Part shown: one piece after another, positions 1-62,205 of the stretch
Position numbering within the stretch: position 1 is the stretch's first letter
How the letters are laid out: every line of letters begins with the position of its first letter
Source of the DNA: Vineibacter terrae
GTDB lineage: Bacteria; Pseudomonadota; Alphaproteobacteria; Reyranellales; Reyranellaceae
Assembly (NCBI RefSeq): GCF_008039615.1
Contig: NZ_VDUZ01000050.1
Span: 1-62,205, forward strand
Direction: 5' to 3'
Length of the DNA: 62,205 nt
Position numbers and translations under genes: made by a program
The notes under the pieces: generated by a model
Databases searched by the model: none
Seen by the model: only the letters and a program-made list of their open reading frames with translations
What the model was told of the DNA's origin: nothing

Positions 1-312
1 CGCCGCTCGCCGCGATGCGCCACCGGCTGGCCACGCCCGACGGCAAGCGGCTCTATGCCCTGCGCAAGCAGACCCCTGAGCCGGTGTTCGGCATCATCAA
101 ATCGGTCATGGGATTCCGCCAATTCTCGTTGCGTGGCCTCGAAAAGGTCAAAGCCGAGTGGCGCCTCGTCACCATGGCCTGGAACATCAAGCGGATGTTC
201 ACCCTCGCACACGCCTGACGGGGAAAGTACCACCAAAAATCGCGACCCATGACCTCGGTGCTTTCAAAATCACTCAATCAACTACCCAATAACCTCAGTC
301 CGACAGGCTGCT
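1..312 (+). mobile_element. Right end of an IS1182-type insertion sequence, cut by the window edge
   Basis: The element consists of the 3' end of a transposase gene, about 75 bp of non-coding sequence and a probable terminal repeat around 296-312 containing TCCGACAGGCTG. The left end lies outside the window, so inverted-repeat pairing and target duplication cannot be checked and the exact boundary is approximate. The family call rests on the transposase C-terminus. Confidence 0.7.
3..218 (+). CDS. IS1182-family transposase, C-terminal fragment (5' end outside window)
   Basis: The reading frame is open from the window edge, so this is the C-terminal part of a longer DDE transposase. The segment KQTPEPVFGIIKSVMGFRQF followed by a W-x-L-V-T-M-A-W-N pattern is the conserved tail of IS1182-type transposases, where the final catalytic Glu lies in the PEPVFG-type helix. 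The protein would catalyse cut-and-paste movement of its IS. Whether the full gene is intact cannot be seen. The downstream SDR gene is convergent with it. Confidence 0.75.
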   Translation, partial: PLAAMRHRLATPDGKRLYALRKQTPEPVFGIIKSVMGFRQFSLRGLEKVKAEWRLVTMAWNIKRMFTLAHA

Positions 313-340
313 AGGCTGATCGCCGCTATGCCTCGGTCGC

Positions 341-1093
341 TCATAGCGACATGAAGCCGCCATCGGCATTCAGGACATGTCCGACGATGAACGGAGCCGC
401 ATCCGAGGCGAGCCAGGCCACGGCCTCGGCGACCTCCTCGGGGCGGCCCATGCGCCGCAATGGGAGACCCGCTGCAACCGCGCCCATGTCCATGATCCTG
501 GAGGCCAGCATCATGTCGGTGACGACCCGGCCGGGCGCCACGGCATTGATGCGCACGCCCTTTTCCGCGTATTCCATCGCCGCTGAACGCGTCAGCGAGA
601 TCGTGGCGGCCTTGGATGCGGCGTAGAGGGCAAGGCCGGGATTGGGATTGCGCAGGCCGCTGACCGACGCGTTGACAATGATCGCGCCGCTGCCGCGCGC
701 CGCCATGTGACGGATCTGGTGCTGCAGGCAAAGGTAGACCGACCGCACGTTCGTATCGAACACGGTATCGTAGAGGCCGGGATCCTGCTCGGCCACAGGC
801 GCGCGTGGCTCCTGATAGCCGGCATTGTTGAAGGCGACGTCGAGCTTGCCGTGATCCGCGATGATGGTGCGATGCAGCGCCTCGATCTCGACCGGCCGCG
901 TGACGTCGGCTGCGATGAAGCGGCCCGCGGCGCCGATGCCGGTGAGCGCCTTGACCGCCTGTTCGCCTTCGGCGCGGCGGCGGCCGGCGATCACGACCAG
1001 CGCGCCGCGGCGCCCGAAGGCAAGCGCGCTGGCGCGGCCGATGCCCGTCGCTCCGCCGGTCACGAGGACCACCTTGCCGGCAAAGTCACGCAT
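341..1093 (-). CDS. SDR-family NAD(P)-dependent oxidoreductase
   Basis: A 250-residue classical short-chain dehydrogenase. It has the cofactor motif TGGATGIG (residues 12-19), NNAG (about 89-92), a catalytic Ser near 143 and YxxxK (Y157, K161), and ends in the usual NADGG-type C-terminus. Arg-rich residues after beta-2 (AGRRR) suggest NADP(H) preference, which is an inference. The ATG at 1093 is preferred over a GTG one codon upstream because GGAG lies about 8 nt before it. Its start overlaps the end of the acyl-CoA dehydrogenase gene, so the two are co-transcribed and translationally coupled. The substrate is probably a hydroxyacyl or keto intermediate handled with that enzyme, but it is unknown. 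Confidence 0.88.
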   Translation of the reverse strand: MRDFAGKVVLVTGGATGIGRASALAFGRRGALVVIAGRRRAEGEQAVKALTGIGAAGRFIAADVTRPVEIEALHRTIIADHGKLDVAFNNAGYQEPRAPVAEQDPGLYDTVFDTNVRSVYLCLQHQIRHMAARGSGAIIVNASVSGLRNPNPGLALYAASKAATISLTRSAAMEYAEKGVRINAVAPGRVVTDMMLASRIMDMGAVAAGLPLRRMGRPEEVAEAVAWLASDAAPFIVGHVLNADGGFMSL

Positions 1094-2822
1094 CACGAAC
1101 TCCGGCAGCGCCGGTCAGGCATGCGCGTTCGACGATGGCTCGTTGATCGAGGCCCGCCGGAAGGGATCCGTATACGGAGCCGCCATCGCCCCCAAGACGC
1201 GTCGCGCAGAAGGCGTCGGCGAGCGCATGCGGCGATTGGCGAATGAGCAGGCTGGCCTGCAGCGCGATCGCCATGCGCTCGACGAGGCGGCGTGCGCGCG
1301 CCTCGTGCTCCTGAGGAGCGCTCAGCTCGTCTTGGAGACGCTCGGTCATCCGGTCGAGATGCTTGTCGCCGCCCTTTGCCTTGCGTACTTCATCGATGAA
1401 GACAGGCACGCTGTGCGGCGAGCGCGCTGCGGCGCGCAGCACGTCGAGCGCGATGACGTTGCCGCTGCCCTCCCAGATGCCGTTCAGGGGCGCCTCGCGG
1501 TAGAGGCGGGCCATCGGTCCGTCCTCGACGAACCCGTTGCCGCCGTGACATTCCAGCGCTTCATGGACGACACCGACGGCGCGCTTGCAGTTCCAGAACT
1601 TGCCGACCGGCGTGCCGATCCGTGCCAGCAGTCCCGCGTCGCTGTCGCCGGCCTGCTCGTCGTCGACCGCTCTGGCCAGCCGAAACGCCAGCAGGGTGGC
1701 GGCTTCGACCTCCAGCGCCAGGTCGGCGATCACGTTCTGCATCAGTGGCTGGTCGATCAGCCGCTTCTGAAAGGCACGGCGGGACGTCACGTGATGGATT
1801 GCTTCCGACAATGCCCGGCGCATCAGTCCGGCTGACCCTATGGCGAAATCGAGCCGCGTCAGGTGCGTCATGGCCAGCGCCACCTTGATGCCCTGGCCTT
1901 CTTCGCCGACCAGCCAGCCAAGGGCGCCGCGATACTCGATCTCGCTCGAGGCGTTGGACCTGTTGCCGCACTTGTCCTTCAAGCGCTGGATCAGCAGGCG
2001 ATTGCGGGTGCCGTCCGCCAGCCAGCCCGGCAGGAGGAAGCAGGAAAGTCCCCGGTCGGTGCGGGCCAGCGTGACGAAGAGATCGCTTTGCGGGGCCGAG
2101 AAGAACCATTTGTGGCCGTCGATGATGTAGGCTTCGCCCGGTCCGCGCCTGGGCCCGGCCGGCCGGGCCGTCGTCTGCGTCGCGCGCAGGTCGGAACCGG
2201 CTTGCTTCTCGGTCAATGTCATCCCGACGGTTCCGCCGGTCTTGCGCTGCATCGGAGCGGACGACGCATCATAGCGGCTCGAGACGATGAACGGCTCCCA
2301 GACGGCCGCGAGATCCGGCTGCAGCCGCAGAGCCGGGATCGCGGAGTACGTCATGCCCAGAGGGCAGCAGATGCCGCTTTCACCCTGGTTCCAGAGATAG
2401 GAGAGGATGCCGCGCGCCACGTGCGCGCCCGGCCTGCCGGCGGTCCATGCCAGCGAATGCGTGCCATGGCCGATCGCCAGCGACATCAGCTCATGCCATG
2501 CCGGGTGGAAGGCGATCTCGTCGATGCGATGGCCGAAGCGGTCGTGCGTGCGCAGCTCGGGGGCATGGCGATTCGCATCCCGCGCCAGCGCCGCGACATG
2601 GGCGCTCGCCACCGTCGTGCCGGCTTCGGCGAGCAGCGCGGCCGCCCACCCGATCGGCTCGCGCGCGGCGATCTCTGTCAGCAGGCGATCGCCCGTGAAG
2701 GCGTTGTGGCCTGTGAGCGGCGTCGCCTGGTTCATCACCTCGTGGGTCGCATAGCCGTCGGCCGGCAGGGACGGCAAGCGGGCGAATGGATCGGTGCCAG
2801 TGTCGGCCATCTGTTCGCTCAT
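1086..2822 (-). CDS. Acyl-CoA dehydrogenase, AidB-like
   Basis: A 578-residue flavoprotein of the AidB branch of acyl-CoA dehydrogenases. It carries an extra N-terminal domain (GHNAFTGDRLL and following), then the FAD/substrate region with GMTLTEKQAGSDLRA and the C-terminal helical domain with RLYREAPLNGIWEGSGNV. The family oxidises acyl-CoA thioesters with FAD; E. coli AidB itself responds to alkylation damage, and the true substrate here is unknown. The start (MSEQMADTG) is fixed by an ATGA overlap with the tetR stop. The frame stays open upstream, but that part is a shadow of tetR. It is the middle gene of a tetR-ACAD-SDR operon. Confidence 0.88.
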   Translation of the reverse strand: MSEQMADTGTDPFARLPSLPADGYATHEVMNQATPLTGHNAFTGDRLLTEIAAREPIGWAAALLAEAGTTVASAHVAALARDANRHAPELRTHDRFGHRIDEIAFHPAWHELMSLAIGHGTHSLAWTAGRPGAHVARGILSYLWNQGESGICCPLGMTYSAIPALRLQPDLAAVWEPFIVSSRYDASSAPMQRKTGGTVGMTLTEKQAGSDLRATQTTARPAGPRRGPGEAYIIDGHKWFFSAPQSDLFVTLARTDRGLSCFLLPGWLADGTRNRLLIQRLKDKCGNRSNASSEIEYRGALGWLVGEEGQGIKVALAMTHLTRLDFAIGSAGLMRRALSEAIHHVTSRRAFQKRLIDQPLMQNVIADLALEVEAATLLAFRLARAVDDEQAGDSDAGLLARIGTPVGKFWNCKRAVGVVHEALECHGGNGFVEDGPMARLYREAPLNGIWEGSGNVIALDVLRAAARSPHSVPVFIDEVRKAKGGDKHLDRMTERLQDELSAPQEHEARARRLVERMAIALQASLLIRQSPHALADAFCATRLGGDGGSVYGSLPAGLDQRAIVERACLTGAAGVRDA

Positions 2823-3442
2823 GCCTTGCCCTCTCCGCCAACGCTGGCGCGCAGGCAAAACGCGGTGATCTGGTCGATGAGGTGGCGATCGGCACGCGCG
2901 CCGGTTCCCTTGGAAGGCGCAAGTGGTCCGACCAGGGCTTCCATGAAAGCACCGACGATGCAGGCTGCCGCCACTGCAGGGTCCAGCCGGGGAAACGTGC
3001 CGCGCATGATTCCCTCGCGCAGGATGCGTTCGAGGCAGTGCGCGAGCCTCGCGCGATAGTCGAGGCGTACCATCTCGACCTCCGGGTCGACCGGCTCGGC
3101 GATGAGGGCGTAGGCGAGCCGACGGCCACGCAGGGCGCGGCTGGCGAACGTGCGGATAGCCGCTTCCAATTTCTCCAGCGGCGAGCCGTCGGCATCGGCC
3201 ACCGCCTTCACGATTCCCACCTCGCGGGCGGAAACGGTGGCCACGATCTCCGCGCACAGCTCGGCCTTGGCGGCCCAGTGACGGTACACCGTGCCGGTGG
3301 CGACACCGGCCCTCTCGGCGACGCTGTCGACCTGGGCGGCCGACCAGCCGCCATCCGCCACAAGCTCCCGCGCTGCCTTCAGGATCCGCGCGCGCTTCTC
3401 GGCAAGCCGCTTCGCCGTGTTCTCGGTCTGACGGTAAGCCAT
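2819..3442 (-). CDS. TetR/AcrR-family transcriptional regulator
   Basis: A 207-residue repressor. The N-terminal helix-turn-helix lies at about residues 13-60 (RILKAARELVADGGWS, then AGVATGTVYRHWAAKAEL), followed by an all-helical ligand-binding domain. The start MAYRQTEN is chosen over an upstream in-frame methionine because the longer form would read through the palindromic operator. Two operator-like palindromes lie just upstream, so autoregulation is likely, together with control of the two acyl-CoA/SDR genes coupled downstream by an ATGA overlap. The ligand may be an acyl-CoA or a related compound, which is inferred only from the operon. Confidence 0.9.
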   Translation of the reverse strand: MAYRQTENTAKRLAEKRARILKAARELVADGGWSAAQVDSVAERAGVATGTVYRHWAAKAELCAEIVATVSAREVGIVKAVADADGSPLEKLEAAIRTFASRALRGRRLAYALIAEPVDPEVEMVRLDYRARLAHCLERILREGIMRGTFPRLDPAVAAACIVGAFMEALVGPLAPSKGTGARADRHLIDQITAFCLRASVGGEGKA

Positions 3443-3461
3443 GACGGTCGCAGCCCAAGCT

Positions 3462-3502
3462 ATGAACCCAGGTTCATCTATAAGGTATGAACCAGGATTC
3501 AT
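3462..3502. promoter_or_regulatory. Double palindromic operator upstream of tetR
   Basis: Two 16-bp palindromes of the form ATGAACC-N2-GGTTCAT lie at 3462-3477 (perfect 7-bp arms) and 3487-3502 (one mismatch: GATTCAT). They are spaced 25 bp centre to centre, 20-60 bp upstream of the tetR start. This is the usual geometry for TetR-family autoregulatory operators. The same sites could repress transcription toward the DoxX gene on the other strand. Confidence 0.75.
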
Positions 3503-3537
3503 ATCTTCATGTCAAGCCTCTTCCTGGACTCACACAC

Positions 3538-3625
3538 TGTCATCCCGAGCGCAGCGAGGGATCTCCCGCGAATGGCGCACGGTGCGTCTTTCGCAGGAGA
3601 TCCCTCGCTGCGCTCGGGATGACAG
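3538..3625. repeat. Dispersed palindromic repeat, family A, copy 1
   Basis: The arms CTGTCATCCCGAGCG and CGCTCGGGATGACAG bound about 88 bp. The inner arms AGCGAGGGATCTC and GAGATCCCTCGCT extend the pairing, giving a long hairpin with a variable loop. Related copies occur at 11042-11130, 39604-39692, 53718-53747 (half) and 57236-57270 (half). It lies between the divergent tetR and doxX genes. The 306-bp gap 3443-3748 holds this element and the operator, with nothing else recognised. Confidence 0.9.
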
Positions 3626-3748
3626 CCCTGCGCCCCCTGCCGACTTTGTCGCAGGCCGCGCGGCGCCCCATGCCTTGACCTCAACTGGACTTGAAATTCT
3701 AGAAGCCACGTCGGCTGGCGACACGGCGTCGCGTGAAGGAGGACCGAC

Positions 3749-4205
3749 ATGCAGGGTCAGATCAGAGGAACAATCACCCGAGCCGGCCCGGCGCGCCGAC
3801 ACGCCGCGCACCGTCACCGCCATCCTGGAGGCGCGCGCGTTCGGCATCCTGGCCCGGGTTCTGCTTACCTTCGTCTTCTGGACCAGCGGCCTCGCCAAGC
3901 TGCTCGAGTTCACGGCCAACGCCGCCATGATGGCGGAGCTCGACCTTCATCCCGGCTGGGCATTCAATGCCGCGACCCTCGTCGTGCAGATCGGGGCGTC
4001 CCTTCTGATCATCATCGGCCACTGGACCTGGCTGGCAGCCGGCGCGCTCGCCGTCTTCACCGTCCTCACCATCCCGATCGCGCATCCATTCTGGATCAAG
4101 GAGGGCGAGGCGGCATTCCGCGACATGACCGTCGCCCTGGAGCATGTCTCGGTGATCGGCGGCCTGCTGCTCGCCGCGATCCTGTCGCGACGCAGTCTGC
4201 GCTGA
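3749..4205 (+). CDS. DoxX-family membrane protein with an apparent frameshift near its start
   Basis: Residues beginning TPRTVTAILEARAFGILARV and continuing through WTSGLAKLLEF form a four-helix DoxX-type integral membrane protein ending in AAILSRRSLR. DoxX proteins are associated with quinone or respiratory redox functions, and the substrate here is unknown. A strong Shine-Dalgarno (AAGGAGGA) sits 5 nt before the ATG at 3749, but that ATG is in a different frame from the DoxX sequence. The DoxX frame has no ATG, GTG or TTG in the right place. The span of 457 nt is 152 codons plus one base, so a single extra base, perhaps in the CCC run near 3777, would explain it. It is either a sequencing error or a real mutation. 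Confidence 0.65.
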
Positions 4206-4261
4206 ATATCGGCGGCGAAACGGTTGAAGCTGTGGCGTGGCCGCAAGTCTCTTGTTGCTTC

Positions 4262-4837
4262 TCAGAGATCGTCGAGGTGCCCTTGCAGATGCTTTTCAAG
4301 CCGGAAGAGCTTCTGATTCTTCAACAGGTCGAGGAAACCTTGAGCAGAAACACCCGACTTCGAGAGATTGCGTCGGGCATTCGCCAGCGATGCTACAACA
4401 AGCTGCGGTGCCTGGCCGTAAAGGCCAGTGAGGAAGGCATCCGGTGTCTGGCGCATCAGGCCGTGCCTTTTCAGCGTAGTGGCCGGGAAATCGCGCAGGT
4501 TCCAGGTCAGGATGAGGGACGCCTTCGCTTCGATCGCAGCAGCGAGGACATGCCGGTCACCGGGATCGGGCAGGCTCAGCTTGTCGATATGATGATGGAA
4601 GTTGGCAACCCGCGCACCTGGGAGCACCGTCTCCATCAACTGCCGGGCGATCTGGAGTCGCCCGGGCGGGATCGCCGGGGCATTGGCGAGGAGATTGCGC
4701 GTCCATTCGTCATGAATCTCGTCCGTCCATCGTGCTTCATAGAGGCCATCCACCGATGCCTGGACGAGGATGTTGCGCTGATGGAAGGGGTAGAGAGTGC
4801 AGGCGTCGCATATGGCAGCAACTCGCTCAGGCGCCAT
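4262..4837 (-). CDS. PIN-domain toxin (VapC-like ribonuclease)
   Basis: A 191-residue PIN-domain protein. Acidic residues typical of the fold appear at the N-terminus (ICDACTLYPFHQ), in WTDEIHDEW, and in LPDPGDRHVLAAAIEAKASL followed by TWNLRDFP. PIN toxins cleave RNA using these carboxylates to bind metal. It is longer than classical VapC (about 130 residues) and belongs to the group paired with excisionase-like HTH antitoxins. Its start overlaps the end of the upstream HTH gene by 11 bp, the usual antitoxin-toxin arrangement. The RNA target is unknown. Confidence 0.8.
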   Translation of the reverse strand: MAPERVAAICDACTLYPFHQRNILVQASVDGLYEARWTDEIHDEWTRNLLANAPAIPPGRLQIARQLMETVLPGARVANFHHHIDKLSLPDPGDRHVLAAAIEAKASLILTWNLRDFPATTLKRHGLMRQTPDAFLTGLYGQAPQLVVASLANARRNLSKSGVSAQGFLDLLKNQKLFRLEKHLQGHLDDL

Positions 4838-5273
4838 AGCGAACGCGCAAGTCCTCGGCGTCGTCGGCGAGCGCTTCCATCGCGCGACGTTGGGCGTCGA
4901 GCTTGGCCTTCAGTGCCAGGACATCTCTGAGCGACGTACGGCGGTGCTTGCCGACATAGCGGAACGGCAGGTCGCCGCGATCCATCCGCAGCACGACGAG
5001 GGGCCGTGAGATGCCGAGGATCCCAGATGCTTCCGCGGGGCTCAGTTCTTGATCCTCTGCCAGGACCGCCACGCGCTCGCCGCTGAGCAAGCGGGTGATG
5101 AGCGTCTCGACAATGCTGATCGCCGCCGGGGGGAGCGCAACGGTCTGGTCTTGCCCGTTGCGGCGGCGGACGCGCAGCTCGAAGCGGTCGCCCGCCGCCA
5201 GCCTGGGCAGCGACGACACCTTCTTGCGGTCCCGATCCGACAGACCGGCAAACTTCACGGCTTGGCTCGCCAT
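4827..5273 (-). CDS. Antitoxin with excisionase/MerR-like helix-turn-helix
   Basis: A 148-residue protein. The middle (about residues 75-115) is a winged HTH of the excisionase type: SPAEASGILGISRPLVVLRM, followed by a wing containing PFRYVGKHRR. The C-terminal helix (LKAKLDAQRRAMEAL) probably neutralises the PIN toxin encoded immediately downstream. The start MASQAVKF is chosen because sequence further upstream belongs to the non-coding promoter. The order antitoxin then toxin, with an overlap, supports a type II module that represses its own promoter. Confidence 0.78.
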   Translation of the reverse strand: MASQAVKFAGLSDRDRKKVSSLPRLAAGDRFELRVRRRNGQDQTVALPPAAISIVETLITRLLSGERVAVLAEDQELSPAEASGILGISRPLVVLRMDRGDLPFRYVGKHRRTSLRDVLALKAKLDAQRRAMEALADDAEDLRVRYGA

Positions 5274-5305
5274 GGCAGGGCTCCTCGCCGGTGAATATGG
5301 GTGTA

Positions 5306-5323
5306 ATTTGCGATATCTGCAAT
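5306..5323. promoter_or_regulatory. Imperfect palindrome upstream of the PIN/HTH module
   Basis: ATTTGCGATATCTGCAAT, with TTGC and GCAA arms around a GATATC-type centre, lies about 35-50 bp upstream of the antitoxin start. Position and symmetry fit an autoregulatory operator of the toxin-antitoxin module. No experimental support. Confidence 0.4.
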
Positions 5324-5353
5324 AACTGAAAGACCTGTGGCCGTGCCACAGGA

Positions 5354-6412
5354 TCACTGCGCTTGCGCCGCGGCCGCCATTCGTTGCGCCGGCTGGGCCT
5401 CGCGCTCGACCAGCTCCGCCAGGATGCGGCGGAACTGGGTCGGGCCGGCATCGAAGCTGGTGGGCAGCATGCGCCTTGTCGGGTCGCGGTCGATCACGAC
5501 CTGCTGCGCCTCGATGATCGCCTTGTCCTCGTGGAAGGCGGCCTCGACGACGGCGAACATCCGGTCGAGCTGGCGCTGATCGATGTCGGCGGCGCGCGCG
5601 CCCGTGGCATAGAAATAGCGTGCGGCGCGCGCCGTCATCGGCGTCACGGCCTGCTCGTCGCAGCGCAGGAAGAGCGGCGCCGCGGTGGGCGGCTTGAGCT
5701 GCAGGCCGTCGGCGGTGCCCGGCGGATACCAGGCCGTGCGCAGCAGGAAGATGCCGGGCACCAGGAAATCGTAGGTGCTCCACATGTCGAAGGTCGCGTC
5801 GCGGCGCAGATAGCCGCGCACCTGGTTGCGCAGCCAGCGCTGCACGCGCAGGCCGCGCTCCAGGCGGATGATGCGCGGCCGCTCGTCGGCCCATTGCGGC
5901 GCGCCCAGCCCCAGCGTCTTCTCGTGCGCGTAGCTGAGATGCGACAGGTCCAGCAGGTTGTCGTCGATGAGCTGGTAGTCGGCGGCGAAGTCGAGCCGGC
6001 CGCAGCGCAGGCGGTAGCCGGGATCATCGAGCGCGATCGACGGCGGGACCAGCGCCGGGTCGGCGGCCGCGGCGTCGCCCATCCACACCCACAGCCAGCT
6101 GCCGCTCTCGATGGTGGGATAGCGCCGCACCGCGGCGCTGTGCGGGATCAGGGGCTGGCCGGGGATCTCGATACAGCGTCCGTCCGGCGCGAACTTCAGG
6201 CCGTGATACATGCAGCGCAGGTCGTCCTGCTCCACCCGGCCCTTGGACAGCGGCGCGAAGCGGTGGCAGCAGCGATCCTCGAAGGCCACCGCCGTGCCGT
6301 CCTGCTTGCGATAGAGCGCCAGCGGCTCGTCGATGATGCTGCGCGCCAGGATCTGGCCGGCCTCGAGCTCGTGCGACCAGCAGGCGACATACCACGCGTT
6401 GCGCACCCACAT
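5354..6412 (-). CDS. Rieske [2Fe-2S] aromatic-ring oxygenase, vanillate O-demethylase-like
   Basis: A 352-residue oxygenase. The N-terminal Rieske domain has C48-x-H50 (in RCCHRFAPL) and C67-x2-H70 (in CMYHGLKF). The mononuclear iron site is seen as D155, H158 and H163 in DDNLLDLSHLSYAH. The family uses electrons from a separate reductase to hydroxylate or O/N-demethylate aromatic substrates in the cytoplasm. No reductase gene is adjacent. The start MWVRNAWYVA has a strong GGAGGAA upstream, and a longer frame extends upstream without homology. It is divergent from the VOC gene, with a 523-bp gap between them. Confidence 0.88.
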   Translation of the reverse strand: MWVRNAWYVACWSHELEAGQILARSIIDEPLALYRKQDGTAVAFEDRCCHRFAPLSKGRVEQDDLRCMYHGLKFAPDGRCIEIPGQPLIPHSAAVRRYPTIESGSWLWVWMGDAAAADPALVPPSIALDDPGYRLRCGRLDFAADYQLIDDNLLDLSHLSYAHEKTLGLGAPQWADERPRIIRLERGLRVQRWLRNQVRGYLRRDATFDMWSTYDFLVPGIFLLRTAWYPPGTADGLQLKPPTAAPLFLRCDEQAVTPMTARAARYFYATGARAADIDQRQLDRMFAVVEAAFHEDKAIIEAQQVVIDRDPTRRMLPTSFDAGPTQFRRILAELVEREAQPAQRMAAAAQAQ

Positions 6413-6521
6413 CGCTTCCTCCTGCCGTCTGCCGTTTGTGTCCTGCGGCTTGGCCTCCAGGCGCGCACGCCGGGGCATCGGCACACTATGGCATCGCCGC
6501 CGGCGCCTGAATGGTAAAAAT

Positions 6522-6536
6522 GTTCCCTCTATGTTC
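6522..6536. promoter_or_regulatory. Candidate LexA (SOS) box of the alphaproteobacterial type
   Basis: The sequence is exactly GTTC, seven bases (CCTCTAT), GTTC, with a third GTTC three bases further on at 6540-6543 and AT-rich flanks. GTTC-N7-GTTC is the established alphaproteobacterial LexA operator. It lies about 110 bp upstream of the Rieske start and 400 bp from the VOC start. No typical SOS gene is adjacent, so its target is unclear. Confidence 0.45.
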
Positions 6537-6778
6537 TTGTTCCTGAAGAGAGAATATGATAGGTTGGCGCCAACGTAGCCGAAGTGTGGGGGAAGCCATG
6601 GTGGCCTGGTCCAGGTGCGATCCGACAACGCCGTCGAGGCGAGCGGACCGTATCGGCATCGGGCGCCATGATCTTCCACGCACCAATGGTGCCAGCGCAA
6701 CTTCCGAATATTCCCGTCGTTTTCGACGTTTGCGTCACGCGATTCTGGGACGCGATTTTGCTTTCGCCGAAGATATCG

Positions 6779-6812
<34 letters not shown>

Positions 6813-6935
6813 GGCCTGCCGGCTGGTGGATCGCGGAACCAGACATGGCGGGCTTTCGCCGTTCGGGGCTATGATGCCGCGGCAAAAACGGGCCGCGGCA
6901 TCGACCGGCCGGTCCGACAGGGAAGAGGACGTGCC

Positions 6936-7544
6936 ATGGACAACACCGCAGCAGACCCGTCCGCGCCGCGCCAGGCGGTGACCCCGTGCGGGATCAACCA
7001 TCTCGTGCTCAACGTCCGCGACATCGAGGAGTCGCACCGGTTCTGGACCGAGCTTCTCGGCTTCAGGCAGGTCGGCGAGCTGAAGGCGACGCCGCAGCGT
7101 CCCAACCCGCCGAAGATGCGCTTCTACAGCGGCGAGCGCGGCGGCCACACGCACCATCATGACGTCGCCCTGGTCGAGAACCGCGACCTGCCGGCGCCGT
7201 CCAGGGAATGGAGCATGTATGGCGGCGCGCCGATGGCCGTGAACCATATCGCCATCACCTTGCCCGACCGCGAGGCCTGGCTGCAGCAGCTGGCGTTCCT
7301 GCAGGCGCGCGGCGTGAAGTTCAACCGCCGCGTCGACCACGGCATGACCCACAGCCTCTACATCAACGACCCCAACGGCTACGGCATCGAGCTGCTCTAC
7401 GAGCTGCCGCGCGAGGTCTGGCAGGGCGACATCGATGCCGCCTTGAACTTCGCCCGCATCCTGCCGACCGAGGGCGCGGATGCGCTGGTCGACGAGGCGG
7501 ACAAGAACCCGGTCTTCACCCGCCCCGAACCCGCGACACCCTAG
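6936..7544 (+). CDS. VOC-family protein (glyoxalase / extradiol dioxygenase fold)
   Basis: A 202-residue protein with paired beta-alpha-beta-beta-beta modules. The first begins GINHLVLNVRDIEESHRFW and the second MAVNHIAITLPDREAW, ending in YINDPNGYGIELLYELP. The metal ligands are probably the His in each INHL/VNHI strand and the Glu of GIELLYE, as in catechol 2,3-dioxygenase-like enzymes. It may act on an aromatic or ring-opened compound, consistent with the divergent Rieske oxygenase, but the substrate cannot be read from the sequence. Confidence 0.82.
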   Translation: MDNTAADPSAPRQAVTPCGINHLVLNVRDIEESHRFWTELLGFRQVGELKATPQRPNPPKMRFYSGERGGHTHHHDVALVENRDLPAPSREWSMYGGAPMAVNHIAITLPDREAWLQQLAFLQARGVKFNRRVDHGMTHSLYINDPNGYGIELLYELPREVWQGDIDAALNFARILPTEGADALVDEADKNPVFTRPEPATP

Positions 7545-7569
7545 TGAAAGGGGGCAGAGCCCCAATAGC

Positions 7570-7679
7570 CTTCATGGTGAGCTCAGGTGAATGCTCCGCA
7601 TTCAACGAGTCGAACCATGAAGGCGACGCACGAGCCGCGGTGCGGACCGCTCCATGGTTCGACAAGCTCACCATGAAGC
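7570..7679. repeat. Dispersed palindromic repeat, family B, copy 1
   Basis: Outer arms CTTCATGGTGAGCT and AGCTCACCATGAAG, with inner GTCGAACCATGAAG-type segments, make a nested inverted repeat of about 110 bp. A second copy lies at 9629-9735, between larA and larC. The two copies share ends and much of the interior but differ in the loop. Confidence 0.9.
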
Positions 7680-7743
7680 GGTCATCGGCCGTCTTCGTGA
7701 AGGCTTTTGACTCGCAACGCTCCACATCTGTTCGGATCGCACC

Positions 7744-8130
7744 ATGGCCAAGCGCAAGAGCATCGAGATCCCGGGGTTCAAGCACCAGAACCCGATCCCC
7801 GTCGCCAGCCGGATCGGCAACCTGCTGATGTCGAGCGTCACCAGCGGCGTCGACCCGGGGACCCGCAACCTGCCGCCGGAGCTGCCCCGGCAGATCGCCA
7901 ACCTGTTCGCGCACATCAAGGCCACGGTCGAGGCGGCTGGCGGCACGCCCGACGACATCATCAAGATCACGTTCTGGATGAAGGATCCCGCCAACGGCCG
8001 CGCGGCGATCAACGAGGAATGGGTGAAGATGTTCCCCGATCCCGACTCGCGCCCGGCGCGCCACACCCAGCACCTCGCCGGCGACGGCCCGTCGCAGATT
8101 TCCTGCGATTTCGTGGCGGTGCTGGGTTAG
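7744..8130 (+). CDS. RidA/YjgF/YER057c/UK114-family protein
   Basis: A 128-residue protein of the RidA superfamily, whose best-known members hydrolyse reactive enamine/imine intermediates to ketones and ammonia. Typical features are the LLMSSVTSGVDP strand early on, the LFAHIKATVEAAGGTPDDII helix-strand and the RPARHTQ segment. The C-terminal EIEAIA-type signature of canonical RidA is replaced by SQISCDFVAVLG, so it is likely a divergent subfamily with an uncertain activity. It lies between two repeat elements, upstream of larA. Confidence 0.82.
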   Translation: MAKRKSIEIPGFKHQNPIPVASRIGNLLMSSVTSGVDPGTRNLPPELPRQIANLFAHIKATVEAAGGTPDDIIKITFWMKDPANGRAAINEEWVKMFPDPDSRPARHTQHLAGDGPSQISCDFVAVLG

Positions 8131-8132
8131 TT

Positions 8133-8304
8133 CTCCTCTCCCCGCGAGAGCGGGAGAGGAAGGGGCCCATGCCGCAGGCATGGGAAGGTGAGGGGTAGGA
8201 ACGGTCAAATCATGTGCGAGACGCCGAGGCTGGACGTTCGTACCCCTCACCGTCCCATCGCTGCGCGGTGGGCCCCTCCCTCTCCCCGCTCTCGCGGGGA
8301 GAGG
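8133..8304. repeat. Dispersed palindromic repeat, family C, copy 1
   Basis: About 170 bp bounded by hairpins built from CTCTCCCCGCGAGAG-type sequence at each end. Inside is the segment GGGGCCCATG...GTGAGGGG and its inverted counterpart. Related elements are at 45333-45482 and 62097 to the window end. It fills the gap between the RidA gene and larA, and larA has its own AGAGAGGA upstream. Confidence 0.88.
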
Positions 8305-8329
8305 TGTTAGGGTAGAGAGGACCCACACC

Positions 8330-9622
8330 ATGGCACACGAGAAGATCGAGATCGCCTATGGCCGTGGCGCCCTGCCGCTGGACCTCCCCGAGGCGGCGCA
8401 GCCGACCGTGATCCGCAAGGCGCGGCTGCGCAAGCTGCCCGATCAGCACGGCGCCATCCGCCAGGCCTTCGACAACCCGGTCGGGTCGCGGCCGCTGCGC
8501 GAGCTTGCGCGCGGCCGCGCCAGCGCCTGCATCCTGATCTGCGACATCACCCGGCCGGTGCCCAACCGGCTGTTCCTGCGGCCGATGATCGAGACCATGG
8601 TGCAGGGCGGCATCCCGATCGAGCGCATCGTGGTACTGGTGGCCACCGGCCTGCACCGTCCCAATCTCGGCGACGAGCTCGCGGAGCTGGTGGGCGATCC
8701 CTGGGTGATAGAGAACGTGCGGGTCGAGAACCACTACGCCCGCAACACCCAGGACCATGTCGATTTCGGCGTCACGGCCACGCGCGGCACGCCGGTGCGC
8801 CTCAACCGGCTGCTCGTCGAGGCCGACCTGCGCATCGCCACCGGCCTGGTCGAGCCGCATTTCATGGCCGGCTGGTCGGGTGGCCGCAAGGTGGTGGCGC
8901 CGGGCGTGGCCGGCCACGAGACCATCCGCACCTTCCACTCAGCGCGCTTCATGGAGGATCCGCTGGCGGTGCAGTGCAACCTCACGGGCAATCCGTTGCA
9001 TGAGGAGCAGCTGCAGATCGTGCGCATGCTGGGCGAGGTCCATGCGCTCAACACCGTGATCGACGACGACCGCGACCTGGTGCACGTCACCTTCGGCGAG
9101 ATCATCGCCTCGCACCTGGCGGCGGTCGACTTCATCCAGGACGCCACGCGCATCCCGGTCGGGCGCAAATTCAGGACCATCGTGACGTCGTCGGCCGGCT
9201 ATCCGCTGGACAAGACCTACTACCAGACCATCAAGGGCATGGTGACGCCACTGGACATCCTGGAGCCGGGCGGCACGCTGATCATCGCCTCGCAATGCTC
9301 CGAAGGCTTCGGCTCGGCCGAGTTCCGGGAGGCGCAGGCGCGGCTGGTGGCGCTCGGCCCCGAGCGCTTCCTCGCCACCCTGACGGCCAAGTCCCTGGCC
9401 GAGATCGACGAGTGGCAGACCGAGATGCAGCTGAAGCCGATGCGCCTGGGCCGCGTGCAGCTCTACACCGAAGGCCTCGATGCCGAGGAACGGCGCATCA
9501 CCGGTGTCGAGCTCGTCGCCTCGCTCGAGGCGGCGATCGCCCGCAGCGTGGCCGACAGCGGCGATCCCGCGGTCGCAGTGATCCCCGAAGGCCCCTACGT
9601 GGTGCCCGTGCACCGGCCTTGA
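8330..9622 (+). CDS. larA: LarA-family nickel-pincer 2-hydroxyacid racemase/epimerase
   Basis: A 430-residue LarA homologue. Residues matching the Lactiplantibacillus plantarum active site are visible: D72 and R75 in CDITRPVP, H109 in ATGLHR, H177 in VEPHFMAGW, K187 in SGGRKVVAPG (the lysine that binds the pincer cofactor) and H203 in TFHSARF. LarA enzymes interconvert 2-hydroxyacid stereoisomers by hydride transfer with the Ni-pincer nucleotide. The superfamily is not limited to lactate, so the substrate is open. The genes for cofactor synthesis (larC, larE, larB) follow directly. Confidence 0.9.
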   Translation: MAHEKIEIAYGRGALPLDLPEAAQPTVIRKARLRKLPDQHGAIRQAFDNPVGSRPLRELARGRASACILICDITRPVPNRLFLRPMIETMVQGGIPIERIVVLVATGLHRPNLGDELAELVGDPWVIENVRVENHYARNTQDHVDFGVTATRGTPVRLNRLLVEADLRIATGLVEPHFMAGWSGGRKVVAPGVAGHETIRTFHSARFMEDPLAVQCNLTGNPLHEEQLQIVRMLGEVHALNTVIDDDRDLVHVTFGEIIASHLAAVDFIQDATRIPVGRKFRTIVTSSAGYPLDKTYYQTIKGMVTPLDILEPGGTLIIASQCSEGFGSAEFREAQARLVALGPERFLATLTAKSLAEIDEWQTEMQLKPMRLGRVQLYTEGLDAEERRITGVELVASLEAAIARSVADSGDPAVAVIPEGPYVVPVHRP

Positions 9623-9628
9623 AGACCG

Positions 9629-9735
9629 CTTCATGGTGAGCTCAGGTGAATGCTTCGCATTCAACGAGTCGAACCATGAAGCGGCCTGCACGATGGCTGT
9701 GCGAGGCTTCATGGTTCGACAAGCTCACCATGAAG
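9629..9735. repeat. Dispersed palindromic repeat, family B, copy 2
   Basis: This has the same architecture as 7570-7679, with the outer arms CTTCATGGTGAGCT and AGCTCACCATGAAG. Its right part could be read as a longer N-terminus of larC, but that sequence is repeat-derived and non-homologous. Confidence 0.9.
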
Positions 9736-9771
9736 CACAACTGCAGCATACTGCTTGAGGCAAACTCCCAG

Positions 9772-10980
9772 GTGACGCACACCATCCATCTTGACGCGGT
9801 CGGCGGCGTCGCCGGCGACATGTTCGTGGCGGCCATGCTGGATGCGCGGCCGGACCTGTGCGCGCGCGTGCTGGCCGACGCCGCTGCCGTGCTGCCCGCC
9901 TCGGCGGGCCAGCCCGAGCTGGTCGAGGCGGCAAGCGGCGCGCTGCGGGCACGACGCTTCGGGCTCGCTGCGCCGCAGGTCCATCATCACGCCCCGGCCG
10001 ACGGCCACGGCCATCGCCACGATGGCGACGCCGGCAGCTTCCGTGACATGGTGGCGCGTATCCGGGCGGCGTCCCTGCACGCCGGCACCGCAGAGCACGC
10101 CATCGCCATCCTCACCCATCTCGCCGAGGCCGAGGCGGTCCTGCATGGCGTGCCCGTGTCCGACGTGCATTTCCACGAGATCGCCGACTGGGACTCGCTG
10201 CTCGATGTGGTCGCGGCCGGCAGCATCGCGGCCGCCCTGGCGGGCGCGCGCTGGACGGCGTCGCCGCTGCCGCGCGGCGGCGGGCTGGTGAAGACAAGGC
10301 ACGGCCTGCTGCCGGTGCCGGCCCCGGCCACGGCGGCGATCCTGCGCGGGTTCGCCTGGCGCGACGACGGCGTGAGCGGCGAGCGCGTCACGCCCACCGG
10401 CGCAGCGATCCTGCGCCACCTCGTCGATCCGGCGGCGCCCGCCGTCGCGTCCGGCCGGCTGGAGGCGGTCGGCACCGGCGCCGGCACCCGCGTCCTGCCC
10501 GGGATCCCCAACGTGCTGCGCGCGCTGGTCTTCGATGCCGCCGAGGCCGCGCGGCCGGACCATATCAGCGTGCTCAGCTTCGAGATCGACGACATGACCG
10601 GCGAGGAGGTCGCCATGGCGGCCGATCGCCTGCGGGCGGTCGATGGCGTGGTCGACCTGTCCATCGGCCAGCGCCTGGGCAAGAAGGGGCGGGCCATGCA
10701 GTCGTTCCGCCTGCTGGTGCGGCCGGACGCGGCCCAGGCTGTGGCCGATCGCTGCTTCGCCGAGACCTCGACCATCGGCCTGCGCCTGCGCGAGGAGCGC
10801 CGGCTGGTGCTGCCGCGGCGGCTGTCGCGCACGGCGTGCGAGGGCCAGGACGTGAGCGTGAAGTCGGTGCGGCGTCCGGGCGGCATCGCGACGGCCAAGG
10901 CCGAGAGCGACGACCTCGCGGGCGACACCCTGGCCGCGCGCCGCCGCCTCAAGCAGCGCGCCGAGGACGGGAGCGTCTGA
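9772..10980 (+). CDS. larC: LarC, nickel insertion protein for the pincer cofactor
   Basis: About 402 residues, uninterrupted. LarC is a CTP-dependent cyclometallase that inserts nickel into the pyridinium bis-thiocarboxylate mononucleotide. Typical features are the start THTIHLDAVGGVAGDM, a His-rich stretch (HHHAPADGHGHRHD) suited to nickel binding, VHFHEIADWDSLLDVV, and the C-terminal FEIDDMTGEE region. In L. plantarum larC is split into two frames joined by frameshifting; here it is one frame. The GTG at 9772 is chosen because it gives the family N-terminus, while an in-frame ATG at 9730 would add repeat-derived residues. Confidence 0.88.
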   Translation: MTHTIHLDAVGGVAGDMFVAAMLDARPDLCARVLADAAAVLPASAGQPELVEAASGALRARRFGLAAPQVHHHAPADGHGHRHDGDAGSFRDMVARIRAASLHAGTAEHAIAILTHLAEAEAVLHGVPVSDVHFHEIADWDSLLDVVAAGSIAAALAGARWTASPLPRGGGLVKTRHGLLPVPAPATAAILRGFAWRDDGVSGERVTPTGAAILRHLVDPAAPAVASGRLEAVGTGAGTRVLPGIPNVLRALVFDAAEAARPDHISVLSFEIDDMTGEEVAMAADRLRAVDGVVDLSIGQRLGKKGRAMQSFRLLVRPDAAQAVADRCFAETSTIGLRLREERRLVLPRRLSRTACEGQDVSVKSVRRPGGIATAKAESDDLAGDTLAARRRLKQRAEDGSV

Positions 10981-11003
10981 TGCGCCGGCAGAACACGTTG
11001 ACT

Positions 11004-11187
11004 CTTCCCCCGGAGGGGCAGGGCGATCGCATATGGCCCTCCTGTCATCCCGAACGCGGCGAGGGATCTCCTGCGGCAAGACGCACGGTGCGCTATTCGC
11101 AGGAGATCCCTCGCTGCGCTCGGGATGACGGGAAGGGCACCAGCGCGGCGTCGCGCCATATGCGATCGCCTTGCCCTCCGGGGGAAG
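11004..11187. repeat. Nested inverted repeat: outer arms enclosing family A copy 2
   Basis: Outer arms of about 33 bp (left from CTTCCCCCGGAGGG, right ending CCCTCCGGGGGAAG, both containing GCGATCGCATATGGC or its complement) enclose a family A element at 11042-11130. The whole 184-bp structure could fold as one long hairpin. It separates larC from larE within the cluster. Confidence 0.85.
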
Positions 11188-11221
11188 GACACAAGCGGAT
11201 GCGACGACAGGAACGTCGGAC

Positions 11222-12001
11222 ATGATCGCGGCTCATGATCGACTCGCCGACGCCATCGCGCGCCATGACGGGCTTGCCATCGCCGTCAGCGGCGGTGTCG
11301 ACAGCATGACGCTGGCCACGTTCGCGCATCGTCTGGCGGCGGCGCCGGTTGCCGTCATCCATGCCGTGTCGCCGGCCGTGCCGCCGGCCGCCACGGCGCG
11401 GGTGCGGGCGCGTGCCGCGGCCGACGGCTGGGACCTCGTGGTGACCGGCACCGGCGAGTTCGACGATCCGCGCTATCGCGACAACCCCGTCAACCGCTGC
11501 TACTTCTGCAAGACCAATCTCTACGACCGCATCCGCACCCTCTCGCCGCATCCCATCGCGTCGGGCGCCAATCTCGACGACCTGGGCGACTACCGGCCCG
11601 GCCTGCTGGCGGCGGCCGAGCGCGCCGTGGTCCATCCCTATATCGAGGCCGGCATGGACAAGGCGGCCGTGCGGGCGCTGGCCCGTGACCTGGGTGCCGA
11701 CGACGTGGCCGAGCTGCCGGCGCAGCCGTGCCTGGCCAGCCGGGTCGAGACCGGCATCGCCATCGACGCCGCCGACCTCGCCTTCGTCGACCGCGTCGAG
11801 ACCACCCTGGCCCGCGCCCTGCCGCCGGCCGCGACCGTGCGCTGCCGCATCACCAAGACGGGTGTCGCGATCGAGGTCGGCGAGGAGGTCGCGCAGATCG
11901 ACGGCCTGGCCCAGGCAGCGGCCCGGCTGTGCCGGGACGACGGCCGGGCCTTCGCCGGCGTGCGTCGCTACCGGCGCGGCGCCATGTTCGTCAGGACCTG
12001 A
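11222..12001 (+). CDS. larE: LarE, sulfur insertase for the nickel-pincer cofactor
   Basis: A 259-residue PP-loop ATP pyrophosphatase with SGGVDS at residues 23-28. LarE adenylates the pyridinium carboxylates and inserts sulfur. C170 (in AQPCLASR) aligns with the sulfur-donating Cys176 of the L. plantarum enzyme. C93 and C96 in RCYFCK add a C-x2-C pair; three-cysteine LarE proteins are reported to carry a [4Fe-4S] cluster instead of sacrificing a cysteine. The start MIAAHDRLAD at 11222 is preferred because upstream sequence is repeat-derived. Only 12 nt separate it from larB. Confidence 0.9.
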   Translation: MIAAHDRLADAIARHDGLAIAVSGGVDSMTLATFAHRLAAAPVAVIHAVSPAVPPAATARVRARAAADGWDLVVTGTGEFDDPRYRDNPVNRCYFCKTNLYDRIRTLSPHPIASGANLDDLGDYRPGLLAAAERAVVHPYIEAGMDKAAVRALARDLGADDVAELPAQPCLASRVETGIAIDAADLAFVDRVETTLARALPPAATVRCRITKTGVAIEVGEEVAQIDGLAQAAARLCRDDGRAFAGVRRYRRGAMFVRT

Positions 12002-12013
12002 GGAGCGCGGGGC

Positions 12014-12703
12014 ATGGACTTCGAGCTCGACCGCGATCGTGAGCGGCGCACCGGCGTGCCGGAGGCGGTGTTCTGCACCCACAAGAGCGCGGCGCAGGTC
12101 AACGCCATCCTTGCGGCGGCGCGCGCCGAGGGCCGGCGCCTGCTGCTGACGCGCCTTGATGCCGTCGCGCATGCCGCCCTGGCGGCGGCGGACCTCGACT
12201 ACGATCCGCTGTCGGGCACGGCAGTGCTGGGGCCGCCGGTCGCGCTGGCGCCGGCCGGCGTCGGCATCGTCGCCGCCGGCACCTCGGATCTGCCGGTGGC
12301 GCGCGAGGCGGCGCGGGCGCTGGCGTTCAGCGGCATCGATGCCGCCATCATCGCCGATGTCGGCGTCGCCGGCCTGTGGCGCCTGACCAGCCGCCTGGAC
12401 GAGCTGCGCCGCTTCAAGGTGGTGATCGCGGTGGCCGGCATGGAAGGTGCGCTGTTCAGCGTCCTGGCCGGCCTGATCGCCGCGCCGGTGATCGCGGTGC
12501 CGACCTCGGTCGGCTATGGCGTGGCGCAGGGCGGCATGACGGCGCTGCATGCGGCGCTGGCCAGCTGCGCGCCCGGCGTCGTGGTGGTCAACATCGACAA
12601 CGGCTTCGGCGCCGCCGCCGCCGCCATCAAGATGCTGAACGCCGCGGCGGCTTCCATGCCAGGAACGCCGGGCAACCTATCCTTCGGGGGGATCGCGCGA
12701 TGA
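12014..12703 (+). CDS. larB: LarB, NaAD carboxylase/hydrolase for the nickel-pincer cofactor
   Basis: A 229-residue protein with a C-terminal PurE-like (AIR carboxylase) domain. LarB carboxylates C5 of the pyridinium ring of nicotinic acid adenine dinucleotide and cleaves the phosphoanhydride, the first step of the pathway. E144 (in AGMEGAL) and C185 (in ASCAPGVVVVNIDNGFG) are 41 residues apart, the same spacing as catalytic Glu180 and Cys221 of L. plantarum LarB. AVPTSVGYG is the conserved nucleotide-binding segment. Its stop overlaps the next gene as ATGA, so that molybdenum hydroxylase gene is probably in the same transcript. Confidence 0.92.
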   Translation: MDFELDRDRERRTGVPEAVFCTHKSAAQVNAILAAARAEGRRLLLTRLDAVAHAALAAADLDYDPLSGTAVLGPPVALAPAGVGIVAAGTSDLPVAREAARALAFSGIDAAIIADVGVAGLWRLTSRLDELRRFKVVIAVAGMEGALFSVLAGLIAAPVIAVPTSVGYGVAQGGMTALHAALASCAPGVVVVNIDNGFGAAAAAIKMLNAAAASMPGTPGNLSFGGIAR

Positions 12704-15045
12704 TGAAGTTCGGCGTCGGCCAGCCGGTGCGGCGGTTCGAGGACACACGGCTGCTGCGGGGCAAGGGCCGCTTCCAGGACGACATCCATCTGCCGGGGCA
12801 GCTCTACACGGTCTTCGTGCGCTCGCAGCATGCCCATGCCCGCATCCGTTCGATCGACACCGCGGCCGCCCAGGCGATACCCGGCGTCGTCGCCATCTAC
12901 ACCGGCGCCGACTACGCGGCCGACGGGCTGGGCATGCCCAAGGCGACCATGCCGCGCAAGAAGGCCGACGGATCACCAATGTTCGCGCCGCAGCGGCCGG
13001 CGCTGGTCGTCGACCGCGCACGCTATGTCGGCGATCCACTGGCAATGGTCATCGCCCAGACGCTGGCGCAGGCGAAGGACGCGGCCGAGCTGGTGGCGGT
13101 CGACTACGAGGCGCTGCCGTCGGTCACGTCGACGGCGCTGGCGGCGCAGCCCGATGCGCCGCGCGTGTGGGACGAGAACCCCGACAACATCTCGCACACC
13201 TACGAGCGCGGCGACCGCGCCGCCACCGAGGCGGCCTTTGCGCGCGCCCACCGTATCGTGCGCCGGCGCTACGTGATCAGCCGCGTGCATGCGCAGTACA
13301 TGGAGCCGCGCGGCGCGCTGGGCACCTACGACGCGGGCGAGGACCGCCTGACGCTCTACGCCGACGTGAACTACCCCCACCGCGTGCGCAACATGCTGGC
13401 CAACCAGGTGTTCAAGGTGCCGGAAAGCAAGGTGCGGGTGGTCAGCCAGGACGTCGGCGGCGGCTTCGGGCTCAAGGGCTGGCAATATGTCGAGCACCGC
13501 CTGACCTTGTGGGCGGCGCGCAAGCTGGAACGCCCGGTGCGCTGGACCTGCGAGCGCTCCGAGACGCTGATGGCCGACGAGCACGGCCGCGACAACATCG
13601 GCGATATCGAGCTGGCGCTGGACGCGGACGGCACCATCATCGGCCTGCGGCTGGCCATGCTGGCCAATATCGGCGCCTATATCGGCTCGGACCGCCAGCT
13701 GCTGACGCCGTTCGGCATGATCGGCACGGTGGTCGGCGTCTACCGCATCCCCGCCGCCTATGTCCGCATCGATGCGGTGCTGTCGAACACCAACCCGACG
13801 GCGCCTTATCGCGGCGCCGGACGGCCGGAGGCGATCTATCTCATCGAGCGCGCCATGGAAGCGGCGGCGGCCGAGATGGGCATCGATCCCATCGCGCTGC
13901 GCCGGCGCAACATCATCCCGCCGGCGATGATGCCGTACAAGAACCCGCTCGGTCCGCTCTACGACTGCGGCGCGTTCGAGAAGAACATGGACATGGCGCT
14001 GCAGGCCGCCGACCAGGCCGGCTTCGCGGCCCGGCGCGCTGAGGCCGCGCGGCGCGGCCGGTTGCGCGGCTTCGGCCTCGCCAACGCCATCGAGCAGGCG
14101 GCCGGCCCGCAACCCGAGTACGCCGAGATCCGCTTCAATCCCGGCGGCACGGCGATGCTGATGCTGGGCACCAAGACGCACGGGCAGGGGCATGAGACGG
14201 CGTTCAAGCAGATCCTGCACGAGCGGCTGGGCATCGATCCGCGCGACGTGCAGTACATCGAGGGCGACACCGACCGGGTCGCCTTCGGCATGGGCTCGGC
14301 CGGCTCGCGCTCGATGGTGATCGGCGGCGCGGCGCTGGTGCTGGCGTCGGACAAGATCGTGGCCAAGGGCAAGACCATCGCGGCCCACATGCTGGAGGCC
14401 GCGGTCGCCGACATCGTCTTCGCCGAGAACAAGTTCACGGTCGCCGGCACCGACCGCGCCGTCAGCCTCAAGCAGGTGGCGATGGCGGCGTTCCAGCCGG
14501 CCCGCCTGCCGACGGGCACCGAGCCCGGCTTCTACGAGCACGCCACGTTCTCGCCCACGCACGACACCTATCCCAACAGCTGCCATGTCTGCGAGGTCGA
14601 GGTCGACCCCGAGACCGGGAATGTGCAGCTGATGTCCTATGCCGTGGTCGACGATGTCGGCACGGTCATCAACCCGCTGACGCTGAAGGGCCAGATCCAT
14701 GGCGGCGTCGCGCAGGGCGTCGGCCAGGTGCTGATGGAGCAGGTGGTCTTCGATCCCGACTCGGGACAGCTGCTCACCGGCAGCTTCATGGACTACGCCA
14801 TGCCGCGCGCCGACACGATGTGCGACATCGCCGTGACCAGCCAGCCGGTGCCGACCAGGCACAACCCGCTGGGCGCCAAGGGCGCGGGCGAGGCGGGCTG
14901 CGTCGGCGCCCTGCCGGCGGTGATGATCGCGGTCATGAACGCGCTGGCGCCGCTGGGGGTGACCGAGCTCGACATGCCGGCCACGGGCGACCGGGTCTGG
15001 CAGGCGATCCGGGCGGCGCGGGCGGGCGCCGCGCCGCCGGCATGA
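12700..15045 (+). CDS. Molybdenum hydroxylase large subunit (xanthine dehydrogenase / CoxL-like, form II type)
   Basis: A 781-residue molybdopterin-cytosine-dinucleotide-binding subunit. It starts [19 protein letters not shown], has [15 protein letters not shown], the loop [10 protein letters not shown] (form II type, unlike the AYRCSFR of true CO dehydrogenase), and the catalytic Glu at about position 731 in [10 protein letters not shown]. Such enzymes hydroxylate aldehydes or N-heterocycles with water-derived oxygen. No small (2Fe-2S) or medium (FAD) subunit gene adjoins it, so the partners must be encoded elsewhere. The ATGA overlap with larB ties it to the lar operon. Its substrate is unknown. 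Confidence 0.88.
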
Positions 15046-15114
15046 CGGGCTGACGCCAGCGCGGTATGATCCATCCAAAGGGCGCCGTTCCAGAGCGCCC
15101 CGGGAGGAGCGACC

Positions 15115-16329
15115 ATGGCGCGCATGCTTTGCTGTGCGGCCGCGGTGCTTGGGCTCATCGCCATGGCGGCGGGTTCGGCGAGCGGCAAGGAGTATGGTCC
15201 CGGCGTCAGCGATACCGAGATCAAGATCGGCCAGACGGCGCCGCTGAGCGGTCCCGGCTCCGCCTTCAGCGTCTTTCCCAAGGCCGCGTCGGCCTATTTC
15301 CGCATGCTCAACGAGCAGGGCGGCGTCAACGGCCGCAAGATCAACCTGATCATCGCCGATGACGGCTACAGCCCGCCCAAGACGGTCGACCAGACGCGGC
15401 GGCTGGTGGAGGACGAGAACGTCTTCGCCGTGTTCATGGCCGTGGGCACCGCCAACAGCATCGCGGTGCGCAAGTACATGAACCTCAGGAAGGTGCCGCA
15501 GCTCTTCGTGACCAGCGGCGCCTCGGCCTTCGGCAACTACAAGGAGTATCCCTGGTCGATCGGCTGGGGGCCGACCTTCATGATCGAGGGCACGGCGTTC
15601 GCGACCTACATCCTGAAGCACACGCCCAACGCCAGGATCGCGCTGCTCTACCAGAACGACGACTTCGGCAAGGAGTACCTGATGGGCCTGCAGAAGGGCC
15701 TGGGCGATCGGGCCGGCAGCATGATCATCAAGACGCAGTCCTATGAGCTCACGGATCCGACCATCGATTCGCAGATCATCGCGCTCAAGGCATCCGGCGC
15801 CGACACGCTGGTCCTGGCCACGACGCCCAAGTTCGGCGCCCAGGCCATCCGCCAGGTGAGCGATATCGGCTGGAAGCCGGCGACCTACATGTCCTACGCG
15901 TCGGCGTCGGTGACGCAGGTGATGCAGCCGGCCGGAGTCGAGCGCGGCATCGGCGTGGTCTCGTCGGTGTTCCACAAGGATCCGTCCGATCCGCTGTGGC
16001 ACGACGACAAGGGCTACAAGGACTGGATCGCCTTCATGGACAAGTACTATCCCGAGGGCAGCAAGGTCGATGTGCTGAATGTCGTCGGCTACAACATGGC
16101 CATGACCCTGGTGCAGGTGCTGCGCCAGTGCGGCGACATCCTGACGCGCGAGAACGTCATGCGCGAGGCGGCGCGGCTGGACGTGCAGCTGCCGATGGTC
16201 GTCGATGGCATCCGGGTGCGGACCAGCCCCACCAACTTCTATCCGATCCGCTCGCTGCGGCTGGCGCGCTTCGACGGCAAGTCGTTCCGCCTGTTCGGCG
16301 AGATGGTGAGCGTGCCGGAGGACAAGTAG
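15115..16329 (+). CDS. LivK-type ABC transporter substrate-binding protein
   Basis: A 404-residue secreted protein. The signal peptide (about residues 1-24: hydrophobic LIAMAAGSASG) is followed by the type I periplasmic-binding fold beginning VSDTEIKIGQTAPLSGPGSA, with LLYQNDDFGKEY and FVTSGASAFG in the first and hinge regions. Relatives bind branched-chain or aromatic amino acids or aromatic acids in the periplasm. No permease or ATPase gene is nearby, so it must partner with components encoded elsewhere. It follows the molybdenum hydroxylase gene by 69 nt and may be co-transcribed. A strong hairpin follows. Confidence 0.88.
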   Translation: MARMLCCAAAVLGLIAMAAGSASGKEYGPGVSDTEIKIGQTAPLSGPGSAFSVFPKAASAYFRMLNEQGGVNGRKINLIIADDGYSPPKTVDQTRRLVEDENVFAVFMAVGTANSIAVRKYMNLRKVPQLFVTSGASAFGNYKEYPWSIGWGPTFMIEGTAFATYILKHTPNARIALLYQNDDFGKEYLMGLQKGLGDRAGSMIIKTQSYELTDPTIDSQIIALKASGADTLVLATTPKFGAQAIRQVSDIGWKPATYMSYASASVTQVMQPAGVERGIGVVSSVFHKDPSDPLWHDDKGYKDWIAFMDKYYPEGSKVDVLNVVGYNMAMTLVQVLRQCGDILTRENVMREAARLDVQLPMVVDGIRVRTSPTNFYPIRSLRLARFDGKSFRLFGEMVSVPEDK

Positions 16330-16336
16330 AACGCAA

Positions 16337-16365
16337 CCGGCCGCGCGGCGGTGCCGCGCGGCCGG
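16337..16365. terminator. Strong hairpin after the LivK-type gene, probable terminator
   Basis: A perfect 13-bp stem (CCGGCCGCGCGGC and its complement) with a 3-nt loop starts 7 nt after the stop codon. There is no U-tract after it, so intrinsic termination is not certain. It sits between convergent genes and could serve both. Confidence 0.6.
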
Positions 16366-16394
16366 CAATCACACTGCCGTAGGATCGGCCGGCG

Positions 16395-16862
16395 CTACAT
16401 CGGCGACTGCACCACGCATGGCGCGTTGTCGACGAAGGTGGTGACCGGCGGGCCGCTGACGGTGGCGCCGACCCGGTCGCCGGGTCCGACACCGCGCATC
16501 AGCACGATGACATCGGCCGTGACGCGTTCGCCATTGCGGAAGGTGCACATGACCTGCGGGTCGAGCACGCGCGGGCTGTTGTTGGCCAGCGTCAGCATCA
16601 GCTGCCAGCGGCCGCCGGGCTGCGGCGTCAGCGACGCCACGTTGATCGCCACGAGCGGGATGGTCGAGCCGGGGCCGGCGGTGATGGGAACGGTGCCGAC
16701 CCGGTTCAGCGGTGGTGTCACCTGGCCGATATGCTCGACCGGCACCTGCTGGGCATAGGGATCAAACGCGCGGTCGCTGGCTGGCACCGGCGCCTGGGCA
16801 TAGGCGACGCCTGCGCTCAGGGCGGCGATTGCGATACCAGCGGTAGTCAATAGACGAATCAT
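16395..16862 (-). CDS. Secreted protein of unknown function, paralogue of the next gene
   Basis: A 155-residue protein with a clear signal peptide (MIRLLTTAGIAIAALSAGVAYAQ). The mature part is one domain: TPPLNRVGTVPITAGPGS, RWQLMLTLANNSPR, VMCTFRNGERVTADV and GPPVTTFVDNAPCVV. Two cysteines (MCTF and APCV) could form a disulfide. The start is chosen at the signal peptide, preceded by GGGAGAGAGGG. It is a tandem duplicate of the gene at 17006-17611 with the same core. I do not recognise the family; the beta-strand pattern suggests a small periplasmic beta-sandwich. Confidence 0.65.
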   Translation of the reverse strand: MIRLLTTAGIAIAALSAGVAYAQAPVPASDRAFDPYAQQVPVEHIGQVTPPLNRVGTVPITAGPGSTIPLVAINVASLTPQPGGRWQLMLTLANNSPRVLDPQVMCTFRNGERVTADVIVLMRGVGPGDRVGATVSGPPVTTFVDNAPCVVQSPM

Positions 16863-17005
16863 CGGACCCTCTCTCCCGAACGAACGGCGCCTGGCGCCGA
16901 ACAACGGCCTTGGCCCATCGCCGCGATGACCGGCGGGACCTGTTGAATGACCCCGTGGCGCTGGTGCCAACCGGGGCGTGCATAGCGTGACATGTCGCGC
17001 TCTGT

Positions 17006-17611
17006 TTATTCAAGCGGTGACAATACCCGGCACGGGGTGCTGTCGACGAAGTCGGTGACCGGCGGGCCGGCAACGTCCGTGGCGACCTTCTCGCCTGGCC
17101 GTATGTCGCGCATCAGCACTGCGACGTCGCCGACATGGCGGTTGCCGTTGCGGAAGGTGCAGAGGACCCGCGCACTGATGTCGCGTGCGCTGTTGTTGGC
17201 CAGCGTCAGCGTCAGCATCCAGCGATCGCCCGGCACCGGCCGCAGCGACGTCGCGTCCAGCGACACGACCGGGACGCTGGAACCCGGGCCGGACCGGACG
17301 GGCACGATGCCGACCCGGCGCAGCGGCGGCACGACCAGCCCGAGGTTGTTCGGCGCCACGTGCTGCGCGCCGGGATCGAATGCCCGATCCTCCGGTGGCA
17401 CCGGGACCTGATCCTTGCCCACGGTCGCCGGATCCGGCAGGCGGGGAGCGGGAGCGGGAGGCGGTGCCGCCTTCGGGCGAGGGGCGCCGAGGCGGTCGTA
17501 GCAGATCAATCGTGCTGCCGGGTCGGCGATATCGGCACAGTTCTGCGCATAGGCCGCGCCGGCGGCGCCCATGACCATCAGAACAGCACCTGTTTTCTTT
17601 AGGATCCGCAT
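17006..17611 (-). CDS. Secreted protein of unknown function with N-terminal CYDRL motif
   Basis: A 201-residue protein. The signal peptide (MRILKKTGAVLMVMGAAGAAYAQ) is followed by NCADIADPAARLICYDRLG, a short motif with two cysteines also seen in VasI-like periplasmic proteins. A Pro/Ala-rich linker and then the same domain as its neighbour follow (PPLRRVGIVPVRSGPGSS, MLTLTLANNSAR, LCTFRNGNRHVGDV, GPPVTDFVDSTPC). GGGAAGG precedes the ATG. It reads toward its paralogue 143 bp downstream, so the pair arose by tandem duplication. No function can be assigned. Confidence 0.65.
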   Translation of the reverse strand: MRILKKTGAVLMVMGAAGAAYAQNCADIADPAARLICYDRLGAPRPKAAPPPAPAPRLPDPATVGKDQVPVPPEDRAFDPGAQHVAPNNLGLVVPPLRRVGIVPVRSGPGSSVPVVSLDATSLRPVPGDRWMLTLTLANNSARDISARVLCTFRNGNRHVGDVAVLMRDIRPGEKVATDVAGPPVTDFVDSTPCRVLSPLE

Positions 17612-17773
17612 CTCGAGCCTTCCCGTTAGGACATTGACAACGCGGTAGCCGGGGGCGGGGTTCCGTATCGCGGACCTGGCGCGCCGCATGCATAGCTCAG
17701 CGGCGCGGATGGCCTACCAGGCCTGTGAACAGCGGTTTATCGTTGCTACGACGAGACATGAGGAGATTGCCTG

Positions 17774-18553
17774 ATGGCGAAGACCGCCACCGCAGCCGAG
17801 GTTCTGGCGCCGGACGCGCCGGCGCTGAAGGTCGGCCAGGAGCGTCCGGTCGACGCGACCTATGACGGGCAGAAGGCACCGGCGATGAAGCCGCGGGATG
17901 CGGCCACGCTGATCATCGTGCGCAAGCCGCAGAACCCCGACGGCATGCCCGAGGTGCTGCTGGGCTGCCGCGACGCCGGCCATGCCTTCATGCCCAACCG
18001 CTATGTGTTCCCCGGCGGCCGGGTCGATCCAGCCGACGCGCGGGTGCCGGTGGCGACGCCGCTGCGCTCGGAGGTCGATGAGCGCCTGCGCCGGGCGGCA
18101 AGCGCGCAGAAGGCGCGCGCGCTGGCCATCGCCGCCATCCGCGAGACGTTCGAGGAGACCGGCCTGATCATCGGCGAGCCGTGGGACGGCAAGGCCGGCG
18201 AGGTCGCGGGTCACTGGCACGGCTTCCTGGACCAGGGTCTGGCGCCGGCTCTGCACCACCTCGACTACATCGCGCGCGCCGTGACGCCGCCGGGGCGGCC
18301 GCGCCGGTTCAACGCCCGCTTCCTGATGACCGATGCCGAGGTGCTGAAGGGCTCGATCAAGGACAGCAGCGAGCTGGGCGACATCCGTTGGGTGAGGCTG
18401 GACGAGGCGCAGAAGCTGCCGCTGCCGACCATCACAGGCCTGATCCTGGGCGAGGTCGGCCGCCTGCTGCGCGAGCCGCCGATCTCGGGCGTGCCGCGCA
18501 AGATCCCGCTGTTCAAGACCGTCCACCGCAAGCACATGCTGCTGGAGGAATAG
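17774..18553 (+). CDS. Nudix hydrolase, NUDT19/CoA-pyrophosphatase-like
   Basis: A 259-residue Nudix protein. The box is expanded: FPGGRVDPAD at about 79-88 is separated by some 35 residues from AIRETFEETGLI at 121-132, which carries the metal-binding Glu residues. This split arrangement is typical of the NUDT7/8/19-like group, which acts on CoA derivatives or other nucleoside diphosphates. The N-terminal 35 residues are variable. The glycosyltransferase gene follows after 48 nt in the same direction. Its precise substrate is unknown. Confidence 0.82.
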   Translation: MAKTATAAEVLAPDAPALKVGQERPVDATYDGQKAPAMKPRDAATLIIVRKPQNPDGMPEVLLGCRDAGHAFMPNRYVFPGGRVDPADARVPVATPLRSEVDERLRRAASAQKARALAIAAIRETFEETGLIIGEPWDGKAGEVAGHWHGFLDQGLAPALHHLDYIARAVTPPGRPRRFNARFLMTDAEVLKGSIKDSSELGDIRWVRLDEAQKLPLPTITGLILGEVGRLLREPPISGVPRKIPLFKTVHRKHMLLEE

Positions 18554-18601
18554 CGCCGCGGCACCTTCCCTGCGAGCAGGTAAGGGAATACAACGCCGCC
18601 G

Positions 18602-19804
18602 ATGCCGCCCGCCCCGAATTCGGTCCTGTTGTTGACCCTGCCGCCGATTCTGGGTGGCGTCACGTCCCAAGGACGGCTGGTCGCCGACCTGCTGCAGCGG
18701 GAGGGCCACGACGTCACGATCGCCTGGCGTGCGTACTATCAGGACCAGCCCGAGCTGTCGGCGCCAAGCTGGACAGTGCCGGTCGGCCGCAGGCCTGCGG
18801 CCCGCGATGTGTCCGGCTGGCCGTGGCGGCGGGTGGCGGTAGGAACCTGGCTGCCCGAGCTCGAATGGGCGCATCACCAGCCATGGGCGCCGTGGCGGGT
18901 GCTGCTGGAGAGCCATGCCCGTCACGTCGTGGTGTCGGGCAACAACCTCGCCGGATGGGGACCGACGTCCCTGGGCCTGCCCTCGCTGCAGTGGATCGCG
19001 ACGCCGTACATGGCCGATCGCATCGATCGCACCCGGAAGTGGCCGGCGTGGCGGCGCACCTACGATTCGGTGCTCAATGCCTGGATGGGCCGCGCGCATG
19101 AGCGGCGCAGCCTGGAGCAGGCCGACACGGTCGCGATCAGCCGCTACACGCTCGACGGTCTGGCGGCGTTGACGCCCAAGGCGCGGCTGTTCGGCGTGGT
19201 GCCGATCCCGGTCGACACCGGCCGGTTCACGCCTGACGGACGCGAGCGCGGCCCCAAGCGCACGCTCCGTATCGGGTTCAACGGGCGCATCGATGATCCG
19301 CGCAAGAACATGGAGCTCCTGGTCCAGGCCGTCGCGCTGGCCGCCAATGTCTGCCCCGATATCGAGCTGCATGTTCGTGGCCCGCTCGGGCGGGAAGACT
19401 TCATCACGCGCTATGGCGCGGCAGGCATTGCCGAGCGCCTGGTGGTCGGACCGCCCGTGAAGCACGACGAGTTTCCGGACTGGTACCGGTCGCTGGACAT
19501 CTTCGCGATACCCTCGCACCAGGAGGGCCTGTCGATCGTCGGCACCGAGGCCATGGCCAGCGGCTGCGCCGTGTTGTCGACGCGCTGCGGCGGGCCGCAG
19601 GATTTCGTGCTCGACGGCGAGACCGGTCTGTTGTCCGGCTTCGCGCCGCGCGAATTCGCCGACCGGCTGATTGCTTTGCTGAGTGACGCGGCCCTGCGCC
19701 GGCGCCTCGCCGATTCAGGCGTGGCGCTGATCCGTGAACGCTACGCGCAGGCGACCTTCGAGCAGCGCTACATGGAAGCGTTCACCCGCACGTTCGGCGG
19801 GTGA
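18602..19804 (+). CDS. Glycosyltransferase family 4
   Basis: A 400-residue GT-B enzyme. The N-terminal acceptor domain begins LLLTLPPILGGVTSQGRLVA. The C-terminal donor domain has FNGRIDDPRKNMELLVQA, followed by the diagnostic FAIPSHQEGLSIVGTEAMAS, where the E-x7-E pair contacts the nucleotide-sugar donor. It would transfer a sugar to a lipid, glycan or metabolite at the cytoplasmic face. No polysaccharide cluster surrounds it, so the acceptor is unknown. It is convergent with the MBL gene, 16 bp away. Confidence 0.85.
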   Translation: MPPAPNSVLLLTLPPILGGVTSQGRLVADLLQREGHDVTIAWRAYYQDQPELSAPSWTVPVGRRPAARDVSGWPWRRVAVGTWLPELEWAHHQPWAPWRVLLESHARHVVVSGNNLAGWGPTSLGLPSLQWIATPYMADRIDRTRKWPAWRRTYDSVLNAWMGRAHERRSLEQADTVAISRYTLDGLAALTPKARLFGVVPIPVDTGRFTPDGRERGPKRTLRIGFNGRIDDPRKNMELLVQAVALAANVCPDIELHVRGPLGREDFITRYGAAGIAERLVVGPPVKHDEFPDWYRSLDIFAIPSHQEGLSIVGTEAMASGCAVLSTRCGGPQDFVLDGETGLLSGFAPREFADRLIALLSDAALRRRLADSGVALIRERYAQATFEQRYMEAFTRTFGG

Positions 19805-19820
19805 GCGCGCCGGCCGCGCG

Positions 19821-20711
19821 TCACGCCGCCTTGAATCGCGAGGCCACTGTCGGTGGTCCGTCGCTCTGGACCCGGCCGTCGGCGACGAACTGGATCAGGT
19901 GGGCCAGGACCGAGCGGCCGGCTGCAGGGTGCAGGATCGCCGGCACGTCCTTGTACATGCGGCCCACCATCGCCGGCACGGTGTCCAGCCCGTCGCGCAG
20001 GCAGCCCAGGATCTGCCGCTCGCGCTCGATCCGGTGATCGATATAGGCCTGCACGAACGGCCGCGGGTCGCGGATCTCGGCCCCATGGGTCGGGATGTAG
20101 ATGCTCTCCGGGCGCGGCAGCAGCTTGCGCAGCGACTCGAAATAGGACCGCATGTTGCCGTCGGGCGGCGAGATCACGGCCGTCGACCAGCCCATCACAT
20201 GGTCGCCGCTCAGCAGCACGTTGTCCTCGCGCAGGGCAAAGCAGAGGTGGTTGGAGATGTGCCCGGGCGTGTGGACGGCCTCGACGGTCCAGTCCTTGCC
20301 GTTGACGACCTCGCCATCGCGCAGCGTGACGTCGGGCGTGAAGCCATGATCGCCGCCCTGCTCGGTGGCCACGCCTTCCGGCGGCTTGGGATGCGGCCCG
20401 AACGCATAGACCGTTGCGCCCGTCGCCGCCTTCAGCGCCGCCGTTGCCGGCGAATGGTCGACATGCGTGTGCGTCACCAGGATGTGGGTCACGGTCTCGC
20501 CGCGCACGGCATTGAGAACCGCATCGACATGGTCCTGCATCTCGGGGCCCGGATCGACGATGGCGACGTTGCCGTGGCCGATGGCATAGGTGCCGGTGCC
20601 TTTGAAGGTGAAGGCATTGGGATTGTGGGCAACGATGCGCCGCACGTTGGGCGTCACCGTTTTCGGCGCGCCGTACTGGAAGTCGAATTCCTTGATGAAG
20701 GGAATGGCCAT
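19821..20711 (-). CDS. Metallo-beta-lactamase-fold hydrolase
   Basis: A 296-residue MBL-fold protein. The zinc-binding motif THTHVDHSP (HxHxDH) is followed by VHTPGHISNH and LLSGDHVMGW, giving the usual His/Asp ligand set, with a C-terminal His in IPTHGAEI. The C-terminal extension resembles LACTB2-like or hydroxyacylglutathione-hydrolase-like enzymes, which cleave thioesters or phosphodiesters. The ATG at 20711 with a GGAG upstream is preferred to a GTG at 20732. It lies just downstream of the beta-propeller gene and is probably co-transcribed. Confidence 0.85.
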   Translation of the reverse strand: MAIPFIKEFDFQYGAPKTVTPNVRRIVAHNPNAFTFKGTGTYAIGHGNVAIVDPGPEMQDHVDAVLNAVRGETVTHILVTHTHVDHSPATAALKAATGATVYAFGPHPKPPEGVATEQGGDHGFTPDVTLRDGEVVNGKDWTVEAVHTPGHISNHLCFALREDNVLLSGDHVMGWSTAVISPPDGNMRSYFESLRKLLPRPESIYIPTHGAEIRDPRPFVQAYIDHRIERERQILGCLRDGLDTVPAMVGRMYKDVPAILHPAAGRSVLAHLIQFVADGRVQSDGPPTVASRFKAA

Positions 20712-20732
20712 GGCTGGTGCTCCGAACGCCAC

Positions 20733-22508
20733 TCAGTGCTGCGGGATCAGCTTGTAGATGGCATTGCGCTTGTCGGATGTCACGTAGACGGTGCCCGACC
20801 GGCCGACCGCGACGCCGGTCACGACATAGGCCGGCGGCAGGCCCGGTGTCGGCTTCAGCCCCATCCTGATGTTGCGCGCCACTTCGGTGCGGGAGCCGTC
20901 CTTGGGATCGATGGCCAGCACCATCTCGGTGCCGACCTCGGCGACATAGAGCCGGCCGTCGGGGCCGAGCGCGATGCCTTCCGGCCCCTTGAGGTTGTCG
21001 GCCACGATGATGCGCGCGCCGGTGCCCAGATCGATACGCACGATCGTGCCGGTGGCATTCTCGGTGACGTAGACGATATTGTCGGGGCCTTCGGCCATCG
21101 CTGTCGGCGCCGCCATGTCCTTGGCCAGCACGGTGCGCTCCTGGCCCTGCTCGCCGGTGACCTTCACCAGGTTGCCGCCCGCCTCGATCACGAAGAGCTC
21201 GCCTTTCGCCGTCTCGATGGCGTCCATCGGCGCCTTGAAGTCATGCAGGATCTGGACGCTCTTGCCGGTGACCCTGTCGACACGCTGCACGGTATTGGTG
21301 AACCAGCTCGCCAGTATCACATGTCTGGCGTTGACCGAGGCACCCAGCGGGTACTCCAGGGCATCACCGTGCATGCGCAGCCGGGTGTCGATCGCGCCCG
21401 TCGCGCCGTCGATGGTGCGATAGGAGAACACGTCGGCCAGGTGCAGGGTCTCCTTGCCGCCTTCGCTGAAGACCGCGACCCCGCTGGGAATGGCCAGCTT
21501 GCCTTCGACGACAGTGCGATACGATCCGGTCGTGGTGTCGACCAGGTAGATGCCGTTGTCGACCATGCTGGTCACGAACACGCGGTCGCGACCGTCGATC
21601 GCAAGATTGTCCAGCCCGGGCTTCAGGGTCGCGACCAAGGTCTTGTCGCCGCTGGCGGCATTGACCTGCACGATCTGGCCCAGGGCCGTGTCGACCACGA
21701 AAAGGTTGCCGCGGCGGTCGAAGTTGACCGCAGCCGGTGTCTTGAAGCCGTCGGCCACCACCGTCATGGTGGCCTTGTCGACGTCGACGCGGACCACCTG
21801 GCCGCGGAACCACAGTGGTCCGTAGAGCTGGCCGTCAGGGCCGAAGTCGAAGCCGTTCAGGCCGCCCATATCGCTCATGATCGGCTTGCGCTGGCCATCG
21901 CCGTAGTTGATCGGCTTGAAGTCCGGCCGGTCGACGTTCTTCAGCTCCTTGATATCGATCTCCCACAGCGCGTCGCCCAGGAAGACCTGGGTTGCGAACA
22001 GGCGCGGCTCCTTGTCCTTCTCGACCTTGAAGGCGAGCGAGTTGATGCCGGGCAGGCCGGTGGCGATCGCGCGTGCTTCCTTCTGGCCTGGCCGCTGCAC
22101 ATAGATCGTGCCGGTGAGGAAGGCCGTCCAGGCCATGGTGCCATCGGGCGCGATGGCGATGTCGTCGGCCATGCCGGCCGGCGCGTCGACCACGATGTCG
22201 ACATCGCCGCTGTCCACGTTGACGCGGTAGATCGTCTGGCCCACCACGCTGCCGGCGAAGAGCTGGTCGTCCTTGTTGAAGGCCAGGCCGTGCACGCCAT
22301 GGAAATAGGAGCCCGGCACCAGGATCTGCTGAACGAACGACTTGGGCGGTGGCATCGGCTGCGTCGGTGCCGGCGTGGCGCCGGCCGAGGCCGATCCCGG
22401 CGCCTTCGGCGCGGGAGCCTTCGGTGCCTGCGCGAGCGCCGGTGCGGCGATCAGCGCCAACGCCGCGGCGCCTGCCAGAGAACGAAGAACAGTCGAGAAA
22501 CGAGGCAT
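20733..22508 (-). CDS. Secreted SMP-30/NHL-type beta-propeller protein
   Basis: A 591-residue exported protein. The signal peptide (MPRFSTVLRSLAGAAALALI, then APALAQ) is followed by a Pro/Ala-rich linker. About ten repeated propeller blades follow, of the type GLAFNKDDQLFAGSVVGQTI, NFDRRGNLFVVDTALGQIV and IALGPDGRLYVAEVGTEMV. The length suggests two propellers. SMP-30/gluconolactonase relatives hydrolyse lactones with a bound divalent metal; whether this protein is catalytic or only a sensor/binder cannot be told. A longer upstream frame exists but lacks a signal peptide. The MBL-fold gene follows. Confidence 0.78.
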   Translation of the reverse strand: MPRFSTVLRSLAGAAALALIAAPALAQAPKAPAPKAPGSASAGATPAPTQPMPPPKSFVQQILVPGSYFHGVHGLAFNKDDQLFAGSVVGQTIYRVNVDSGDVDIVVDAPAGMADDIAIAPDGTMAWTAFLTGTIYVQRPGQKEARAIATGLPGINSLAFKVEKDKEPRLFATQVFLGDALWEIDIKELKNVDRPDFKPINYGDGQRKPIMSDMGGLNGFDFGPDGQLYGPLWFRGQVVRVDVDKATMTVVADGFKTPAAVNFDRRGNLFVVDTALGQIVQVNAASGDKTLVATLKPGLDNLAIDGRDRVFVTSMVDNGIYLVDTTTGSYRTVVEGKLAIPSGVAVFSEGGKETLHLADVFSYRTIDGATGAIDTRLRMHGDALEYPLGASVNARHVILASWFTNTVQRVDRVTGKSVQILHDFKAPMDAIETAKGELFVIEAGGNLVKVTGEQGQERTVLAKDMAAPTAMAEGPDNIVYVTENATGTIVRIDLGTGARIIVADNLKGPEGIALGPDGRLYVAEVGTEMVLAIDPKDGSRTEVARNIRMGLKPTPGLPPAYVVTGVAVGRSGTVYVTSDKRNAIYKLIPQH

Positions 22509-22672
22509 GCGCGGCGACCTCTGCGCAGCGAAAGGGGAGGGCGGCCGGACTGTAGACTGTCGTTCCGCCGGGTGGAAGCGTTGCGACATCATGGCCGCAG
22601 CAGGCTTTCCAAGGCCGCGCCATCGGCTAACATCCGCCTGCTTCGAGATCAGCAGGACGCAAGGAGACGACC

Positions 22673-23830
22673 ATGTCCGGACCGCTCACGGGTTTCACAT
22701 TGATCGAGGTGGCGGGTATCGGCCCGGGGCCGATGGCGGCCATGATGCTGGGTGACATGGGGGCCAATGTCATCCGCGTCGATCGCACCAAGGCGCACGT
22801 CATGGATCGTTTCGCGGATCAGAAATTCAATGTGCATGGCCGCAGCCGGCGCTCGATCTCGGTCGACCTGCAGAAGCCGGAGGGCGCCGAGGTGGTGCTG
22901 CGTCTGTGCGCCAAGGCCGACGGGTTGATGGAGCCGTTCCGCCCCGGTGTCGCCGAGCGCCTGGGCATCGGCCCCGAGGTGTGCCTCAAGCGCAATCCCA
23001 AGCTGGTCTATGGCCGCATGACGGGCTGGGGCCAGAGCGGTCCGCTGGCCAAGGCGGCCGGCCATGACCAGAACTACATCGCGCTCACCGGCGCGCTGCA
23101 TGCCATCGGCCGCAAGGGCCAGAAGCCGGTGCCGCCGCTGAACCTCGTGGGCGATTTCGGCGGCGGCGGCATGCTGCTGGCCTTCGGCATGGTGTGCGGC
23201 CTGCTCGAGGCGCAGAAGTCGGGCAAGGGCCAGGTGGTCGACGCCGCCATGGTCGATGGCGCGGCGCTGCTGCTGGGCGCGCTCTATGGCATGAACGGCG
23301 CCGGCCTCTGGAACGACAAGGAGCGTGAGGTCAACATGCTCGATGGCGGCGCGCACTTCTATGACACCTACGAGACCAAGGACGGCAAGTACGTCTCGAT
23401 CGGCTCGATCGAGCCGCAGTTCTACGAGCTGCTGCTGGAGAAGACCGGCCTGAAGGGGCAGGAGCTGCCGGCGCAGCACGACCGTGCGGCCTGGCCGCAG
23501 ATGAAGTCGCGGCTGGAGGCGATCTTCAAGACCAAGACGCGCGACGAGTGGTGCGCGATCATGGAGGGCAGCGACATCTGCTTCGCGCCGGTGCTGACGA
23601 TGAGCGAGGCGCCGCATCATCCGGCGGCCAAGGCGCGCAACGCCTATGTCGATGTCGCCGGCTTCATGCAGCCGGCGCCGGCGCCGCGCTTCAGCCGCAC
23701 CAAGGAGGAAGTGCAGGGCGCCGCCCCCAAGCGCGGCGGCGACACCGACGCGGTGCTGGCCGAGCACGGCTTCTCGTCGGCCGAGATCGCCGAGCTGACC
23801 AAGGCGGGGATCATCGGCGCGCAGGGGTGA
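22673..23830 (+). CDS. Alpha-methylacyl-CoA racemase-type CaiB/BaiF protein
   Basis: A 385-residue class III CoA-transferase-fold enzyme. The catalytic residues of the racemase branch are all visible in family context: His in KAAGHDQNYIALTGAL, Asp in LVGDFGGGG, and Glu in FYDTYETKDGKY. These correspond to His126, Asp156 and Glu241 of the mycobacterial racemase MCR. This favours a 2-methylacyl-CoA racemase (epimerisation at C2) over a CoA transferase, which would use an Asp nucleophile. It acts in branched-chain or isoprenoid acyl-CoA breakdown. GGAG precedes the ATG. It is monocistronic by position. Confidence 0.88.
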   Translation: MSGPLTGFTLIEVAGIGPGPMAAMMLGDMGANVIRVDRTKAHVMDRFADQKFNVHGRSRRSISVDLQKPEGAEVVLRLCAKADGLMEPFRPGVAERLGIGPEVCLKRNPKLVYGRMTGWGQSGPLAKAAGHDQNYIALTGALHAIGRKGQKPVPPLNLVGDFGGGGMLLAFGMVCGLLEAQKSGKGQVVDAAMVDGAALLLGALYGMNGAGLWNDKEREVNMLDGGAHFYDTYETKDGKYVSIGSIEPQFYELLLEKTGLKGQELPAQHDRAAWPQMKSRLEAIFKTKTRDEWCAIMEGSDICFAPVLTMSEAPHHPAAKARNAYVDVAGFMQPAPAPRFSRTKEEVQGAAPKRGGDTDAVLAEHGFSSAEIAELTKAGIIGAQG

Positions 23831-23933
23831 CGCTGCGGCGCACCGTGCGAGCGGCCACGCGTATCGACGACGTGGCCGCACGTAGCCGCAAGCACGCCAG
23901 CCGGCCGCAGATCGCCGCCTCACGGGCGCACGC

Positions 23934-24479
23934 ATGGCGCTGACCTTCACCCGGCGCACCATCAGGCTCTTCACGCGTGTCGGGCTGGTGGTGGCGCTGG
24001 CGGCTTGGCCGGTCGTCTGGGGCACGTCACACTATCTCTTCGTGACTCGCACCGCCTTCCTGGAGCGCATGCGCAGCGAAGGCATTGTGGTCGACGCGCG
24101 CCCCGTCGCGATCGACGGCACGCTCGGATGGCAGCGGCGCGACTTCCACTACGACGTCACGTACCGTTTCGAGGACAAGCAAGGACGCGCCTTCACGGGC
24201 AAGGACTCAGTGACGGTGTCGCCCAACAGCGCCGCGCGCAACGCGTTCGAAGCGCTGCGCGATCCGCGGAACCCGGGCGCGTTCCGGCCGGACGCGCGCG
24301 TGCCGGTGGTATACCTGCCGGATGATCCGCGTGTGAGTGGCCTGAAGCTGCGGTTCGACATTGCCCGCGTGCCGGAAGGCTCGTGGGGATTCATGGCCGG
24401 CTTCGCCTCGGCCGTGCTTCTCGGTGCGCTGGTGATTGGCATCGGCACGCTGATGGAGAAGCGCTTCCGCCCTGAGTGA
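23934..24479 (+). CDS. DUF3592-like membrane protein
   Basis: A 181-residue protein with an N-terminal transmembrane helix (about residues 15-38), an extracytoplasmic or cytoplasmic soluble domain (YDVTYRFEDKQGRAFTGKDS, then VPVVYLPDDPRVSGLKL) and a C-terminal transmembrane helix (GFMAGFASAVLLGALVIGIG). The strand pattern, ending in YLPDDP, matches DUF3592-type proteins of unknown role. It is isolated from its neighbours by about 100 and 230 bp. Confidence 0.6.
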   Translation: MALTFTRRTIRLFTRVGLVVALAAWPVVWGTSHYLFVTRTAFLERMRSEGIVVDARPVAIDGTLGWQRRDFHYDVTYRFEDKQGRAFTGKDSVTVSPNSAARNAFEALRDPRNPGAFRPDARVPVVYLPDDPRVSGLKLRFDIARVPEGSWGFMAGFASAVLLGALVIGIGTLMEKRFRPE

Positions 24480-24593
24480 CTGGCTACATCGGCACCGTGG
24501 TTGGGCCTGGCGCCGTTGCTGTTCGTCGCTTCCAGCAATGCGATACTGCCTGGGCTTGGCGCTTGACATCGGGCCGTGATCGAGTCCGCACAT

Positions 24594-24613
24594 CTTGTTG
24601 CATACGAAAATTT
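24594..24613. promoter_or_regulatory. Weak operator-like half site upstream of marR
   Basis: CTTGTTGCATACGAAAATTT resembles the perfect palindrome at 25291-25310: it has TTGTT on the left and a TACGAA core but a poor right half. A TTGACA (-35-like) is at 24563-24568. It may be a second, weaker MarR site. Low confidence. Confidence 0.3.
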
Positions 24614-24710
24614 CTTCGCGATCGCTCTTGATCCAATCGCAGCAGCGCGTCCTAATTGCAGCAATCAAGAGCGCGGTTGCACCGCGCGAGGAAACGGCCA
24701 GGGGGCAGGC

Positions 24711-25214
24711 ATGGACACCCAGGCGGATCGCGCAACCACCGCGCATAGGTCGGCTCGCGATGAACGGCGCGTGGTGCGGCCTCCCATCGATCTGGGTGAG
24801 CAGAGGTATCGTGTGGAGCGGCAGATCGGATACCTGCTGCGGCGCGCGCATCAGCGCGCGTCGGCGATCTTCCAGGAACAGATCGGCGATCCCAACATCA
24901 CGCCCACGCAGTTCTCCAGCCTGGTGAAGCTGCACGAGGATGGCGAGGTCTCGCAGAACCAGCTCGGCCGCCTCGTCGGCATGGACAAGGCCACCACCCA
25001 GGGCGTGATGCGGCGCCTGAAGACGCGCAACCTGGTTTCGGCGCGCGCCGATCCCGGCGACGCGCGGCGCACATTGCTGCGCCTCACCGCCGAGGGCGAC
25101 CGGCTGGTGCAGCGGCTGATCATCGCCGGTCCGCGCGTCACCACCGAGACTCTGAAGCCGCTCAACCCGGACGAGCAACGCCAGCTGGTCAACCTGCTGG
25201 CGCGCATCGCCTGA
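24711..25214 (+). CDS. MarR-family transcriptional regulator
   Basis: A 167-residue winged-helix protein. The core is YLLRRAHQRASAIFQEQIGD, TQFSSLVKLHEDGEVSQNQL, the recognition helix GRLVGMDKATTQGVMRRLK and the wing RADPGDARRTLLRLT. MarR proteins bind palindromes as dimers and release DNA on binding small aromatic ligands. The ATG at 24711 follows CAGGGGGCAGG; a longer frame upstream overlaps the promoter and is rejected. It stands immediately upstream of the molybdenum-hydroxylase / 6-hydroxynicotinate-reductase-like operon, which has a perfect palindrome at its start, so it probably controls that operon. Confidence 0.88.
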   Translation: MDTQADRATTAHRSARDERRVVRPPIDLGEQRYRVERQIGYLLRRAHQRASAIFQEQIGDPNITPTQFSSLVKLHEDGEVSQNQLGRLVGMDKATTQGVMRRLKTRNLVSARADPGDARRTLLRLTAEGDRLVQRLIIAGPRVTTETLKPLNPDEQRQLVNLLARIA

Positions 25215-25290
25215 AGCAGGTCTCAAGATCCCGCTTCTGGGCAAGCCTCCTGTCTTCCCAAGCACCATCGCGGCGTTCTAGAATCGCCTG

Positions 25291-25310
25291 ATTGTTCGCT
25301 TACGAACAAT
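25291..25310. promoter_or_regulatory. Perfect palindromic operator upstream of the molybdenum-hydroxylase operon
   Basis: ATTGTTCG-CTTA-CGAACAAT has perfect 8-bp arms and lies 17 bp before the start of the FAD-subunit gene, where a bound repressor would block transcription or initiation. A MarR gene is just upstream. The outer ATTGTT-N8-AACAAT pattern recurs exactly at 58674-58693. Confidence 0.75.
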
Positions 25311-25327
25311 ATCGCTGCGGGCGCGCC

Positions 25328-26185
25328 ATGGGTCTCTATCTGCGTCCCCAAACCGTCGAGGAAGCCGTCGCGGCGCTGGCCGCGCACGCCCCGGCAGTGC
25401 TGGCGGGCGGCACCGATTTCTATCCGGCCCGTGTCGGGCGGGCGCCGGACGACGACGTGCTCGACATCACGGCCATCGACGGCCTGCGTGGCATCGATGA
25501 CGATGGCGACTACTGGCGCATCGGCGCCGCGACCACATGGCGCGACATCATCGACGCTCCCCTGCCGCCGCTGCTCGACGGCTTGAAGCTGGCGGCGCGC
25601 GAGATCGGCGGTGCCCAGATCCAGAATGCCGGGACCGTGGCCGGCAATCTGTGCAACGCCTCGCCGGCTGCCGACGGCGTGCCGGCGCTGCTGGCCCTGG
25701 ACGCGCAGGTCATCCTGCAAAGCGCCACGGCGGCGCGCGTGCTGCCGCTGGCGAAGTTCATCATCGGCAACCGGCGCACGGCCCTGCGCACCGGCGAGAT
25801 CATGACCGCGATCCTGGTGCCGAAGCGGTCATCGCGCGCCGTCGGCGATTTCCTGAAGCTAGGCGCGCGGCGCTACCTGGTGATCTCCATCGCCATGGTG
25901 GCAGGCGTGATGGATGTCGATGACGACGGCCGCATCACGTCGGCTGCAATCGCGGTCGGCGCATGCGCTGAGGTCGCGCGGCGCCTGCCGGCGCTGGAGC
26001 AGGCGCTGCTGGGCCGGCGGGCCGACGGCGCGCTTCAGGACATCGTCGCCGAGCCGCAATTCGCGCCGTTGCAGCCGATCGACGATGTCCGCGGCAGCGC
26101 CGCCTATCGGCTCGCCGCCGCCGCGACGTTGACCCGGCGCCTGCTGGTGACGCTGAGCCGCAAGGCCGCAGGACCCCACGCATGA
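25328..26185 (+). CDS. Molybdenum hydroxylase FAD-binding (medium) subunit
   Basis: A 285-residue CoxM/XdhB-type protein. FAD-binding signatures are VLAGGTDFYPARVGR near residue 30 and EIGGAQIQNAGTVAGNLCNA followed by SPAADG near residue 100. The subunit passes electrons from the iron-sulfur clusters to the acceptor. The start MGLYLRPQT follows directly after the operator; an upstream in-frame start would lie inside it. The gene overlaps the next one by ATGA, so the FAD subunit and the fused Fe-S/Mo subunit form one complex. Confidence 0.9.
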   Translation: MGLYLRPQTVEEAVAALAAHAPAVLAGGTDFYPARVGRAPDDDVLDITAIDGLRGIDDDGDYWRIGAATTWRDIIDAPLPPLLDGLKLAAREIGGAQIQNAGTVAGNLCNASPAADGVPALLALDAQVILQSATAARVLPLAKFIIGNRRTALRTGEIMTAILVPKRSSRAVGDFLKLGARRYLVISIAMVAGVMDVDDDGRITSAAIAVGACAEVARRLPALEQALLGRRADGALQDIVAEPQFAPLQPIDDVRGSAAYRLAAAATLTRRLLVTLSRKAAGPHA

Positions 26186-28983
26186 CACCGCATGATGCCG
26201 CCATTCGCCATGATTCGGCGCCGGACCTCGCGGCCGCATCGGGCGTGCGGTTCACGGTCAACGGCGCATCGGTTGCTGTCGTCGCCCCGCCGCTCAAGCG
26301 TCTGGCGCAGGTGCTGCGCGACGATCTTGGTCTGACCGGCACCAAGGTCGGGTGCGATGCCGGTGATTGCGGCGCCTGCACCGTGCTGCTCGATGGCCGG
26401 CAGGTCTGCGCCTGCCTGACGCCGCTGGGGCAGGCCGAAGGCCGCAGCGTCGAGACCGTCGAGGGGCTGGCGGCGGGCGATGGCGCCCTGTCCCGCCTGC
26501 AGCAAGCCTTTCTCGCTCACGGCGCCGCGCAGTGCGGCGCCTGCACGCCGGGCATGCTGGTGTCGGCTACCGACCTGCTGCGCCGCTGCAGCGCGCCCTC
26601 CCGCCAGGACGTTCTGGACGCGATCGGCGGCACGCTGTGCCGATGCACCGGCTATCAGAAGATCGTCGATGCGGTGCTCGCCGCGGCCGACGCGCCCGCG
26701 GCATCGGCATCGCCGCCGGCCGGTGCCGCCGTCGGCGCGCGCGTCAGGCGCGTCGACGGCGTGCCGCGCGTGGATGGCACGGCGTCCTACGGCGCCGACG
26801 CGGTTCCTGCCGATGCCCTGTGGCTGCGCGTCGTGCGTTCGCCCCATGCGCATGCGCGCTTCACGGTGGGCGATCTCACGCCGCTGCGGCAAGCGCATCC
26901 TGGCCTGGTGCGGGTTCTGTGCGCTGGCGACGTGCCGTTCAACGGCTTCGGCATCTACCCCGACATCAAGGACCAGCCGGTCCTGGCCGACGGCCTGGTG
27001 CGGTATCGTGGCGAGGCCGTGCTGGCTCTCGTCGGCACGCGCGAGGCGGTGCTGCGCCTGCGCGACGATGCGCTGCCGATCACCTGGACGCCGCTGCCGC
27101 CGATCGTCGATATCGACGCAGCCCGCGCCGACGGCGCGGCGCTGGTGCAGGCGGCCAAGCCGGGCAACCTGCTGATCGACGGCGGCGTGCGCCGTGGCGA
27201 TATGGCTGCGGCATTCCGGCAGGCTGCGGCCGTGGCCGAGGTGGTGGTCGAGACGCCTTTCGTCGAGCACGCCTATATCGAGCCCGAAGCTGGCTGGGCG
27301 CGCCGGGTAGACGATCGGCTGGAGATCACCGTCACCACGCAGACGCCCTACATGGACCGTGACGAGGTCGCCAGCGTCATGCGGCTGCAGCCGACGCAGG
27401 TGCGGATCATCCCGACGGCCTGCGGCGGCGGCTTCGGCGGCAAGCTCGACCAGTCGGTCCAGCCGCTGGTGGCGCTCGCGGCCTGGCTGCTCGACCGGCC
27501 GGTCGCCTGTGTCTACACCCGGCCCGAGAGCATGGCCGCGACCACCAAGCGCCATCCGGCCCATATCCGGGCGCGGTTCGCCGCGACCGCGCAAGGACTT
27601 CTGGCGGGCTGCGAGGTGGATGCCGCCTTCGACACCGGTGCCTATGCCTCGTGGGGGCCGACCGTGGCCAATCGCGTGCCGGTGCATGCCATGGGCCCGT
27701 ACGGCGTGCCCGCCGTCCGCACCTGGGGCGCGGCGATCTTCACCCACAATCCGCCATCCGGCGCCTTCCGTGGCTTCGGCGTGCCGCAGGCGGCGATCGC
27801 GCATGAAGCGGCCATGGATTCGCTGGCCGATCAGCTCGGCATCGACCGGCTCGAGTTCCGGCATCGCAACGCGCTGCGTGTCGGCGATGCGACCGCGACC
27901 GGCCAGGTGCTGACCCATTCCACCGGGCTCGCCGCCTGCCTCGACGCGCTGCGGCCGGGCTGGTCCCGGGCGCATGAAGCGGCGGCGCGGTTCAACGCCG
28001 AGGCCCAGGCGCAGGGCACGCATCGCCGTCGCGGCGTGGGCATCGGCTGCATGTGGTACGGCATCGGCAACACGTCGATGTCGAACCCGTCGACCATGCG
28101 TGTCGGCCTGGGCCGCGACGGCACGCTGACGCTCTATAGCGGCGCCGTCGACATCGGGCAGGGCAGCAACACCATCATGACCCAGATCGCCGCCGATGCG
28201 CTGGGCGTGGAGATGAACCGCTTCCGCCTGGTTGCCGGCGACACCGATCGCACCGCCGATGCCGGCAAGACTTCGGCCTCGCGCCAGACCTTCGTGTCGG
28301 GCAAGGCTGCCGAGTTGGCCGGCGCCGATCTGCGCCGCCAGATCCTGCGCCTCACCAATGCCGGCGCCGAGGCGACGCTGGCGCTGGACGGCGCGGTGCT
28401 CACCGTCCGGGACGGCGGCACGGTGCGGCGCATCGACCTTGCCGGCCTGCCCGTCATTGCCGGAGACGACGTGCTGGTCGGCGTCGGCACGTTCGACCCG
28501 CCCACCACGCCGCTGGATGCCGATGGGCAAGGCGTGCCCTATGCCAGCTACGCCTTTGCCGCGCAGATGGCCGAGGTCGAGGTCGACATCGAGCTCGGCA
28601 CCACCCGGGTGCTGCGCATCGTGGCGGCGCACGATGTCGGACGCGCCATCAATCCGATGCAGGTCGAAGGGCAGATCGAGGGCGGCATCGCGCAGGGCCT
28701 GGGGCTGGCGCTGATGGAGGAATATCTGCCCGGCCGCACCGAGAACCTGCACGACTATCTCATCCCCACCGCCGGCGACATGCCGGTCATCGAGACGATC
28801 CTGGTCGAAGACCGCGATCCGCTGGGGCCGTCCGGCGCCAAGGGCGTCGGCGAGCCCGGCCTGGTGCCCACCGCGCCGGCGATCCTGGGCGCGATCGATC
28901 ATGCCGTCGGCGTGCGCCTGGCCCGCGTGCCGGTGCTGCCGCACCGGCTGTTGGCAGCGCTGAGGGGGAAGGAGGGACGATGA
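26182..28983 (+). CDS. Molybdenum hydroxylase with fused [2Fe-2S] and Mo-binding domains
   Basis: A 933-residue fusion of the small and large subunits. Residues 1-170 are the CoxS-type domain: C58, C63, C66 and C78 bind the plant-type cluster, and C118, C121, C153 and C155 the second cluster. A Pro/Ala linker (171-185) leads to the Mo-cofactor domain from about residue 187, with GGGFGGKLDQSV and the catalytic Glu at about 891 in GAKGVGEPGL. With the FAD subunit it makes a complete hydroxylase. A nicotinate- or purine-like N-heterocycle is the likely substrate, given the next gene. Confidence 0.9.
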   Translation: MTPHDAAIRHDSAPDLAAASGVRFTVNGASVAVVAPPLKRLAQVLRDDLGLTGTKVGCDAGDCGACTVLLDGRQVCACLTPLGQAEGRSVETVEGLAAGDGALSRLQQAFLAHGAAQCGACTPGMLVSATDLLRRCSAPSRQDVLDAIGGTLCRCTGYQKIVDAVLAAADAPAASASPPAGAAVGARVRRVDGVPRVDGTASYGADAVPADALWLRVVRSPHAHARFTVGDLTPLRQAHPGLVRVLCAGDVPFNGFGIYPDIKDQPVLADGLVRYRGEAVLALVGTREAVLRLRDDALPITWTPLPPIVDIDAARADGAALVQAAKPGNLLIDGGVRRGDMAAAFRQAAAVAEVVVETPFVEHAYIEPEAGWARRVDDRLEITVTTQTPYMDRDEVASVMRLQPTQVRIIPTACGGGFGGKLDQSVQPLVALAAWLLDRPVACVYTRPESMAATTKRHPAHIRARFAATAQGLLAGCEVDAAFDTGAYASWGPTVANRVPVHAMGPYGVPAVRTWGAAIFTHNPPSGAFRGFGVPQAAIAHEAAMDSLADQLGIDRLEFRHRNALRVGDATATGQVLTHSTGLAACLDALRPGWSRAHEAAARFNAEAQAQGTHRRRGVGIGCMWYGIGNTSMSNPSTMRVGLGRDGTLTLYSGAVDIGQGSNTIMTQIAADALGVEMNRFRLVAGDTDRTADAGKTSASRQTFVSGKAAELAGADLRRQILRLTNAGAEATLALDGAVLTVRDGGTVRRIDLAGLPVIAGDDVLVGVGTFDPPTTPLDADGQGVPYASYAFAAQMAEVEVDIELGTTRVLRIVAAHDVGRAINPMQVEGQIEGGIAQGLGLALMEEYLPGRTENLHDYLIPTAGDMPVIETILVEDRDPLGPSGAKGVGEPGLVPTAPAILGAIDHAVGVRLARVPVLPHRLLAALRGKEGR

Positions 28984-28997
28984 CGGGGGCAAGGATC

Positions 28998-29118
28998 CCT
29001 TCCCCGCTTGCGGGGAAGGTGGCCGAAGGCCGGATGGGGAGCCGACGTGGTCTCGATAACAAAGATCACGTCGTGTCCCCTCCGGCCCTCCGGGCCACCT
29101 CCCCACTGCGTGGGGAGG
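28998..29118. repeat. Dispersed palindromic repeat, family D, copy 1
   Basis: Hairpins CCTTCCCCGCTTGCGGGGAA and CCTCCCCACTGCGTGGGGAG lie at the two ends, with inverted GCCGACGTGG-type segments inside. Copies are at 42646-42772 and 60031-60156. The right arm gives GGGGAGGA about 8 nt before the next start codon, so the repeat supplies a ribosome-binding site. Confidence 0.9.
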
Positions 29119-29125
29119 AACACAA

Positions 29126-30580
29126 ATGACCGACGACATCACCCTCTCCAAGGCCGAGGTCGAGGCCGGCATCGTGCGCTGCGATGCCTGTCCCGTGCTG
29201 TGCCGCATACGGCCTGGCCGCGCCGGCGCCTGCGACCGCTATACCAACGACGCCGGCACGCTGGTGCGCGTCGATCCGCTGGTGCTGCTGGAGCGCAGCG
29301 AGGCGCCGCGCGTGCCGTTCGCGCAGGGAGACGAGGCCTGGGACGGCACATTGGGGCGCGGCGCGTTCGTGACCGGCATCGGCGCCACCACCACCTATCC
29401 CGACTACAAGCCGGCGCCCTTCATCGTCGCCAGCCGCGCCGACGACATCGACATGGTCACGGTCGTGACTGAGGGCATCTTCAGCTACTGCGGTGTGAAG
29501 GTGAAGATCGACACCGATCGCTTCCTGGGCCCCGAGCAGGCGGCGGTGCGGGTGAAGGGCGAGCAGGTGGGCCATGTCACTACGGCCGAGTATGGCTCGC
29601 AGATGCTGTCGCTGGGCGGCGTGCGGCACCTCACGGGCGGCAGCAAGAAGGAGGGCGTGGCGACCTGCGATGCGCTGCTGGCGCTGTGCAACCGCGAGCC
29701 CGTCGCGCTGGCCATCGACGAGGGCGCCACGGTCGTCGTGCAGGCGGGCCGGGCGCCGATCGTCAACAATGCGCGCGAGGCGCGCATGCGCGTGGGCTGC
29801 GGCTCGGCCGCCATCGGCATGTTCGCGCCGCAATGGCACGGCCATGTCGACGAGGTGATCGTGGTCGACGACCACATCACGGGCGTGCTGAGCGAGCATC
29901 AGGGCGGGCGCTTCCTCGACATGAAGGCGGCCGGCATCCGCGTGCGCGGCCGCAAATCGACGCCGGGCCGCTATTTCCAGGTGGCCGAGCCGGGGCTGGG
30001 CTGGGGCGGCACCGACGTGAAGGATCCGCTGGAGATCATCGACCGCATCGACCCGCTTGTGGCGTGGCCCGGACTGAAGCTGCTGATGGTCTCGACCACC
30101 GGCGAGCATGCGGCGTGGTACGTGCTCGACGATGCGCTCAAGCCGGTCGAGGCCGACATGCCGGCGGCGGTGCGCAAGGTGGTCGAGCGCATCGCCGAGA
30201 ACTGCGAGCCGGCGCTGTGCACGGTGATGTTCATGGCCGGCGCCGGCGGCTCGCTGCGCGCCGGCGTCACCGAGAACCCGGTGCGTCTCACGCGCTCGGT
30301 GAAGGATGCGCTGACCCGCGTCACCTGCGGCGGCGCGCCGGCCTATATCTGGCCCGGCGGCGGCATCACCCTGATGGTCGACGTCACGCGCATGCCCGAG
30401 AAGTCGTTCGGCTACGTGCCGACACCGGCGCTGGTGGCGCCGATCGAGTTCACCCTGCGCCGCGACGACTATGTGGCGCTGGGCGGCTACGCCGATCGCG
30501 CCGTTGCGCTGCAGGACGTGCTGAAGTCGAGCAAGCTCGAGACGCGCGCCTGGCCCGTGTCGCCGGCCGCCGGTGGCTGA
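29126..30580 (+). CDS. 6-hydroxynicotinate reductase-like iron-sulfur protein
   Basis: A 484-residue homologue of 6-hydroxynicotinate reductase, which in Eubacterium barkeri uses reduced ferredoxin to convert 6-hydroxynicotinate to 1,4,5,6-tetrahydro-6-oxonicotinate. The N-terminus has C19-x2-C22-x3-C26-x9-C36, a likely [4Fe-4S] site. Recognisable blocks are VVTEGIFSYCGVKVKIDTDR, GSKKEGVATCDALL and HITGVLSEHQGGRFLDM. Position after a Mo hydroxylase fits a hydroxylate-then-reduce route as described for nicotinate in Azorhizobium. The true ring substrate is inferred. Confidence 0.8.
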   Translation: MTDDITLSKAEVEAGIVRCDACPVLCRIRPGRAGACDRYTNDAGTLVRVDPLVLLERSEAPRVPFAQGDEAWDGTLGRGAFVTGIGATTTYPDYKPAPFIVASRADDIDMVTVVTEGIFSYCGVKVKIDTDRFLGPEQAAVRVKGEQVGHVTTAEYGSQMLSLGGVRHLTGGSKKEGVATCDALLALCNREPVALAIDEGATVVVQAGRAPIVNNAREARMRVGCGSAAIGMFAPQWHGHVDEVIVVDDHITGVLSEHQGGRFLDMKAAGIRVRGRKSTPGRYFQVAEPGLGWGGTDVKDPLEIIDRIDPLVAWPGLKLLMVSTTGEHAAWYVLDDALKPVEADMPAAVRKVVERIAENCEPALCTVMFMAGAGGSLRAGVTENPVRLTRSVKDALTRVTCGGAPAYIWPGGGITLMVDVTRMPEKSFGYVPTPALVAPIEFTLRRDDYVALGGYADRAVALQDVLKSSKLETRAWPVSPAAGG

Positions 30581-30586
30581 GCCCGC

Positions 30587-31432
30587 GTGCCGCAGGGACC
30601 ACAGGTCGCCCACTTGGCCGATGGCCGTCTGCACCTGCAGCACGGCCCCATCGACCTGATCATCCAGGCGTGGGGAGCGGCAGACGAGGTCGATGCCGCT
30701 TATCGCCAGGCCATCGCACGCTTCGCCGACGTGCTGGAGGCCCTGGTGCGCGAGCTTGCGATCCTGCGCGCGCCTGTTGGCGATGCGTTTCCGATGGTGG
30801 CCGACCCCGTCGCGCGACGCATGGCGGAGGCGGTGTGGCCGTATCGTGACGTCTATATCACCCCGATGGCCGCGGTCGCCGGCGCGGTCGCCGACGAGAT
30901 GCTGGCGGCCATGGTGCAGGGCCGCGACCTCGCCAAGGCCTATGTGAACAACGGCGGCGATATCGCCTTCCATCTGGCGCAGGGCGAAAGCCTGAGTACG
31001 GCCGTGGTGGCCAACATCGCGGTGCCGTCGCGCGATGCCGTCGCCACCTTGGCCGCGGACATGCCGGTGCGCGGTCTTGCCACGTCGGGCTGGCGTGGAC
31101 GATCGTTCTCGCTGGGCATCGCCGACTCGGCGACGATCCTGGCCGGAACGGCTGCGGTTGCCGACGCCGCCGCGACGATCGTGGGCAACGCGATCCTGGT
31201 CGATCACCCGGCGGTCGAGCGTCGGCCCGCGTCATCGCTGCGCGACGATACCGACCTGGGTGCGCTGCTGGTGACGACAGCGGTCGGGCCATTGCCGGCG
31301 CACGCCGTCGCGGCGGCGCTCGACGCCGGTGCGGCCCAGGCGCGCCGGCTGCAGGCACGTGGCCTGATCGTCGGTGCCGCGCTCAGCCTGCAGGGCGCAT
31401 GGCGTCTGGTGACGCCGGAGGGGCCTCGGTAG
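30587..31432 (+). CDS. UPF0280-family protein (ApbE-like fold)
   Basis: A 281-residue protein starting at a GTG 6 nt after the preceding stop. HLQHGPIDLIIQAWG, AVAGAVADEMLAAMVQ, AYVNNGGDIAFHL and TSGWRGRSFSLGIADSATIL are the UPF0280 signatures, and the fold is related to the flavin transferase ApbE. Members recur beside 6-hydroxynicotinate reductase-like genes, so a role in flavinylation or assembly of that enzyme is plausible but unproven. It is the last gene of the operon and is convergent with a Nudix gene. Confidence 0.75.
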   Translation: MPQGPQVAHLADGRLHLQHGPIDLIIQAWGAADEVDAAYRQAIARFADVLEALVRELAILRAPVGDAFPMVADPVARRMAEAVWPYRDVYITPMAAVAGAVADEMLAAMVQGRDLAKAYVNNGGDIAFHLAQGESLSTAVVANIAVPSRDAVATLAADMPVRGLATSGWRGRSFSLGIADSATILAGTAAVADAAATIVGNAILVDHPAVERRPASSLRDDTDLGALLVTTAVGPLPAHAVAAALDAGAAQARRLQARGLIVGAALSLQGAWRLVTPEGPR

Positions 31433-31514
31433 AGATCGTCCATCGAGCCGGTGTGGTGAGCGTGGAGCAGGAACCGCCTGAGCCGCAGCAAGCAGAGCCC
31501 GGTCGGGTGTGGCG

Positions 31515-32108
31515 CTACACGCCGGCCGGCTTGCGCGGCGGCCACATGCGGGCAAGATCGCCGGTAGGGTTGCTGAAGGTCGCGAATTCGCTGATGCCGC
31601 GCGTCTGGTGGAAGTGCGCCAGCGCCCAGACCACGGTCGGGAAGGCCAGGTTCTCCCAAGGGATCTCGTCCCAGCGGAACAAGCCGACCTCGGCGCTTTC
31701 CGGTCCGCACGCGATGTCGGGCGAGGCCAGCCGCGCGCGGTACATGATCTGCACCTGGCCGATGCGCGCGATGCTGTAGACCGCCAGCAGCCGGTCGATC
31801 TCGATCGTGGCACAGGCTTCCTCGATGGCTTCGCGCTGCGCGGCCTGCTCCGCGGTCTCGCCGATCTCCATGTAGCCGGCCGGCAACGTCCAGTATCCCT
31901 TGCGCGGCTCGATGGCGCGCCGCGCCAGCAGGATCTTGTCCTCCCAGGTCACGACCGAGCCGGCCACGATCTTGGGATTCTGGTAGAGCACGAACTGGCA
32001 GTCGTCGCACACCAGCCGCTCGCGGTTGTCGCCGTCGGGCACGCGCTTCTTGAAGTTGTCGGGCGGATCCCACGGCAGGCGCGGCGGCGGACGCTCAACT
32101 TCGCTCAT
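31515..32108 (-). CDS. Nudix hydrolase with N-terminal zinc-ribbon remnant
   Basis: A 197-residue protein. A short CDDC (C34, C37) segment with FVLYQNPKIVAG matches the N-terminal Nudix_N_2 region. The full Nudix box is at about residues 78-98 (GYMEIGETAEQAAQREAIEE). Members of this group hydrolyse ADP-ribose or related nucleoside diphosphates. The start MSEVERPP fits family length. It lies 40 bp downstream of pgk on the same strand. Confidence 0.85.
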   Translation of the reverse strand: MSEVERPPPRLPWDPPDNFKKRVPDGDNRERLVCDDCQFVLYQNPKIVAGSVVTWEDKILLARRAIEPRKGYWTLPAGYMEIGETAEQAAQREAIEEACATIEIDRLLAVYSIARIGQVQIMYRARLASPDIACGPESAEVGLFRWDEIPWENLAFPTVVWALAHFHQTRGISEFATFSNPTGDLARMWPPRKPAGV

Positions 32109-32148
32109 CGGACTCCTCCGGCGCTGGAACCTGCAAGCCGCGCCGACA

Positions 32149-33348
32149 CTACGCCGCCCGGACCAGGGCCGCCACGCCGGGCAGCTCCTTGCCTTCCATC
32201 CATTCCAGGAATGCGCCGCCGGCGGTCGACACGTAGCTGAACTTGTCCTCGACGCCGGCATGGGCCAGCGCCGCCACCGTATCGCCGCCGCCGGCCACCG
32301 ACAGCAGCTTGCCGGCGCCGGTGAGGGAGGCGGCCTCGCGCGCGATCGCGACCGTTCCGGCGTCGAACGGCGCCACCTCGAACGCGCCCAGCGGTCCGTT
32401 CCAGACCAGGGTGGCGCACTCCGCCAGGTCCGACTTCAGCATCGCGATCGACTTGGGGCCGATATCGAGGATCATCTGGTCGTCGGGCACGGCAGCGATA
32501 TCGACGGTGAGGCTGGCGGCGCCGGCCTTGAACGCGCCCGCGACGACGGCGTCGACCGGCAGCAGCACCTTGCACTTGGCCGCCGCGGCCTTGGCCAGGA
32601 TGTCGCGCGCGGTGCCGGCGAGGTCCTTCTCGCACAGCGATTTACCGACGTTGATCCCCTGCGCATGCAGGAAGGTGTTGGCCATGCCGCCGCCGATCAC
32701 CAGCCGATCGACCTTGCCGACAAGGTTGCCCAGCAGCTCCAGCTTGGTCGACACCTTGGCGCCGCCGACCAGCGCCGCCACCGGCCGCCGCGGCGTGCCC
32801 AGGGCCTTGTCGAGCGCGACCAGCTCGGCCTGCATCAGCCGGCCGGCCACGGCCGGCATGCGGTTGGCGATGCCTTCGGTCGAGGCGTGCGCCCGGTGCG
32901 CGCAGGAGAAGGCGTCGTTGACGTAGATGTCGCCCAGGGCCGCGAGCTGGTCGATGAACCCGGTCTCGTTCTTCTCTTCCTCCTTGTGGAACCGCAGGTT
33001 CTCCAGCAGCACGATGTCGCCGTTCTTCAGCGCCGCCACGGCCTGCTGGGCCAGCGGCCCGATGCAGTTCTCGGCGAAGGCGACGGGCTTCTTCAGCGTC
33101 GCCGCCAGCGGCTCCACCAGCGTCTTCAGCGACATCTCCGGCACCACCTTGCCGCCGGGCCGGCCGAAATGGCTCAGGACCACCACCTTGGCGCCCTTGT
33201 CTGCCAGCTCGGCGATGGTCGGCGCCACGCGTTCGATGCGCGTCATGTCGGTGACCTTGCCATCCTCCATCGGCACGTTCAGATCGACCCGGATCAGCAC
33301 CCGCTTGCCAGCCGGCGCGATGTCGTCGAGAGTCTTGAAGGAGGGCAT
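32149..33348 (-). CDS. pgk: Phosphoglycerate kinase
   Basis: A 399-residue glycolytic/gluconeogenic enzyme that transfers phosphate between 1,3-bisphosphoglycerate and ADP. Conserved segments are [70 protein letters not shown] and the nucleotide-site loop GGGDTVAAL, ending in the hinge [18 protein letters not shown]. Length and motifs are complete. The start MPSFKTLDD is chosen by family length. It is not next to gap or fba here. Confidence 0.97.
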
Positions 33349-33435
33349 GAAAACCTCGCTGGAACGGACAGATGGCTCGATTGCCGCATGGCTAGCGGGC
33401 GCCGCTGCCGCGCGCAAGGGCATGCAGTGACGCGC

Positions 33436-33681
33436 TCAGGCGTCCTTCTTGCGGATCAGGAACACCAGCACGGCGCCCTCGCGGCCGGTGCCGACCAGCG
33501 TATGGCCGGTTTGCCGGCAGTAGGCCGGGAAATCAGCCTCGGCCGCCGGGTCCGTCGCCAGCACCTTCAGCGTCTGCCCGGGCGCCAGCTCGCGCAGCAT
33601 GCGGTTGGCCCGCAGCACCGGCAGCGGGCACAAAAGCCCGCTGGCGTCGTAGGTCCGGTCAGCCACGAGCGAATCAGCCAT
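33436..33681 (-). CDS. TusA/SirA-family sulfur-carrier-like protein
   Basis: An 81-residue protein with the family's GLLCPLPVLRA motif, C18 being the persulfide-forming cysteine, in the usual beta-alpha-beta-alpha-beta-beta length. TusA proteins carry sulfur for tRNA thiolation and for cofactor assembly, including molybdenum enzymes. Its stop-start spacing with the M48 gene upstream is 2 bp, so they are co-transcribed. A link to the many molybdenum and nickel-pincer enzymes in the window is speculative. Confidence 0.85.
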   Translation of the reverse strand: MADSLVADRTYDASGLLCPLPVLRANRMLRELAPGQTLKVLATDPAAEADFPAYCRQTGHTLVGTGREGAVLVFLIRKKDA

Positions 33682-33683
33682 GA

Positions 33684-34511
33684 TCACCTGTCCTGGCCCT
33701 GATAATACTGCAGCGCCTCCGGCAGATGGCGGCGAATCTCGGCAATACGTGTTTCTTCCGCAGGGTGTGTCGACAAGAACTCGGGCGGGCGCCCGCCGCG
33801 GCTGTTGCTGGCGCTTCGCATCCGCTCCCACAGGCCCACGGCGGCGCGCGGATCGTACCCGGCGTGCGCGGCGAGGATCAATCCGACGCGATCCGCTTCG
33901 GATTCCTGGGTGCGCGAGAAGTTGAGGAGCACCAGGTTGCCGGCGATCGCCAGGCCCGCGCCGGCAGCCGCGCCGGAGGCGCGGTCGTCGCGCCCGCCGA
34001 TGATTGCGCCCAGTATCGCGCCGCCGAGCGTCGATGCCGTCCCGACCGCCATCTGGTCGGCGATTCGCTCGCCATGATGCCGCATCAGCGCATGCGCCAC
34101 CTCGTGACCCATCACGATCGCCAGCCCGTTCTCATCCTGGCTGACCGGGAACAGGCCGGTGTAGACCGCGATCTTGCCGCCGGGCAGGCAGTACGCGTTG
34201 ACCACGCCGGGTTCGTCGATGACGTTGAACTCCCACTGGAAGCCGGGCGCCCGCCACAGGCCTTCGGGCGGCATTTCCGCGGCCTGGGCGATGCGCCGGC
34301 CGACACGCTCGACCAGCGCCTTGTGCTCGGTGTCATTCGAGAGCCGATGTTTCGACAGCTCGTCGCGGTAGAGCTGGCTCGCCTGCGCGCGCAGCTCCTG
34401 GTCGCCGATGGGCGCCAGACGGCTGCGTCCTGTGATCGGCGCCGACTCGCAAGCCGCCAGCGCCGCTGCGAGCACAGACAGTGCAACGACGGATCGTACG
34501 ATACGCGCCAC
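33684..34511 (-). CDS. M48-family zinc metalloprotease, lipoprotein
   Basis: A 275-residue protein. The signal peptide ends in a lipobox (LAAALAAC, acylated C21). The zinc site is HEVAH at 136-140, with the third ligand Glu in TQESEADRVGL. It resembles LoiP/YggG-type periplasmic proteases in the outer membrane that degrade misfolded envelope proteins. A glycine/alanine-rich amphipathic stretch (TLGGAILGAIIGG) follows the active site. The TusA-like gene lies directly downstream. Confidence 0.88.
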   Translation of the reverse strand: MARIVRSVVALSVLAAALAACESAPITGRSRLAPIGDQELRAQASQLYRDELSKHRLSNDTEHKALVERVGRRIAQAAEMPPEGLWRAPGFQWEFNVIDEPGVVNAYCLPGGKIAVYTGLFPVSQDENGLAIVMGHEVAHALMRHHGERIADQMAVGTASTLGGAILGAIIGGRDDRASGAAAGAGLAIAGNLVLLNFSRTQESEADRVGLILAAHAGYDPRAAVGLWERMRSASNSRGGRPPEFLSTHPAEETRIAEIRRHLPEALQYYQGQDR

Positions 34512-34597
34512 CGCGCTACTCCACTCCTGCTGCGTTTGCGGGCGTCCGGTCCTGGGTTATCTAGGGCGCGCACTGCGGCACTGCAACGCCGTGTCCG

Positions 34598-35878
34598 TCA
34601 GGCGCGCTCCAGCCCGCACCACTGGGCGATGAACAGCGCCGTGGCCTGCGTGATCTTGCGCACCGATTCGAGGTTCACCCGCTCGTCGAAGCCGTGGATG
34701 TCGTCGGATTGCGGGCCGTACACCAGGGCCGGGATGCCGGCGTAGAGGCCGAAGAAGCGGTTGTCGGCGGTGCCGGTCGAGGTGCGGTCCTGCAGCGCCT
34801 CGCCGAACACGCTCTGGTGCGACGCCGCCAGCACGGCGCGCACCTGCTCGTGGTTCTTGAGCACGAATGGCTCGGCCTGGAAGCCCTCCCAGGTCACTGT
34901 CGGCGGGGTATTGCCCAGGAACGGATCGTTGGCCGCGGCGCGGCGCACGCAGTCCTCGACCTCGCGCCGCGCCTCGGCCAGGGTCTGCGACGGCAGCACG
35001 CCCACGCGCATGTCGAAGGTGCACCACGCCGGCACCGAGCTTGCCCAGTCGCCGCCCTCGATGCGCCCGACATTGAAGTTCACCGGATGGTGATGGTCGT
35101 GGAAGTGCGGATCGTCGACCTTGCGCGCATTCCATTCCGTCTCCAGCCCGCGCAGCGCCTGGATCAGGCGATAGGCCGACTCGATGGCGTTCGAGCCGGC
35201 ATCGGCCTTGTAGACGTGCACGGGATGGCCGGTGACCTTGACCTGGAACCACATCACGCCGACCTGGGCGATGGTCATGACGCCGCCCGACGGCTCGGGG
35301 ATCAGTGCCGCGTCGGCCCGGTAGCCGCGCTGCAGGCAGGCCAGTGCGCCGTTGCCGGTGCATTCCTCCTCGACCACCGACTGCATGTAGACGTCGGCGG
35401 CCGGACGCCAGCCCAGGCGCCTGAGCGCGATCAGCGCGAAATGGTTGAGGATCAGGCCGGCCTTCATGTCGCCCGAGCCACGGCCGTGCATCCAGCCGTC
35501 CTTGATGCGCGGCTCGAACGGCGGCGCCGTCCACATGTCGTGCGGGCCTTCCGGCACCACGTCGATATGCCCGTTGAGGATCAGCGAGCGGCCCTTGGGG
35601 CTGTTGGGCCGCCAGGCGCCGACCACGTTCCAGGCGTCGTCGTAGTCGACATGCTTGGGCGAGTAGCCGGGCAGGTGCTTGATGTCGTCGATGCGGATCT
35701 GCCAGCGGTCGACGCCCAGCCCTTCCTCCTTGAAGAGCCGCGCCATCATGTCCTGCGCCGGCGCCTCCTTGTAGCGCACTGAGGGGATGCGCACGAGATC
35801 GGCCAGCACCGATGTCTGGCGGTCGAACGTCTCGTCGACCGCGGTCATGATCTGGGTGGTGAGCGTGGCGTCGAGCAT
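34598..35878 (-). CDS. M20-family ArgE/DapE-type deacylase/peptidase
   Basis: A 426-residue metallohydrolase. Zinc-binding positions are in LNGHIDVVPEG (His), GRGSGDMKAG (Asp) and SVVEEECTGNGAL (catalytic Glu and ligand Glu), with the dimerisation domain inserted between about residues 210 and 330. ArgE/DapE-like enzymes cleave N-acyl groups or C-terminal residues from amino acids and small peptides in the cytoplasm. It fits functionally with the nearby peptide ABC transporter and the DUF2817 gene. Confidence 0.86.
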   Translation of the reverse strand: MLDATLTTQIMTAVDETFDRQTSVLADLVRIPSVRYKEAPAQDMMARLFKEEGLGVDRWQIRIDDIKHLPGYSPKHVDYDDAWNVVGAWRPNSPKGRSLILNGHIDVVPEGPHDMWTAPPFEPRIKDGWMHGRGSGDMKAGLILNHFALIALRRLGWRPAADVYMQSVVEEECTGNGALACLQRGYRADAALIPEPSGGVMTIAQVGVMWFQVKVTGHPVHVYKADAGSNAIESAYRLIQALRGLETEWNARKVDDPHFHDHHHPVNFNVGRIEGGDWASSVPAWCTFDMRVGVLPSQTLAEARREVEDCVRRAAANDPFLGNTPPTVTWEGFQAEPFVLKNHEQVRAVLAASHQSVFGEALQDRTSTGTADNRFFGLYAGIPALVYGPQSDDIHGFDERVNLESVRKITQATALFIAQWCGLERA

Positions 35879-35943
35879 GGTCAGCCTCGAAAGGAAATCG
35901 TCGGGCCGAGCCTAGCGTCTAATCGCGCCCGGACAAGCGCAGT

Positions 35944-36342
35944 CTATCGCGGGTCCTCGGCCGTCGAATGGTCGGTCGGCTGCGGCGTCATGGTGAGCAC
36001 CGTGACGCCGGTGGGCGCATGGAAGCGGTGCCAGCTGCCCTGCGGCACGATGGTGAGCATGCCGGCCTTCAGGGTGAGCACGCAGGCGCCGACCGGCGTC
36101 AGGATCGTGAGCTGCGTCTCGCCCGCCAGGACCTGCACCAGCTCGTCACCGTTGCGATGGCGCTCCCAGGGGCTCTGGCCCTCGAACGAGCCGGCGAAGA
36201 CGGCGCCATCGCGCGTCTCGGCGAGCCGGGCGAAGGCGGCTGCCGACTCCGGGCCGGGTGTGTCCGGACGGCGGTTGCGCAGCACCGGCAGCGGCGCGAG
36301 GGCCGCCTGGATATCGACCGCCTTCGGCTGGCTGTGGCTCAT
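35944..36342 (-). CDS. Cupin-domain protein
   Basis: A 132-residue single-domain cupin. The first motif is visible as WERHRNGDELVQVLAGETQL (His, His-like and Glu ligands) and the second as PQGSWHRFHAPTGV. Cupins of this size bind a metal and may be isomerases or small dioxygenases, or simple sensors. No substrate can be assigned. It is followed by a strand-matched M20 gene 65 bp downstream. Confidence 0.78.
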   Translation of the reverse strand: MSHSQPKAVDIQAALAPLPVLRNRRPDTPGPESAAAFARLAETRDGAVFAGSFEGQSPWERHRNGDELVQVLAGETQLTILTPVGACVLTLKAGMLTIVPQGSWHRFHAPTGVTVLTMTPQPTDHSTAEDPR

Positions 36343-36494
36343 ATGGGTGCTCTCCGTGCTGACCGCATGCCGTCATTCTCGGTGACAGCGATGTATCATC
36401 GAGCGGCAAGATCGGCGTATGGCGTCATGCGCATCTTCGCCGGCGCGCGATCGGGCCCGTTCCGGGACCGCGCCCCTGCCTTGAGCGCGCCCGG

Positions 36495-37580
36495 TCAGGC
36501 CGCCGCCAGGCCGGCCAGCGCCTGCTTCTGGATCTCGACGGCGCGCGGGTAGCAGGCGTCACGCCAATCGTCGCGATCGCAATAGAAGGCGTCGCGCACG
36601 CGCTGCCTGATGGCGCGGCCCTGCTCGGACTGCGGGTCGCCATGGATGTGCAGCCAGTTGTCCGCGATCAGCGCCATGTTGACCTCGTCGGCCGGCAGCG
36701 TGCCGACCTCGATCGCCGAGGCCACGACCACGGCTTCGGGCAGCAGCCGCACGAAGGCCATGCGCAGGTTGCCTTCGATGACCGGCGACTCGCTTTCGCC
36801 GGCGGCGGGCGAGGTGACGGCATCGCCGAACCAGCGCCGCGCCAGCGCCAGCGGCGGCGAGCCGGGCGGATGGCGGCAGATCATCTCGGAGTAGCCGAAC
36901 GGCCCCAGGCCGGTATGGAAGTCGAGCACGCAGACATGGCTGGCGTCTTCCAGGTAGTGCGGCACGATCTTGCCGATGGTGCGGTTCGACCAGCAGGGGC
37001 TGGTGCCGCCGAAGAACAGGCCGTTGGGGTGCGTGCGCTGGCCGGCGACGACCGCCTTGCCGAAGCCGGCGACGCCTGCTTTCGCCACGAACGCCGCCAG
37101 GCCGGCGCGCGTGCGCGCCTCGACCTCGGCGTTCCAGGCTTCGGGCGCCAGCAGGTCGGCGACCTGCAGGTACAGGCCGTTCTCGAACACCGGCCGGCCG
37201 AAATCGATGAAGTTGCGGTTGATGTCGATGTTGTCTTCGTTGACGCGGCGGGTCCAGGAGAAGCCGTAGGGATTGGTGGCATGGACCAGCAGCACGGCGG
37301 TATCGGCCGGCAGGTCCCGGTAGTGGCCCTCGCGCAGGAAGCCGACCTGGCAGCCGCTGCCGTAGTGGCCTTCGACCCCATGGGTGCCCGAGCACGTGAC
37401 CAGCACGCGGCTGGCATCCTTGGGCCCGATCCAGGCCGTGTCCGTTGCCAGCGCCTCGCCCTGCATGCCGCGCAGGTCGTGCGGCCAGCTCTTCACCGCA
37501 ATGCCGGCCTCGCCGCAGGCGGCGCGGAAGGTGTCGCGCGCGCTCTGGTAGTCGGGCGAGAAATGATCGTGATGCGACAT
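36495..37580 (-). CDS. DUF2817 / M14-like metallopeptidase
   Basis: A 361-residue protein. Zinc-ligand regions resemble carboxypeptidase-like M14 enzymes: SGTHGVEGHYGSG (H and E), then NPYGFSWTRRVNEDNIDINR, where Arg and Asn bind substrate carboxylate, and LDFHTGLGPFG (third ligand His). A late Glu in SAIEVGTLP may be the general base. DUF2817 members are annotated as peptidases, but substrates are unknown. It lies next to a peptide ABC transporter, so peptide use is a fair inference. Confidence 0.78.
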   Translation of the reverse strand: MSHHDHFSPDYQSARDTFRAACGEAGIAVKSWPHDLRGMQGEALATDTAWIGPKDASRVLVTCSGTHGVEGHYGSGCQVGFLREGHYRDLPADTAVLLVHATNPYGFSWTRRVNEDNIDINRNFIDFGRPVFENGLYLQVADLLAPEAWNAEVEARTRAGLAAFVAKAGVAGFGKAVVAGQRTHPNGLFFGGTSPCWSNRTIGKIVPHYLEDASHVCVLDFHTGLGPFGYSEMICRHPPGSPPLALARRWFGDAVTSPAAGESESPVIEGNLRMAFVRLLPEAVVVASAIEVGTLPADEVNMALIADNWLHIHGDPQSEQGRAIRQRVRDAFYCDRDDWRDACYPRAVEIQKQALAGLAAA

Positions 37581-37666
37581 CGACCCTCACTGCCGGCGGC
37601 CGCCAGCCCTGCGCCGGGACACGAAGATTAACCACAGAGACGCGGGCGGCACAGAGAAGAAAAGCC

Positions 37667-38662
<996 letters not shown>

Positions 38663-38750
38663 GAGGGGATCGGGCCATGCGGGGCGGCGCGGTTCGACGG
38701 AACCCGACCCTTCCATGTTCAGCCGGCGATGTCGAGACGGGCGCTGCCGG

Positions 38751-39374
38751 TCATGGCGCGCGCTTGTGGTAGCGCCATACGCCCATGGGCGGCAGGTTGC
38801 GCCATTCGCGGCCGACAAAGCTGGCGCGCAGGTCGAGCGCCGCCAGCGCGGCGGGAGCCAGCGGCGAGCGCAGCCCGTAGGTGTACTGGATCACGGCGCC
38901 GTCCGCGGGCATCAGCGTGAAGGCATCGCCATAGCAGCGCTCGGCCGCTTCCGGCGGCACGACGCGCATCGGCAGGCCGCACACGGTGACGCAGGTCGAC
39001 GTCACGCCGCCGCGCGCCAGCGTCTCGCGCAGCCGCAGCGCGTCGCCTTGCAGCACGCGCAGGCCGGGAAAGCGTGTCTCGAGGAAGCCGCACATCTCTG
39101 CATCGCGCTCGACCACCACGAGCTGGTCGAGCGGACAGCCCAGCTGCAGCAGCGCTTCGGTGACCGGCCCGGTGCCGGCGCCGAGCTCGACGACCGGGCC
39201 GCTCGTGCTGCGGGCGGCGCGCAGCGCCGCCGCTGCGATAAGCTGCGCGCTCCACCAGCTGCTGGCGAGCGGCCATCCGACCGCCACGGGCGAGCGGCAC
39301 CAGCCACGCAGGAAGGGCCAGGGGTCGGCGAAGATCGGCTTGCGGCTGGTGATGCTTCGCATGATGGGCCCCAT
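38751..39374 (-). CDS. Class I SAM methyltransferase, phospholipid N-methyltransferase (PmtA)-like
   Basis: A 207-residue protein. SAM-binding motif I is VVELGAGTGPVTEALL (about 62-77), with acidic motif VVVERDAEM after it. The N-terminal amphipathic helix region (ADPWPFLRGWCRSP) and C-terminal VGREWRNLPPMGVWRYHK resemble the Rhodobacter-type PmtA family, related to KsgA, which methylates phosphatidylethanolamine. It sits within the peptide transporter cluster between the two ATPase genes. Its role there is unclear, and it may be an insertion into the operon. Confidence 0.75.
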   Translation of the reverse strand: MGPIMRSITSRKPIFADPWPFLRGWCRSPVAVGWPLASSWWSAQLIAAAALRAARSTSGPVVELGAGTGPVTEALLQLGCPLDQLVVVERDAEMCGFLETRFPGLRVLQGDALRLRETLARGGVTSTCVTVCGLPMRVVPPEAAERCYGDAFTLMPADGAVIQYTYGLRSPLAPAALAALDLRASFVGREWRNLPPMGVWRYHKRAP

Positions 39375-39556
39375 CCCCGTTGTTCCTCTTGGAAACGCCC
39401 GTCACGACGATCCGTTGCGGCGATGGGTTGTCCATCGCGGGGCGCGTGAGGACATCGCACAGCACACGCGCGCCACAAACGCCTGTCAACCGCATGATGG
39501 TGCAGCTGCGAATGGTAGCAACGCCGATCGCCTGCTCGCGTTGCGCGGCGCATGGT

Positions 39557-39573
39557 TTCGTCGCAACGACGAA
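39557..39573. promoter_or_regulatory. Exact inverted repeat TTCGTCG-CAA-CGACGAA
   Basis: Perfect 7-bp arms around a 3-bp centre lie about 180 bp upstream of the methyltransferase start. It could be a regulator site or a small hairpin; there is no supporting evidence beyond symmetry. Confidence 0.35.
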
Positions 39574-39603
39574 TCTATCGCTTCGCGAAATCGTCGACCG
39601 CCA

Positions 39604-39692
39604 CTGTCATGCCGAGCGCGACGAGGGATCTCCCGCGAACAGCGCACTGTGCGCCTTGCCGCAGAAGATCCCTCGCTGCGCTCGGGATGACG
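39604..39692. repeat. Dispersed palindromic repeat, family A, copy 3
   Basis: It has the same arms as 3538-3625, with a few changes in the left arm (CTGTCATGCCGAGCG). It lies between the DppD-like ATPase gene and the methyltransferase gene, marking the break in the transporter operon. Confidence 0.9.
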
Positions 39693-39699
39693 GTGGTCC

Positions 39700-40674
39700 T
39701 CAGGGCACGGGATTCCAGCACCGCGCCTGGTGGGCCGGCGCGATCTCCTGCAGGTCCGGCATGGCAGCGCAGGCCGCGACGGCGCGCGTGCAGCGCGGCT
39801 GGAAGGCGCAGCCCTGCGGCAGGCGCAGCGGCGACGGCGCCATGCCGGGGATCTGGAACAGCGCCTGGCCGCGATGGCCGCGTGTCGGCACCGATCCGAT
39901 CAGGCCGTGCGTGTAGGGATGGCGCGGACGCTCGAGGATCTCGGCGGTGGCGCCGTGCTCGACGACGCGGCCGGCATACATCACGGCGATGCGGTCGGCC
40001 AGGCCGGCGACCACGGCCAGGTCGTGCGTGATCCAGATCAGCGCCGTGCCGGTCTCCTGGCAGAGCTTGCGCATCTCGAACAGGATCTGGCCCTGGATGG
40101 TGACGTCGAGCGCGGTGGTGGGCTCGTCGGCGATGATCAGGTCGGGCTTGTTCAGCAGCGCGATGGCGATGGCGACGCGCTGGCGCATGCCGCCGGAGAA
40201 CTGATGCGGATAGCTACGCAGCCGCGCCTCGGGCGAGGGGATGCCGACCTGCGTCAGCGCCGCGACGGCGCGGCGTCGGGCGGTGGCGTCGTCGACAGCC
40301 TCGTGGGCGCGGATCGCCTCGATCATCTGCGTGTCGACCCGCAGCACCGGGTTCAGCGTCATCATCGGGTCCTGGAACACCATGGCGATGTTGCGGCCGC
40401 GCAGCGCCCGCAATCGCGCCGACGATGCCTGGACGAGATCCTCGCCGCGATAGAGGACCTGTCCGCCCACGATGCGGCCCGGCGGATCGATCAGGCCCAG
40501 GATCGAGAAGCCGGTGACGCTCTTGCCCGAGCCCGACTCGCCCACCAGCCCCAGCACCTCGCCGGCGCCGACCTGCAGGTCGACCCCGTCGACCGACCTC
40601 ACCACGCCGTCGCGCGTGAAGAAGTGCGTCTTGAGGTCCGCGAGCTCGAGGGTGGGGCTTGCGGCGTCGCTCAT
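39700..40674 (-). CDS. Dpp/Opp-type ABC transporter ATPase (first, DppD-like)
   Basis: A 324-residue ATPase with Walker A GESGSGKS (45-52), signature [15 protein letters not shown] and Walker [13 protein letters not shown]. The C-terminal [15 protein letters not shown] cluster is typical of peptide-transporter ATPases. It pairs with the second ATPase to drive the DppB/C-like permeases encoded directly upstream (25-bp gap). The start [10 protein letters not shown] is used; sequence further upstream in frame lacks homology. Confidence 0.92.
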
Positions 40675-40699
40675 GGCGCACGTCCGAATGCGCACCGAG

Positions 40700-41632
40700 T
40701 CACCGCGCGTTCCTCGGATTGAGGATGTCGCGCAGATGGTCGCCGACCAGGTTGATGCCGATCAGCGCCATCGCCAGCGCCAGCCCCGGAAACAGCGCGA
40801 TCCAGTACTTGCCCGCCATCAGGAACTCGAAGCCGTTGGCGATCAGCTTGCCCAGCGACGGCTCGGTGACCGGCACGCCCAGGCCGAGGAACGACAGCGT
40901 CGCCTCCAGCGCGATCGCATGCGCCACCTCGACCGTGGCGATCACGATCAGCGGCGGCAGGCAGTTGGGCAGCAGGTGGCGCCACAGGATGCGCCGCCGC
41001 GGCAGCGCCAGGCAGCGCGCCGCCTCGACATACTCCTTCTCGCGCTCGACCAGGGCGGCGGCGCGGGCGGCGCGCGCGAAATAGGCCCATTGCACCGCGA
41101 TCAGGGCATAGAGCACCTTGTCGACGCCCTGGCCGAGCACGGCCAGCAGGATCAGCGCCACCAGGATGGCGGGGAACGACAGCTGGATGTCGACGCAGCG
41201 CATCAGGAAGGCATCGACCCGGCCGCCGAAGAACGCCGCCGTCAGGCCGACCACGGTGCCGATCGCCAGCGCCACCACCACCGACACGGCGCCCACCAGC
41301 AGCGACACGCGCATGCCGTACATCATGGCCGAGAGCATGTCGCGCGCCTGGCCGTCGGTGCCCAGCCAGTAGGTCAGCGTGCCGTCGCTGCTCGCCGAGC
41401 CTGGCGGCATCTTGGAGTCGAAGATGTCGAGCTTGGCGATGTCGTAGGGGTTCTGCGGCGCCAGCCATGGGGCCAGCAGGGCGGCGGCGGCCACCACGAT
41501 CACCAGCACCAGGCCGAACAGGGCCAGCCGGTTGGCGCAGAAATCGGCCATGAAGCGCCGCCACGGCGTCTCGACGGCGGGCGCGGCGCGGCCGGCGCCG
41601 GGCGGCATGTTGTCGGCGGCGGCGTCGGTCAT
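40700..41632 (-). CDS. Dpp/Opp-type ABC transporter permease (DppC-like)
   Basis: A 310-residue inner-membrane permease. An N-terminal transmembrane helix (LALFGLVLVIVVAAAALLAP), a periplasmic loop ending YWLGTDGQARDM and five further helices make up the fold. The EAA loop that docks the ATPase is visible as EYVEAARCLALPRRRILWRH, then LLPN. The gene overlaps the upstream permease gene by 4 bp. It works with the DppB-like protein to form the channel. Confidence 0.92.
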   Translation of the reverse strand: MTDAAADNMPPGAGRAAPAVETPWRRFMADFCANRLALFGLVLVIVVAAAALLAPWLAPQNPYDIAKLDIFDSKMPPGSASSDGTLTYWLGTDGQARDMLSAMMYGMRVSLLVGAVSVVVALAIGTVVGLTAAFFGGRVDAFLMRCVDIQLSFPAILVALILLAVLGQGVDKVLYALIAVQWAYFARAARAAALVEREKEYVEAARCLALPRRRILWRHLLPNCLPPLIVIATVEVAHAIALEATLSFLGLGVPVTEPSLGKLIANGFEFLMAGKYWIALFPGLALAMALIGINLVGDHLRDILNPRNAR

Positions 41633-42627
41633 CGTCCCTGCGCCTCCAGGCGCACGCGCGGGTCGAGCACGGAATAGAGGATGTCGACGACCAGGTTCAG
41701 CATCACCAGGAAGAAGACGATGACCACCAGGTAGGCCACCACCACCGGCCGGTCGAGCAGCAGGATGGAATCGATCAGCAGCTTGCCCATGCCCGGCCAC
41801 GAGAAGATCGTCTCGGTCACCACGGCGAAGGCGATGACCTGGCCCAGCTCGAGTCCGGTGACGGTGGCGATCGGGATGGCGATATTCTTCAGCACGTGCA
41901 CGCCCACGATGCGCCGCTCGCTCAGGCCCTTGGCGCGCGCGAACTTCACGTAGTCCATGGGCAGCACCTCGCGCGTGGCGGCGCGCGTCAGCCGGATGAT
42001 CAGCGCGCCCTTGGCCAGCGCCAGCGTCGCCGCCGGCAGCAGCAGGTGCAGCCAGCCCTGGGCCGTGAAGATGCTGAGCTTCAGGCCCAGGATGTCGACC
42101 GTCGGGCCGCGGCCCGACGAGGGCAGGCGCGGCCAGCCCGGGATCCATTCCGGCAGCGCCACGGCGAACAGCATGATCAGCATCAGCCCGACCCAGAAGG
42201 TCGGCAGGCTGAAGCCCAGGATCGACACCGTCATGATGCCGCGCGCCCGCAGGCTGTCGGGCCGCAGGCCGGCGTACATGCCCAGCGGCACGCCGACCAG
42301 CACCGCCAGCAGCATCGCCACCAGCGCCAGCTCGATGGTGGCCGGCATGTGCTGGAAGATCAGCTGCATCGCCGGCTCGCCGGCCCGGAACGACTTGCCG
42401 AACTCGCCGACCACGGCCTTGCCGACGAAGGTGAGGTATTGCTGCCAGACCGGCTGGTCCAGGCCCAGGTCGCGGATCACCGCCAGCCGCTCGGCCTCGC
42501 TGGCCTGGTCGCTGATCAGCATCGTGACCGGATTGCCGACCAGGTAGATGCCGCCGAACACCAGCGCCGACATCACCACCATCACGACGACGGCCTGCAT
42601 CAGACGGCGGATGATGAAGACGAGCAT
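41629..42627 (-). CDS. Dpp/Opp-type ABC transporter permease (DppB-like)
   Basis: A 332-residue permease. It starts with the family's RRLMQAVVVMVVMSALVFGG helix and has a long periplasmic loop, then helices around residues 100-130, 145-165, 190-210 and 245-310. The EAA motif is MDYVKFARAKGLSERRIVGVH, then VLKN. It forms the translocation pore with the overlapping DppC-like protein. A family D repeat separates it from the binding-protein gene upstream, so the two may be expressed at different levels. Confidence 0.92.
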   Translation of the reverse strand: MLVFIIRRLMQAVVVMVVMSALVFGGIYLVGNPVTMLISDQASEAERLAVIRDLGLDQPVWQQYLTFVGKAVVGEFGKSFRAGEPAMQLIFQHMPATIELALVAMLLAVLVGVPLGMYAGLRPDSLRARGIMTVSILGFSLPTFWVGLMLIMLFAVALPEWIPGWPRLPSSGRGPTVDILGLKLSIFTAQGWLHLLLPAATLALAKGALIIRLTRAATREVLPMDYVKFARAKGLSERRIVGVHVLKNIAIPIATVTGLELGQVIAFAVVTETIFSWPGMGKLLIDSILLLDRPVVVAYLVVIVFFLVMLNLVVDILYSVLDPRVRLEAQGR

Positions 42628-42645
42628 CGGTTCAGGCTTCGGTTT

Positions 42646-42772
42646 CCCTCCCCCAACGCAGTTGGGGGAGGTGCCCGAAGGGCGGAGGGGGAGCCGACGG
42701 AGTCTCAGTTACCAAAATCACGTCGGCTCCCCTCCGCCCCTTCGGGGCACCTCCCCAGCTGCGCTGGGGAGG
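42646..42772. repeat. Dispersed palindromic repeat, family D, copy 2
   Basis: End hairpins CCTCCCCCAACGCAGTTGGG and CTCCCCAGCTGCGCTGGGGA flank an inverted segment (GGGGGAGCCGACG and CGTCGGCTCCCC). Located between the peptide-binding-protein gene and its permease gene, it could act as a mRNA-stabilising or attenuating hairpin in this operon. Confidence 0.9.
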
Positions 42773-42787
42773 ACAATGAAAACCTCA

Positions 42788-44368
42788 TCACTGCGCCGGA
42801 GCGACGAGGTAGGCGAGCGTGTACTGGTCGGCGCGGCCGGTATAGGTCAGGCCCTTCTTCATAGCCCACACCGAGACCTCGAAGTGCAGCGGCAGGATGC
42901 CGTAATCGTCCATCGCCAGCTTGCTCGCCTCCTGCAGCAGCGTGCGCCGCTTCTCGTCGTCGACCGTGCGCATCGCCTCGACCAGCTTGGCGTCCACCGC
43001 CGGGTTCGAGTAGCGGCCCTTGTTGGTGCCGCCCATGCCGCGCTCGCGGTTGGGCGTCGCCACCAGGGCGCGCAGCGGGTCGGACATCTCGCCCGTGGTG
43101 GCGCCCCAGCCGGCGAGGTAGGCGCTGTACTTGTGCTCGTCGCGGTTCTTGAAGAACACCGGCGGCGCCGACGCCTCGATCTGCGTCTTCACCCCGGCCC
43201 GCGTCCACAGCGCCGCGATGGTCTCCGCCACCTTGGCGTCGTTGATGTAGCGGCCGTTGGGCGTGCCCAGCGTGATCGAGAAGCCGTTGGGGTAGCCGGC
43301 ATCGGCCAGCAGCTTCTTGGCGCGCGCCACGTCGACCTTCTCGACCGGCGTGTCCTTGCGCGTGCCGAACATCGGCGATGGCAGCAGGTCGGCGGCGGGC
43401 ACGGCGAAGCCCTCCATGATGCGCTGCACGATCGCGGTGCGGTCAAGCGCCAGCGACAGCGCGTGGCGCACGTTCTTGTCCTTGAGCGGATTCTTGCCGT
43501 TGGTGTCGGGGATGCCCGGTGTCGGCTCGGCGAACTGGTCGAGGTGGATGTAGATGACGCGATTCGACAGGGCCCGCGCCAGGGTGACGCGCTCGTTGCT
43601 CGCCAGCTTGGGCAGGTCGACCGTGGGCGGATTCTCAATGAAGTCGACGTCGCCCGACAGCAGGCCGGCGACACGGGTGGCGGCGTTGGGCAGCGGCCGG
43701 AAGATCACCTTCTTCCAGGCCGGCTTGGGCCCCCAATAGGCATCGTTGCGTTCCAGCACCAGCTGGTTGCCGCGCGACCATTCGACGAACTTGAACGGGC
43801 CGGTGCCGACCAGCCCCTCGCCGCGGTTGAGCTGCTCCGTGGTCTTGCCTTCCGGCGCCGGGCCGGAGGCGGCCTTCTTCGACATGATGCGGATGCCGGT
43901 CATGTCGACCGGCAGCAGCGGCGCCGGGGCCGCGGTGCGCAGCCGCACGGTCATCGGGTCGACCACGTCGATGCCGACGATCTGCTTGGTGAACTGGGTG
44001 AAGGGCGAGGGGGCGTTGGGCACCTTGGCGGCGCGGTCGATGGTGAAGACCACGTCCTCGGCCGTGAACGGCGAGCCGTCGTGGAACGTCACGCCCTCGC
44101 GCAGCTTGAACTCCCAGGTCGTGTCGTCGATCGCCTTCCACGACACCGCCAGCGCCGGCTGCAGGTTCTGGGCCGGGTCCTGCGCCACCAGCGCTTCAAA
44201 CAGGTGCAGTGCGATTTGATTGTTGGGTGACAGGTTGTGGTATTGCGGGTCGAGCGAGCTGGGCTCGGTCGAGAGCCCCACCTTCAGCTCCTGCGCCGCC
44301 AGCGGCAGCGGCGCGGCCGCGAGCGACAAAGCGAGGGCCAGCGCGGCGCCGGCCTTGCGACAAATCAT
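42788..44368 (-). CDS. Peptide/solute ABC transporter substrate-binding protein (DppA/OppA type)
   Basis: A 526-residue periplasmic protein. The signal peptide (residues 1-27, LALALSLAAAPLPLAAQ) precedes the SBP_bac_5 fold: GLSTEPSSLDPQYHNLSPNN, LREGVTFHDGSPFTAEDVVF, VGTGPFKFVEWSRGNQLVLE and VRHALSLALDRTAIV. It delivers peptides or similar solutes to the DppB/C-like permeases encoded downstream. A GGGGGG run precedes the ATG. It is divergent from the RMD1-family gene, sharing a 117-bp promoter region. Confidence 0.93.
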   Translation of the reverse strand: MICRKAGAALALALSLAAAPLPLAAQELKVGLSTEPSSLDPQYHNLSPNNQIALHLFEALVAQDPAQNLQPALAVSWKAIDDTTWEFKLREGVTFHDGSPFTAEDVVFTIDRAAKVPNAPSPFTQFTKQIVGIDVVDPMTVRLRTAAPAPLLPVDMTGIRIMSKKAASGPAPEGKTTEQLNRGEGLVGTGPFKFVEWSRGNQLVLERNDAYWGPKPAWKKVIFRPLPNAATRVAGLLSGDVDFIENPPTVDLPKLASNERVTLARALSNRVIYIHLDQFAEPTPGIPDTNGKNPLKDKNVRHALSLALDRTAIVQRIMEGFAVPAADLLPSPMFGTRKDTPVEKVDVARAKKLLADAGYPNGFSITLGTPNGRYINDAKVAETIAALWTRAGVKTQIEASAPPVFFKNRDEHKYSAYLAGWGATTGEMSDPLRALVATPNRERGMGGTNKGRYSNPAVDAKLVEAMRTVDDEKRRTLLQEASKLAMDDYGILPLHFEVSVWAMKKGLTYTGRADQYTLAYLVAPAQ

Positions 44369-44485
44369 GATAAGCCCCCCTGGATACGGCACTCTATGCC
44401 GTGCGAGCATGGTTCGTGTCGCGATTCCTATGCAGGCGGCGCGCCATTGGCAAGGCGGTCAGCCGGCACGCCGGAGGTGACGGCG

Positions 44486-45331
44486 ATGAATACCGACAAC
44501 GTGTCGACGGCGTCGGCGACGAAGGCGCTGCCCTTGCCGGCGGAGCGTTCGGAGCTGACGCTCAAGGCGATCCTGGTGGGCGAGCGCATCGATACCCGTG
44601 GCCTGGGCGCGGCGAGCGGCGCCACGACCACGCCGGTGACCCTGCAGCCGGAAGCGGGCGGCATCGCCTTCGTGTTCCGCTACGGCGTCGTCGTGCTGGG
44701 CGGCATCGACGCGGCGGCCGAGCGCGTGCTGCTCGACTCCCTGCGCGGGCGTGTCGTCGCGCCTGAAGGGGCGCCGGCGACGGAGGAGGCGAAGATCGTC
44801 CTGGGCGGCGAGGTCAACGAGGCTGCGGTCGCGTCCGAGGCGGTCGTGCTGCAGGACGCGACGCTGGAGCATCTGCAGGTCGTGGCCAGCGTGCTGTCCA
44901 AGAGCGTCGTGCTGGCGCACCAGGAGACGGCGATCGCCTCGGCGCTGGACCGCATCGAGCCGTTCGTGTTCCAGCTCCGTGACCGCGGCGGGGTGGTGAC
45001 GAAGGGACCGGCGCTGCTGCGGCAGATCGGCCACGTGCTGTCGGCCATGCAGCGCATGGCGGTGCGGGTCGAGGCCGAGGACAAGCCCGACCTGTTGTGG
45101 GACTACCCGCAGCTCGAGCGTCTCTATGCGCGGCTGGCCGACGAGTACGAGATCGTCGAGCGCAGCCGGGCGCTGGGCCGCAAGCTCACCTTGATCAACG
45201 AATCGGTCACGTCGCTGCTGCAGGTCGTCGACACGCGACGGGCGGTGCGGCTCGAATGGGCCATCATCCTGCTGATCGCCTTCGAGATCCTGCTCAGCCT
45301 GTACGACATGTTCGTGCGCGGCGCCCACTGA
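44486..45331 (+). CDS. RMD1/YagE-family (DUF155) protein
   Basis: A 281-residue protein. The DUF155 core has FVFRYGVVVLGGIDA, VLQDATLEHLQVVASVLSKS and VLAHQETAIASALDRI, a conserved middle helix LWDYPQLERLYARLADEYEI, and a C-terminal transmembrane helix (WAIILLIAFEILLSLYDMFV). Eukaryotic relatives (RMND1) act in mitochondrial translation, and the bacterial role is unknown. GGAGGT lies just before the ATG. Tail-anchored in the inner membrane by prediction. Confidence 0.82.
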   Translation: MNTDNVSTASATKALPLPAERSELTLKAILVGERIDTRGLGAASGATTTPVTLQPEAGGIAFVFRYGVVVLGGIDAAAERVLLDSLRGRVVAPEGAPATEEAKIVLGGEVNEAAVASEAVVLQDATLEHLQVVASVLSKSVVLAHQETAIASALDRIEPFVFQLRDRGGVVTKGPALLRQIGHVLSAMQRMAVRVEAEDKPDLLWDYPQLERLYARLADEYEIVERSRALGRKLTLINESVTSLLQVVDTRRAVRLEWAIILLIAFEILLSLYDMFVRGAH

Positions 45332-45332
45332 C

Positions 45333-45482
45333 CTCCCTCTCCCGCAAGCGGGAGAGGGAGGGGCCCATCGTGCGCCAGCACGATGGGAGGGTGAGGGACC
45401 GCGCACGCGATGCCGGGTCCTGAAGCCCTCACCCGACGGACGCTTCGCGTCCGTCGACCTCTCCCGCTCGCGGGAGAGGCGG
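45333..45482. repeat. Dispersed palindromic repeat, family C, copy 2
   Basis: End hairpins CTCTCCCGCAAGCGGGAGAG and CTCTCCCGCTCGCGGGAGAG flank GGGGCCCATCG...GTGAGGG and the inverted CCCTCACCCG. It fills the gap between convergent genes and may serve as a bidirectional terminator. Confidence 0.9.
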
Positions 45483-45494
45483 ACACCCGGACGA

Positions 45495-47237
45495 TCACGC
45501 CGCCGTCGCGTCGTCCGCGGCCGATGCCGGCGCTGCGGATGGTGCCGCCAGCTTCTTGTCCTTGCTGTCCCTGGCCCGCGCCATCATGCCCAGCGCGATC
45601 TCGCGCTCGCCCATCACGGTGGCCGTGGCGCCGCAGTCATGCAGGTGCTCGACCTCGGCGTCGGAATGGGCGCGGGCGAAGATGTCGAGGTCGGCCCGTG
45701 CGGCGCGCGCCTGCTGCACGATCTGGCCGGCCTCGAAGGCGTTGGGGATGGCGACGAAGAGGCGGCGCGCGGCGCCGATATTGGCCGCCGCCAGCACCCG
45801 CGGCGTGGCGGCATTGCCGCGGATCACCTCGATGCCGCGCTCGCGCAAGCCCTCGACGACGTCGCGCCGGTCCTCGATCACCAGGATCGGCCAGCCTTCC
45901 TGCCGGGCTGCTTCGCTGATCACGCTGCCGACCCGGCCGTGGCCGACGATGACGGCATGATCGGTGAGGCTGGTGGTCGGCAGGTCGTCTTCGGGCGGCG
46001 GCGCGGCCGGCTCGGCTGGCGCCGGCTCGGCGCGCCGCTCCAGGCGCGGCCCGAGCCGGTCGGCGGCGATGAAGATCAAGGGATTGGCGAGGATCGACAG
46101 GATGGCGCCGGCGAGGATCAGGTCCTGGCCCTCCTTGGGCAGCAGCTTCAGGCTCACACCCAGTCCGGCCAGGATGAAGGAGAACTCGCCGATCTGCGCC
46201 AGGCTGGCGGCGATGGTGAGCGCCGTGCCCATGGGGTGGCGGAACGCCAGCACGATCAGCAGCGCCGCGGCCGACTTGCCCACCAGGATGATCAGCAGCA
46301 CCGCCAGCATCGGCAACGGGTTCTGCAGCACGATCATGGGGTCGAACAGCATGCCGACCGAGACGAAGAACAGGACCGCGAAGGCGTCGCGCAGCGGCAT
46401 CGCCTCGGCGGCGGCCTGCTGGCTGAGGTCCGATTCGCTCATCACCATGCCGGCGAAGAAGGCGCCGAGCGCGAAGGAGACGCCGAACAGCACCGCGGCG
46501 CCGTAGGCGACCCCCAGCGCGATCGCCAGCACCGACAGCCGGAACAGCTCGCGCGATCCGGTGTGCGCGATGTGATGCAATATCCAGGGCACCAGCCGGC
46601 GGCCGACCACCAGCATCACGGCCACGAAGCCGGCGACCTTGGCCAGGGTGATGCCCAACGCCAGCAGAATCGCCTGGCTGCCCGCGGACGTGGCGCCGGC
46701 GCCCCGGTCGTCCAGCAGGCCTGACACGGCCGGCAGCAGCACCAGGGCCAGCACCATCGCCAGGTCCTCGACGATCAGCCAGCCGACCGCGATGCGGCCG
46801 CGCCCGGTCTCGATCATGCGCCGCTCTTCCATTGCGCGCAGCAGCACCACGGTGCTGGCGACCGACAGCGCCAGCCCGAATACCAGGCCGGCGCCGGCCG
46901 GCCAGCCCATGGCCCAGGCGAGCGCCATGCCCAGCGCGGTGGCGAACGCGATCTGGACCAGCGCGCCGGGAATGGCGATCGCCTTCACCGACATCAGGTC
47001 CTTGATCGAGAAGTGCAGCCCGACGCCGAACATCAGCAGGATGACGCCGATCTCGGCCAGCTCCGGCGCCAGCGTCTGGTCGGCCACGAAGCCGGGCGTG
47101 TGGGGGCCCACCAGCACGCCGGCGATCAGGTAGCCGACCAGGGGCGACAGGCGCAGCCGGTTGGCGAGCGCGCCCAGCAGGAAGGCCAGCCCGATGCCGG
47201 CGACGATGGTTTCGATCAGCGGGGTGTGATGCGGCAT
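45495..47237 (-). CDS. Kef-type cation:proton antiporter (CPA2) with TrkA-N domain
   Basis: A 580-residue membrane protein. About twelve helices (residues 1-390) form the Na+/H+ exchanger domain, with LIAGVLVGPHTPGFVA and the antiporter segment FALGAFFAGMVMSESDLS. A cytoplasmic NAD-binding RCK/TrkA-N domain follows (HAVIVGHGRVGSVISEAARQ, then LVIEDRRDVVEGLRERGIEV). Such proteins export K+ or Na+ in exchange for protons under redox or electrophile control. It is more YbaL-like in layout than KefB/KefC. No KefF-like ancillary gene is adjacent. Confidence 0.9.
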   Translation of the reverse strand: MPHHTPLIETIVAGIGLAFLLGALANRLRLSPLVGYLIAGVLVGPHTPGFVADQTLAPELAEIGVILLMFGVGLHFSIKDLMSVKAIAIPGALVQIAFATALGMALAWAMGWPAGAGLVFGLALSVASTVVLLRAMEERRMIETGRGRIAVGWLIVEDLAMVLALVLLPAVSGLLDDRGAGATSAGSQAILLALGITLAKVAGFVAVMLVVGRRLVPWILHHIAHTGSRELFRLSVLAIALGVAYGAAVLFGVSFALGAFFAGMVMSESDLSQQAAAEAMPLRDAFAVLFFVSVGMLFDPMIVLQNPLPMLAVLLIILVGKSAAALLIVLAFRHPMGTALTIAASLAQIGEFSFILAGLGVSLKLLPKEGQDLILAGAILSILANPLIFIAADRLGPRLERRAEPAPAEPAAPPPEDDLPTTSLTDHAVIVGHGRVGSVISEAARQEGWPILVIEDRRDVVEGLRERGIEVIRGNAATPRVLAAANIGAARRLFVAIPNAFEAGQIVQQARAARADLDIFARAHSDAEVEHLHDCGATATVMGEREIALGMMARARDSKDKKLAAPSAAPASAADDATAA

Positions 47238-47386
47238 GTGTCGGCGACGTGCTGCCCGTGTGCGTGTGGCGATGGGGAAGCGGACAAGGGCCGCAGCCGG
47301 CAGCGTGCCAGATCAGCAATTTCCGTGCGAGCGCGGAAATTGCAGGTCGGCCTCCATCTGGTGCCGATGACAGTCACGGTGCTGGT

Positions 47387-48049
47387 CTAAAGGTAGACGA
47401 CACAGCCCCGGTGCTCGAGCTCAGCGAACCAGGCGGGTGCGTTCAATGTGGTCACCCAGCGCAGGTCGAGCTTTTCGAGACGGGGCAGCTTCAGCAGGGC
47501 GTCGGGCAGTCGGGCGACGGGGTTCCCTCTGAGGTCGATCTGGCGGAGCTCGAGCAGCGATCCGATCGCTGCCGGCAGCTCCGTGAGCCGGTTGTTGCGC
47601 AGGTGCAGCTCGCGCAGCCGCGTGAGGCGGGCGATGGAAGGCGGCAGGTGGGTGAGGTGATTGTCGGTGACGCGCAGCTCGATCAGGCCCGACATTTCGG
47701 TGACAGCCTCGGGCAGGACCTCGAAAGCATTCTCGCTGATGTTGAGGTAGCGCAGGGAGGTCAGGCGTCCGAGGGTCGCGGGCAGTGCCGAGAGCCTGTT
47801 GTCGTGCAGGTAGAGGAAATCGCTCAGGCCTTCGAGGTGCCCCAGCTCGGGTGGAAGATCGTGAAGCGCGTTGTGACCGAGATCGAGCATGCGCAGATTG
47901 CGCAGCGCGCCGACGCGTCCGGATATCCGGGTCAGGCCGTTGTCCGCCAGGACCAGGCTGCGCAGCTCCGTTCGATCCCAGACCTCATCGGGAACCGCGC
48001 CGAGGCCCTGCTTCCAGAGCGAGAGATGTGGTCCTGTCGCGCTAGCCAT
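47387..48049 (-). CDS. Leucine-rich-repeat protein
   Basis: A 220-residue protein made almost wholly of leucine-rich repeats of about 23 residues, such as LRMLDLGHNALHDLPPELGH, LRYLNISENAFEVLPEAV, LRELHLRNNRLTELPAAIGS and LRQIDLRGNPVARLPDALL. There are about eight units with the LxxLxxLPxx bacterial pattern. There is no signal peptide or membrane segment. LRR proteins of this kind bind other proteins, and the partner is unknown. It stands alone between a Kef antiporter and an orphan gene. Confidence 0.82.
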   Translation of the reverse strand: MASATGPHLSLWKQGLGAVPDEVWDRTELRSLVLADNGLTRISGRVGALRNLRMLDLGHNALHDLPPELGHLEGLSDFLYLHDNRLSALPATLGRLTSLRYLNISENAFEVLPEAVTEMSGLIELRVTDNHLTHLPPSIARLTRLRELHLRNNRLTELPAAIGSLLELRQIDLRGNPVARLPDALLKLPRLEKLDLRWVTTLNAPAWFAELEHRGCVVYL

Positions 48050-48317
48050 CGGCCGGCCGCCGGCCGGATAAGCGCCGGGCGGTCATGATCCGGTCCTGCC
48101 ATTCCGCCATGTTGCTCATCATGGCGCGACCGTGAGCCGGCCAGGCACCGTTTTCAAGAGGGCGCCATCCACGTGCGGGAAAAGGGTGACGGCGGGGCCG
48201 ATAGCGCCACCCCATACCTTTGGAGGATGGCCCAAAGTGCGCCAGTAGCGCATAGTGAGTGAGTGATTGCTATTACGTTCGTCGTTGGCTTTGTCCGATC
48301 GGAGAGGGAAGGCACTC

Positions 48318-49013
48318 ATGACCGAGCCCGTGCCGATGGTCGATAGAGCACTTGCCGCATTGCAGCGCGAGATCGCGCGCAAGATTGAGTTTTCTCTCGT
48401 GATCACGGGACCACCGCCAAGCGGCTACGTCGACCTGTTTGTCTATCAATACAACCCGCCCCCCGGACCGAAGCCGGCGGATCCCAAGGATTGGCCAAAG
48501 TGGGAACGCCTGAAGGAGAAGTATGAGAAGGACTATTTTGTGCTACCCAGCAACATCAGGCCGATCACCTCGATTGCGGAACTTCTCCTGATCGTGGCGG
48601 GCGTCTGTTCCGGCGGCAAACGGCTGCGCCAGCTCCGCATCATGGGACATGGTGCTCCCGGACAGATCAGAATAGGCACCTATGAGATCGTATACGGCTC
48701 GAGCCTCTATGACCCCGTCACCAAGCAAAAGACCAAACAGGCGGCGACCCTCGAGGTGCTGAAGCAGTGGCTCGATCCCGACGTCTCTCTCGTCATCCTG
48801 GATCATTGCAACGCCGGCGAGATCGACGAGTTTCTCGTCACGCTGTCCAATCTATGGGGTGGTGTCGCCGTGCGAGCATTCCACCATTTCCAGGGGTGGG
48901 AGCACGGCGAAATCCAGGTCGGCAACGGCCCCTTCCGGCAATGCAAAGGCAACAGCTGCCATTGGGGGTTTGAATATCACCCGGATCAGGCAGCCAATGA
49001 CCCTGGGCAATGA
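48318..49013 (+). CDS. Orphan protein with a caspase-like His/Cys pattern
   Basis: A 231-residue protein I cannot place firmly in a family. A His-Gly pair (RIMGHGAPGQIRIG, H111) follows a hydrophobic beta-strand, and 53 residues later a second hydrophobic strand ends in a Cys (VSLVILDHCNAGEI, C164). This spacing and the HG/C context are those of clan CD (caspase/CHAT/DUF4347-like) proteins. The segment between is Lys-rich (TKQKTKQ), and the C-terminus has a Cys-x3-Cys (QCKGNSC). The ATG at 48318 has GAGAGGGAAGG upstream. No obvious partner gene. Confidence 0.55.
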   Translation: MTEPVPMVDRALAALQREIARKIEFSLVITGPPPSGYVDLFVYQYNPPPGPKPADPKDWPKWERLKEKYEKDYFVLPSNIRPITSIAELLLIVAGVCSGGKRLRQLRIMGHGAPGQIRIGTYEIVYGSSLYDPVTKQKTKQAATLEVLKQWLDPDVSLVILDHCNAGEIDEFLVTLSNLWGGVAVRAFHHFQGWEHGEIQVGNGPFRQCKGNSCHWGFEYHPDQAANDPGQ

Positions 49014-49094
49014 CGGGCTCAGGGCTTGCCTCAGCCGAATTGTTGCAGGCTGGCCAGCACGCTTGGATATTGAATTTTCTTTACGTAAATACTA

Positions 49095-49106
49095 GTGTGT
49101 CTACAC
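49095..49106. promoter_or_regulatory. Palindrome GTGT-GTCT-ACAC upstream of vapBC
   Basis: The short inverted repeat lies 23-34 bp before the vapB start, in an AT-rich stretch that also holds a -35-like TTGAAT at 49070-49075. VapB-type antitoxins usually bind such palindromes to repress their own operon. Confidence 0.4.
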
Positions 49107-49128
49107 GTATATGCTATCGAGCTGTGCG

Positions 49129-49368
49129 ATGCCGTTGAACATCCGCAACGAGACCGTCAACCAGCTGGTCAATGAGCTGGCAGCCCGCACGGGCATGACC
49201 AAGACCGAAGTCGTTCATCAGGCTCTCAAGAACGAGCTTCGGCGGCTCGAAGATGCGGTGCCCCTCAGGCTGCGGTTGCAGCCTCTGAAGCGGCGGATCC
49301 TTGCCCGGCCGGCAACCGGACTTGAAGCCGACAAGACGTTCTATGATGAGCTTTCCGGGGATCCCTGA
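49129..49368 (+). CDS. vapB: VapB-type antitoxin (Rv0623/PSK family)
   Basis: A 79-residue antitoxin. The N-terminus (MPLNIRNETVNQLVNELAAR, then TGMTKTEVVHQALKNEL) is a ribbon-helix-helix/PSK-type DNA-binding segment. The C-terminus (TGLEADKTFYDELSGDP) would block the VapC active site. ATG 49129 is chosen over 49111 because the motif begins there. It overlaps vapC by one base (TGATG), as is standard for this module. Confidence 0.85.
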   Translation: MPLNIRNETVNQLVNELAARTGMTKTEVVHQALKNELRRLEDAVPLRLRLQPLKRRILARPATGLEADKTFYDELSGDP

Positions 49369-49769
49369 TGTTCGTCGACGCGTCGGCGATCGTTGCCATT
49401 CTGACAGATGAGCCGGGAGCCGAGGAGCTGGCCGATGCTCTGGACAAGGCTGCGAGCCCGGTTACCTCGGCGATCGCTGTGTTCGAGGCGGCGTTGGGGC
49501 TCAGGAGAAGGCGCCATGCCAGCGTTGAGGAAGCGCGGGAGGATGTCGGCGAGTTCCTCCGCTTGGCGCGAATTGAGATCGTGGAGTTGTCGGGTGCGGA
49601 AGCCGATGCGGCGCTAATGGCCTTTTCCAGGTACGGCAAGGGTACTGGCCATCCGGCACAACTGAATCTTGGCGACTGCTTTGCCTATGCTGTCGCTCAT
49701 ATACGCAACATCCCACTGCTCTTCGTGGGGCAGGACTTTGCCAACACGGATGTTGATGCCGCGTTATGA
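49368..49769 (+). CDS. vapC: VapC-type PIN-domain ribonuclease toxin
   Basis: A 133-residue PIN toxin: MFVDASAIVAILTDEPGAEE (first Asp), SAIAVFEAALGL (Glu), and LNLGDCFAYAVAHIRNIPLL, then FVGQDFANTDVD (two more Asp). These four acidic residues bind the divalent metal for RNA cleavage. It is translationally coupled to vapB. Its 3' end overlaps the truncated DUF5615 gene on the opposite strand by about 70 bp. Confidence 0.88.
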   Translation: MFVDASAIVAILTDEPGAEELADALDKAASPVTSAIAVFEAALGLRRRRHASVEEAREDVGEFLRLARIEIVELSGAEADAALMAFSRYGKGTGHPAQLNLGDCFAYAVAHIRNIPLLFVGQDFANTDVDAAL

Positions 49770-49903
49770 CGTTCCGAAGGTAACCCGACTTCGTCACTGG
49801 CGTGCGTCAGGCCGATCGCCGCAACATGCATCGATCCCGGAAACACTTCTGCCAAGCGTCGGGGAAGGGCAGGCGAAAGATTATGATCGAAGAGCAGCTT
49901 CAC
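49697..49903 (-). pseudogene. Truncated DUF5615-type PIN-like toxin
   Basis: The first 39 codons (MKLLFDHNLSPALPRRLAEV, then FPGSMHVAAIGLTHASDEV) match the N-terminus of DUF5615 toxins, which are normally about 110-120 residues and continue with an Asp-containing second half. Here, from about position 49786, the frame reads into DNA that is antisense to the end of vapC, giving an unrelated tail and losing the conserved C-terminal Asp residues. The start overlaps the DUF433 antitoxin gene by 4 bp, so this was a normal module before the loss. Probably inactive. Confidence 0.75.
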
Positions 49904-50127
49904 GCTGCGAGAATGCGCGTGCGCCGCTCGCGCTCGGCTGCGTAAGCCAGTGCCGCCTGGAGATCTTCTCTCTCCAGGTACGGGAACTCCGCCAGCATCT
50001 CATCCATCGTCATGCCGCCAGCAAGATAGTCGAGCACGTCCTGCACGCTGAAGCGCATGCCCCGGATACAGGCCTTGCCGCTCATCTTGCCAGGGTCGAT
50101 GGTGATGCGATTCCGCCAATCCGACAT
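49900..50127 (-). CDS. DUF433-family antitoxin
   Basis: A 75-residue protein: RITIDPGKMSGKACIRGMRF, then SVQDVLDYLAGGMTMDEMLA and EFPYLEREDLQAALAYAAE. This is the complete DUF433 domain, an HTH antitoxin that pairs with DUF5615 toxins. A GGAGG precedes the ATG at 50127. The gene is intact although the toxin downstream is broken, so it may persist as an orphan antitoxin. Confidence 0.82.
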   Translation of the reverse strand: MSDWRNRITIDPGKMSGKACIRGMRFSVQDVLDYLAGGMTMDEMLAEFPYLEREDLQAALAYAAERERRTRILAA

Positions 50128-50325
50128 GATCGCCTCCTGTCCCGACGATATCTCATTCGTGCGCCAAGCACCACTGGCAGGCCCAGGCTCAGGAATTGGC
50201 GTTCCAAAAAAATCCCTATATTCCAATGACATAGGGTTGACGCTTGGGGTCCGGCCCGGCATACTCACAACCTGTTGTTGTTGAGATCCAGGCGAGGAGC
50301 ATTCGGGGTGAAAGCGCCGTCGTCC

Positions 50326-50673
50326 ATGACCAAGTCGGAACTCATCGCCAAGCTTGCTGCGTTGAATCCCCATTTGTACCAGCGGGATGTCGAGCGCATC
50401 GTGGCGACGATCTTCGACGAGATCACCAATGCGCTGGCGCGTGGCGACAGGGTCGAGCTGCGCGGCTTCGGCGCCTTCTCGGTGAAGCAGCGTGATTCGC
50501 GCACCGGCCGCAACCCGCGCACCGGCGAGGCCGTTTCGGTCACCGAAAAGCGCGTGCCTTACTTCAAGACCGGCAAGGATCTGCGGGACCGCATCAACCG
50601 GGAATTCGCCGCCCAGCTGGCGGCGCAGGAGCAGCCCGGCAGCGACCCGGATGCCGGCAAGGACGCCGGCTGA
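50326..50673 (+). CDS. ihfB: Integration host factor subunit beta
   Basis: A 115-residue HU/IHF-family protein: [60 protein letters not shown], and the arm NPRTGEAV. It has a C-terminal Gln/Asp-rich extension ([16 protein letters not shown]). With IhfA it bends DNA sharply in transcription, replication and recombination. The start MTKSEL is chosen; a longer in-frame start adds non-homologous residues. The order ihfB-lapA is widespread in Gram-negative bacteria. Confidence 0.93.
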
Positions 50674-50722
50674 CGTGCACCAGCCGTTGTTTTGCCGGCC
50701 GCCACCCGGGTAGGGTGCTGGC

Positions 50723-51133
50723 ATGAAAGTCCTGTCTCGCATCGCCCTCGGCATCGTCCTGCTGCTGGGGACGCTGATTGCCGTCAGCAATACCGCGCCG
50801 GTCGAGCTGCACCTGTGGCCGTTCTCCGACTTCGTGGTCATGCCGCTCTACCTCGCGGTCGTGCTGCTGCTGCTGCTGGGCGTGCTGGTCGGCCTGACCA
50901 TGGGCTGGGTCGCCGGCCGCGGCCATCGCCGGCTGGCGCGTGAGCGCCGGCGCGAGGCCGACCGCCTGGGCCGCGAGGTGAGCCAGCTCAAGGCCGACAT
51001 CGCCGCCCGCGACAAGGCCGCCCGGAAGGATGCGCCACCCAAGGAGCCGCCGGCGGCGGAGGTCCGGGCGCTGGAGCGGCAGCGCGCCCTGGCCGATCCC
51101 GAGGGGATGGACCCGACCCGGGCCCGCGCCTGA
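50723..51133 (+). CDS. LapA-family (DUF1049) membrane protein
   Basis: A 136-residue protein with two transmembrane helices (about residues 4-22 and 37-62), linked by the short periplasmic VSNTAPVELHLWPFSDFVV. A charged coiled-coil tail follows (RRLARERRREADRLGREVSQ, then LKADIAARDKAARK). In E. coli LapA/YciS works with LapB in controlling lipopolysaccharide synthesis. It follows ihfB, and its stop overlaps the next start by 1 bp. Confidence 0.82.
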   Translation: MKVLSRIALGIVLLLGTLIAVSNTAPVELHLWPFSDFVVMPLYLAVVLLLLLGVLVGLTMGWVAGRGHRRLARERRREADRLGREVSQLKADIAARDKAARKDAPPKEPPAAEVRALERQRALADPEGMDPTRARA

Positions 51134-52134
51134 TGCGCCTGCTCGACGCCGCGCAGGTGGATGCCGCGCTCGACGACCTGGTCCTGGTCGACCGGCTCGC
51201 GGCCACCTTCCGGGCCGACGTCGAGATGCCGGTGCGGCACCACCACCCGATCCCGGCCCCGACCGGCCCCGGCTCGGCCGACGCGATGCTGCTGCTGATG
51301 CCGGCCTGGACCACCCCACCCGTATCGCGCGGCCAGCCGGCCGGCCGCATCGGCGTCAAGGTCGTCACCGTCTTCCCCGACAACGGGCTTGCCGGCCTGC
51401 CGGCGATCTACGGCCAGTACCTGCTGCTCGACGGCGCCACGGGCGCGCCGCTGGCGCTGCTCGACGGCACCATGCTGACCAAGCGCCGCACCGCCTGCGC
51501 CTCGGGGCTGGCGTCGCGCTTCCTGTCGCGGCCCGACAGCCGCCGCCTGCTGATGATCGGCACCGGCGCGCTGGCGCCCGAGCTGATCCGGGTCCATAGC
51601 CGGATCCGCCCGATCGAGGAGGTCATGATCTGGGGCCGCACCGCGGCCCATGCCGAGGCGCTGGCCGCGCGCCTGTCCGCCGCGCTGCCCGCTGCCGTCG
51701 GCCGCGCCGTGCGGGTGCGCGCCGTGCCGGACCGCGCCGCCGCGGTCCAGGCCGCCGACATCATCTCCTGCGCCACCTTGAGCAGGACGCCCCTGGTCGA
51801 GGGCGCCTGGCTGCGGCCGGGCCAGCATGTCGACCTGGTCGGCGCCTATCAGCCGACCATGCGCGAGAGCGATGACGCCGCGGTGCGGGCCGCTCAGGTG
51901 TTCGTCGACACCCGTGCCGGCGCGCTGAAGGAGGCGGGCGACATCGTGCAGCCGTTGCAGGCCGGCGAGATCGAGGAGGACGACGTGCTGGCCGACCTGT
52001 TCGCGCTCTGCCGCGGCGAGCACCGCGGCCGCGAGCCGGGCGACGGCCGGTCGATCACGTTGTTCAAATCGGTCGGCGCCGCGCTGGAGGACCTCGCGGC
52101 GGCCGAGCTGGCCGTCGGGCAGGCGGCGCCGTGA
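51133..52134 (+). CDS. Ornithine cyclodeaminase / mu-crystallin family protein
   Basis: A 333-residue NAD(P)-dependent enzyme. The N-terminal substrate domain has KVVTVFPDNGLAGLPAIYGQ, and DGTMLTKRRTACASGLAS carries the conserved Thr/Arg. The Rossmann domain follows with LLMIGTGALAPELIRVH, and the C-terminal part has DLVGAYQPTMRESDD, where the Asp/Glu cap the active site. Members include ornithine cyclodeaminase, alanine dehydrogenase and imine reductases, so the exact substrate is uncertain. It overlaps lapA by 1 bp and the GNAT gene by 4 bp (GTGA). Confidence 0.85.
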   Translation: MRLLDAAQVDAALDDLVLVDRLAATFRADVEMPVRHHHPIPAPTGPGSADAMLLLMPAWTTPPVSRGQPAGRIGVKVVTVFPDNGLAGLPAIYGQYLLLDGATGAPLALLDGTMLTKRRTACASGLASRFLSRPDSRRLLMIGTGALAPELIRVHSRIRPIEEVMIWGRTAAHAEALAARLSAALPAAVGRAVRVRAVPDRAAAVQAADIISCATLSRTPLVEGAWLRPGQHVDLVGAYQPTMRESDDAAVRAAQVFVDTRAGALKEAGDIVQPLQAGEIEEDDVLADLFALCRGEHRGREPGDGRSITLFKSVGAALEDLAAAELAVGQAAP

Positions 52135-52601
52135 CAACGGCAGCGTGCCGGCTGCGCGATGCGATGCCGGACGACGCCGATGCCATGGCGGACCTGTTTC
52201 TCGCCGCGCGGCGCACGGCCATGCCGTGGCTGGCTGTCGTGCACACCGACGACGAAACGCGCGGTTGGATCGCTCATGTCCTGCTGCGCCAGCGGCGCGT
52301 GCGGATCGCCCAGGCCGATGGCCTGGTCGCGGGTTTCGCCGTGGTCCATGACGGCTGGCTCGACCATCTCTACGTCGCGCCGGCGCATCAAGGCGCCGGC
52401 GCCGGCTCGCGGCTGCTGGAAGACGCCAAGCGCCTGTCGGGCGGGGCGCTGCAGCTTTACGTCTTCCAGCGCAACCAGCGCGCCCGCGCCTTCTACCTGA
52501 ACCGCGGCTTTGTCGAGGCCACGTTCAGCGACGGCGCGAGCAACGAGGAGCGTGAGCCTGATCTCGTGATGCGATGGGTGGCAAGGTCATGCACATCCTG
52601 A
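52131..52601 (+). CDS. GNAT-family acetyltransferase
   Basis: A 156-residue acetyl-CoA-dependent transferase. The order is RLRDAMPDDADAMADLFLAA, VAGFAVVHDGWLDHLYVAPA, HQGAGAGSRLLEDAKRL (pyrophosphate-binding Q-x2-G-x-G/A) and VFQRNQRARAFYLNRGFVEA. The start is a GTG overlapping the upstream stop. The substrate amine is unknown. Its 3' end overlaps the FAD oxidoreductase gene, suggesting coupled translation. Confidence 0.86.
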   Translation: MTTAACRLRDAMPDDADAMADLFLAARRTAMPWLAVVHTDDETRGWIAHVLLRQRRVRIAQADGLVAGFAVVHDGWLDHLYVAPAHQGAGAGSRLLEDAKRLSGGALQLYVFQRNQRARAFYLNRGFVEATFSDGASNEEREPDLVMRWVARSCTS

Positions 52602-53749
52602 TCATCGGCGCTGGCATCGCCGGCCTGGGCGCGGCGTGGGCGCTGGTGCGCGATGGCCATCGCGTGACGGTGCTGGAGCGGGGGCCGATCCCCAATCCGC
52701 GCGGCGCCTCGGTCGACAGCCATCGCCTGATCCGCCGCGCCTATGGCAGCGAGGACGGCTACATGCGCCTGATCACGCATGCGTGCGCCGCCTGGGACCG
52801 CATGTGGGCCGACCTGGGCGTGAAGCTCTGCGTCGATACCGGCGCGCTCTCGACCAGCGCCCGCACCGACGACTGGGTGGCGATGTCCCTGCAGGCGCTC
52901 AAGACAGGCGGGTTCCCCGTCGACGAGCTGGATGCGAAGCGCCTGGCGGAACGCTTTCCGCTGGTCGAGCCGCGCGGCATCGAGGTCGCGTTCTTCTCCC
53001 CGGAGGGTGGCGTGCTGCTGGCCGACCGCATTGTCGCGGCCCTGGCCCGCTGGCTGGCGGCGACAGGTACGCAGCTGCGGCCCGGGACGCAGGTGGTCGA
53101 CATCGATGCCGATGCCGGTGCCGTGACCCTGGCCGATGGCGAGCGTCTGGCGGCTGACCTCGTGCTGGTGGCCGCCGGCGCCTGGGTGGCGATGCTGGCG
53201 CCCGGGCTGGCGGCGAAGGTCGAGCCGTCGCGCCAGGTGCTGGCCTATGTCGACCTGCCCGACGACCTGGCGCGGGCCTGGGCCACGCATCCGTCGCTGC
53301 TCTGCGTCGAGCGTGCGGAGGGCTTCTACCTCGTGCCGCCGGTCGTGGCGCCGGACGGCACCCGGACCCGGCTCAAGATCGGCGATCATCTCTTCAGCCG
53401 GACGGGCGATCCCGAGGCGGATCCGCGCGTCGCCGGCGCCGAGGAGACCCGGGCCGTGCTCGAGCAGGCACGCGGCCGGCTGCGCCATCTGGAGCGCTAC
53501 CGCCTGGCCGAGGGCAAGGTCTGCTACTACACCGTCGACCGCCGGCCGGGGCATGAGACCTTCCAGTCGCTGCCCTTGGGCCGGTCGGCCTGGGCGATGT
53601 CGAACTGCTCCGGCCACGGCTTCAAGTTCGGCGCCTGCCTCGGCGAGGCCTTCGCTGACATGGTGGCGGGACGATCCAGCCCCGACGCCTTCACGAAGTA
53701 CGCCGCCGGCGCAGCATCTGTCGTTCCGAGCGAAGCGAGGAATCTTTAA
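52589..53749 (+). CDS. FAD-dependent oxidoreductase, DAO family
   Basis: About 386 residues. It begins with the dinucleotide motif HILIIGAGIAGLGAAWALVR and has a DAO-type substrate domain and the C-terminal FAD motif SNCSGHGFKFGACLGEAFAD, as in sarcosine-oxidase-like enzymes that oxidise secondary or tertiary amines. ATG 52589 and ATG 52574 are both possible starts. The last residues (SVVPSEARNL) are encoded by a family A half-repeat at 53718-53747, so the natural C-terminus was probably extended or replaced by the repeat. Confidence 0.83.
   Translation: MHILIIGAGIAGLGAAWALVRDGHRVTVLERGPIPNPRGASVDSHRLIRRAYGSEDGYMRLITHACAAWDRMWADLGVKLCVDTGALSTSARTDDWVAMSLQALKTGGFPVDELDAKRLAERFPLVEPRGIEVAFFSPEGGVLLADRIVAALARWLAATGTQLRPGTQVVDIDADAGAVTLADGERLAADLVLVAAGAWVAMLAPGLAAKVEPSRQVLAYVDLPDDLARAWATHPSLLCVERAEGFYLVPPVVAPDGTRTRLKIGDHLFSRTGDPEADPRVAGAEETRAVLEQARGRLRHLERYRLAEGKVCYYTVDRRPGHETFQSLPLGRSAWAMSNCSGHGFKFGACLGEAFADMVAGRSSPDAFTKYAAGAASVVPSEARNL
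53718..53747. repeat. Family A half-repeat within the end of the FAD oxidoreductase gene
   Basis: CTGTCGTTCCGAGCGAAGCG and the AGGAATCTT after it match the left arm of family A with several changes. The second arm is missing. It encodes VPSEARNL and the stop codon of the gene. Confidence 0.75.
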
Positions 53750-54223
53750 GAGCCTGGGCCAGCGCGAAGTCTGGCACCGGGGCGGCGCACCGTCACGGCA
53801 GCGTTGCGCATCCTCAGAATGCGCTTGACGTGCCCGCTCAGCGCAGGCACGATAAAATCATAACTGTTTCGCGGCTAGGTTAAGTTGATCCCAGGCGACA
53901 TAGTGTCTGGCAAGCATACACGCGAACATTCTTACTAGTTATTCCAGGTTGTCACCGCTGCCGTTCGAAATGGCTTCGAGCACGTGCCGGATAGGCACGT
54001 GAGGGCACGGAAGTAACAAACTAGACGCTGTGTGACAGGAGCGGGTTTGGCTTGCTGCTGGGCATGGAACCTGCAGCAACGACGCTCGCGTTCTATCGAT
54101 CCTGTTGTTGGGTGGTACGACAAGCGTGCCGCAGGGGTGATCGTGCGACCATCGCAATCCGCTGGCGGATGAAGCACCCGGCGGGATTCCGCCCGATCAT
54201 GCGAACCTGATTGGGAGCGCATC
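53750..54223. other. 474-bp non-coding region upstream of the borosin-like precursor gene
   Basis: No protein-like frame is evident. The region is more AT-rich around 53850-53940 and contains a -35-like TTGACG at 53825 with AT-rich GATAAAAT downstream (spacing longer than ideal). It also holds a perfect inverted repeat at 53981-54001 and GGGAG about 7 nt before the ATG at 54224. It probably contains the promoter of the RiPP operon. Confidence 0.5.
53981..54001. promoter_or_regulatory. Perfect inverted repeat CACGTGCC-GGATA-GGCACGTG
   Basis: Perfect 8-bp arms around a 5-nt loop lie about 220 bp before the precursor start. The CACGTG core would suit a regulator site, while as RNA it would form a stable hairpin in the leader. 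Function unknown. Confidence 0.45.
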
Positions 54224-55348
54224 ATGGCAACCAGGAAGCGCGGCGGCACCGGGCCCGTGGCGGAGCCAATAATTCCACCGGGCGAAGCCACGCCTCCCGA
54301 CGAATTCCGTTCGTTCATGGTCGCCTTGGCCACCGACCCCGCCAAACTTGGCGCGTTCATAAAGGATCCCGACGGCACGATGCAGGCAGCCGGCATCAGC
54401 GACGTCGATCAGGTGATTTTGAAGAGTGGCCACCCCTGGGCAATCCATGGGCGCCTTAGCGGGCAGAAATATACTTTTACCCCGCCGTCGCCGGCGACCC
54501 CGGTGACGGTTCTCGTTGTCGACATGACCAAGCCACCGGGCGCCGACCAGGCCGCCGCTGCAGACGAGCCGGCCGTGCGCGCTCAACCTGCTTTCACAAC
54601 ACCGCCGAGCCAAGGGAGTGCGGCCATGTTTCCTAACATTCCGCAGCAGATCTTCCCGCAAGTGCATCCGCAGATTTTCCCGCAGGTGCATCCACAGATT
54701 TGGCCGCAGGTCCACCCACAGGTGGTGGTCCACCCGCAGGTCTGGCCGCAGGTGCACCCGCAGCTGGTGGTCCATCCGCAGGTCTGGCCGCAGGTGCACC
54801 CGCAGCTGGTGGTCCATCCGCAGGTCTGGCCGCAGGTGCACCCGCAGCTGGTGGTCCATCCGCAGATCTGGCCGCAGGTGCACCCGCAGCTGGTGGTCCA
54901 TCCGCAGATCTGGCCGCAGATCCACCCGCAGCTGGTCGTCCATCCTCAAGTGCATCCGCAGCTAGTCCAGCCGAATGCCGCCTTGCCTCAGTTCCCGCAA
55001 CTGGTCCTGCATCCGCAGGTCCATCCGCAGATCTGGCCGCAAGTGCATCCGCAGGTGGTGGTGCATCCGCAGATCTGGCCGCAAGTGCACCCGCAGCTGG
55101 TGGTGCATCCGCAGATCTGGCCGCAGGTGCATCCGCAGGTGGTGGTGCATCCGCAGATCTGGCCGCAGGTGCATCCGCAGGTGGTGGTGCATCCGCAGAT
55201 CTGGCCGCAGGTGCATCCGCAGGTGGTGGTGCATCCGCAGATCTGGCCGCAGGTGCACCCGCAGCTGGTGGTCCACCCGCAGATCTGGCCGCAGGTGCAT
55301 CCGCAGCTGGTCACGCCGCCACCGGCGACCCCGGGAACGCCGGGTTAG
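54224..55348 (+). CDS. Split-borosin-type precursor with leader domain and long HPQ/WPQ repeat core
   Basis: A 374-residue protein. Residues 26-80 (from DEFRSFMVALATDPAKLGAF through IKDPDGTMQAAGIS) resemble the helical borosin-binding (LigA-like) domain of discrete borosin precursors such as SonA, which docks the methyltransferase. After a Pro/Thr/Ala-rich linker (85-133), residues 144-361 are a tandem-repeat tail of the form HPQLVVHPQIWPQV, with 13 WPQ, 30 HPQ and two FPQ. The next gene encodes a borosin-like N-methyltransferase. I infer a RiPP precursor whose repeat tail is the methylated core. No signal peptide. GGGAG precedes the ATG. The RiPP role is inferred from the leader and neighbour. 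Confidence 0.8.
   Translation: MATRKRGGTGPVAEPIIPPGEATPPDEFRSFMVALATDPAKLGAFIKDPDGTMQAAGISDVDQVILKSGHPWAIHGRLSGQKYTFTPPSPATPVTVLVVDMTKPPGADQAAAADEPAVRAQPAFTTPPSQGSAAMFPNIPQQIFPQVHPQIFPQVHPQIWPQVHPQVVVHPQVWPQVHPQLVVHPQVWPQVHPQLVVHPQVWPQVHPQLVVHPQIWPQVHPQLVVHPQIWPQIHPQLVVHPQVHPQLVQPNAALPQFPQLVLHPQVHPQIWPQVHPQVVVHPQIWPQVHPQLVVHPQIWPQVHPQVVVHPQIWPQVHPQVVVHPQIWPQVHPQVVVHPQIWPQVHPQLVVHPQIWPQVHPQLVTPPPATPGTPG
54653..55306 (+). repeat. 42-bp tandem repeat array encoding the core of the precursor
   Basis: The unit is 42 bp (14 codons). Two blocks of six and seven Trp-containing units (Trp codons from 54701 to 54911 and from 55034 to 55286, each exactly 42 bp apart) are separated by a degenerate linker containing NAALPQFPQ. 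The first copies have a shorter 8-residue period (IFPQVHPQ). Units are nearly identical in DNA as well as protein, with synonymous CAC/CAT changes, consistent with recent expansion. Because the unit is a multiple of three, other frames are also open here and give long false reading frames. Confidence 0.92.
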
Positions 55349-55460
55349 CACAAACCGGATCGCTTGGTTTGCCAACGCCATCCGAGGCCATGCCAGCCGC
55401 GGATGGACAGGTCGGAGCGACAGCGCCCGAGGCATTCGAGCACCGAACAGCGGAGCTACC

Positions 55461-56372
55461 ATGGCAGTCGAGACGAACGGCAGCAGCAACGAACCGGCGC
55501 CACCGGGGCTCGCAGGAATCCCAGGCCCGCCCCACGGCAACGGCGCCAACGAGAAGCGGAATGGCTCGCTCATCGTTGTCGGCACGGGCATCCGTACCGT
55601 CGGCCATCTGACGGTGGAGGCCGTCGCCTGGATCAAGCGGGCGGACAAGGTGCTGTACGTCGTCGGCGACCCTGTGGCCGAATTGATGCTCAAGGAGCTC
55701 AATCCCGCGGGCGCCGAGTCGATGACCGGCATGTATGCCGAAGGCAAACCGCGGATCGATACCTACAACGAAATGGTGGAACGCACGCTTGCATGCGTGC
55801 GCGCGGGCCTGGTGACCTGCATGGCCTGTTACGGCCATCCGGGCGTCTTCGTCTATCCATCGCACGAGTCGATACGACGCGCGCGTGCAGAAGGGTTCAG
55901 CGCCCGCATGCTGCCGGGCATCTCGTCGGAGGACTGCCTGTTCGCCGACCTCGGCGTCGACCCGGGCATCAATGGCTGCCAGTCCTACGAGGCGACGGAT
56001 TTCCTGGTCAACTGCCGGGTCATCGATCCCAGCAGTTCGGTCGTGCTCTGGCAGATCGGCGTCGTCGGCGACGCGACTTTCAAGCCCTATGGCTATGATC
56101 TGTCGGCCATGCCGTTGCTGATCGAGCGGCTGCTGTCGATCTATCCGCCGACCCATCCCATGTATCTGTATGAGGCAGCGGTATTCCACGGCTGCGAGCC
56201 GGTCATTCGCCAGATCACGGCCGCGGAACTGGCCTATGGGCCGCTATCGGCCGGCAATACGCTCTACATCCCGCCGGCATACATGCGCACCGCCGACCCG
56301 ACGACCTACCTGCGGATGAATGCCCTGATCGCCGCGAGCAAGGCGGCGTCCGGCGCGACAACCGCCCGGTAG
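55461..56372 (+). CDS. Borosin-type peptide backbone alpha-N-methyltransferase (tetrapyrrole-methylase fold)
   Basis: A 303-residue SAM-dependent enzyme, close to the split-borosin methyltransferase SonM and the methylating domain of OphMA. After a Pro/Gly-rich N-terminal 34 residues come GSLIVVGTGIRTVGHLTVEA, ADKVLYVVGDP, KPRIDTYNEMV (R98, Y102), CYGHPGVFV (Y124) and ARMLPGISSEDCLFADLG, then DPGINGCQSYEATDFL. R98, Y102 and Y124 match OphMA Arg72, Tyr76 and Tyr98, needed for amide N-methylation. It should methylate backbone amides in the core of the precursor encoded 112 bp upstream. GGAG lies 5 nt before the ATG. There is no fused core peptide, so this is the discrete type. Confidence 0.87.
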   Translation: MAVETNGSSNEPAPPGLAGIPGPPHGNGANEKRNGSLIVVGTGIRTVGHLTVEAVAWIKRADKVLYVVGDPVAELMLKELNPAGAESMTGMYAEGKPRIDTYNEMVERTLACVRAGLVTCMACYGHPGVFVYPSHESIRRARAEGFSARMLPGISSEDCLFADLGVDPGINGCQSYEATDFLVNCRVIDPSSSVVLWQIGVVGDATFKPYGYDLSAMPLLIERLLSIYPPTHPMYLYEAAVFHGCEPVIRQITAAELAYGPLSAGNTLYIPPAYMRTADPTTYLRMNALIAASKAASGATTAR

Positions 56373-56392
56373 GACAGGACGACGGTCAGGCC

Positions 56393-57034
56393 GTGAAGCG
56401 CGCAGCGCGCAACACCGCGGCGGTGCATCGCCCACCAATACACGGGCCGCTGGTGAACCCCTATGGTGCGTTCTTCGGCGCCTTGCCCCCGTCCTGCCGG
56501 CGCGTCCCATCGGCGCCGTTGTCGGCATCCGAATCGGCGCACGCCGACTGGCTGACCTGGAAATCGGCGATCGCACGGCACTTCGCGTGGGCGGTGCCGA
56601 CGGACGAGGCGATCGCGACCATAGCTCGCTACGCAACCGACGTGGTCGAAATCGGCGCCGGGAGCGGCTACTGGGCCTGGCTGATGCGACAAGCCGGCAT
56701 AACCGTCGCCGCGTTCGATGATGAGCCTCCGGCTTTCACCTGGAGTGACGTCGCCCAGGGCGACGAACGTGCGATACTCGACCGCCGCGACAGCACGCTG
56801 TTCCTGTGTTGGCCGCCCTGGGGCACGGCCATGGCAGTCAACGCCCTCGCCCTCCATCGCGGAGACTACGTCATCTACGTCGGCGAATGGATGGGCGGCA
56901 GCGCCGATGCGCGGTTCTTCGCGCTGCTGGCGGCACAGTTCGAGGCGATCGACGGCGTCGCGATCCCGCAATGGTACAACCGCGACGACCGCCTGTTCGT
57001 ATTCCGGCGACGGGATCCGCAGCCGCGCTCATGA
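56393..57034 (+). CDS. Class I SAM-dependent methyltransferase in the borosin-like cluster
   Basis: A 213-residue protein. SAM-binding motif I is VVEIGAGSGYWAWLMRQAG (84-102), motif II has AAFDDEPP, and LFLCWPPWGTAM (137-148) lies at motif IV, where N-methyltransferases often carry (N/D)PPY. A GTG start follows 20 nt after the methyltransferase stop, so it is co-transcribed. The target may be side chains of the same precursor, such as Gln, His or Trp, but this is only inferred from position. The N-terminal 45 residues are Pro/Arg-rich. No precise family assignment. Confidence 0.68.
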   Translation: MKRAARNTAAVHRPPIHGPLVNPYGAFFGALPPSCRRVPSAPLSASESAHADWLTWKSAIARHFAWAVPTDEAIATIARYATDVVEIGAGSGYWAWLMRQAGITVAAFDDEPPAFTWSDVAQGDERAILDRRDSTLFLCWPPWGTAMAVNALALHRGDYVIYVGEWMGGSADARFFALLAAQFEAIDGVAIPQWYNRDDRLFVFRRRDPQPRS

Positions 57035-57235
57035 CGACAGGCGGGCTGGCCGTGATGGCGGCACGTGCCCGGCGCCCCGACTCATGGCGGCGCCCTCCGC
57101 CCAATGACAGGTCCCGACAAACCCAAGACATCATCAAAATTCCCGCCAGCATCTGGCGCACCATGCAAAACGCCCTCGCTTACGCCGCTTGATCCGGCCA
57201 AAATCGAGCTGAGGGGATGGCGCGTGGCCTGCTGT

Positions 57236-57270
57236 TGCGGAAAGATCCCTCGCTGCGCTCGGGATGACAG
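57236..57270. repeat. Family A half-repeat (right arm only)
   Basis: AGATCCCTCGCTGCGCTCGG followed by GATGACAG is the right arm of family A. The left arm is not present nearby, so this is a solo half-element between the borosin-like cluster and the DUF1185 gene. Confidence 0.8.
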
Positions 57271-57297
57271 TGGCACAGCAATGCAAGGGGGAACGTC

Positions 57298-57882
57298 ATG
57301 GCCGATGTCGAGATCCGCAAGATCGTGACCGGGATCGAGGAGATCTGGCATGACGGCGGCCCGCCGCTGGAGGAGCCGGTGCGCAAGGGCGCCATCGGCG
57401 CCGTGATCCGCAATCCCTATGCCGGCCGCTACGTCGCCGACATCGCGCCGATGATGGACGCGCTCAAGCCCCTGGCGCTGGATATCACGCGCCGCCTGAT
57501 CGCGGCGCTGGATGCGCAGGGACCAGGCATCGAGGCCTACGGCAAGGGCGCCATCGTCGGCATCGCGGGCGAGCTGGAGCACGCGGCCCTGTGGCACCAG
57601 CCCAGCGGCTGGGGCATCCGCGAGGCCATGGGCGGCGCCAAGGCGATCGTGCCGTCGACGGTGAAGGTCGCGACTGCCGGTGCCCGGATCGACATCCCGC
57701 TGCACCATGCCAACGCCGCTTATGTGCGCAGCCATTTCGACACGATCGAGTTCGGCGTGCCCGACGGCCCCAAGCCGGACGAGATCGTGTTCATCGTCGG
57801 CCTGTCGACCGGCGGCCGCCCGCATCCCCGCGTCGGCGGCCTGCGGGCGGACGAGATCAAGCTGTGGGACGGCCAGCGGTGA
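57298..57882 (+). CDS. Amino acid synthesis (DUF1185/AA_synth) family protein
   Basis: A 194-residue protein matching the AA_synth family: RKIVTGIEEIWHDGGPPLEE, VIRNPYAGRYVADIAPMMD, EAYGKGAIVGIAGELEHAAL, WGIREAMGGAKAIVPSTVKV and FIVGLSTGGRPHPRVGGL. The fold is known from structural genomics but the biochemical role is not. AAGGGGGAA lies upstream of the ATG. It is convergent with the DUF4336 gene, 5 bp away. Confidence 0.82.
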   Translation: MADVEIRKIVTGIEEIWHDGGPPLEEPVRKGAIGAVIRNPYAGRYVADIAPMMDALKPLALDITRRLIAALDAQGPGIEAYGKGAIVGIAGELEHAALWHQPSGWGIREAMGGAKAIVPSTVKVATAGARIDIPLHHANAAYVRSHFDTIEFGVPDGPKPDEIVFIVGLSTGGRPHPRVGGLRADEIKLWDGQR

Positions 57883-57887
57883 GAAGA

Positions 57888-58628
57888 TCATGACCGGTCG
57901 AGCAGCCAGCGGAACGCCCGCCGCAGCTCGTTGACGGCGTCACGATCGTACCAGCGCCCGTGGGCGAGAATGATGCGATCGGGCTCCCAGGCGATCATGA
58001 TCCCGAGGGCGCGTCGCAGCTCGGCCTTGGGGTATGTCAGCCGCATGTCTCGCGGCATCCGGCCGTCGGGATCCTGCGCGCCGCCAAGCCGCGTCAGCCA
58101 GCGCGTCCAGAAGCCCAGCTTCTCCGCTTCGAAATTCTCGATGAGGTCGGTTAGCACGAGCGTGCGGCTGGGGCGGTGGAAGAACACGCATTCGGTCATG
58201 TAGCGCCCGCGGACCGGCAGCGTCGCGATGCTCGTGTCCCATGGATAGCCGGTTGCCCGGGCGAGCTCATGCGCCGGAAAGTCGATGCGTCCCCTCGCGC
58301 GCCGCCTGATGCCGGGCGCGAGATAGACGTCGGCCGCGCGATAGGCATCTCTCCACACCGGAATCCACCAGTAGTGGATCCGGTTCGGGCCGATGATCCA
58401 ACGCGGCGTTCCAATGGCTTCGATCGCGCTCTTCAGCTCCGGCGGGAGCGGCGTCGGTGAGTGGATGAAGAGCGCGTCGTCCCGCAGGCGGATGACTGTC
58501 ATCCGCGTGGGGAAGGACATCTTCGGAAAGCCGAAACGTATGGCCGGGCCGTCCACGATCCAGACGTCGTCGGCCACCGCTTTCAACGTGTCGGTGGGCG
58601 CGTATGTGATATCGATGCCATGCGCCAT
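57888..58628 (-). CDS. DUF4336-family protein
   Basis: A 246-residue protein. It has the DUF4336 pattern DDVWIVDGPAIRFGFPKMSF, IHSPTPLPPELKSAIEAIG, IGPNRIHYWWIPVWRDAYRA, and the C-terminal RTLVLTDLIENFEAEKLGFW, then IILAHGRWYDRDAVNELRRA. The family is related to metallo-beta-lactamase folds but lacks the HxHxDH motif here, so activity is uncertain. The start MAHGIDITYAPT is selected; a longer form would cross the operator-like palindrome. It is divergent from the LivK-type gene. Confidence 0.75.
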   Translation of the reverse strand: MAHGIDITYAPTDTLKAVADDVWIVDGPAIRFGFPKMSFPTRMTVIRLRDDALFIHSPTPLPPELKSAIEAIGTPRWIIGPNRIHYWWIPVWRDAYRAADVYLAPGIRRRARGRIDFPAHELARATGYPWDTSIATLPVRGRYMTECVFFHRPSRTLVLTDLIENFEAEKLGFWTRWLTRLGGAQDPDGRMPRDMRLTYPKAELRRALGIMIAWEPDRIILAHGRWYDRDAVNELRRAFRWLLDRS

Positions 58629-58673
58629 GGACGGCCCCTTTACCAACGTCGCCACACGACGATAAGATTTGCG

Positions 58674-58693
58674 ATTGTTAGCGCGCAAACAAT
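58674..58693. promoter_or_regulatory. Palindromic operator ATTGTT-N8-AACAAT
   Basis: ATTGTT-AGCGCGCA-AACAAT, flanked by G and C to give 7-bp arms, lies in the 188-bp region between the divergent DUF4336 and LivK-type genes. Outer half sites and spacing are identical to the MarR-associated site at 25291-25310, suggesting the same or a related regulator. Confidence 0.6.
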
Positions 58694-58816
58694 CTCAGCG
58701 AAGGTGTGCCGCGAGGAGGGCGATGAGCAAGCGGATGGGGCATGGCGCTCGGCTCTTGTGCGTTGCGTCGATCTCTCGTCAAGTGGCATTCATTTCGGAC
58801 AGGGGGACCTGAGACT

Positions 58817-60019
58817 ATGAAACGCAGGACCGTTCTTGGGCTTGCCGCCGGCACTGCCGCCGGACTCGTATTGCCGGCGGGCGCGCAGCAGGGCCCGATC
58901 AAGATCGGCGAGCTCAACAGCTACAAGGTCTTTCCTGCCTTCCTCGAGCCCTACAAGAAGGGCTGGGAGCTGGCCGTCGAGGAGGTCAACGCCGCCGGCG
59001 GCGTGCTGGGCCGCAAGATCGAGATCGTCTCGCGCGACGACGGCGGCACGCCGGGCGATGCCGTGCGCGTGGCTGAGGAACTGCTGAGCCGCGAGCAGGT
59101 GGCGTTCCTGATCGGCACCTTCCCGTCCAATGTCGGGCTGGCGGTGGCTGATTTCGCCAAGCAGCGCAAGACGCTGTTCATCGCCGCCGAGCCGCTCACC
59201 GACAAGATCGTCTGGGACCAGGGCAACCGCTACACCTTCCGCCTGCGCGCCTCGACCTACATGCAGACGGCGATGCTGATTCCCGACGCGGTGAAGCTGA
59301 AGAAGAAGCGTTGGGCCATCGTCTATCCCAACTACGAGTACGGCCAGTCGGCCACCGCGGCCTTCAAGAAGCTGCTGCAGGCGCAGCAGCCGGACGTCGC
59401 GTTCGTGATCGAGCAGGCGGCGCCGCTAGGCAAGATCGAGGCCGGCGCCGTCGCCCAGGCCATCGCCGACGCCAAGCCTGACGCGATCTTCAGCTCGCTG
59501 TTCGGGCCCGACCTCGCCAAGTTCGTGCGCGAGGGCAACCAGCGCGAGCTGTTCAAGGGCGTCGAGGTCTTCAACCTGCTGGCCGGCGAGCCGGAATACC
59601 TCGATCCGCTGAAGGACGAGACGCCCAACGGCTGGTACGTCACCGGCTATCCCTGGGCCGAGATCAAGACGCCGGCGCACGCGAAGTTCCTTGCCGCCTA
59701 CCAGGCGAAGTTCAAGGACTACCCGCGGCTGGGCTCGATCGTGGGCTACTCGACGGTGATGGCGGCGGCGGCGGCGATCAGGAAGGCAGGCGCGCTCGAC
59801 CAGGAGAAGCTGGTCGAGGCGATGTCCGGGCTGGCGCACGGCACGCCGTTCGGCGACATCACCTGGCGGCCGCTCGATCATCAGTCGACCATGGGCGCCT
59901 ATGTCGGCCAGCTGGCGCAGAAGGACGGCAAGGGCGTGATGGTCAACTGGCGCTATGTCGACGGCAAGGACGCCCTGCCCTCCGACGACGACATCCGCCG
60001 CATGCGGCCGACGAATTGA
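58817..60019 (+). CDS. LivK-type ABC transporter substrate-binding protein
   Basis: A 400-residue periplasmic protein. The signal peptide begins with a twin arginine (MKRRTVLGLAAGTAAGLVLP, then AGAQ), so Tat export is possible. The mature protein has GPIKIGELNSYKVFPAFLEP, EEVNAAGGVLGRKIEIVSRD, FLIGTFPSNVGLAVADFA and VGYSTVMAAAAAIRKAGALD. It delivers an unknown ligand, perhaps an aromatic or branched-chain compound, to the fused permease encoded downstream. A family D repeat separates the two genes. Confidence 0.9.
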   Translation: MKRRTVLGLAAGTAAGLVLPAGAQQGPIKIGELNSYKVFPAFLEPYKKGWELAVEEVNAAGGVLGRKIEIVSRDDGGTPGDAVRVAEELLSREQVAFLIGTFPSNVGLAVADFAKQRKTLFIAAEPLTDKIVWDQGNRYTFRLRASTYMQTAMLIPDAVKLKKKRWAIVYPNYEYGQSATAAFKKLLQAQQPDVAFVIEQAAPLGKIEAGAVAQAIADAKPDAIFSSLFGPDLAKFVREGNQRELFKGVEVFNLLAGEPEYLDPLKDETPNGWYVTGYPWAEIKTPAHAKFLAAYQAKFKDYPRLGSIVGYSTVMAAAAAIRKAGALDQEKLVEAMSGLAHGTPFGDITWRPLDHQSTMGAYVGQLAQKDGKGVMVNWRYVDGKDALPSDDDIRRMRPTN

Positions 60020-60030
60020 TGGCCAAAATT

Positions 60031-60156
60031 CCTCCCCAGCTTTGCTGGGGAGGTGCCCCGAAGGGGCGGAGGGGAGCCGACGTGGTCTTGGCAACTGAGA
60101 CCACGTCGGCTCCCCCTCCGGCCTTCGGCCACCTCCCCCAACTGCGTTGGGGGAGG
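60031..60156. repeat. Dispersed palindromic repeat, family D, copy 3
   Basis: End hairpins CCTCCCCAGCTTTGCTGGGG and CCCCCAACTGCGTTGGGGGA flank a long inner inverted pair (GGGAGCCGACGTGGTC and GACCACGTCGGCTCCC). Its right end gives GGGGGAGGGAG about 8 nt before the GTG start of the permease gene, so it supplies the ribosome-binding site. Confidence 0.92.
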
Positions 60157-60167
60157 GAGCGTTTCCC

Positions 60168-62084
60168 GTGACCTTCGCCAGCTTCATCGCCCAGCTTCTC
60201 AACGGCCTGGCCGGCGCCTCGTCGCTGTTCATGGTGGCGGCCGGCTTGTCGCTGATCTTCGGCGTCACGCGCATCGTCAATTTCGCGCACGGCTCGCTCT
60301 ACATGCTGGGCCTGTACGGCGCCTACGCCCTGCTCGAGGGCCTGACGACCAGGCTGTTCGTCTTTGCCGGCTTCGGCCGCACGCCGCTCGGCTTCTGGGC
60401 GGCGGTGGTGATCGCCGCGCTGCTCGTCGGCCTGGTCGGCGTGCTGATCGAGGTGCTGGTGCTGCGCCGCATCTACCGCGCGCCCGAATTGTTCCAGCTT
60501 CTGGCCACGTTCGCCGTCGTGCTGGTGATCAAGGATGTCGCGCTGGCGGTGTGGGGCGCGGAGGATCTTGTCGGCCCGCGTGCGCCGGGGCTGAGCGGCA
60601 CCGTCTCGATCCTGGACCGGCGCGTGCCGCAATACGATCTGGCGCTGATCGTCATCGCGCCGCTGGTGCTGCTGGCCCTGTGGCTGGCGCTCACGCGCAC
60701 GCGCTGGGGCGCCCTGGTGCGCGCCGCCACGCAGGACCGCGAGATGGTGGGCGCGCTGGGGGTCAATGAATCCTGGCTGTTCACCGGCGTCTTCTTCATC
60801 GGGGCGATGCTGGCCGGGCTGGGTGGCGCGCTGCAGCTGCCGCGTGAGCCGGCGCATCTGGGGCTCGATCTGTCGCTGATCGCCGACGCCTTCGTGGTCA
60901 CCGTCGTCGGCGGCCTGGGCAGCGTGCCCGGCGCCTTCCTGGCCGCGATCCTGATCGGCGTTGTGAAGGCCTTCTGCGTCGCGCTCGGCACCCAGTCGAT
61001 CGCCGGCTTCGAGATATCGTTCTCGCGCCTGACCCTGGTGGTGGAGTTCCTGGTCATGGCCGCTGTCCTGGTGGTGCGGCCCTACGGCCTGCTGGGCCGG
61101 CCGCCGGTCCTGCAGCGGGCCGTCGGCGAGGCGGCGCCGCCGCTGTCGCCGCTGCCCTGGCAGGCCTGGGCGCCGGCTCTGGTGCTGCTGGCGCTGGTGC
61201 CGCTGGCGATGGGCGAGGACCGCTATCTGCTGGTGCTGCTGACGGACATCTTCATCTTCGCCCTGTTCGCCGTCAGCCTGCATGTGCTGATGGGGCCGTC
61301 GGGCATGGTGTCGTTCGGCCACGCCGCCTATTTCGGCATCGCGGCCTACGCCGCGGCGCTGCTGCTGAAGCGCGCCGCCCTGCCGATGGAGATCGCGCTG
61401 CTGGCCGCGCCGGTCGCGGCCGGCGGCTTCGCGCTGCTGTTCGGCTGGTTCTGCGTGCGGCTCTCGGGCGTCTACCTCGCCATGCTGACGCTCGCCTTCG
61501 CCCAGATCGCCTGGTCGGTGATCTTCCAGTGGGACGAATTCACCGGCGGCAGCAACGGCATGATCGGCGTCTGGCCGTCGGCATGGCTGGCGTCGAAGGC
61601 CGCCTACTACTGGCTGGCGCTGGCGCTCTGCGGCATCGGCATCGCCTTCCTGTGGCGCACGCTGTTCTCGCCCTTCGGCTACGCCCTGCGCGCCGGCCGC
61701 GATTCGCCGCTGCGCGCCGAGGCGATCGGCATCGACCTGCGGCGTCAGCAATGGTTTGCCTTCGCGCTGGCCGGGGCGCTGGGCGGCCTGGCCGGGGCGC
61801 TGTTCGCCTTCTCCAAGGGCAGCATCTCGCCCGAGCTCACCTCGATCGCGCTGTCGACCGACGGGCTGGTGATGGTGCTGCTGGGCGGCGTCGAGACCCT
61901 GACCGGGCCGGTGGCCGGCGCCGCCGTCTTCACCTGGCTGAAGGACGAGCTGGCGCGGCGCACCGAGTTCTGGCGCGCCCTGCTGGGCCTGGTGATCCTG
62001 GCCCTGGTGCTGCTGTTCCCGCAGGGCATCGCCGGCGGCTTGCGCCTGCTGTGGCACCGCCTGCGGCGGCAGGAGGCGGCATGA
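60168..62084 (+). CDS. Fused LivH-LivM branched-chain-type ABC transporter permease
   Basis: A 638-residue membrane protein. Residues 1-300 are the LivH half (LSLIFGVTRIVNFAHGSLYM, ELFQLLATFAVVLVIKDVAL, ALGVNESWLFTGVFFIGAML). Residues 340-630 are the LivM half (LFAVSLHVLMGPSGMVSFGH, AAYFGIAAYAAALL, FGYALRAGRDSPLRAEAIGI, QQWFAFALAGALGGLAGALF). LivH and LivM are normally separate; here one chain carries both, giving about 16-18 helices. The GTG at 60168 is chosen for its spacing from GGGAGGGAG. It pairs with the binding protein upstream. ATPase genes should lie beyond the window. Confidence 0.9.
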   Translation: MTFASFIAQLLNGLAGASSLFMVAAGLSLIFGVTRIVNFAHGSLYMLGLYGAYALLEGLTTRLFVFAGFGRTPLGFWAAVVIAALLVGLVGVLIEVLVLRRIYRAPELFQLLATFAVVLVIKDVALAVWGAEDLVGPRAPGLSGTVSILDRRVPQYDLALIVIAPLVLLALWLALTRTRWGALVRAATQDREMVGALGVNESWLFTGVFFIGAMLAGLGGALQLPREPAHLGLDLSLIADAFVVTVVGGLGSVPGAFLAAILIGVVKAFCVALGTQSIAGFEISFSRLTLVVEFLVMAAVLVVRPYGLLGRPPVLQRAVGEAAPPLSPLPWQAWAPALVLLALVPLAMGEDRYLLVLLTDIFIFALFAVSLHVLMGPSGMVSFGHAAYFGIAAYAAALLLKRAALPMEIALLAAPVAAGGFALLFGWFCVRLSGVYLAMLTLAFAQIAWSVIFQWDEFTGGSNGMIGVWPSAWLASKAAYYWLALALCGIGIAFLWRTLFSPFGYALRAGRDSPLRAEAIGIDLRRQQWFAFALAGALGGLAGALFAFSKGSISPELTSIALSTDGLVMVLLGGVETLTGPVAGAAVFTWLKDELARRTEFWRALLGLVILALVLLFPQGIAGGLRLLWHRLRRQEAA

Positions 62085-62096
62085 GCGGGCTCAGGT

Positions 62097-62205
62097 CTCC
62101 TCTCCCGCAAGCGGGAGAGGAAGGGGCCCATCGCGTCAGCGATGGGAAGGTGAGGGGCCCAGCACGAGGCGCTGCGCGTGAGGCCCTCACCCGCCGGATG
62201 AGGTG
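62097..62205. repeat. Dispersed palindromic repeat, family C, copy 3, cut by the window end
   Basis: The left end hairpin CTCTCCCGCAAGCGGGAGAG and GGGGCCCATCGCG...GTGAGGGG match the copy at 45333-45482; the right end lies beyond the window. It begins 13 nt after the permease stop codon, where an ATGA-coupled ATPase gene would normally start. Confidence 0.85.

Follow-up and report, generated by a model that had tools for sequence, protein, structure and literature searches.

A predicted split-borosin cassette in Vineibacter terrae

Three adjacent genes of Vineibacter terrae are held with good confidence to form a split-borosin cassette, which would work by docking of a precursor leader on a separate methyltransferase and stepwise methylation of the peptide backbone. 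Split borosins are an established RiPP class, and this assignment, already made in the original prediction, is supported by the enzyme sequence, by a leader profile built without SonA-like rows and by the leader fold. As judged by sequence comparison and modelling, the cassette combines an enzyme and a leader of the borosin families, intact catalytic residues and a conserved three-gene unit. By analogy with SonM–SonA, the five-helix N-terminal domain of the precursor would dock on the methyltransferase; the docked leader would feed the uncharged C-terminal portion into the active site with its bound SAM, for methylation of successive backbone amides. That backbone methylation occurs is, on the same analogy, highly probable. 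To our knowledge, borosin enzymes are among the few routes to backbone N-methylation of ribosomal peptides. EreM provides another, according to excerpts of PMC11285071.

Gene layout and genomic setting

The cassette lies on the forward strand of the window, the whole 62,205-nucleotide stretch that was analysed (contig NZ_VDUZ01000050.1). The precursor gene (P0001, 374 amino acids; 54,224–55,348, + strand) is an open frame with homologues directly upstream of the enzyme gene in three related loci (L011, L012 and L013). It is followed after 112 nt by P0002 (303 amino acids; 55,461–56,372, + strand), a borosin-type peptide backbone N-methyltransferase as judged from PDB matches and invariant catalytic residues, and after a further 20 nt by P0003 (213 amino acids, GTG start; 56,393–57,034, + strand), a second, class I SAM methyltransferase by its homologues in the same place, its match to phrog_19090 and a Rossmann-type model. 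The open-frame check agreed with the coordinates and features originally given for all three genes; further long open frames across the repeats of the precursor gene are by-products of the tandem array. Promoter and terminator scans gave nothing informative.

Six flanking genes were typed, and no protease or exporter gene was found among them, as originally predicted, a result that counts against the split-borosin reading. The same prediction had also excluded an adjacent oxidase, and this part did not stand: the next gene upstream (52,574–53,749, + strand, 474 nt away) encodes an FAD-dependent oxidoreductase (PF01266, E 2e-45). This gene is probably unrelated to the cassette, since the three relatives do not share it. 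Elsewhere in the window, open frames at 37,445–38,656 and 39,730–40,722 are 44% identical over 245 amino acids, with antisense frames matching too, and are perhaps a duplicated gene pair.

The enzyme P0002

The sole Pfam match of P0002 above cut-off was PF00590 (E 6.7e-21); the V. terrae genome (8.76 Mb, 135 contigs) holds four PF00590 regions, and that of P0002 scores weakest. When P0002 was searched against PDB sequences, all 25 distinct chains found at E<=0.001 were borosin enzymes, the best matches being dbOphM (3.8e-60), OphA (about 3e-57), SonM (about 3e-53) and MroMA (1.5e-51). Residues Y92, R98, Y102 and Y124 were invariant in a 12-row alignment, the rows of which were picked from proteins that later supplied the 34 rows of the tree. 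Mapped via the SonM-like row L033, these residues correspond to SonM Y58, R67, Y71 and Y93, named as catalytic in the excerpted account of SonM (PMC8429565). The uniformly borosin PDB matches and the agreement with SonM uphold the original reading of P0002 as a borosin methyltransferase; Arg98, Tyr102 and Tyr124 had been numbered correctly, and Y92 was added by the 12-row alignment as a further conserved tyrosine. Replacement of one catalytic tyrosine by Thr89 had been considered and was dropped, alignment A5 showing a length difference there with the tyrosine at Y92. In the 34-row tree, which holds the window's enzyme twice (as P0002 and L034), P0002 clusters with the enzymes of L011–L013 and, with support of 94/92, with those of L006–L008 from the same bacterial family.

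The leader domain of the precursor

The borosin-binding (leader) domain was placed at residues 26–79 of the precursor (54,299–54,460, + strand) from profile searches, helices, fold matches and conservation, with 34 of 54 positions invariant across the four cassettes. A search of the PDB with the single leader sequence gave no convincing match and no borosin entry, and a profile built from the four cassette leaders only likewise returned no borosin entry; both results were counted against the split-borosin reading. Profile A4 was built from eight rows, comprising the four cassette leaders and the precursors of L006–L009 from the same bacterial family, without SonA-like rows. With this profile SonA took the first seven of 22 matches (E 0.008–0.0095); 14 of the other 15 were fused borosin chains (dbOphMA, E 0.22; OphMA, E 1.0–1.2), the sole non-borosin match being an acetyl-CoA acetyltransferase (E 0.93). 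An eleven-row profile with SonA-like rows reached SonA at E 1.8e-16, a value that is not independent because those rows were inside it.

The leader-like domain originally proposed at residues 26–80 was resolved by structure prediction into five helices (27–37, 39–47, 49–56, 60–68 and 71–78), with a mean pLDDT of 86–93 over residues 31–80 and low confidence past residue 90. Foldseek gave 75 matches to the leader model at E<=10, and all 50 of those listed were SonA or fused borosin enzymes; the E-values were weak (0.12 to 0.67, none reaching 0.001), which counts against the assignment. Against 7ltr_I, 50 columns were aligned with an rmsd of 1.3 and a TM-score of 0.84 by target length. This fold evidence is not fully independent, because SonA-like rows were present in the alignment behind the model. 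A match of the leader to IniB_NTERM (E 7.1e-6; 25.9 bits, the cut-off being 40) was discounted, since all 50 listed fold matches are borosin structures. The SonA binding domain is a five-helix bundle of residues 1–53, with a core at 62–71, in the parts of PMC8429565 consulted. Profile and model together identify residues 27–78 of the precursor as its predicted borosin-binding domain.

Conservation and distribution

The genome_contigs collection was scanned with short exact P0002 patterns, a procedure that detects close relatives only, and three loci were found with enzymes 85–87% identical to P0002. All three are from metagenome-assembled genomes, labelled Burkholderiales (L011), Bradyrhizobium (L012) and Phenylobacterium (L013), and the homologous operons sought in the original prediction are thus at hand: each has a precursor upstream (leader 60–70% identical) and a P0003 homologue downstream (64–67%) in the same order and strand, with gaps of 62/62, 109/40 and 54/25 nt, respectively. 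The whole window was compared with these loci of 11.9–12.8 kb (flanks up to ~6 kb) using frames of at least 80 amino acids and E<=1e-8, and only the three cassette genes, or other frames inside them, were shared. Because the same three-gene order recurs while no other neighbour is shared in the stretches compared, the third gene belongs to the unit. Transfer of the cassette between distant groups seems likely from these sequences, although bin labels can err.

More broadly, searches for a borosin enzyme, with the window's genome counted every time, gave 5 of 75 genomes within the family, 4 of the 385 covered for the class and 15 of the 398 for the phylum; the order-level search gave one genome more than the family search. 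Plasmid records yielded 13 matches to the enzyme, all below 60% identity, and a scan of viral_contigs gave one pattern match and no relative.

The third gene, P0003

No Pfam match above cut-off was obtained for P0003, a single one lying below it (PF13489, E 0.003). It was matched by phrog_19090, a family with no assigned function (E 4.3e-35), and was modelled as a Rossmann-type methyltransferase (mean pLDDT 75), which together substantiate the further methyltransferase proposed 20 nt downstream of P0002 as a class I SAM enzyme. The best Foldseek match reached a TM-score of 0.45 only, and the predicted fold gave no pointer to a substrate. Relatives of P0003 were found in 15 phage records, including PhiCh1, phiH and HGTV-1, and the family is thus also present in haloarchaeal viruses; in PhiCh1 the related gene comes after a putative N4-cytosine methyltransferase. 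The motifs GAGxGYWAW and LCWPP were invariant in the four proteins compared, two from cassettes and two from viruses. Among bacteria, the family search returned the third gene from the window's own genome only (1 of 75), and the class-level search from two of 385 genomes; the second of these, G271, does not belong to the four that carry a borosin enzyme, and it encodes a more distant protein, with GAGNGTWSM and GWPP.

On balance P0003 probably modifies the same precursor. PP-aromatic motifs are a mark of enzymes that act on the planar nitrogens of amino or amide groups, and because of this motif only, the Gln side chain of the PQ units in the precursor tail was considered as a target; that side chain, or a freed terminus, is only a guess. 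An extra class I methyltransferase is tied to a borosin in a second case, at L010 (2256–3485, − strand), where a 410-residue protein beside a borosin enzyme combines a PRMT-like methyltransferase (PRMT_C, E 9e-14) with a C-terminal borosin-binding domain (351–403), after which the tail is very short.

Candidate substrates in the precursor

The repeat tail occupies residues 135–374 (54,626–55,345, + strand), where tandem-repeat and composition analysis delimited [HWFY]PQ[VIL] units without K, R, D or E. Tandem Repeats Finder reported a 42-bp period in 15.0 copies (86% matches, score 755), and the 13 full 14-residue units differ mainly at synonymous sites (pS 0.27, pN 0.045), a ratio that fits selection on the protein sequence, with the reservation that copies of one array are not independent. 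Tetrapeptides of the form [HWFY]PQ[VILF] account for 77% of the 240 residues here, 76% of 111 in L011, 68% of 142 in L012 and 73% of 99 in L013; the aromatic residue is mostly W here, Y in L011 and F in L012 and L013, and K, R, D and E are absent from all four tails. Since the units vary mostly synonymously and tails of the same kind occur in three other genomes, the tail is far beyond chance, and the originally noted repeat is a real 42-bp array. The repeat DNA (54,786–55,271) also matches short stretches of trbL from a Bartonella krasnovii plasmid (11% of the query, 75.9% identity), probably through chance similarity of repeats.

By analogy, the chances lie slightly in favour of this xPQ-hydrophobic tail being a main methylation substrate. 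Two features were counted against it: the tail begins about 58 residues past the binding domain, far beyond the SonA core distance, and Pro stands at 3 of 14 unit positions. Proline has no amide proton and hence undergoes no backbone N-methylation, which leaves no more than 11 methylatable positions in a 14-residue unit.

Between leader and tail, all four cassette precursors align in a segment LVVD[M/L]x[R/K]PxGA (residues 94–106; 54,503–54,541, + strand), delimited from this alignment and its position after the binding domain. LVVD[M/L] lies near the place of the short SonA core and resembles residues 62–65 of SonA (YLVI), of which L63 and I65 are methylated according to the excerpted PMC11285071. 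Methylation may start at LVVD[M/L] or be confined to it, and such a proximal, SonA-like core has to be weighed seriously against the tail, or alongside it, as substrate. In its strict form, where this short segment is the true core and the tail stays unmethylated with a role of its own, e.g. as a secreted or metal-binding polymer, the proposal is the less likely one, though it keeps an appreciable chance. A comparable hydrophobic run of at least four residues lies 8–15 residues past the domain in 5 of 14 other binding-domain proteins from borosin loci (L019, L024, L027, L033 and L035), and 16–19 residues past it in the cassettes; the remaining nine have no such run there, L009 having one 32 residues past the domain and the other eight a shorter, interrupted or absent one. 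The linker is moreover longer than that of SonA, and the tail, an uncharged stretch with many V, I and L residues, could plausibly be a substrate in its own right.

It is unlikely that the precursor is a multi-core one, from which an unlinked protease (a prolyl oligopeptidase, for instance) would release many short N-methylated peptides. The 14-residue units are regular, a single Peptidase_S9_N gene is present on a different contig of the genome, and at another borosin locus, L036, a prolyl oligopeptidase gene lies close by; against this, there is neither a spacer nor a constant cleavage motif between units, the units of L013 are irregular, no protease is linked to the cassette, and PF02897 also occurs in 5 of 14 control genomes. 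Also unlikely is a product that acts whole rather than as a small released peptide: an encoded, uncharged polymer of ~240 residues, its backbone densely N-methylated between regularly placed prolines and methylated further by the third enzyme (e.g. at Gln side-chain amides in the PQ units), serving as protease-resistant material or as a metal-binding polymer. That P0002 is an ordinary tetrapyrrole-type methylase standing beside a repeat protein by chance, with no RiPP made, is very improbable and was rejected, for although PF00590 is its sole Pfam match above cut-off and seven tetrapyrrole-type NCBIfam models (cobI/YabN-type ones among them) match it, all score far under their cut-offs (at best 31 against 525 and 23.8 against 163), whereas its PDB matches are all borosin, Y92, R98, Y102 and Y124 are invariant, SonA leads the leader profile, the leader fold matches borosin structures and the gene set is kept as a unit in relatives; the tetrapyrrole assignment that the original prediction had named as its refutation was thus not found.

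For the split-borosin reading, a natural substrate built of 13 near-identical 14-residue units would show over what distance from its docking site a leader can direct methylation, and how regularly spaced prolines are handled by a borosin enzyme. The four cassettes differ in the main residue (W, Y or F) at one repeated position and amount to a natural mutation series; their conserved second methyltransferase is a specific candidate for adding another modification to that peptide.

Comparison with known systems

Split borosins of types IV–X are described in the available portions of PMC11395268 and PMC11285071, and by Figure 1 of the former the cassette is class 3, with binding domain and core in one protein and the enzyme separate. 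In the type IV split borosin SonM/SonA of Shewanella oneidensis (PMC8429565, excerpts), the enzyme is likewise separate, the binding domain is an N-terminal five-helix one and the catalytic residues align. SonA has 71 residues and one short core, whereas the Vineibacter precursor carries a 55-residue linker and a 240-residue repeat tail, and its cassette, unlike SonM/SonA, has a conserved third gene. The fused OphMA, dbOphMA and MroMA hold a methyltransferase homologous to P0002 over about 260 residues, followed by a region resembling the Vineibacter leader; there a single chain comprises enzyme, leader and core, whereas the Vineibacter system is split.

The nearest non-cassette enzymes in the tree (62–65% identical) are those of L006–L008, short split-borosin loci of the same family. 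Their binding-domain gene is directly upstream of the enzyme, as in Vineibacter, but their precursors have 75 amino acids and no repeat tail, and those genomes are without a third-gene homologue. Two loci of the same class encode fused borosin-like proteins with C-terminal tandem repeats (L014, 1459–3117; L015, 1456–3150), in which a borosin enzyme and a binding-domain match precede the repeats, as the binding domain does in the Vineibacter precursor; these repeats are of acidic ELNDAA or EQHxxEQH types, not xPQ. Because of these two proteins, repeat tails as such are not unique. On a plasmid of Bradyrhizobium sp. 155, L036 (4004–8744) holds two borosin-type enzymes, a binding-domain precursor, a TauD/TfdA dioxygenase and the prolyl oligopeptidase gene. 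The phrog_19090 proteins of PhiCh1, phiH and HGTV-1 share GAGxGYWAW and LCWPP with P0003; unlike P0003, the virus genes had no borosin gene beside them in the two stretches inspected.

An xPQ tail on a split borosin was not found in the literature listings, abstracts and excerpts consulted, a set outside the primary surveys of bacterial split-borosin types (Imani 2022, Cho 2022, Lee 2024) and their tables of types V–X. The enzyme class of the Vineibacter cassette is a known one, and its xPQ tail together with the extra methyltransferase gene looks like an uncharacterised variant of it.
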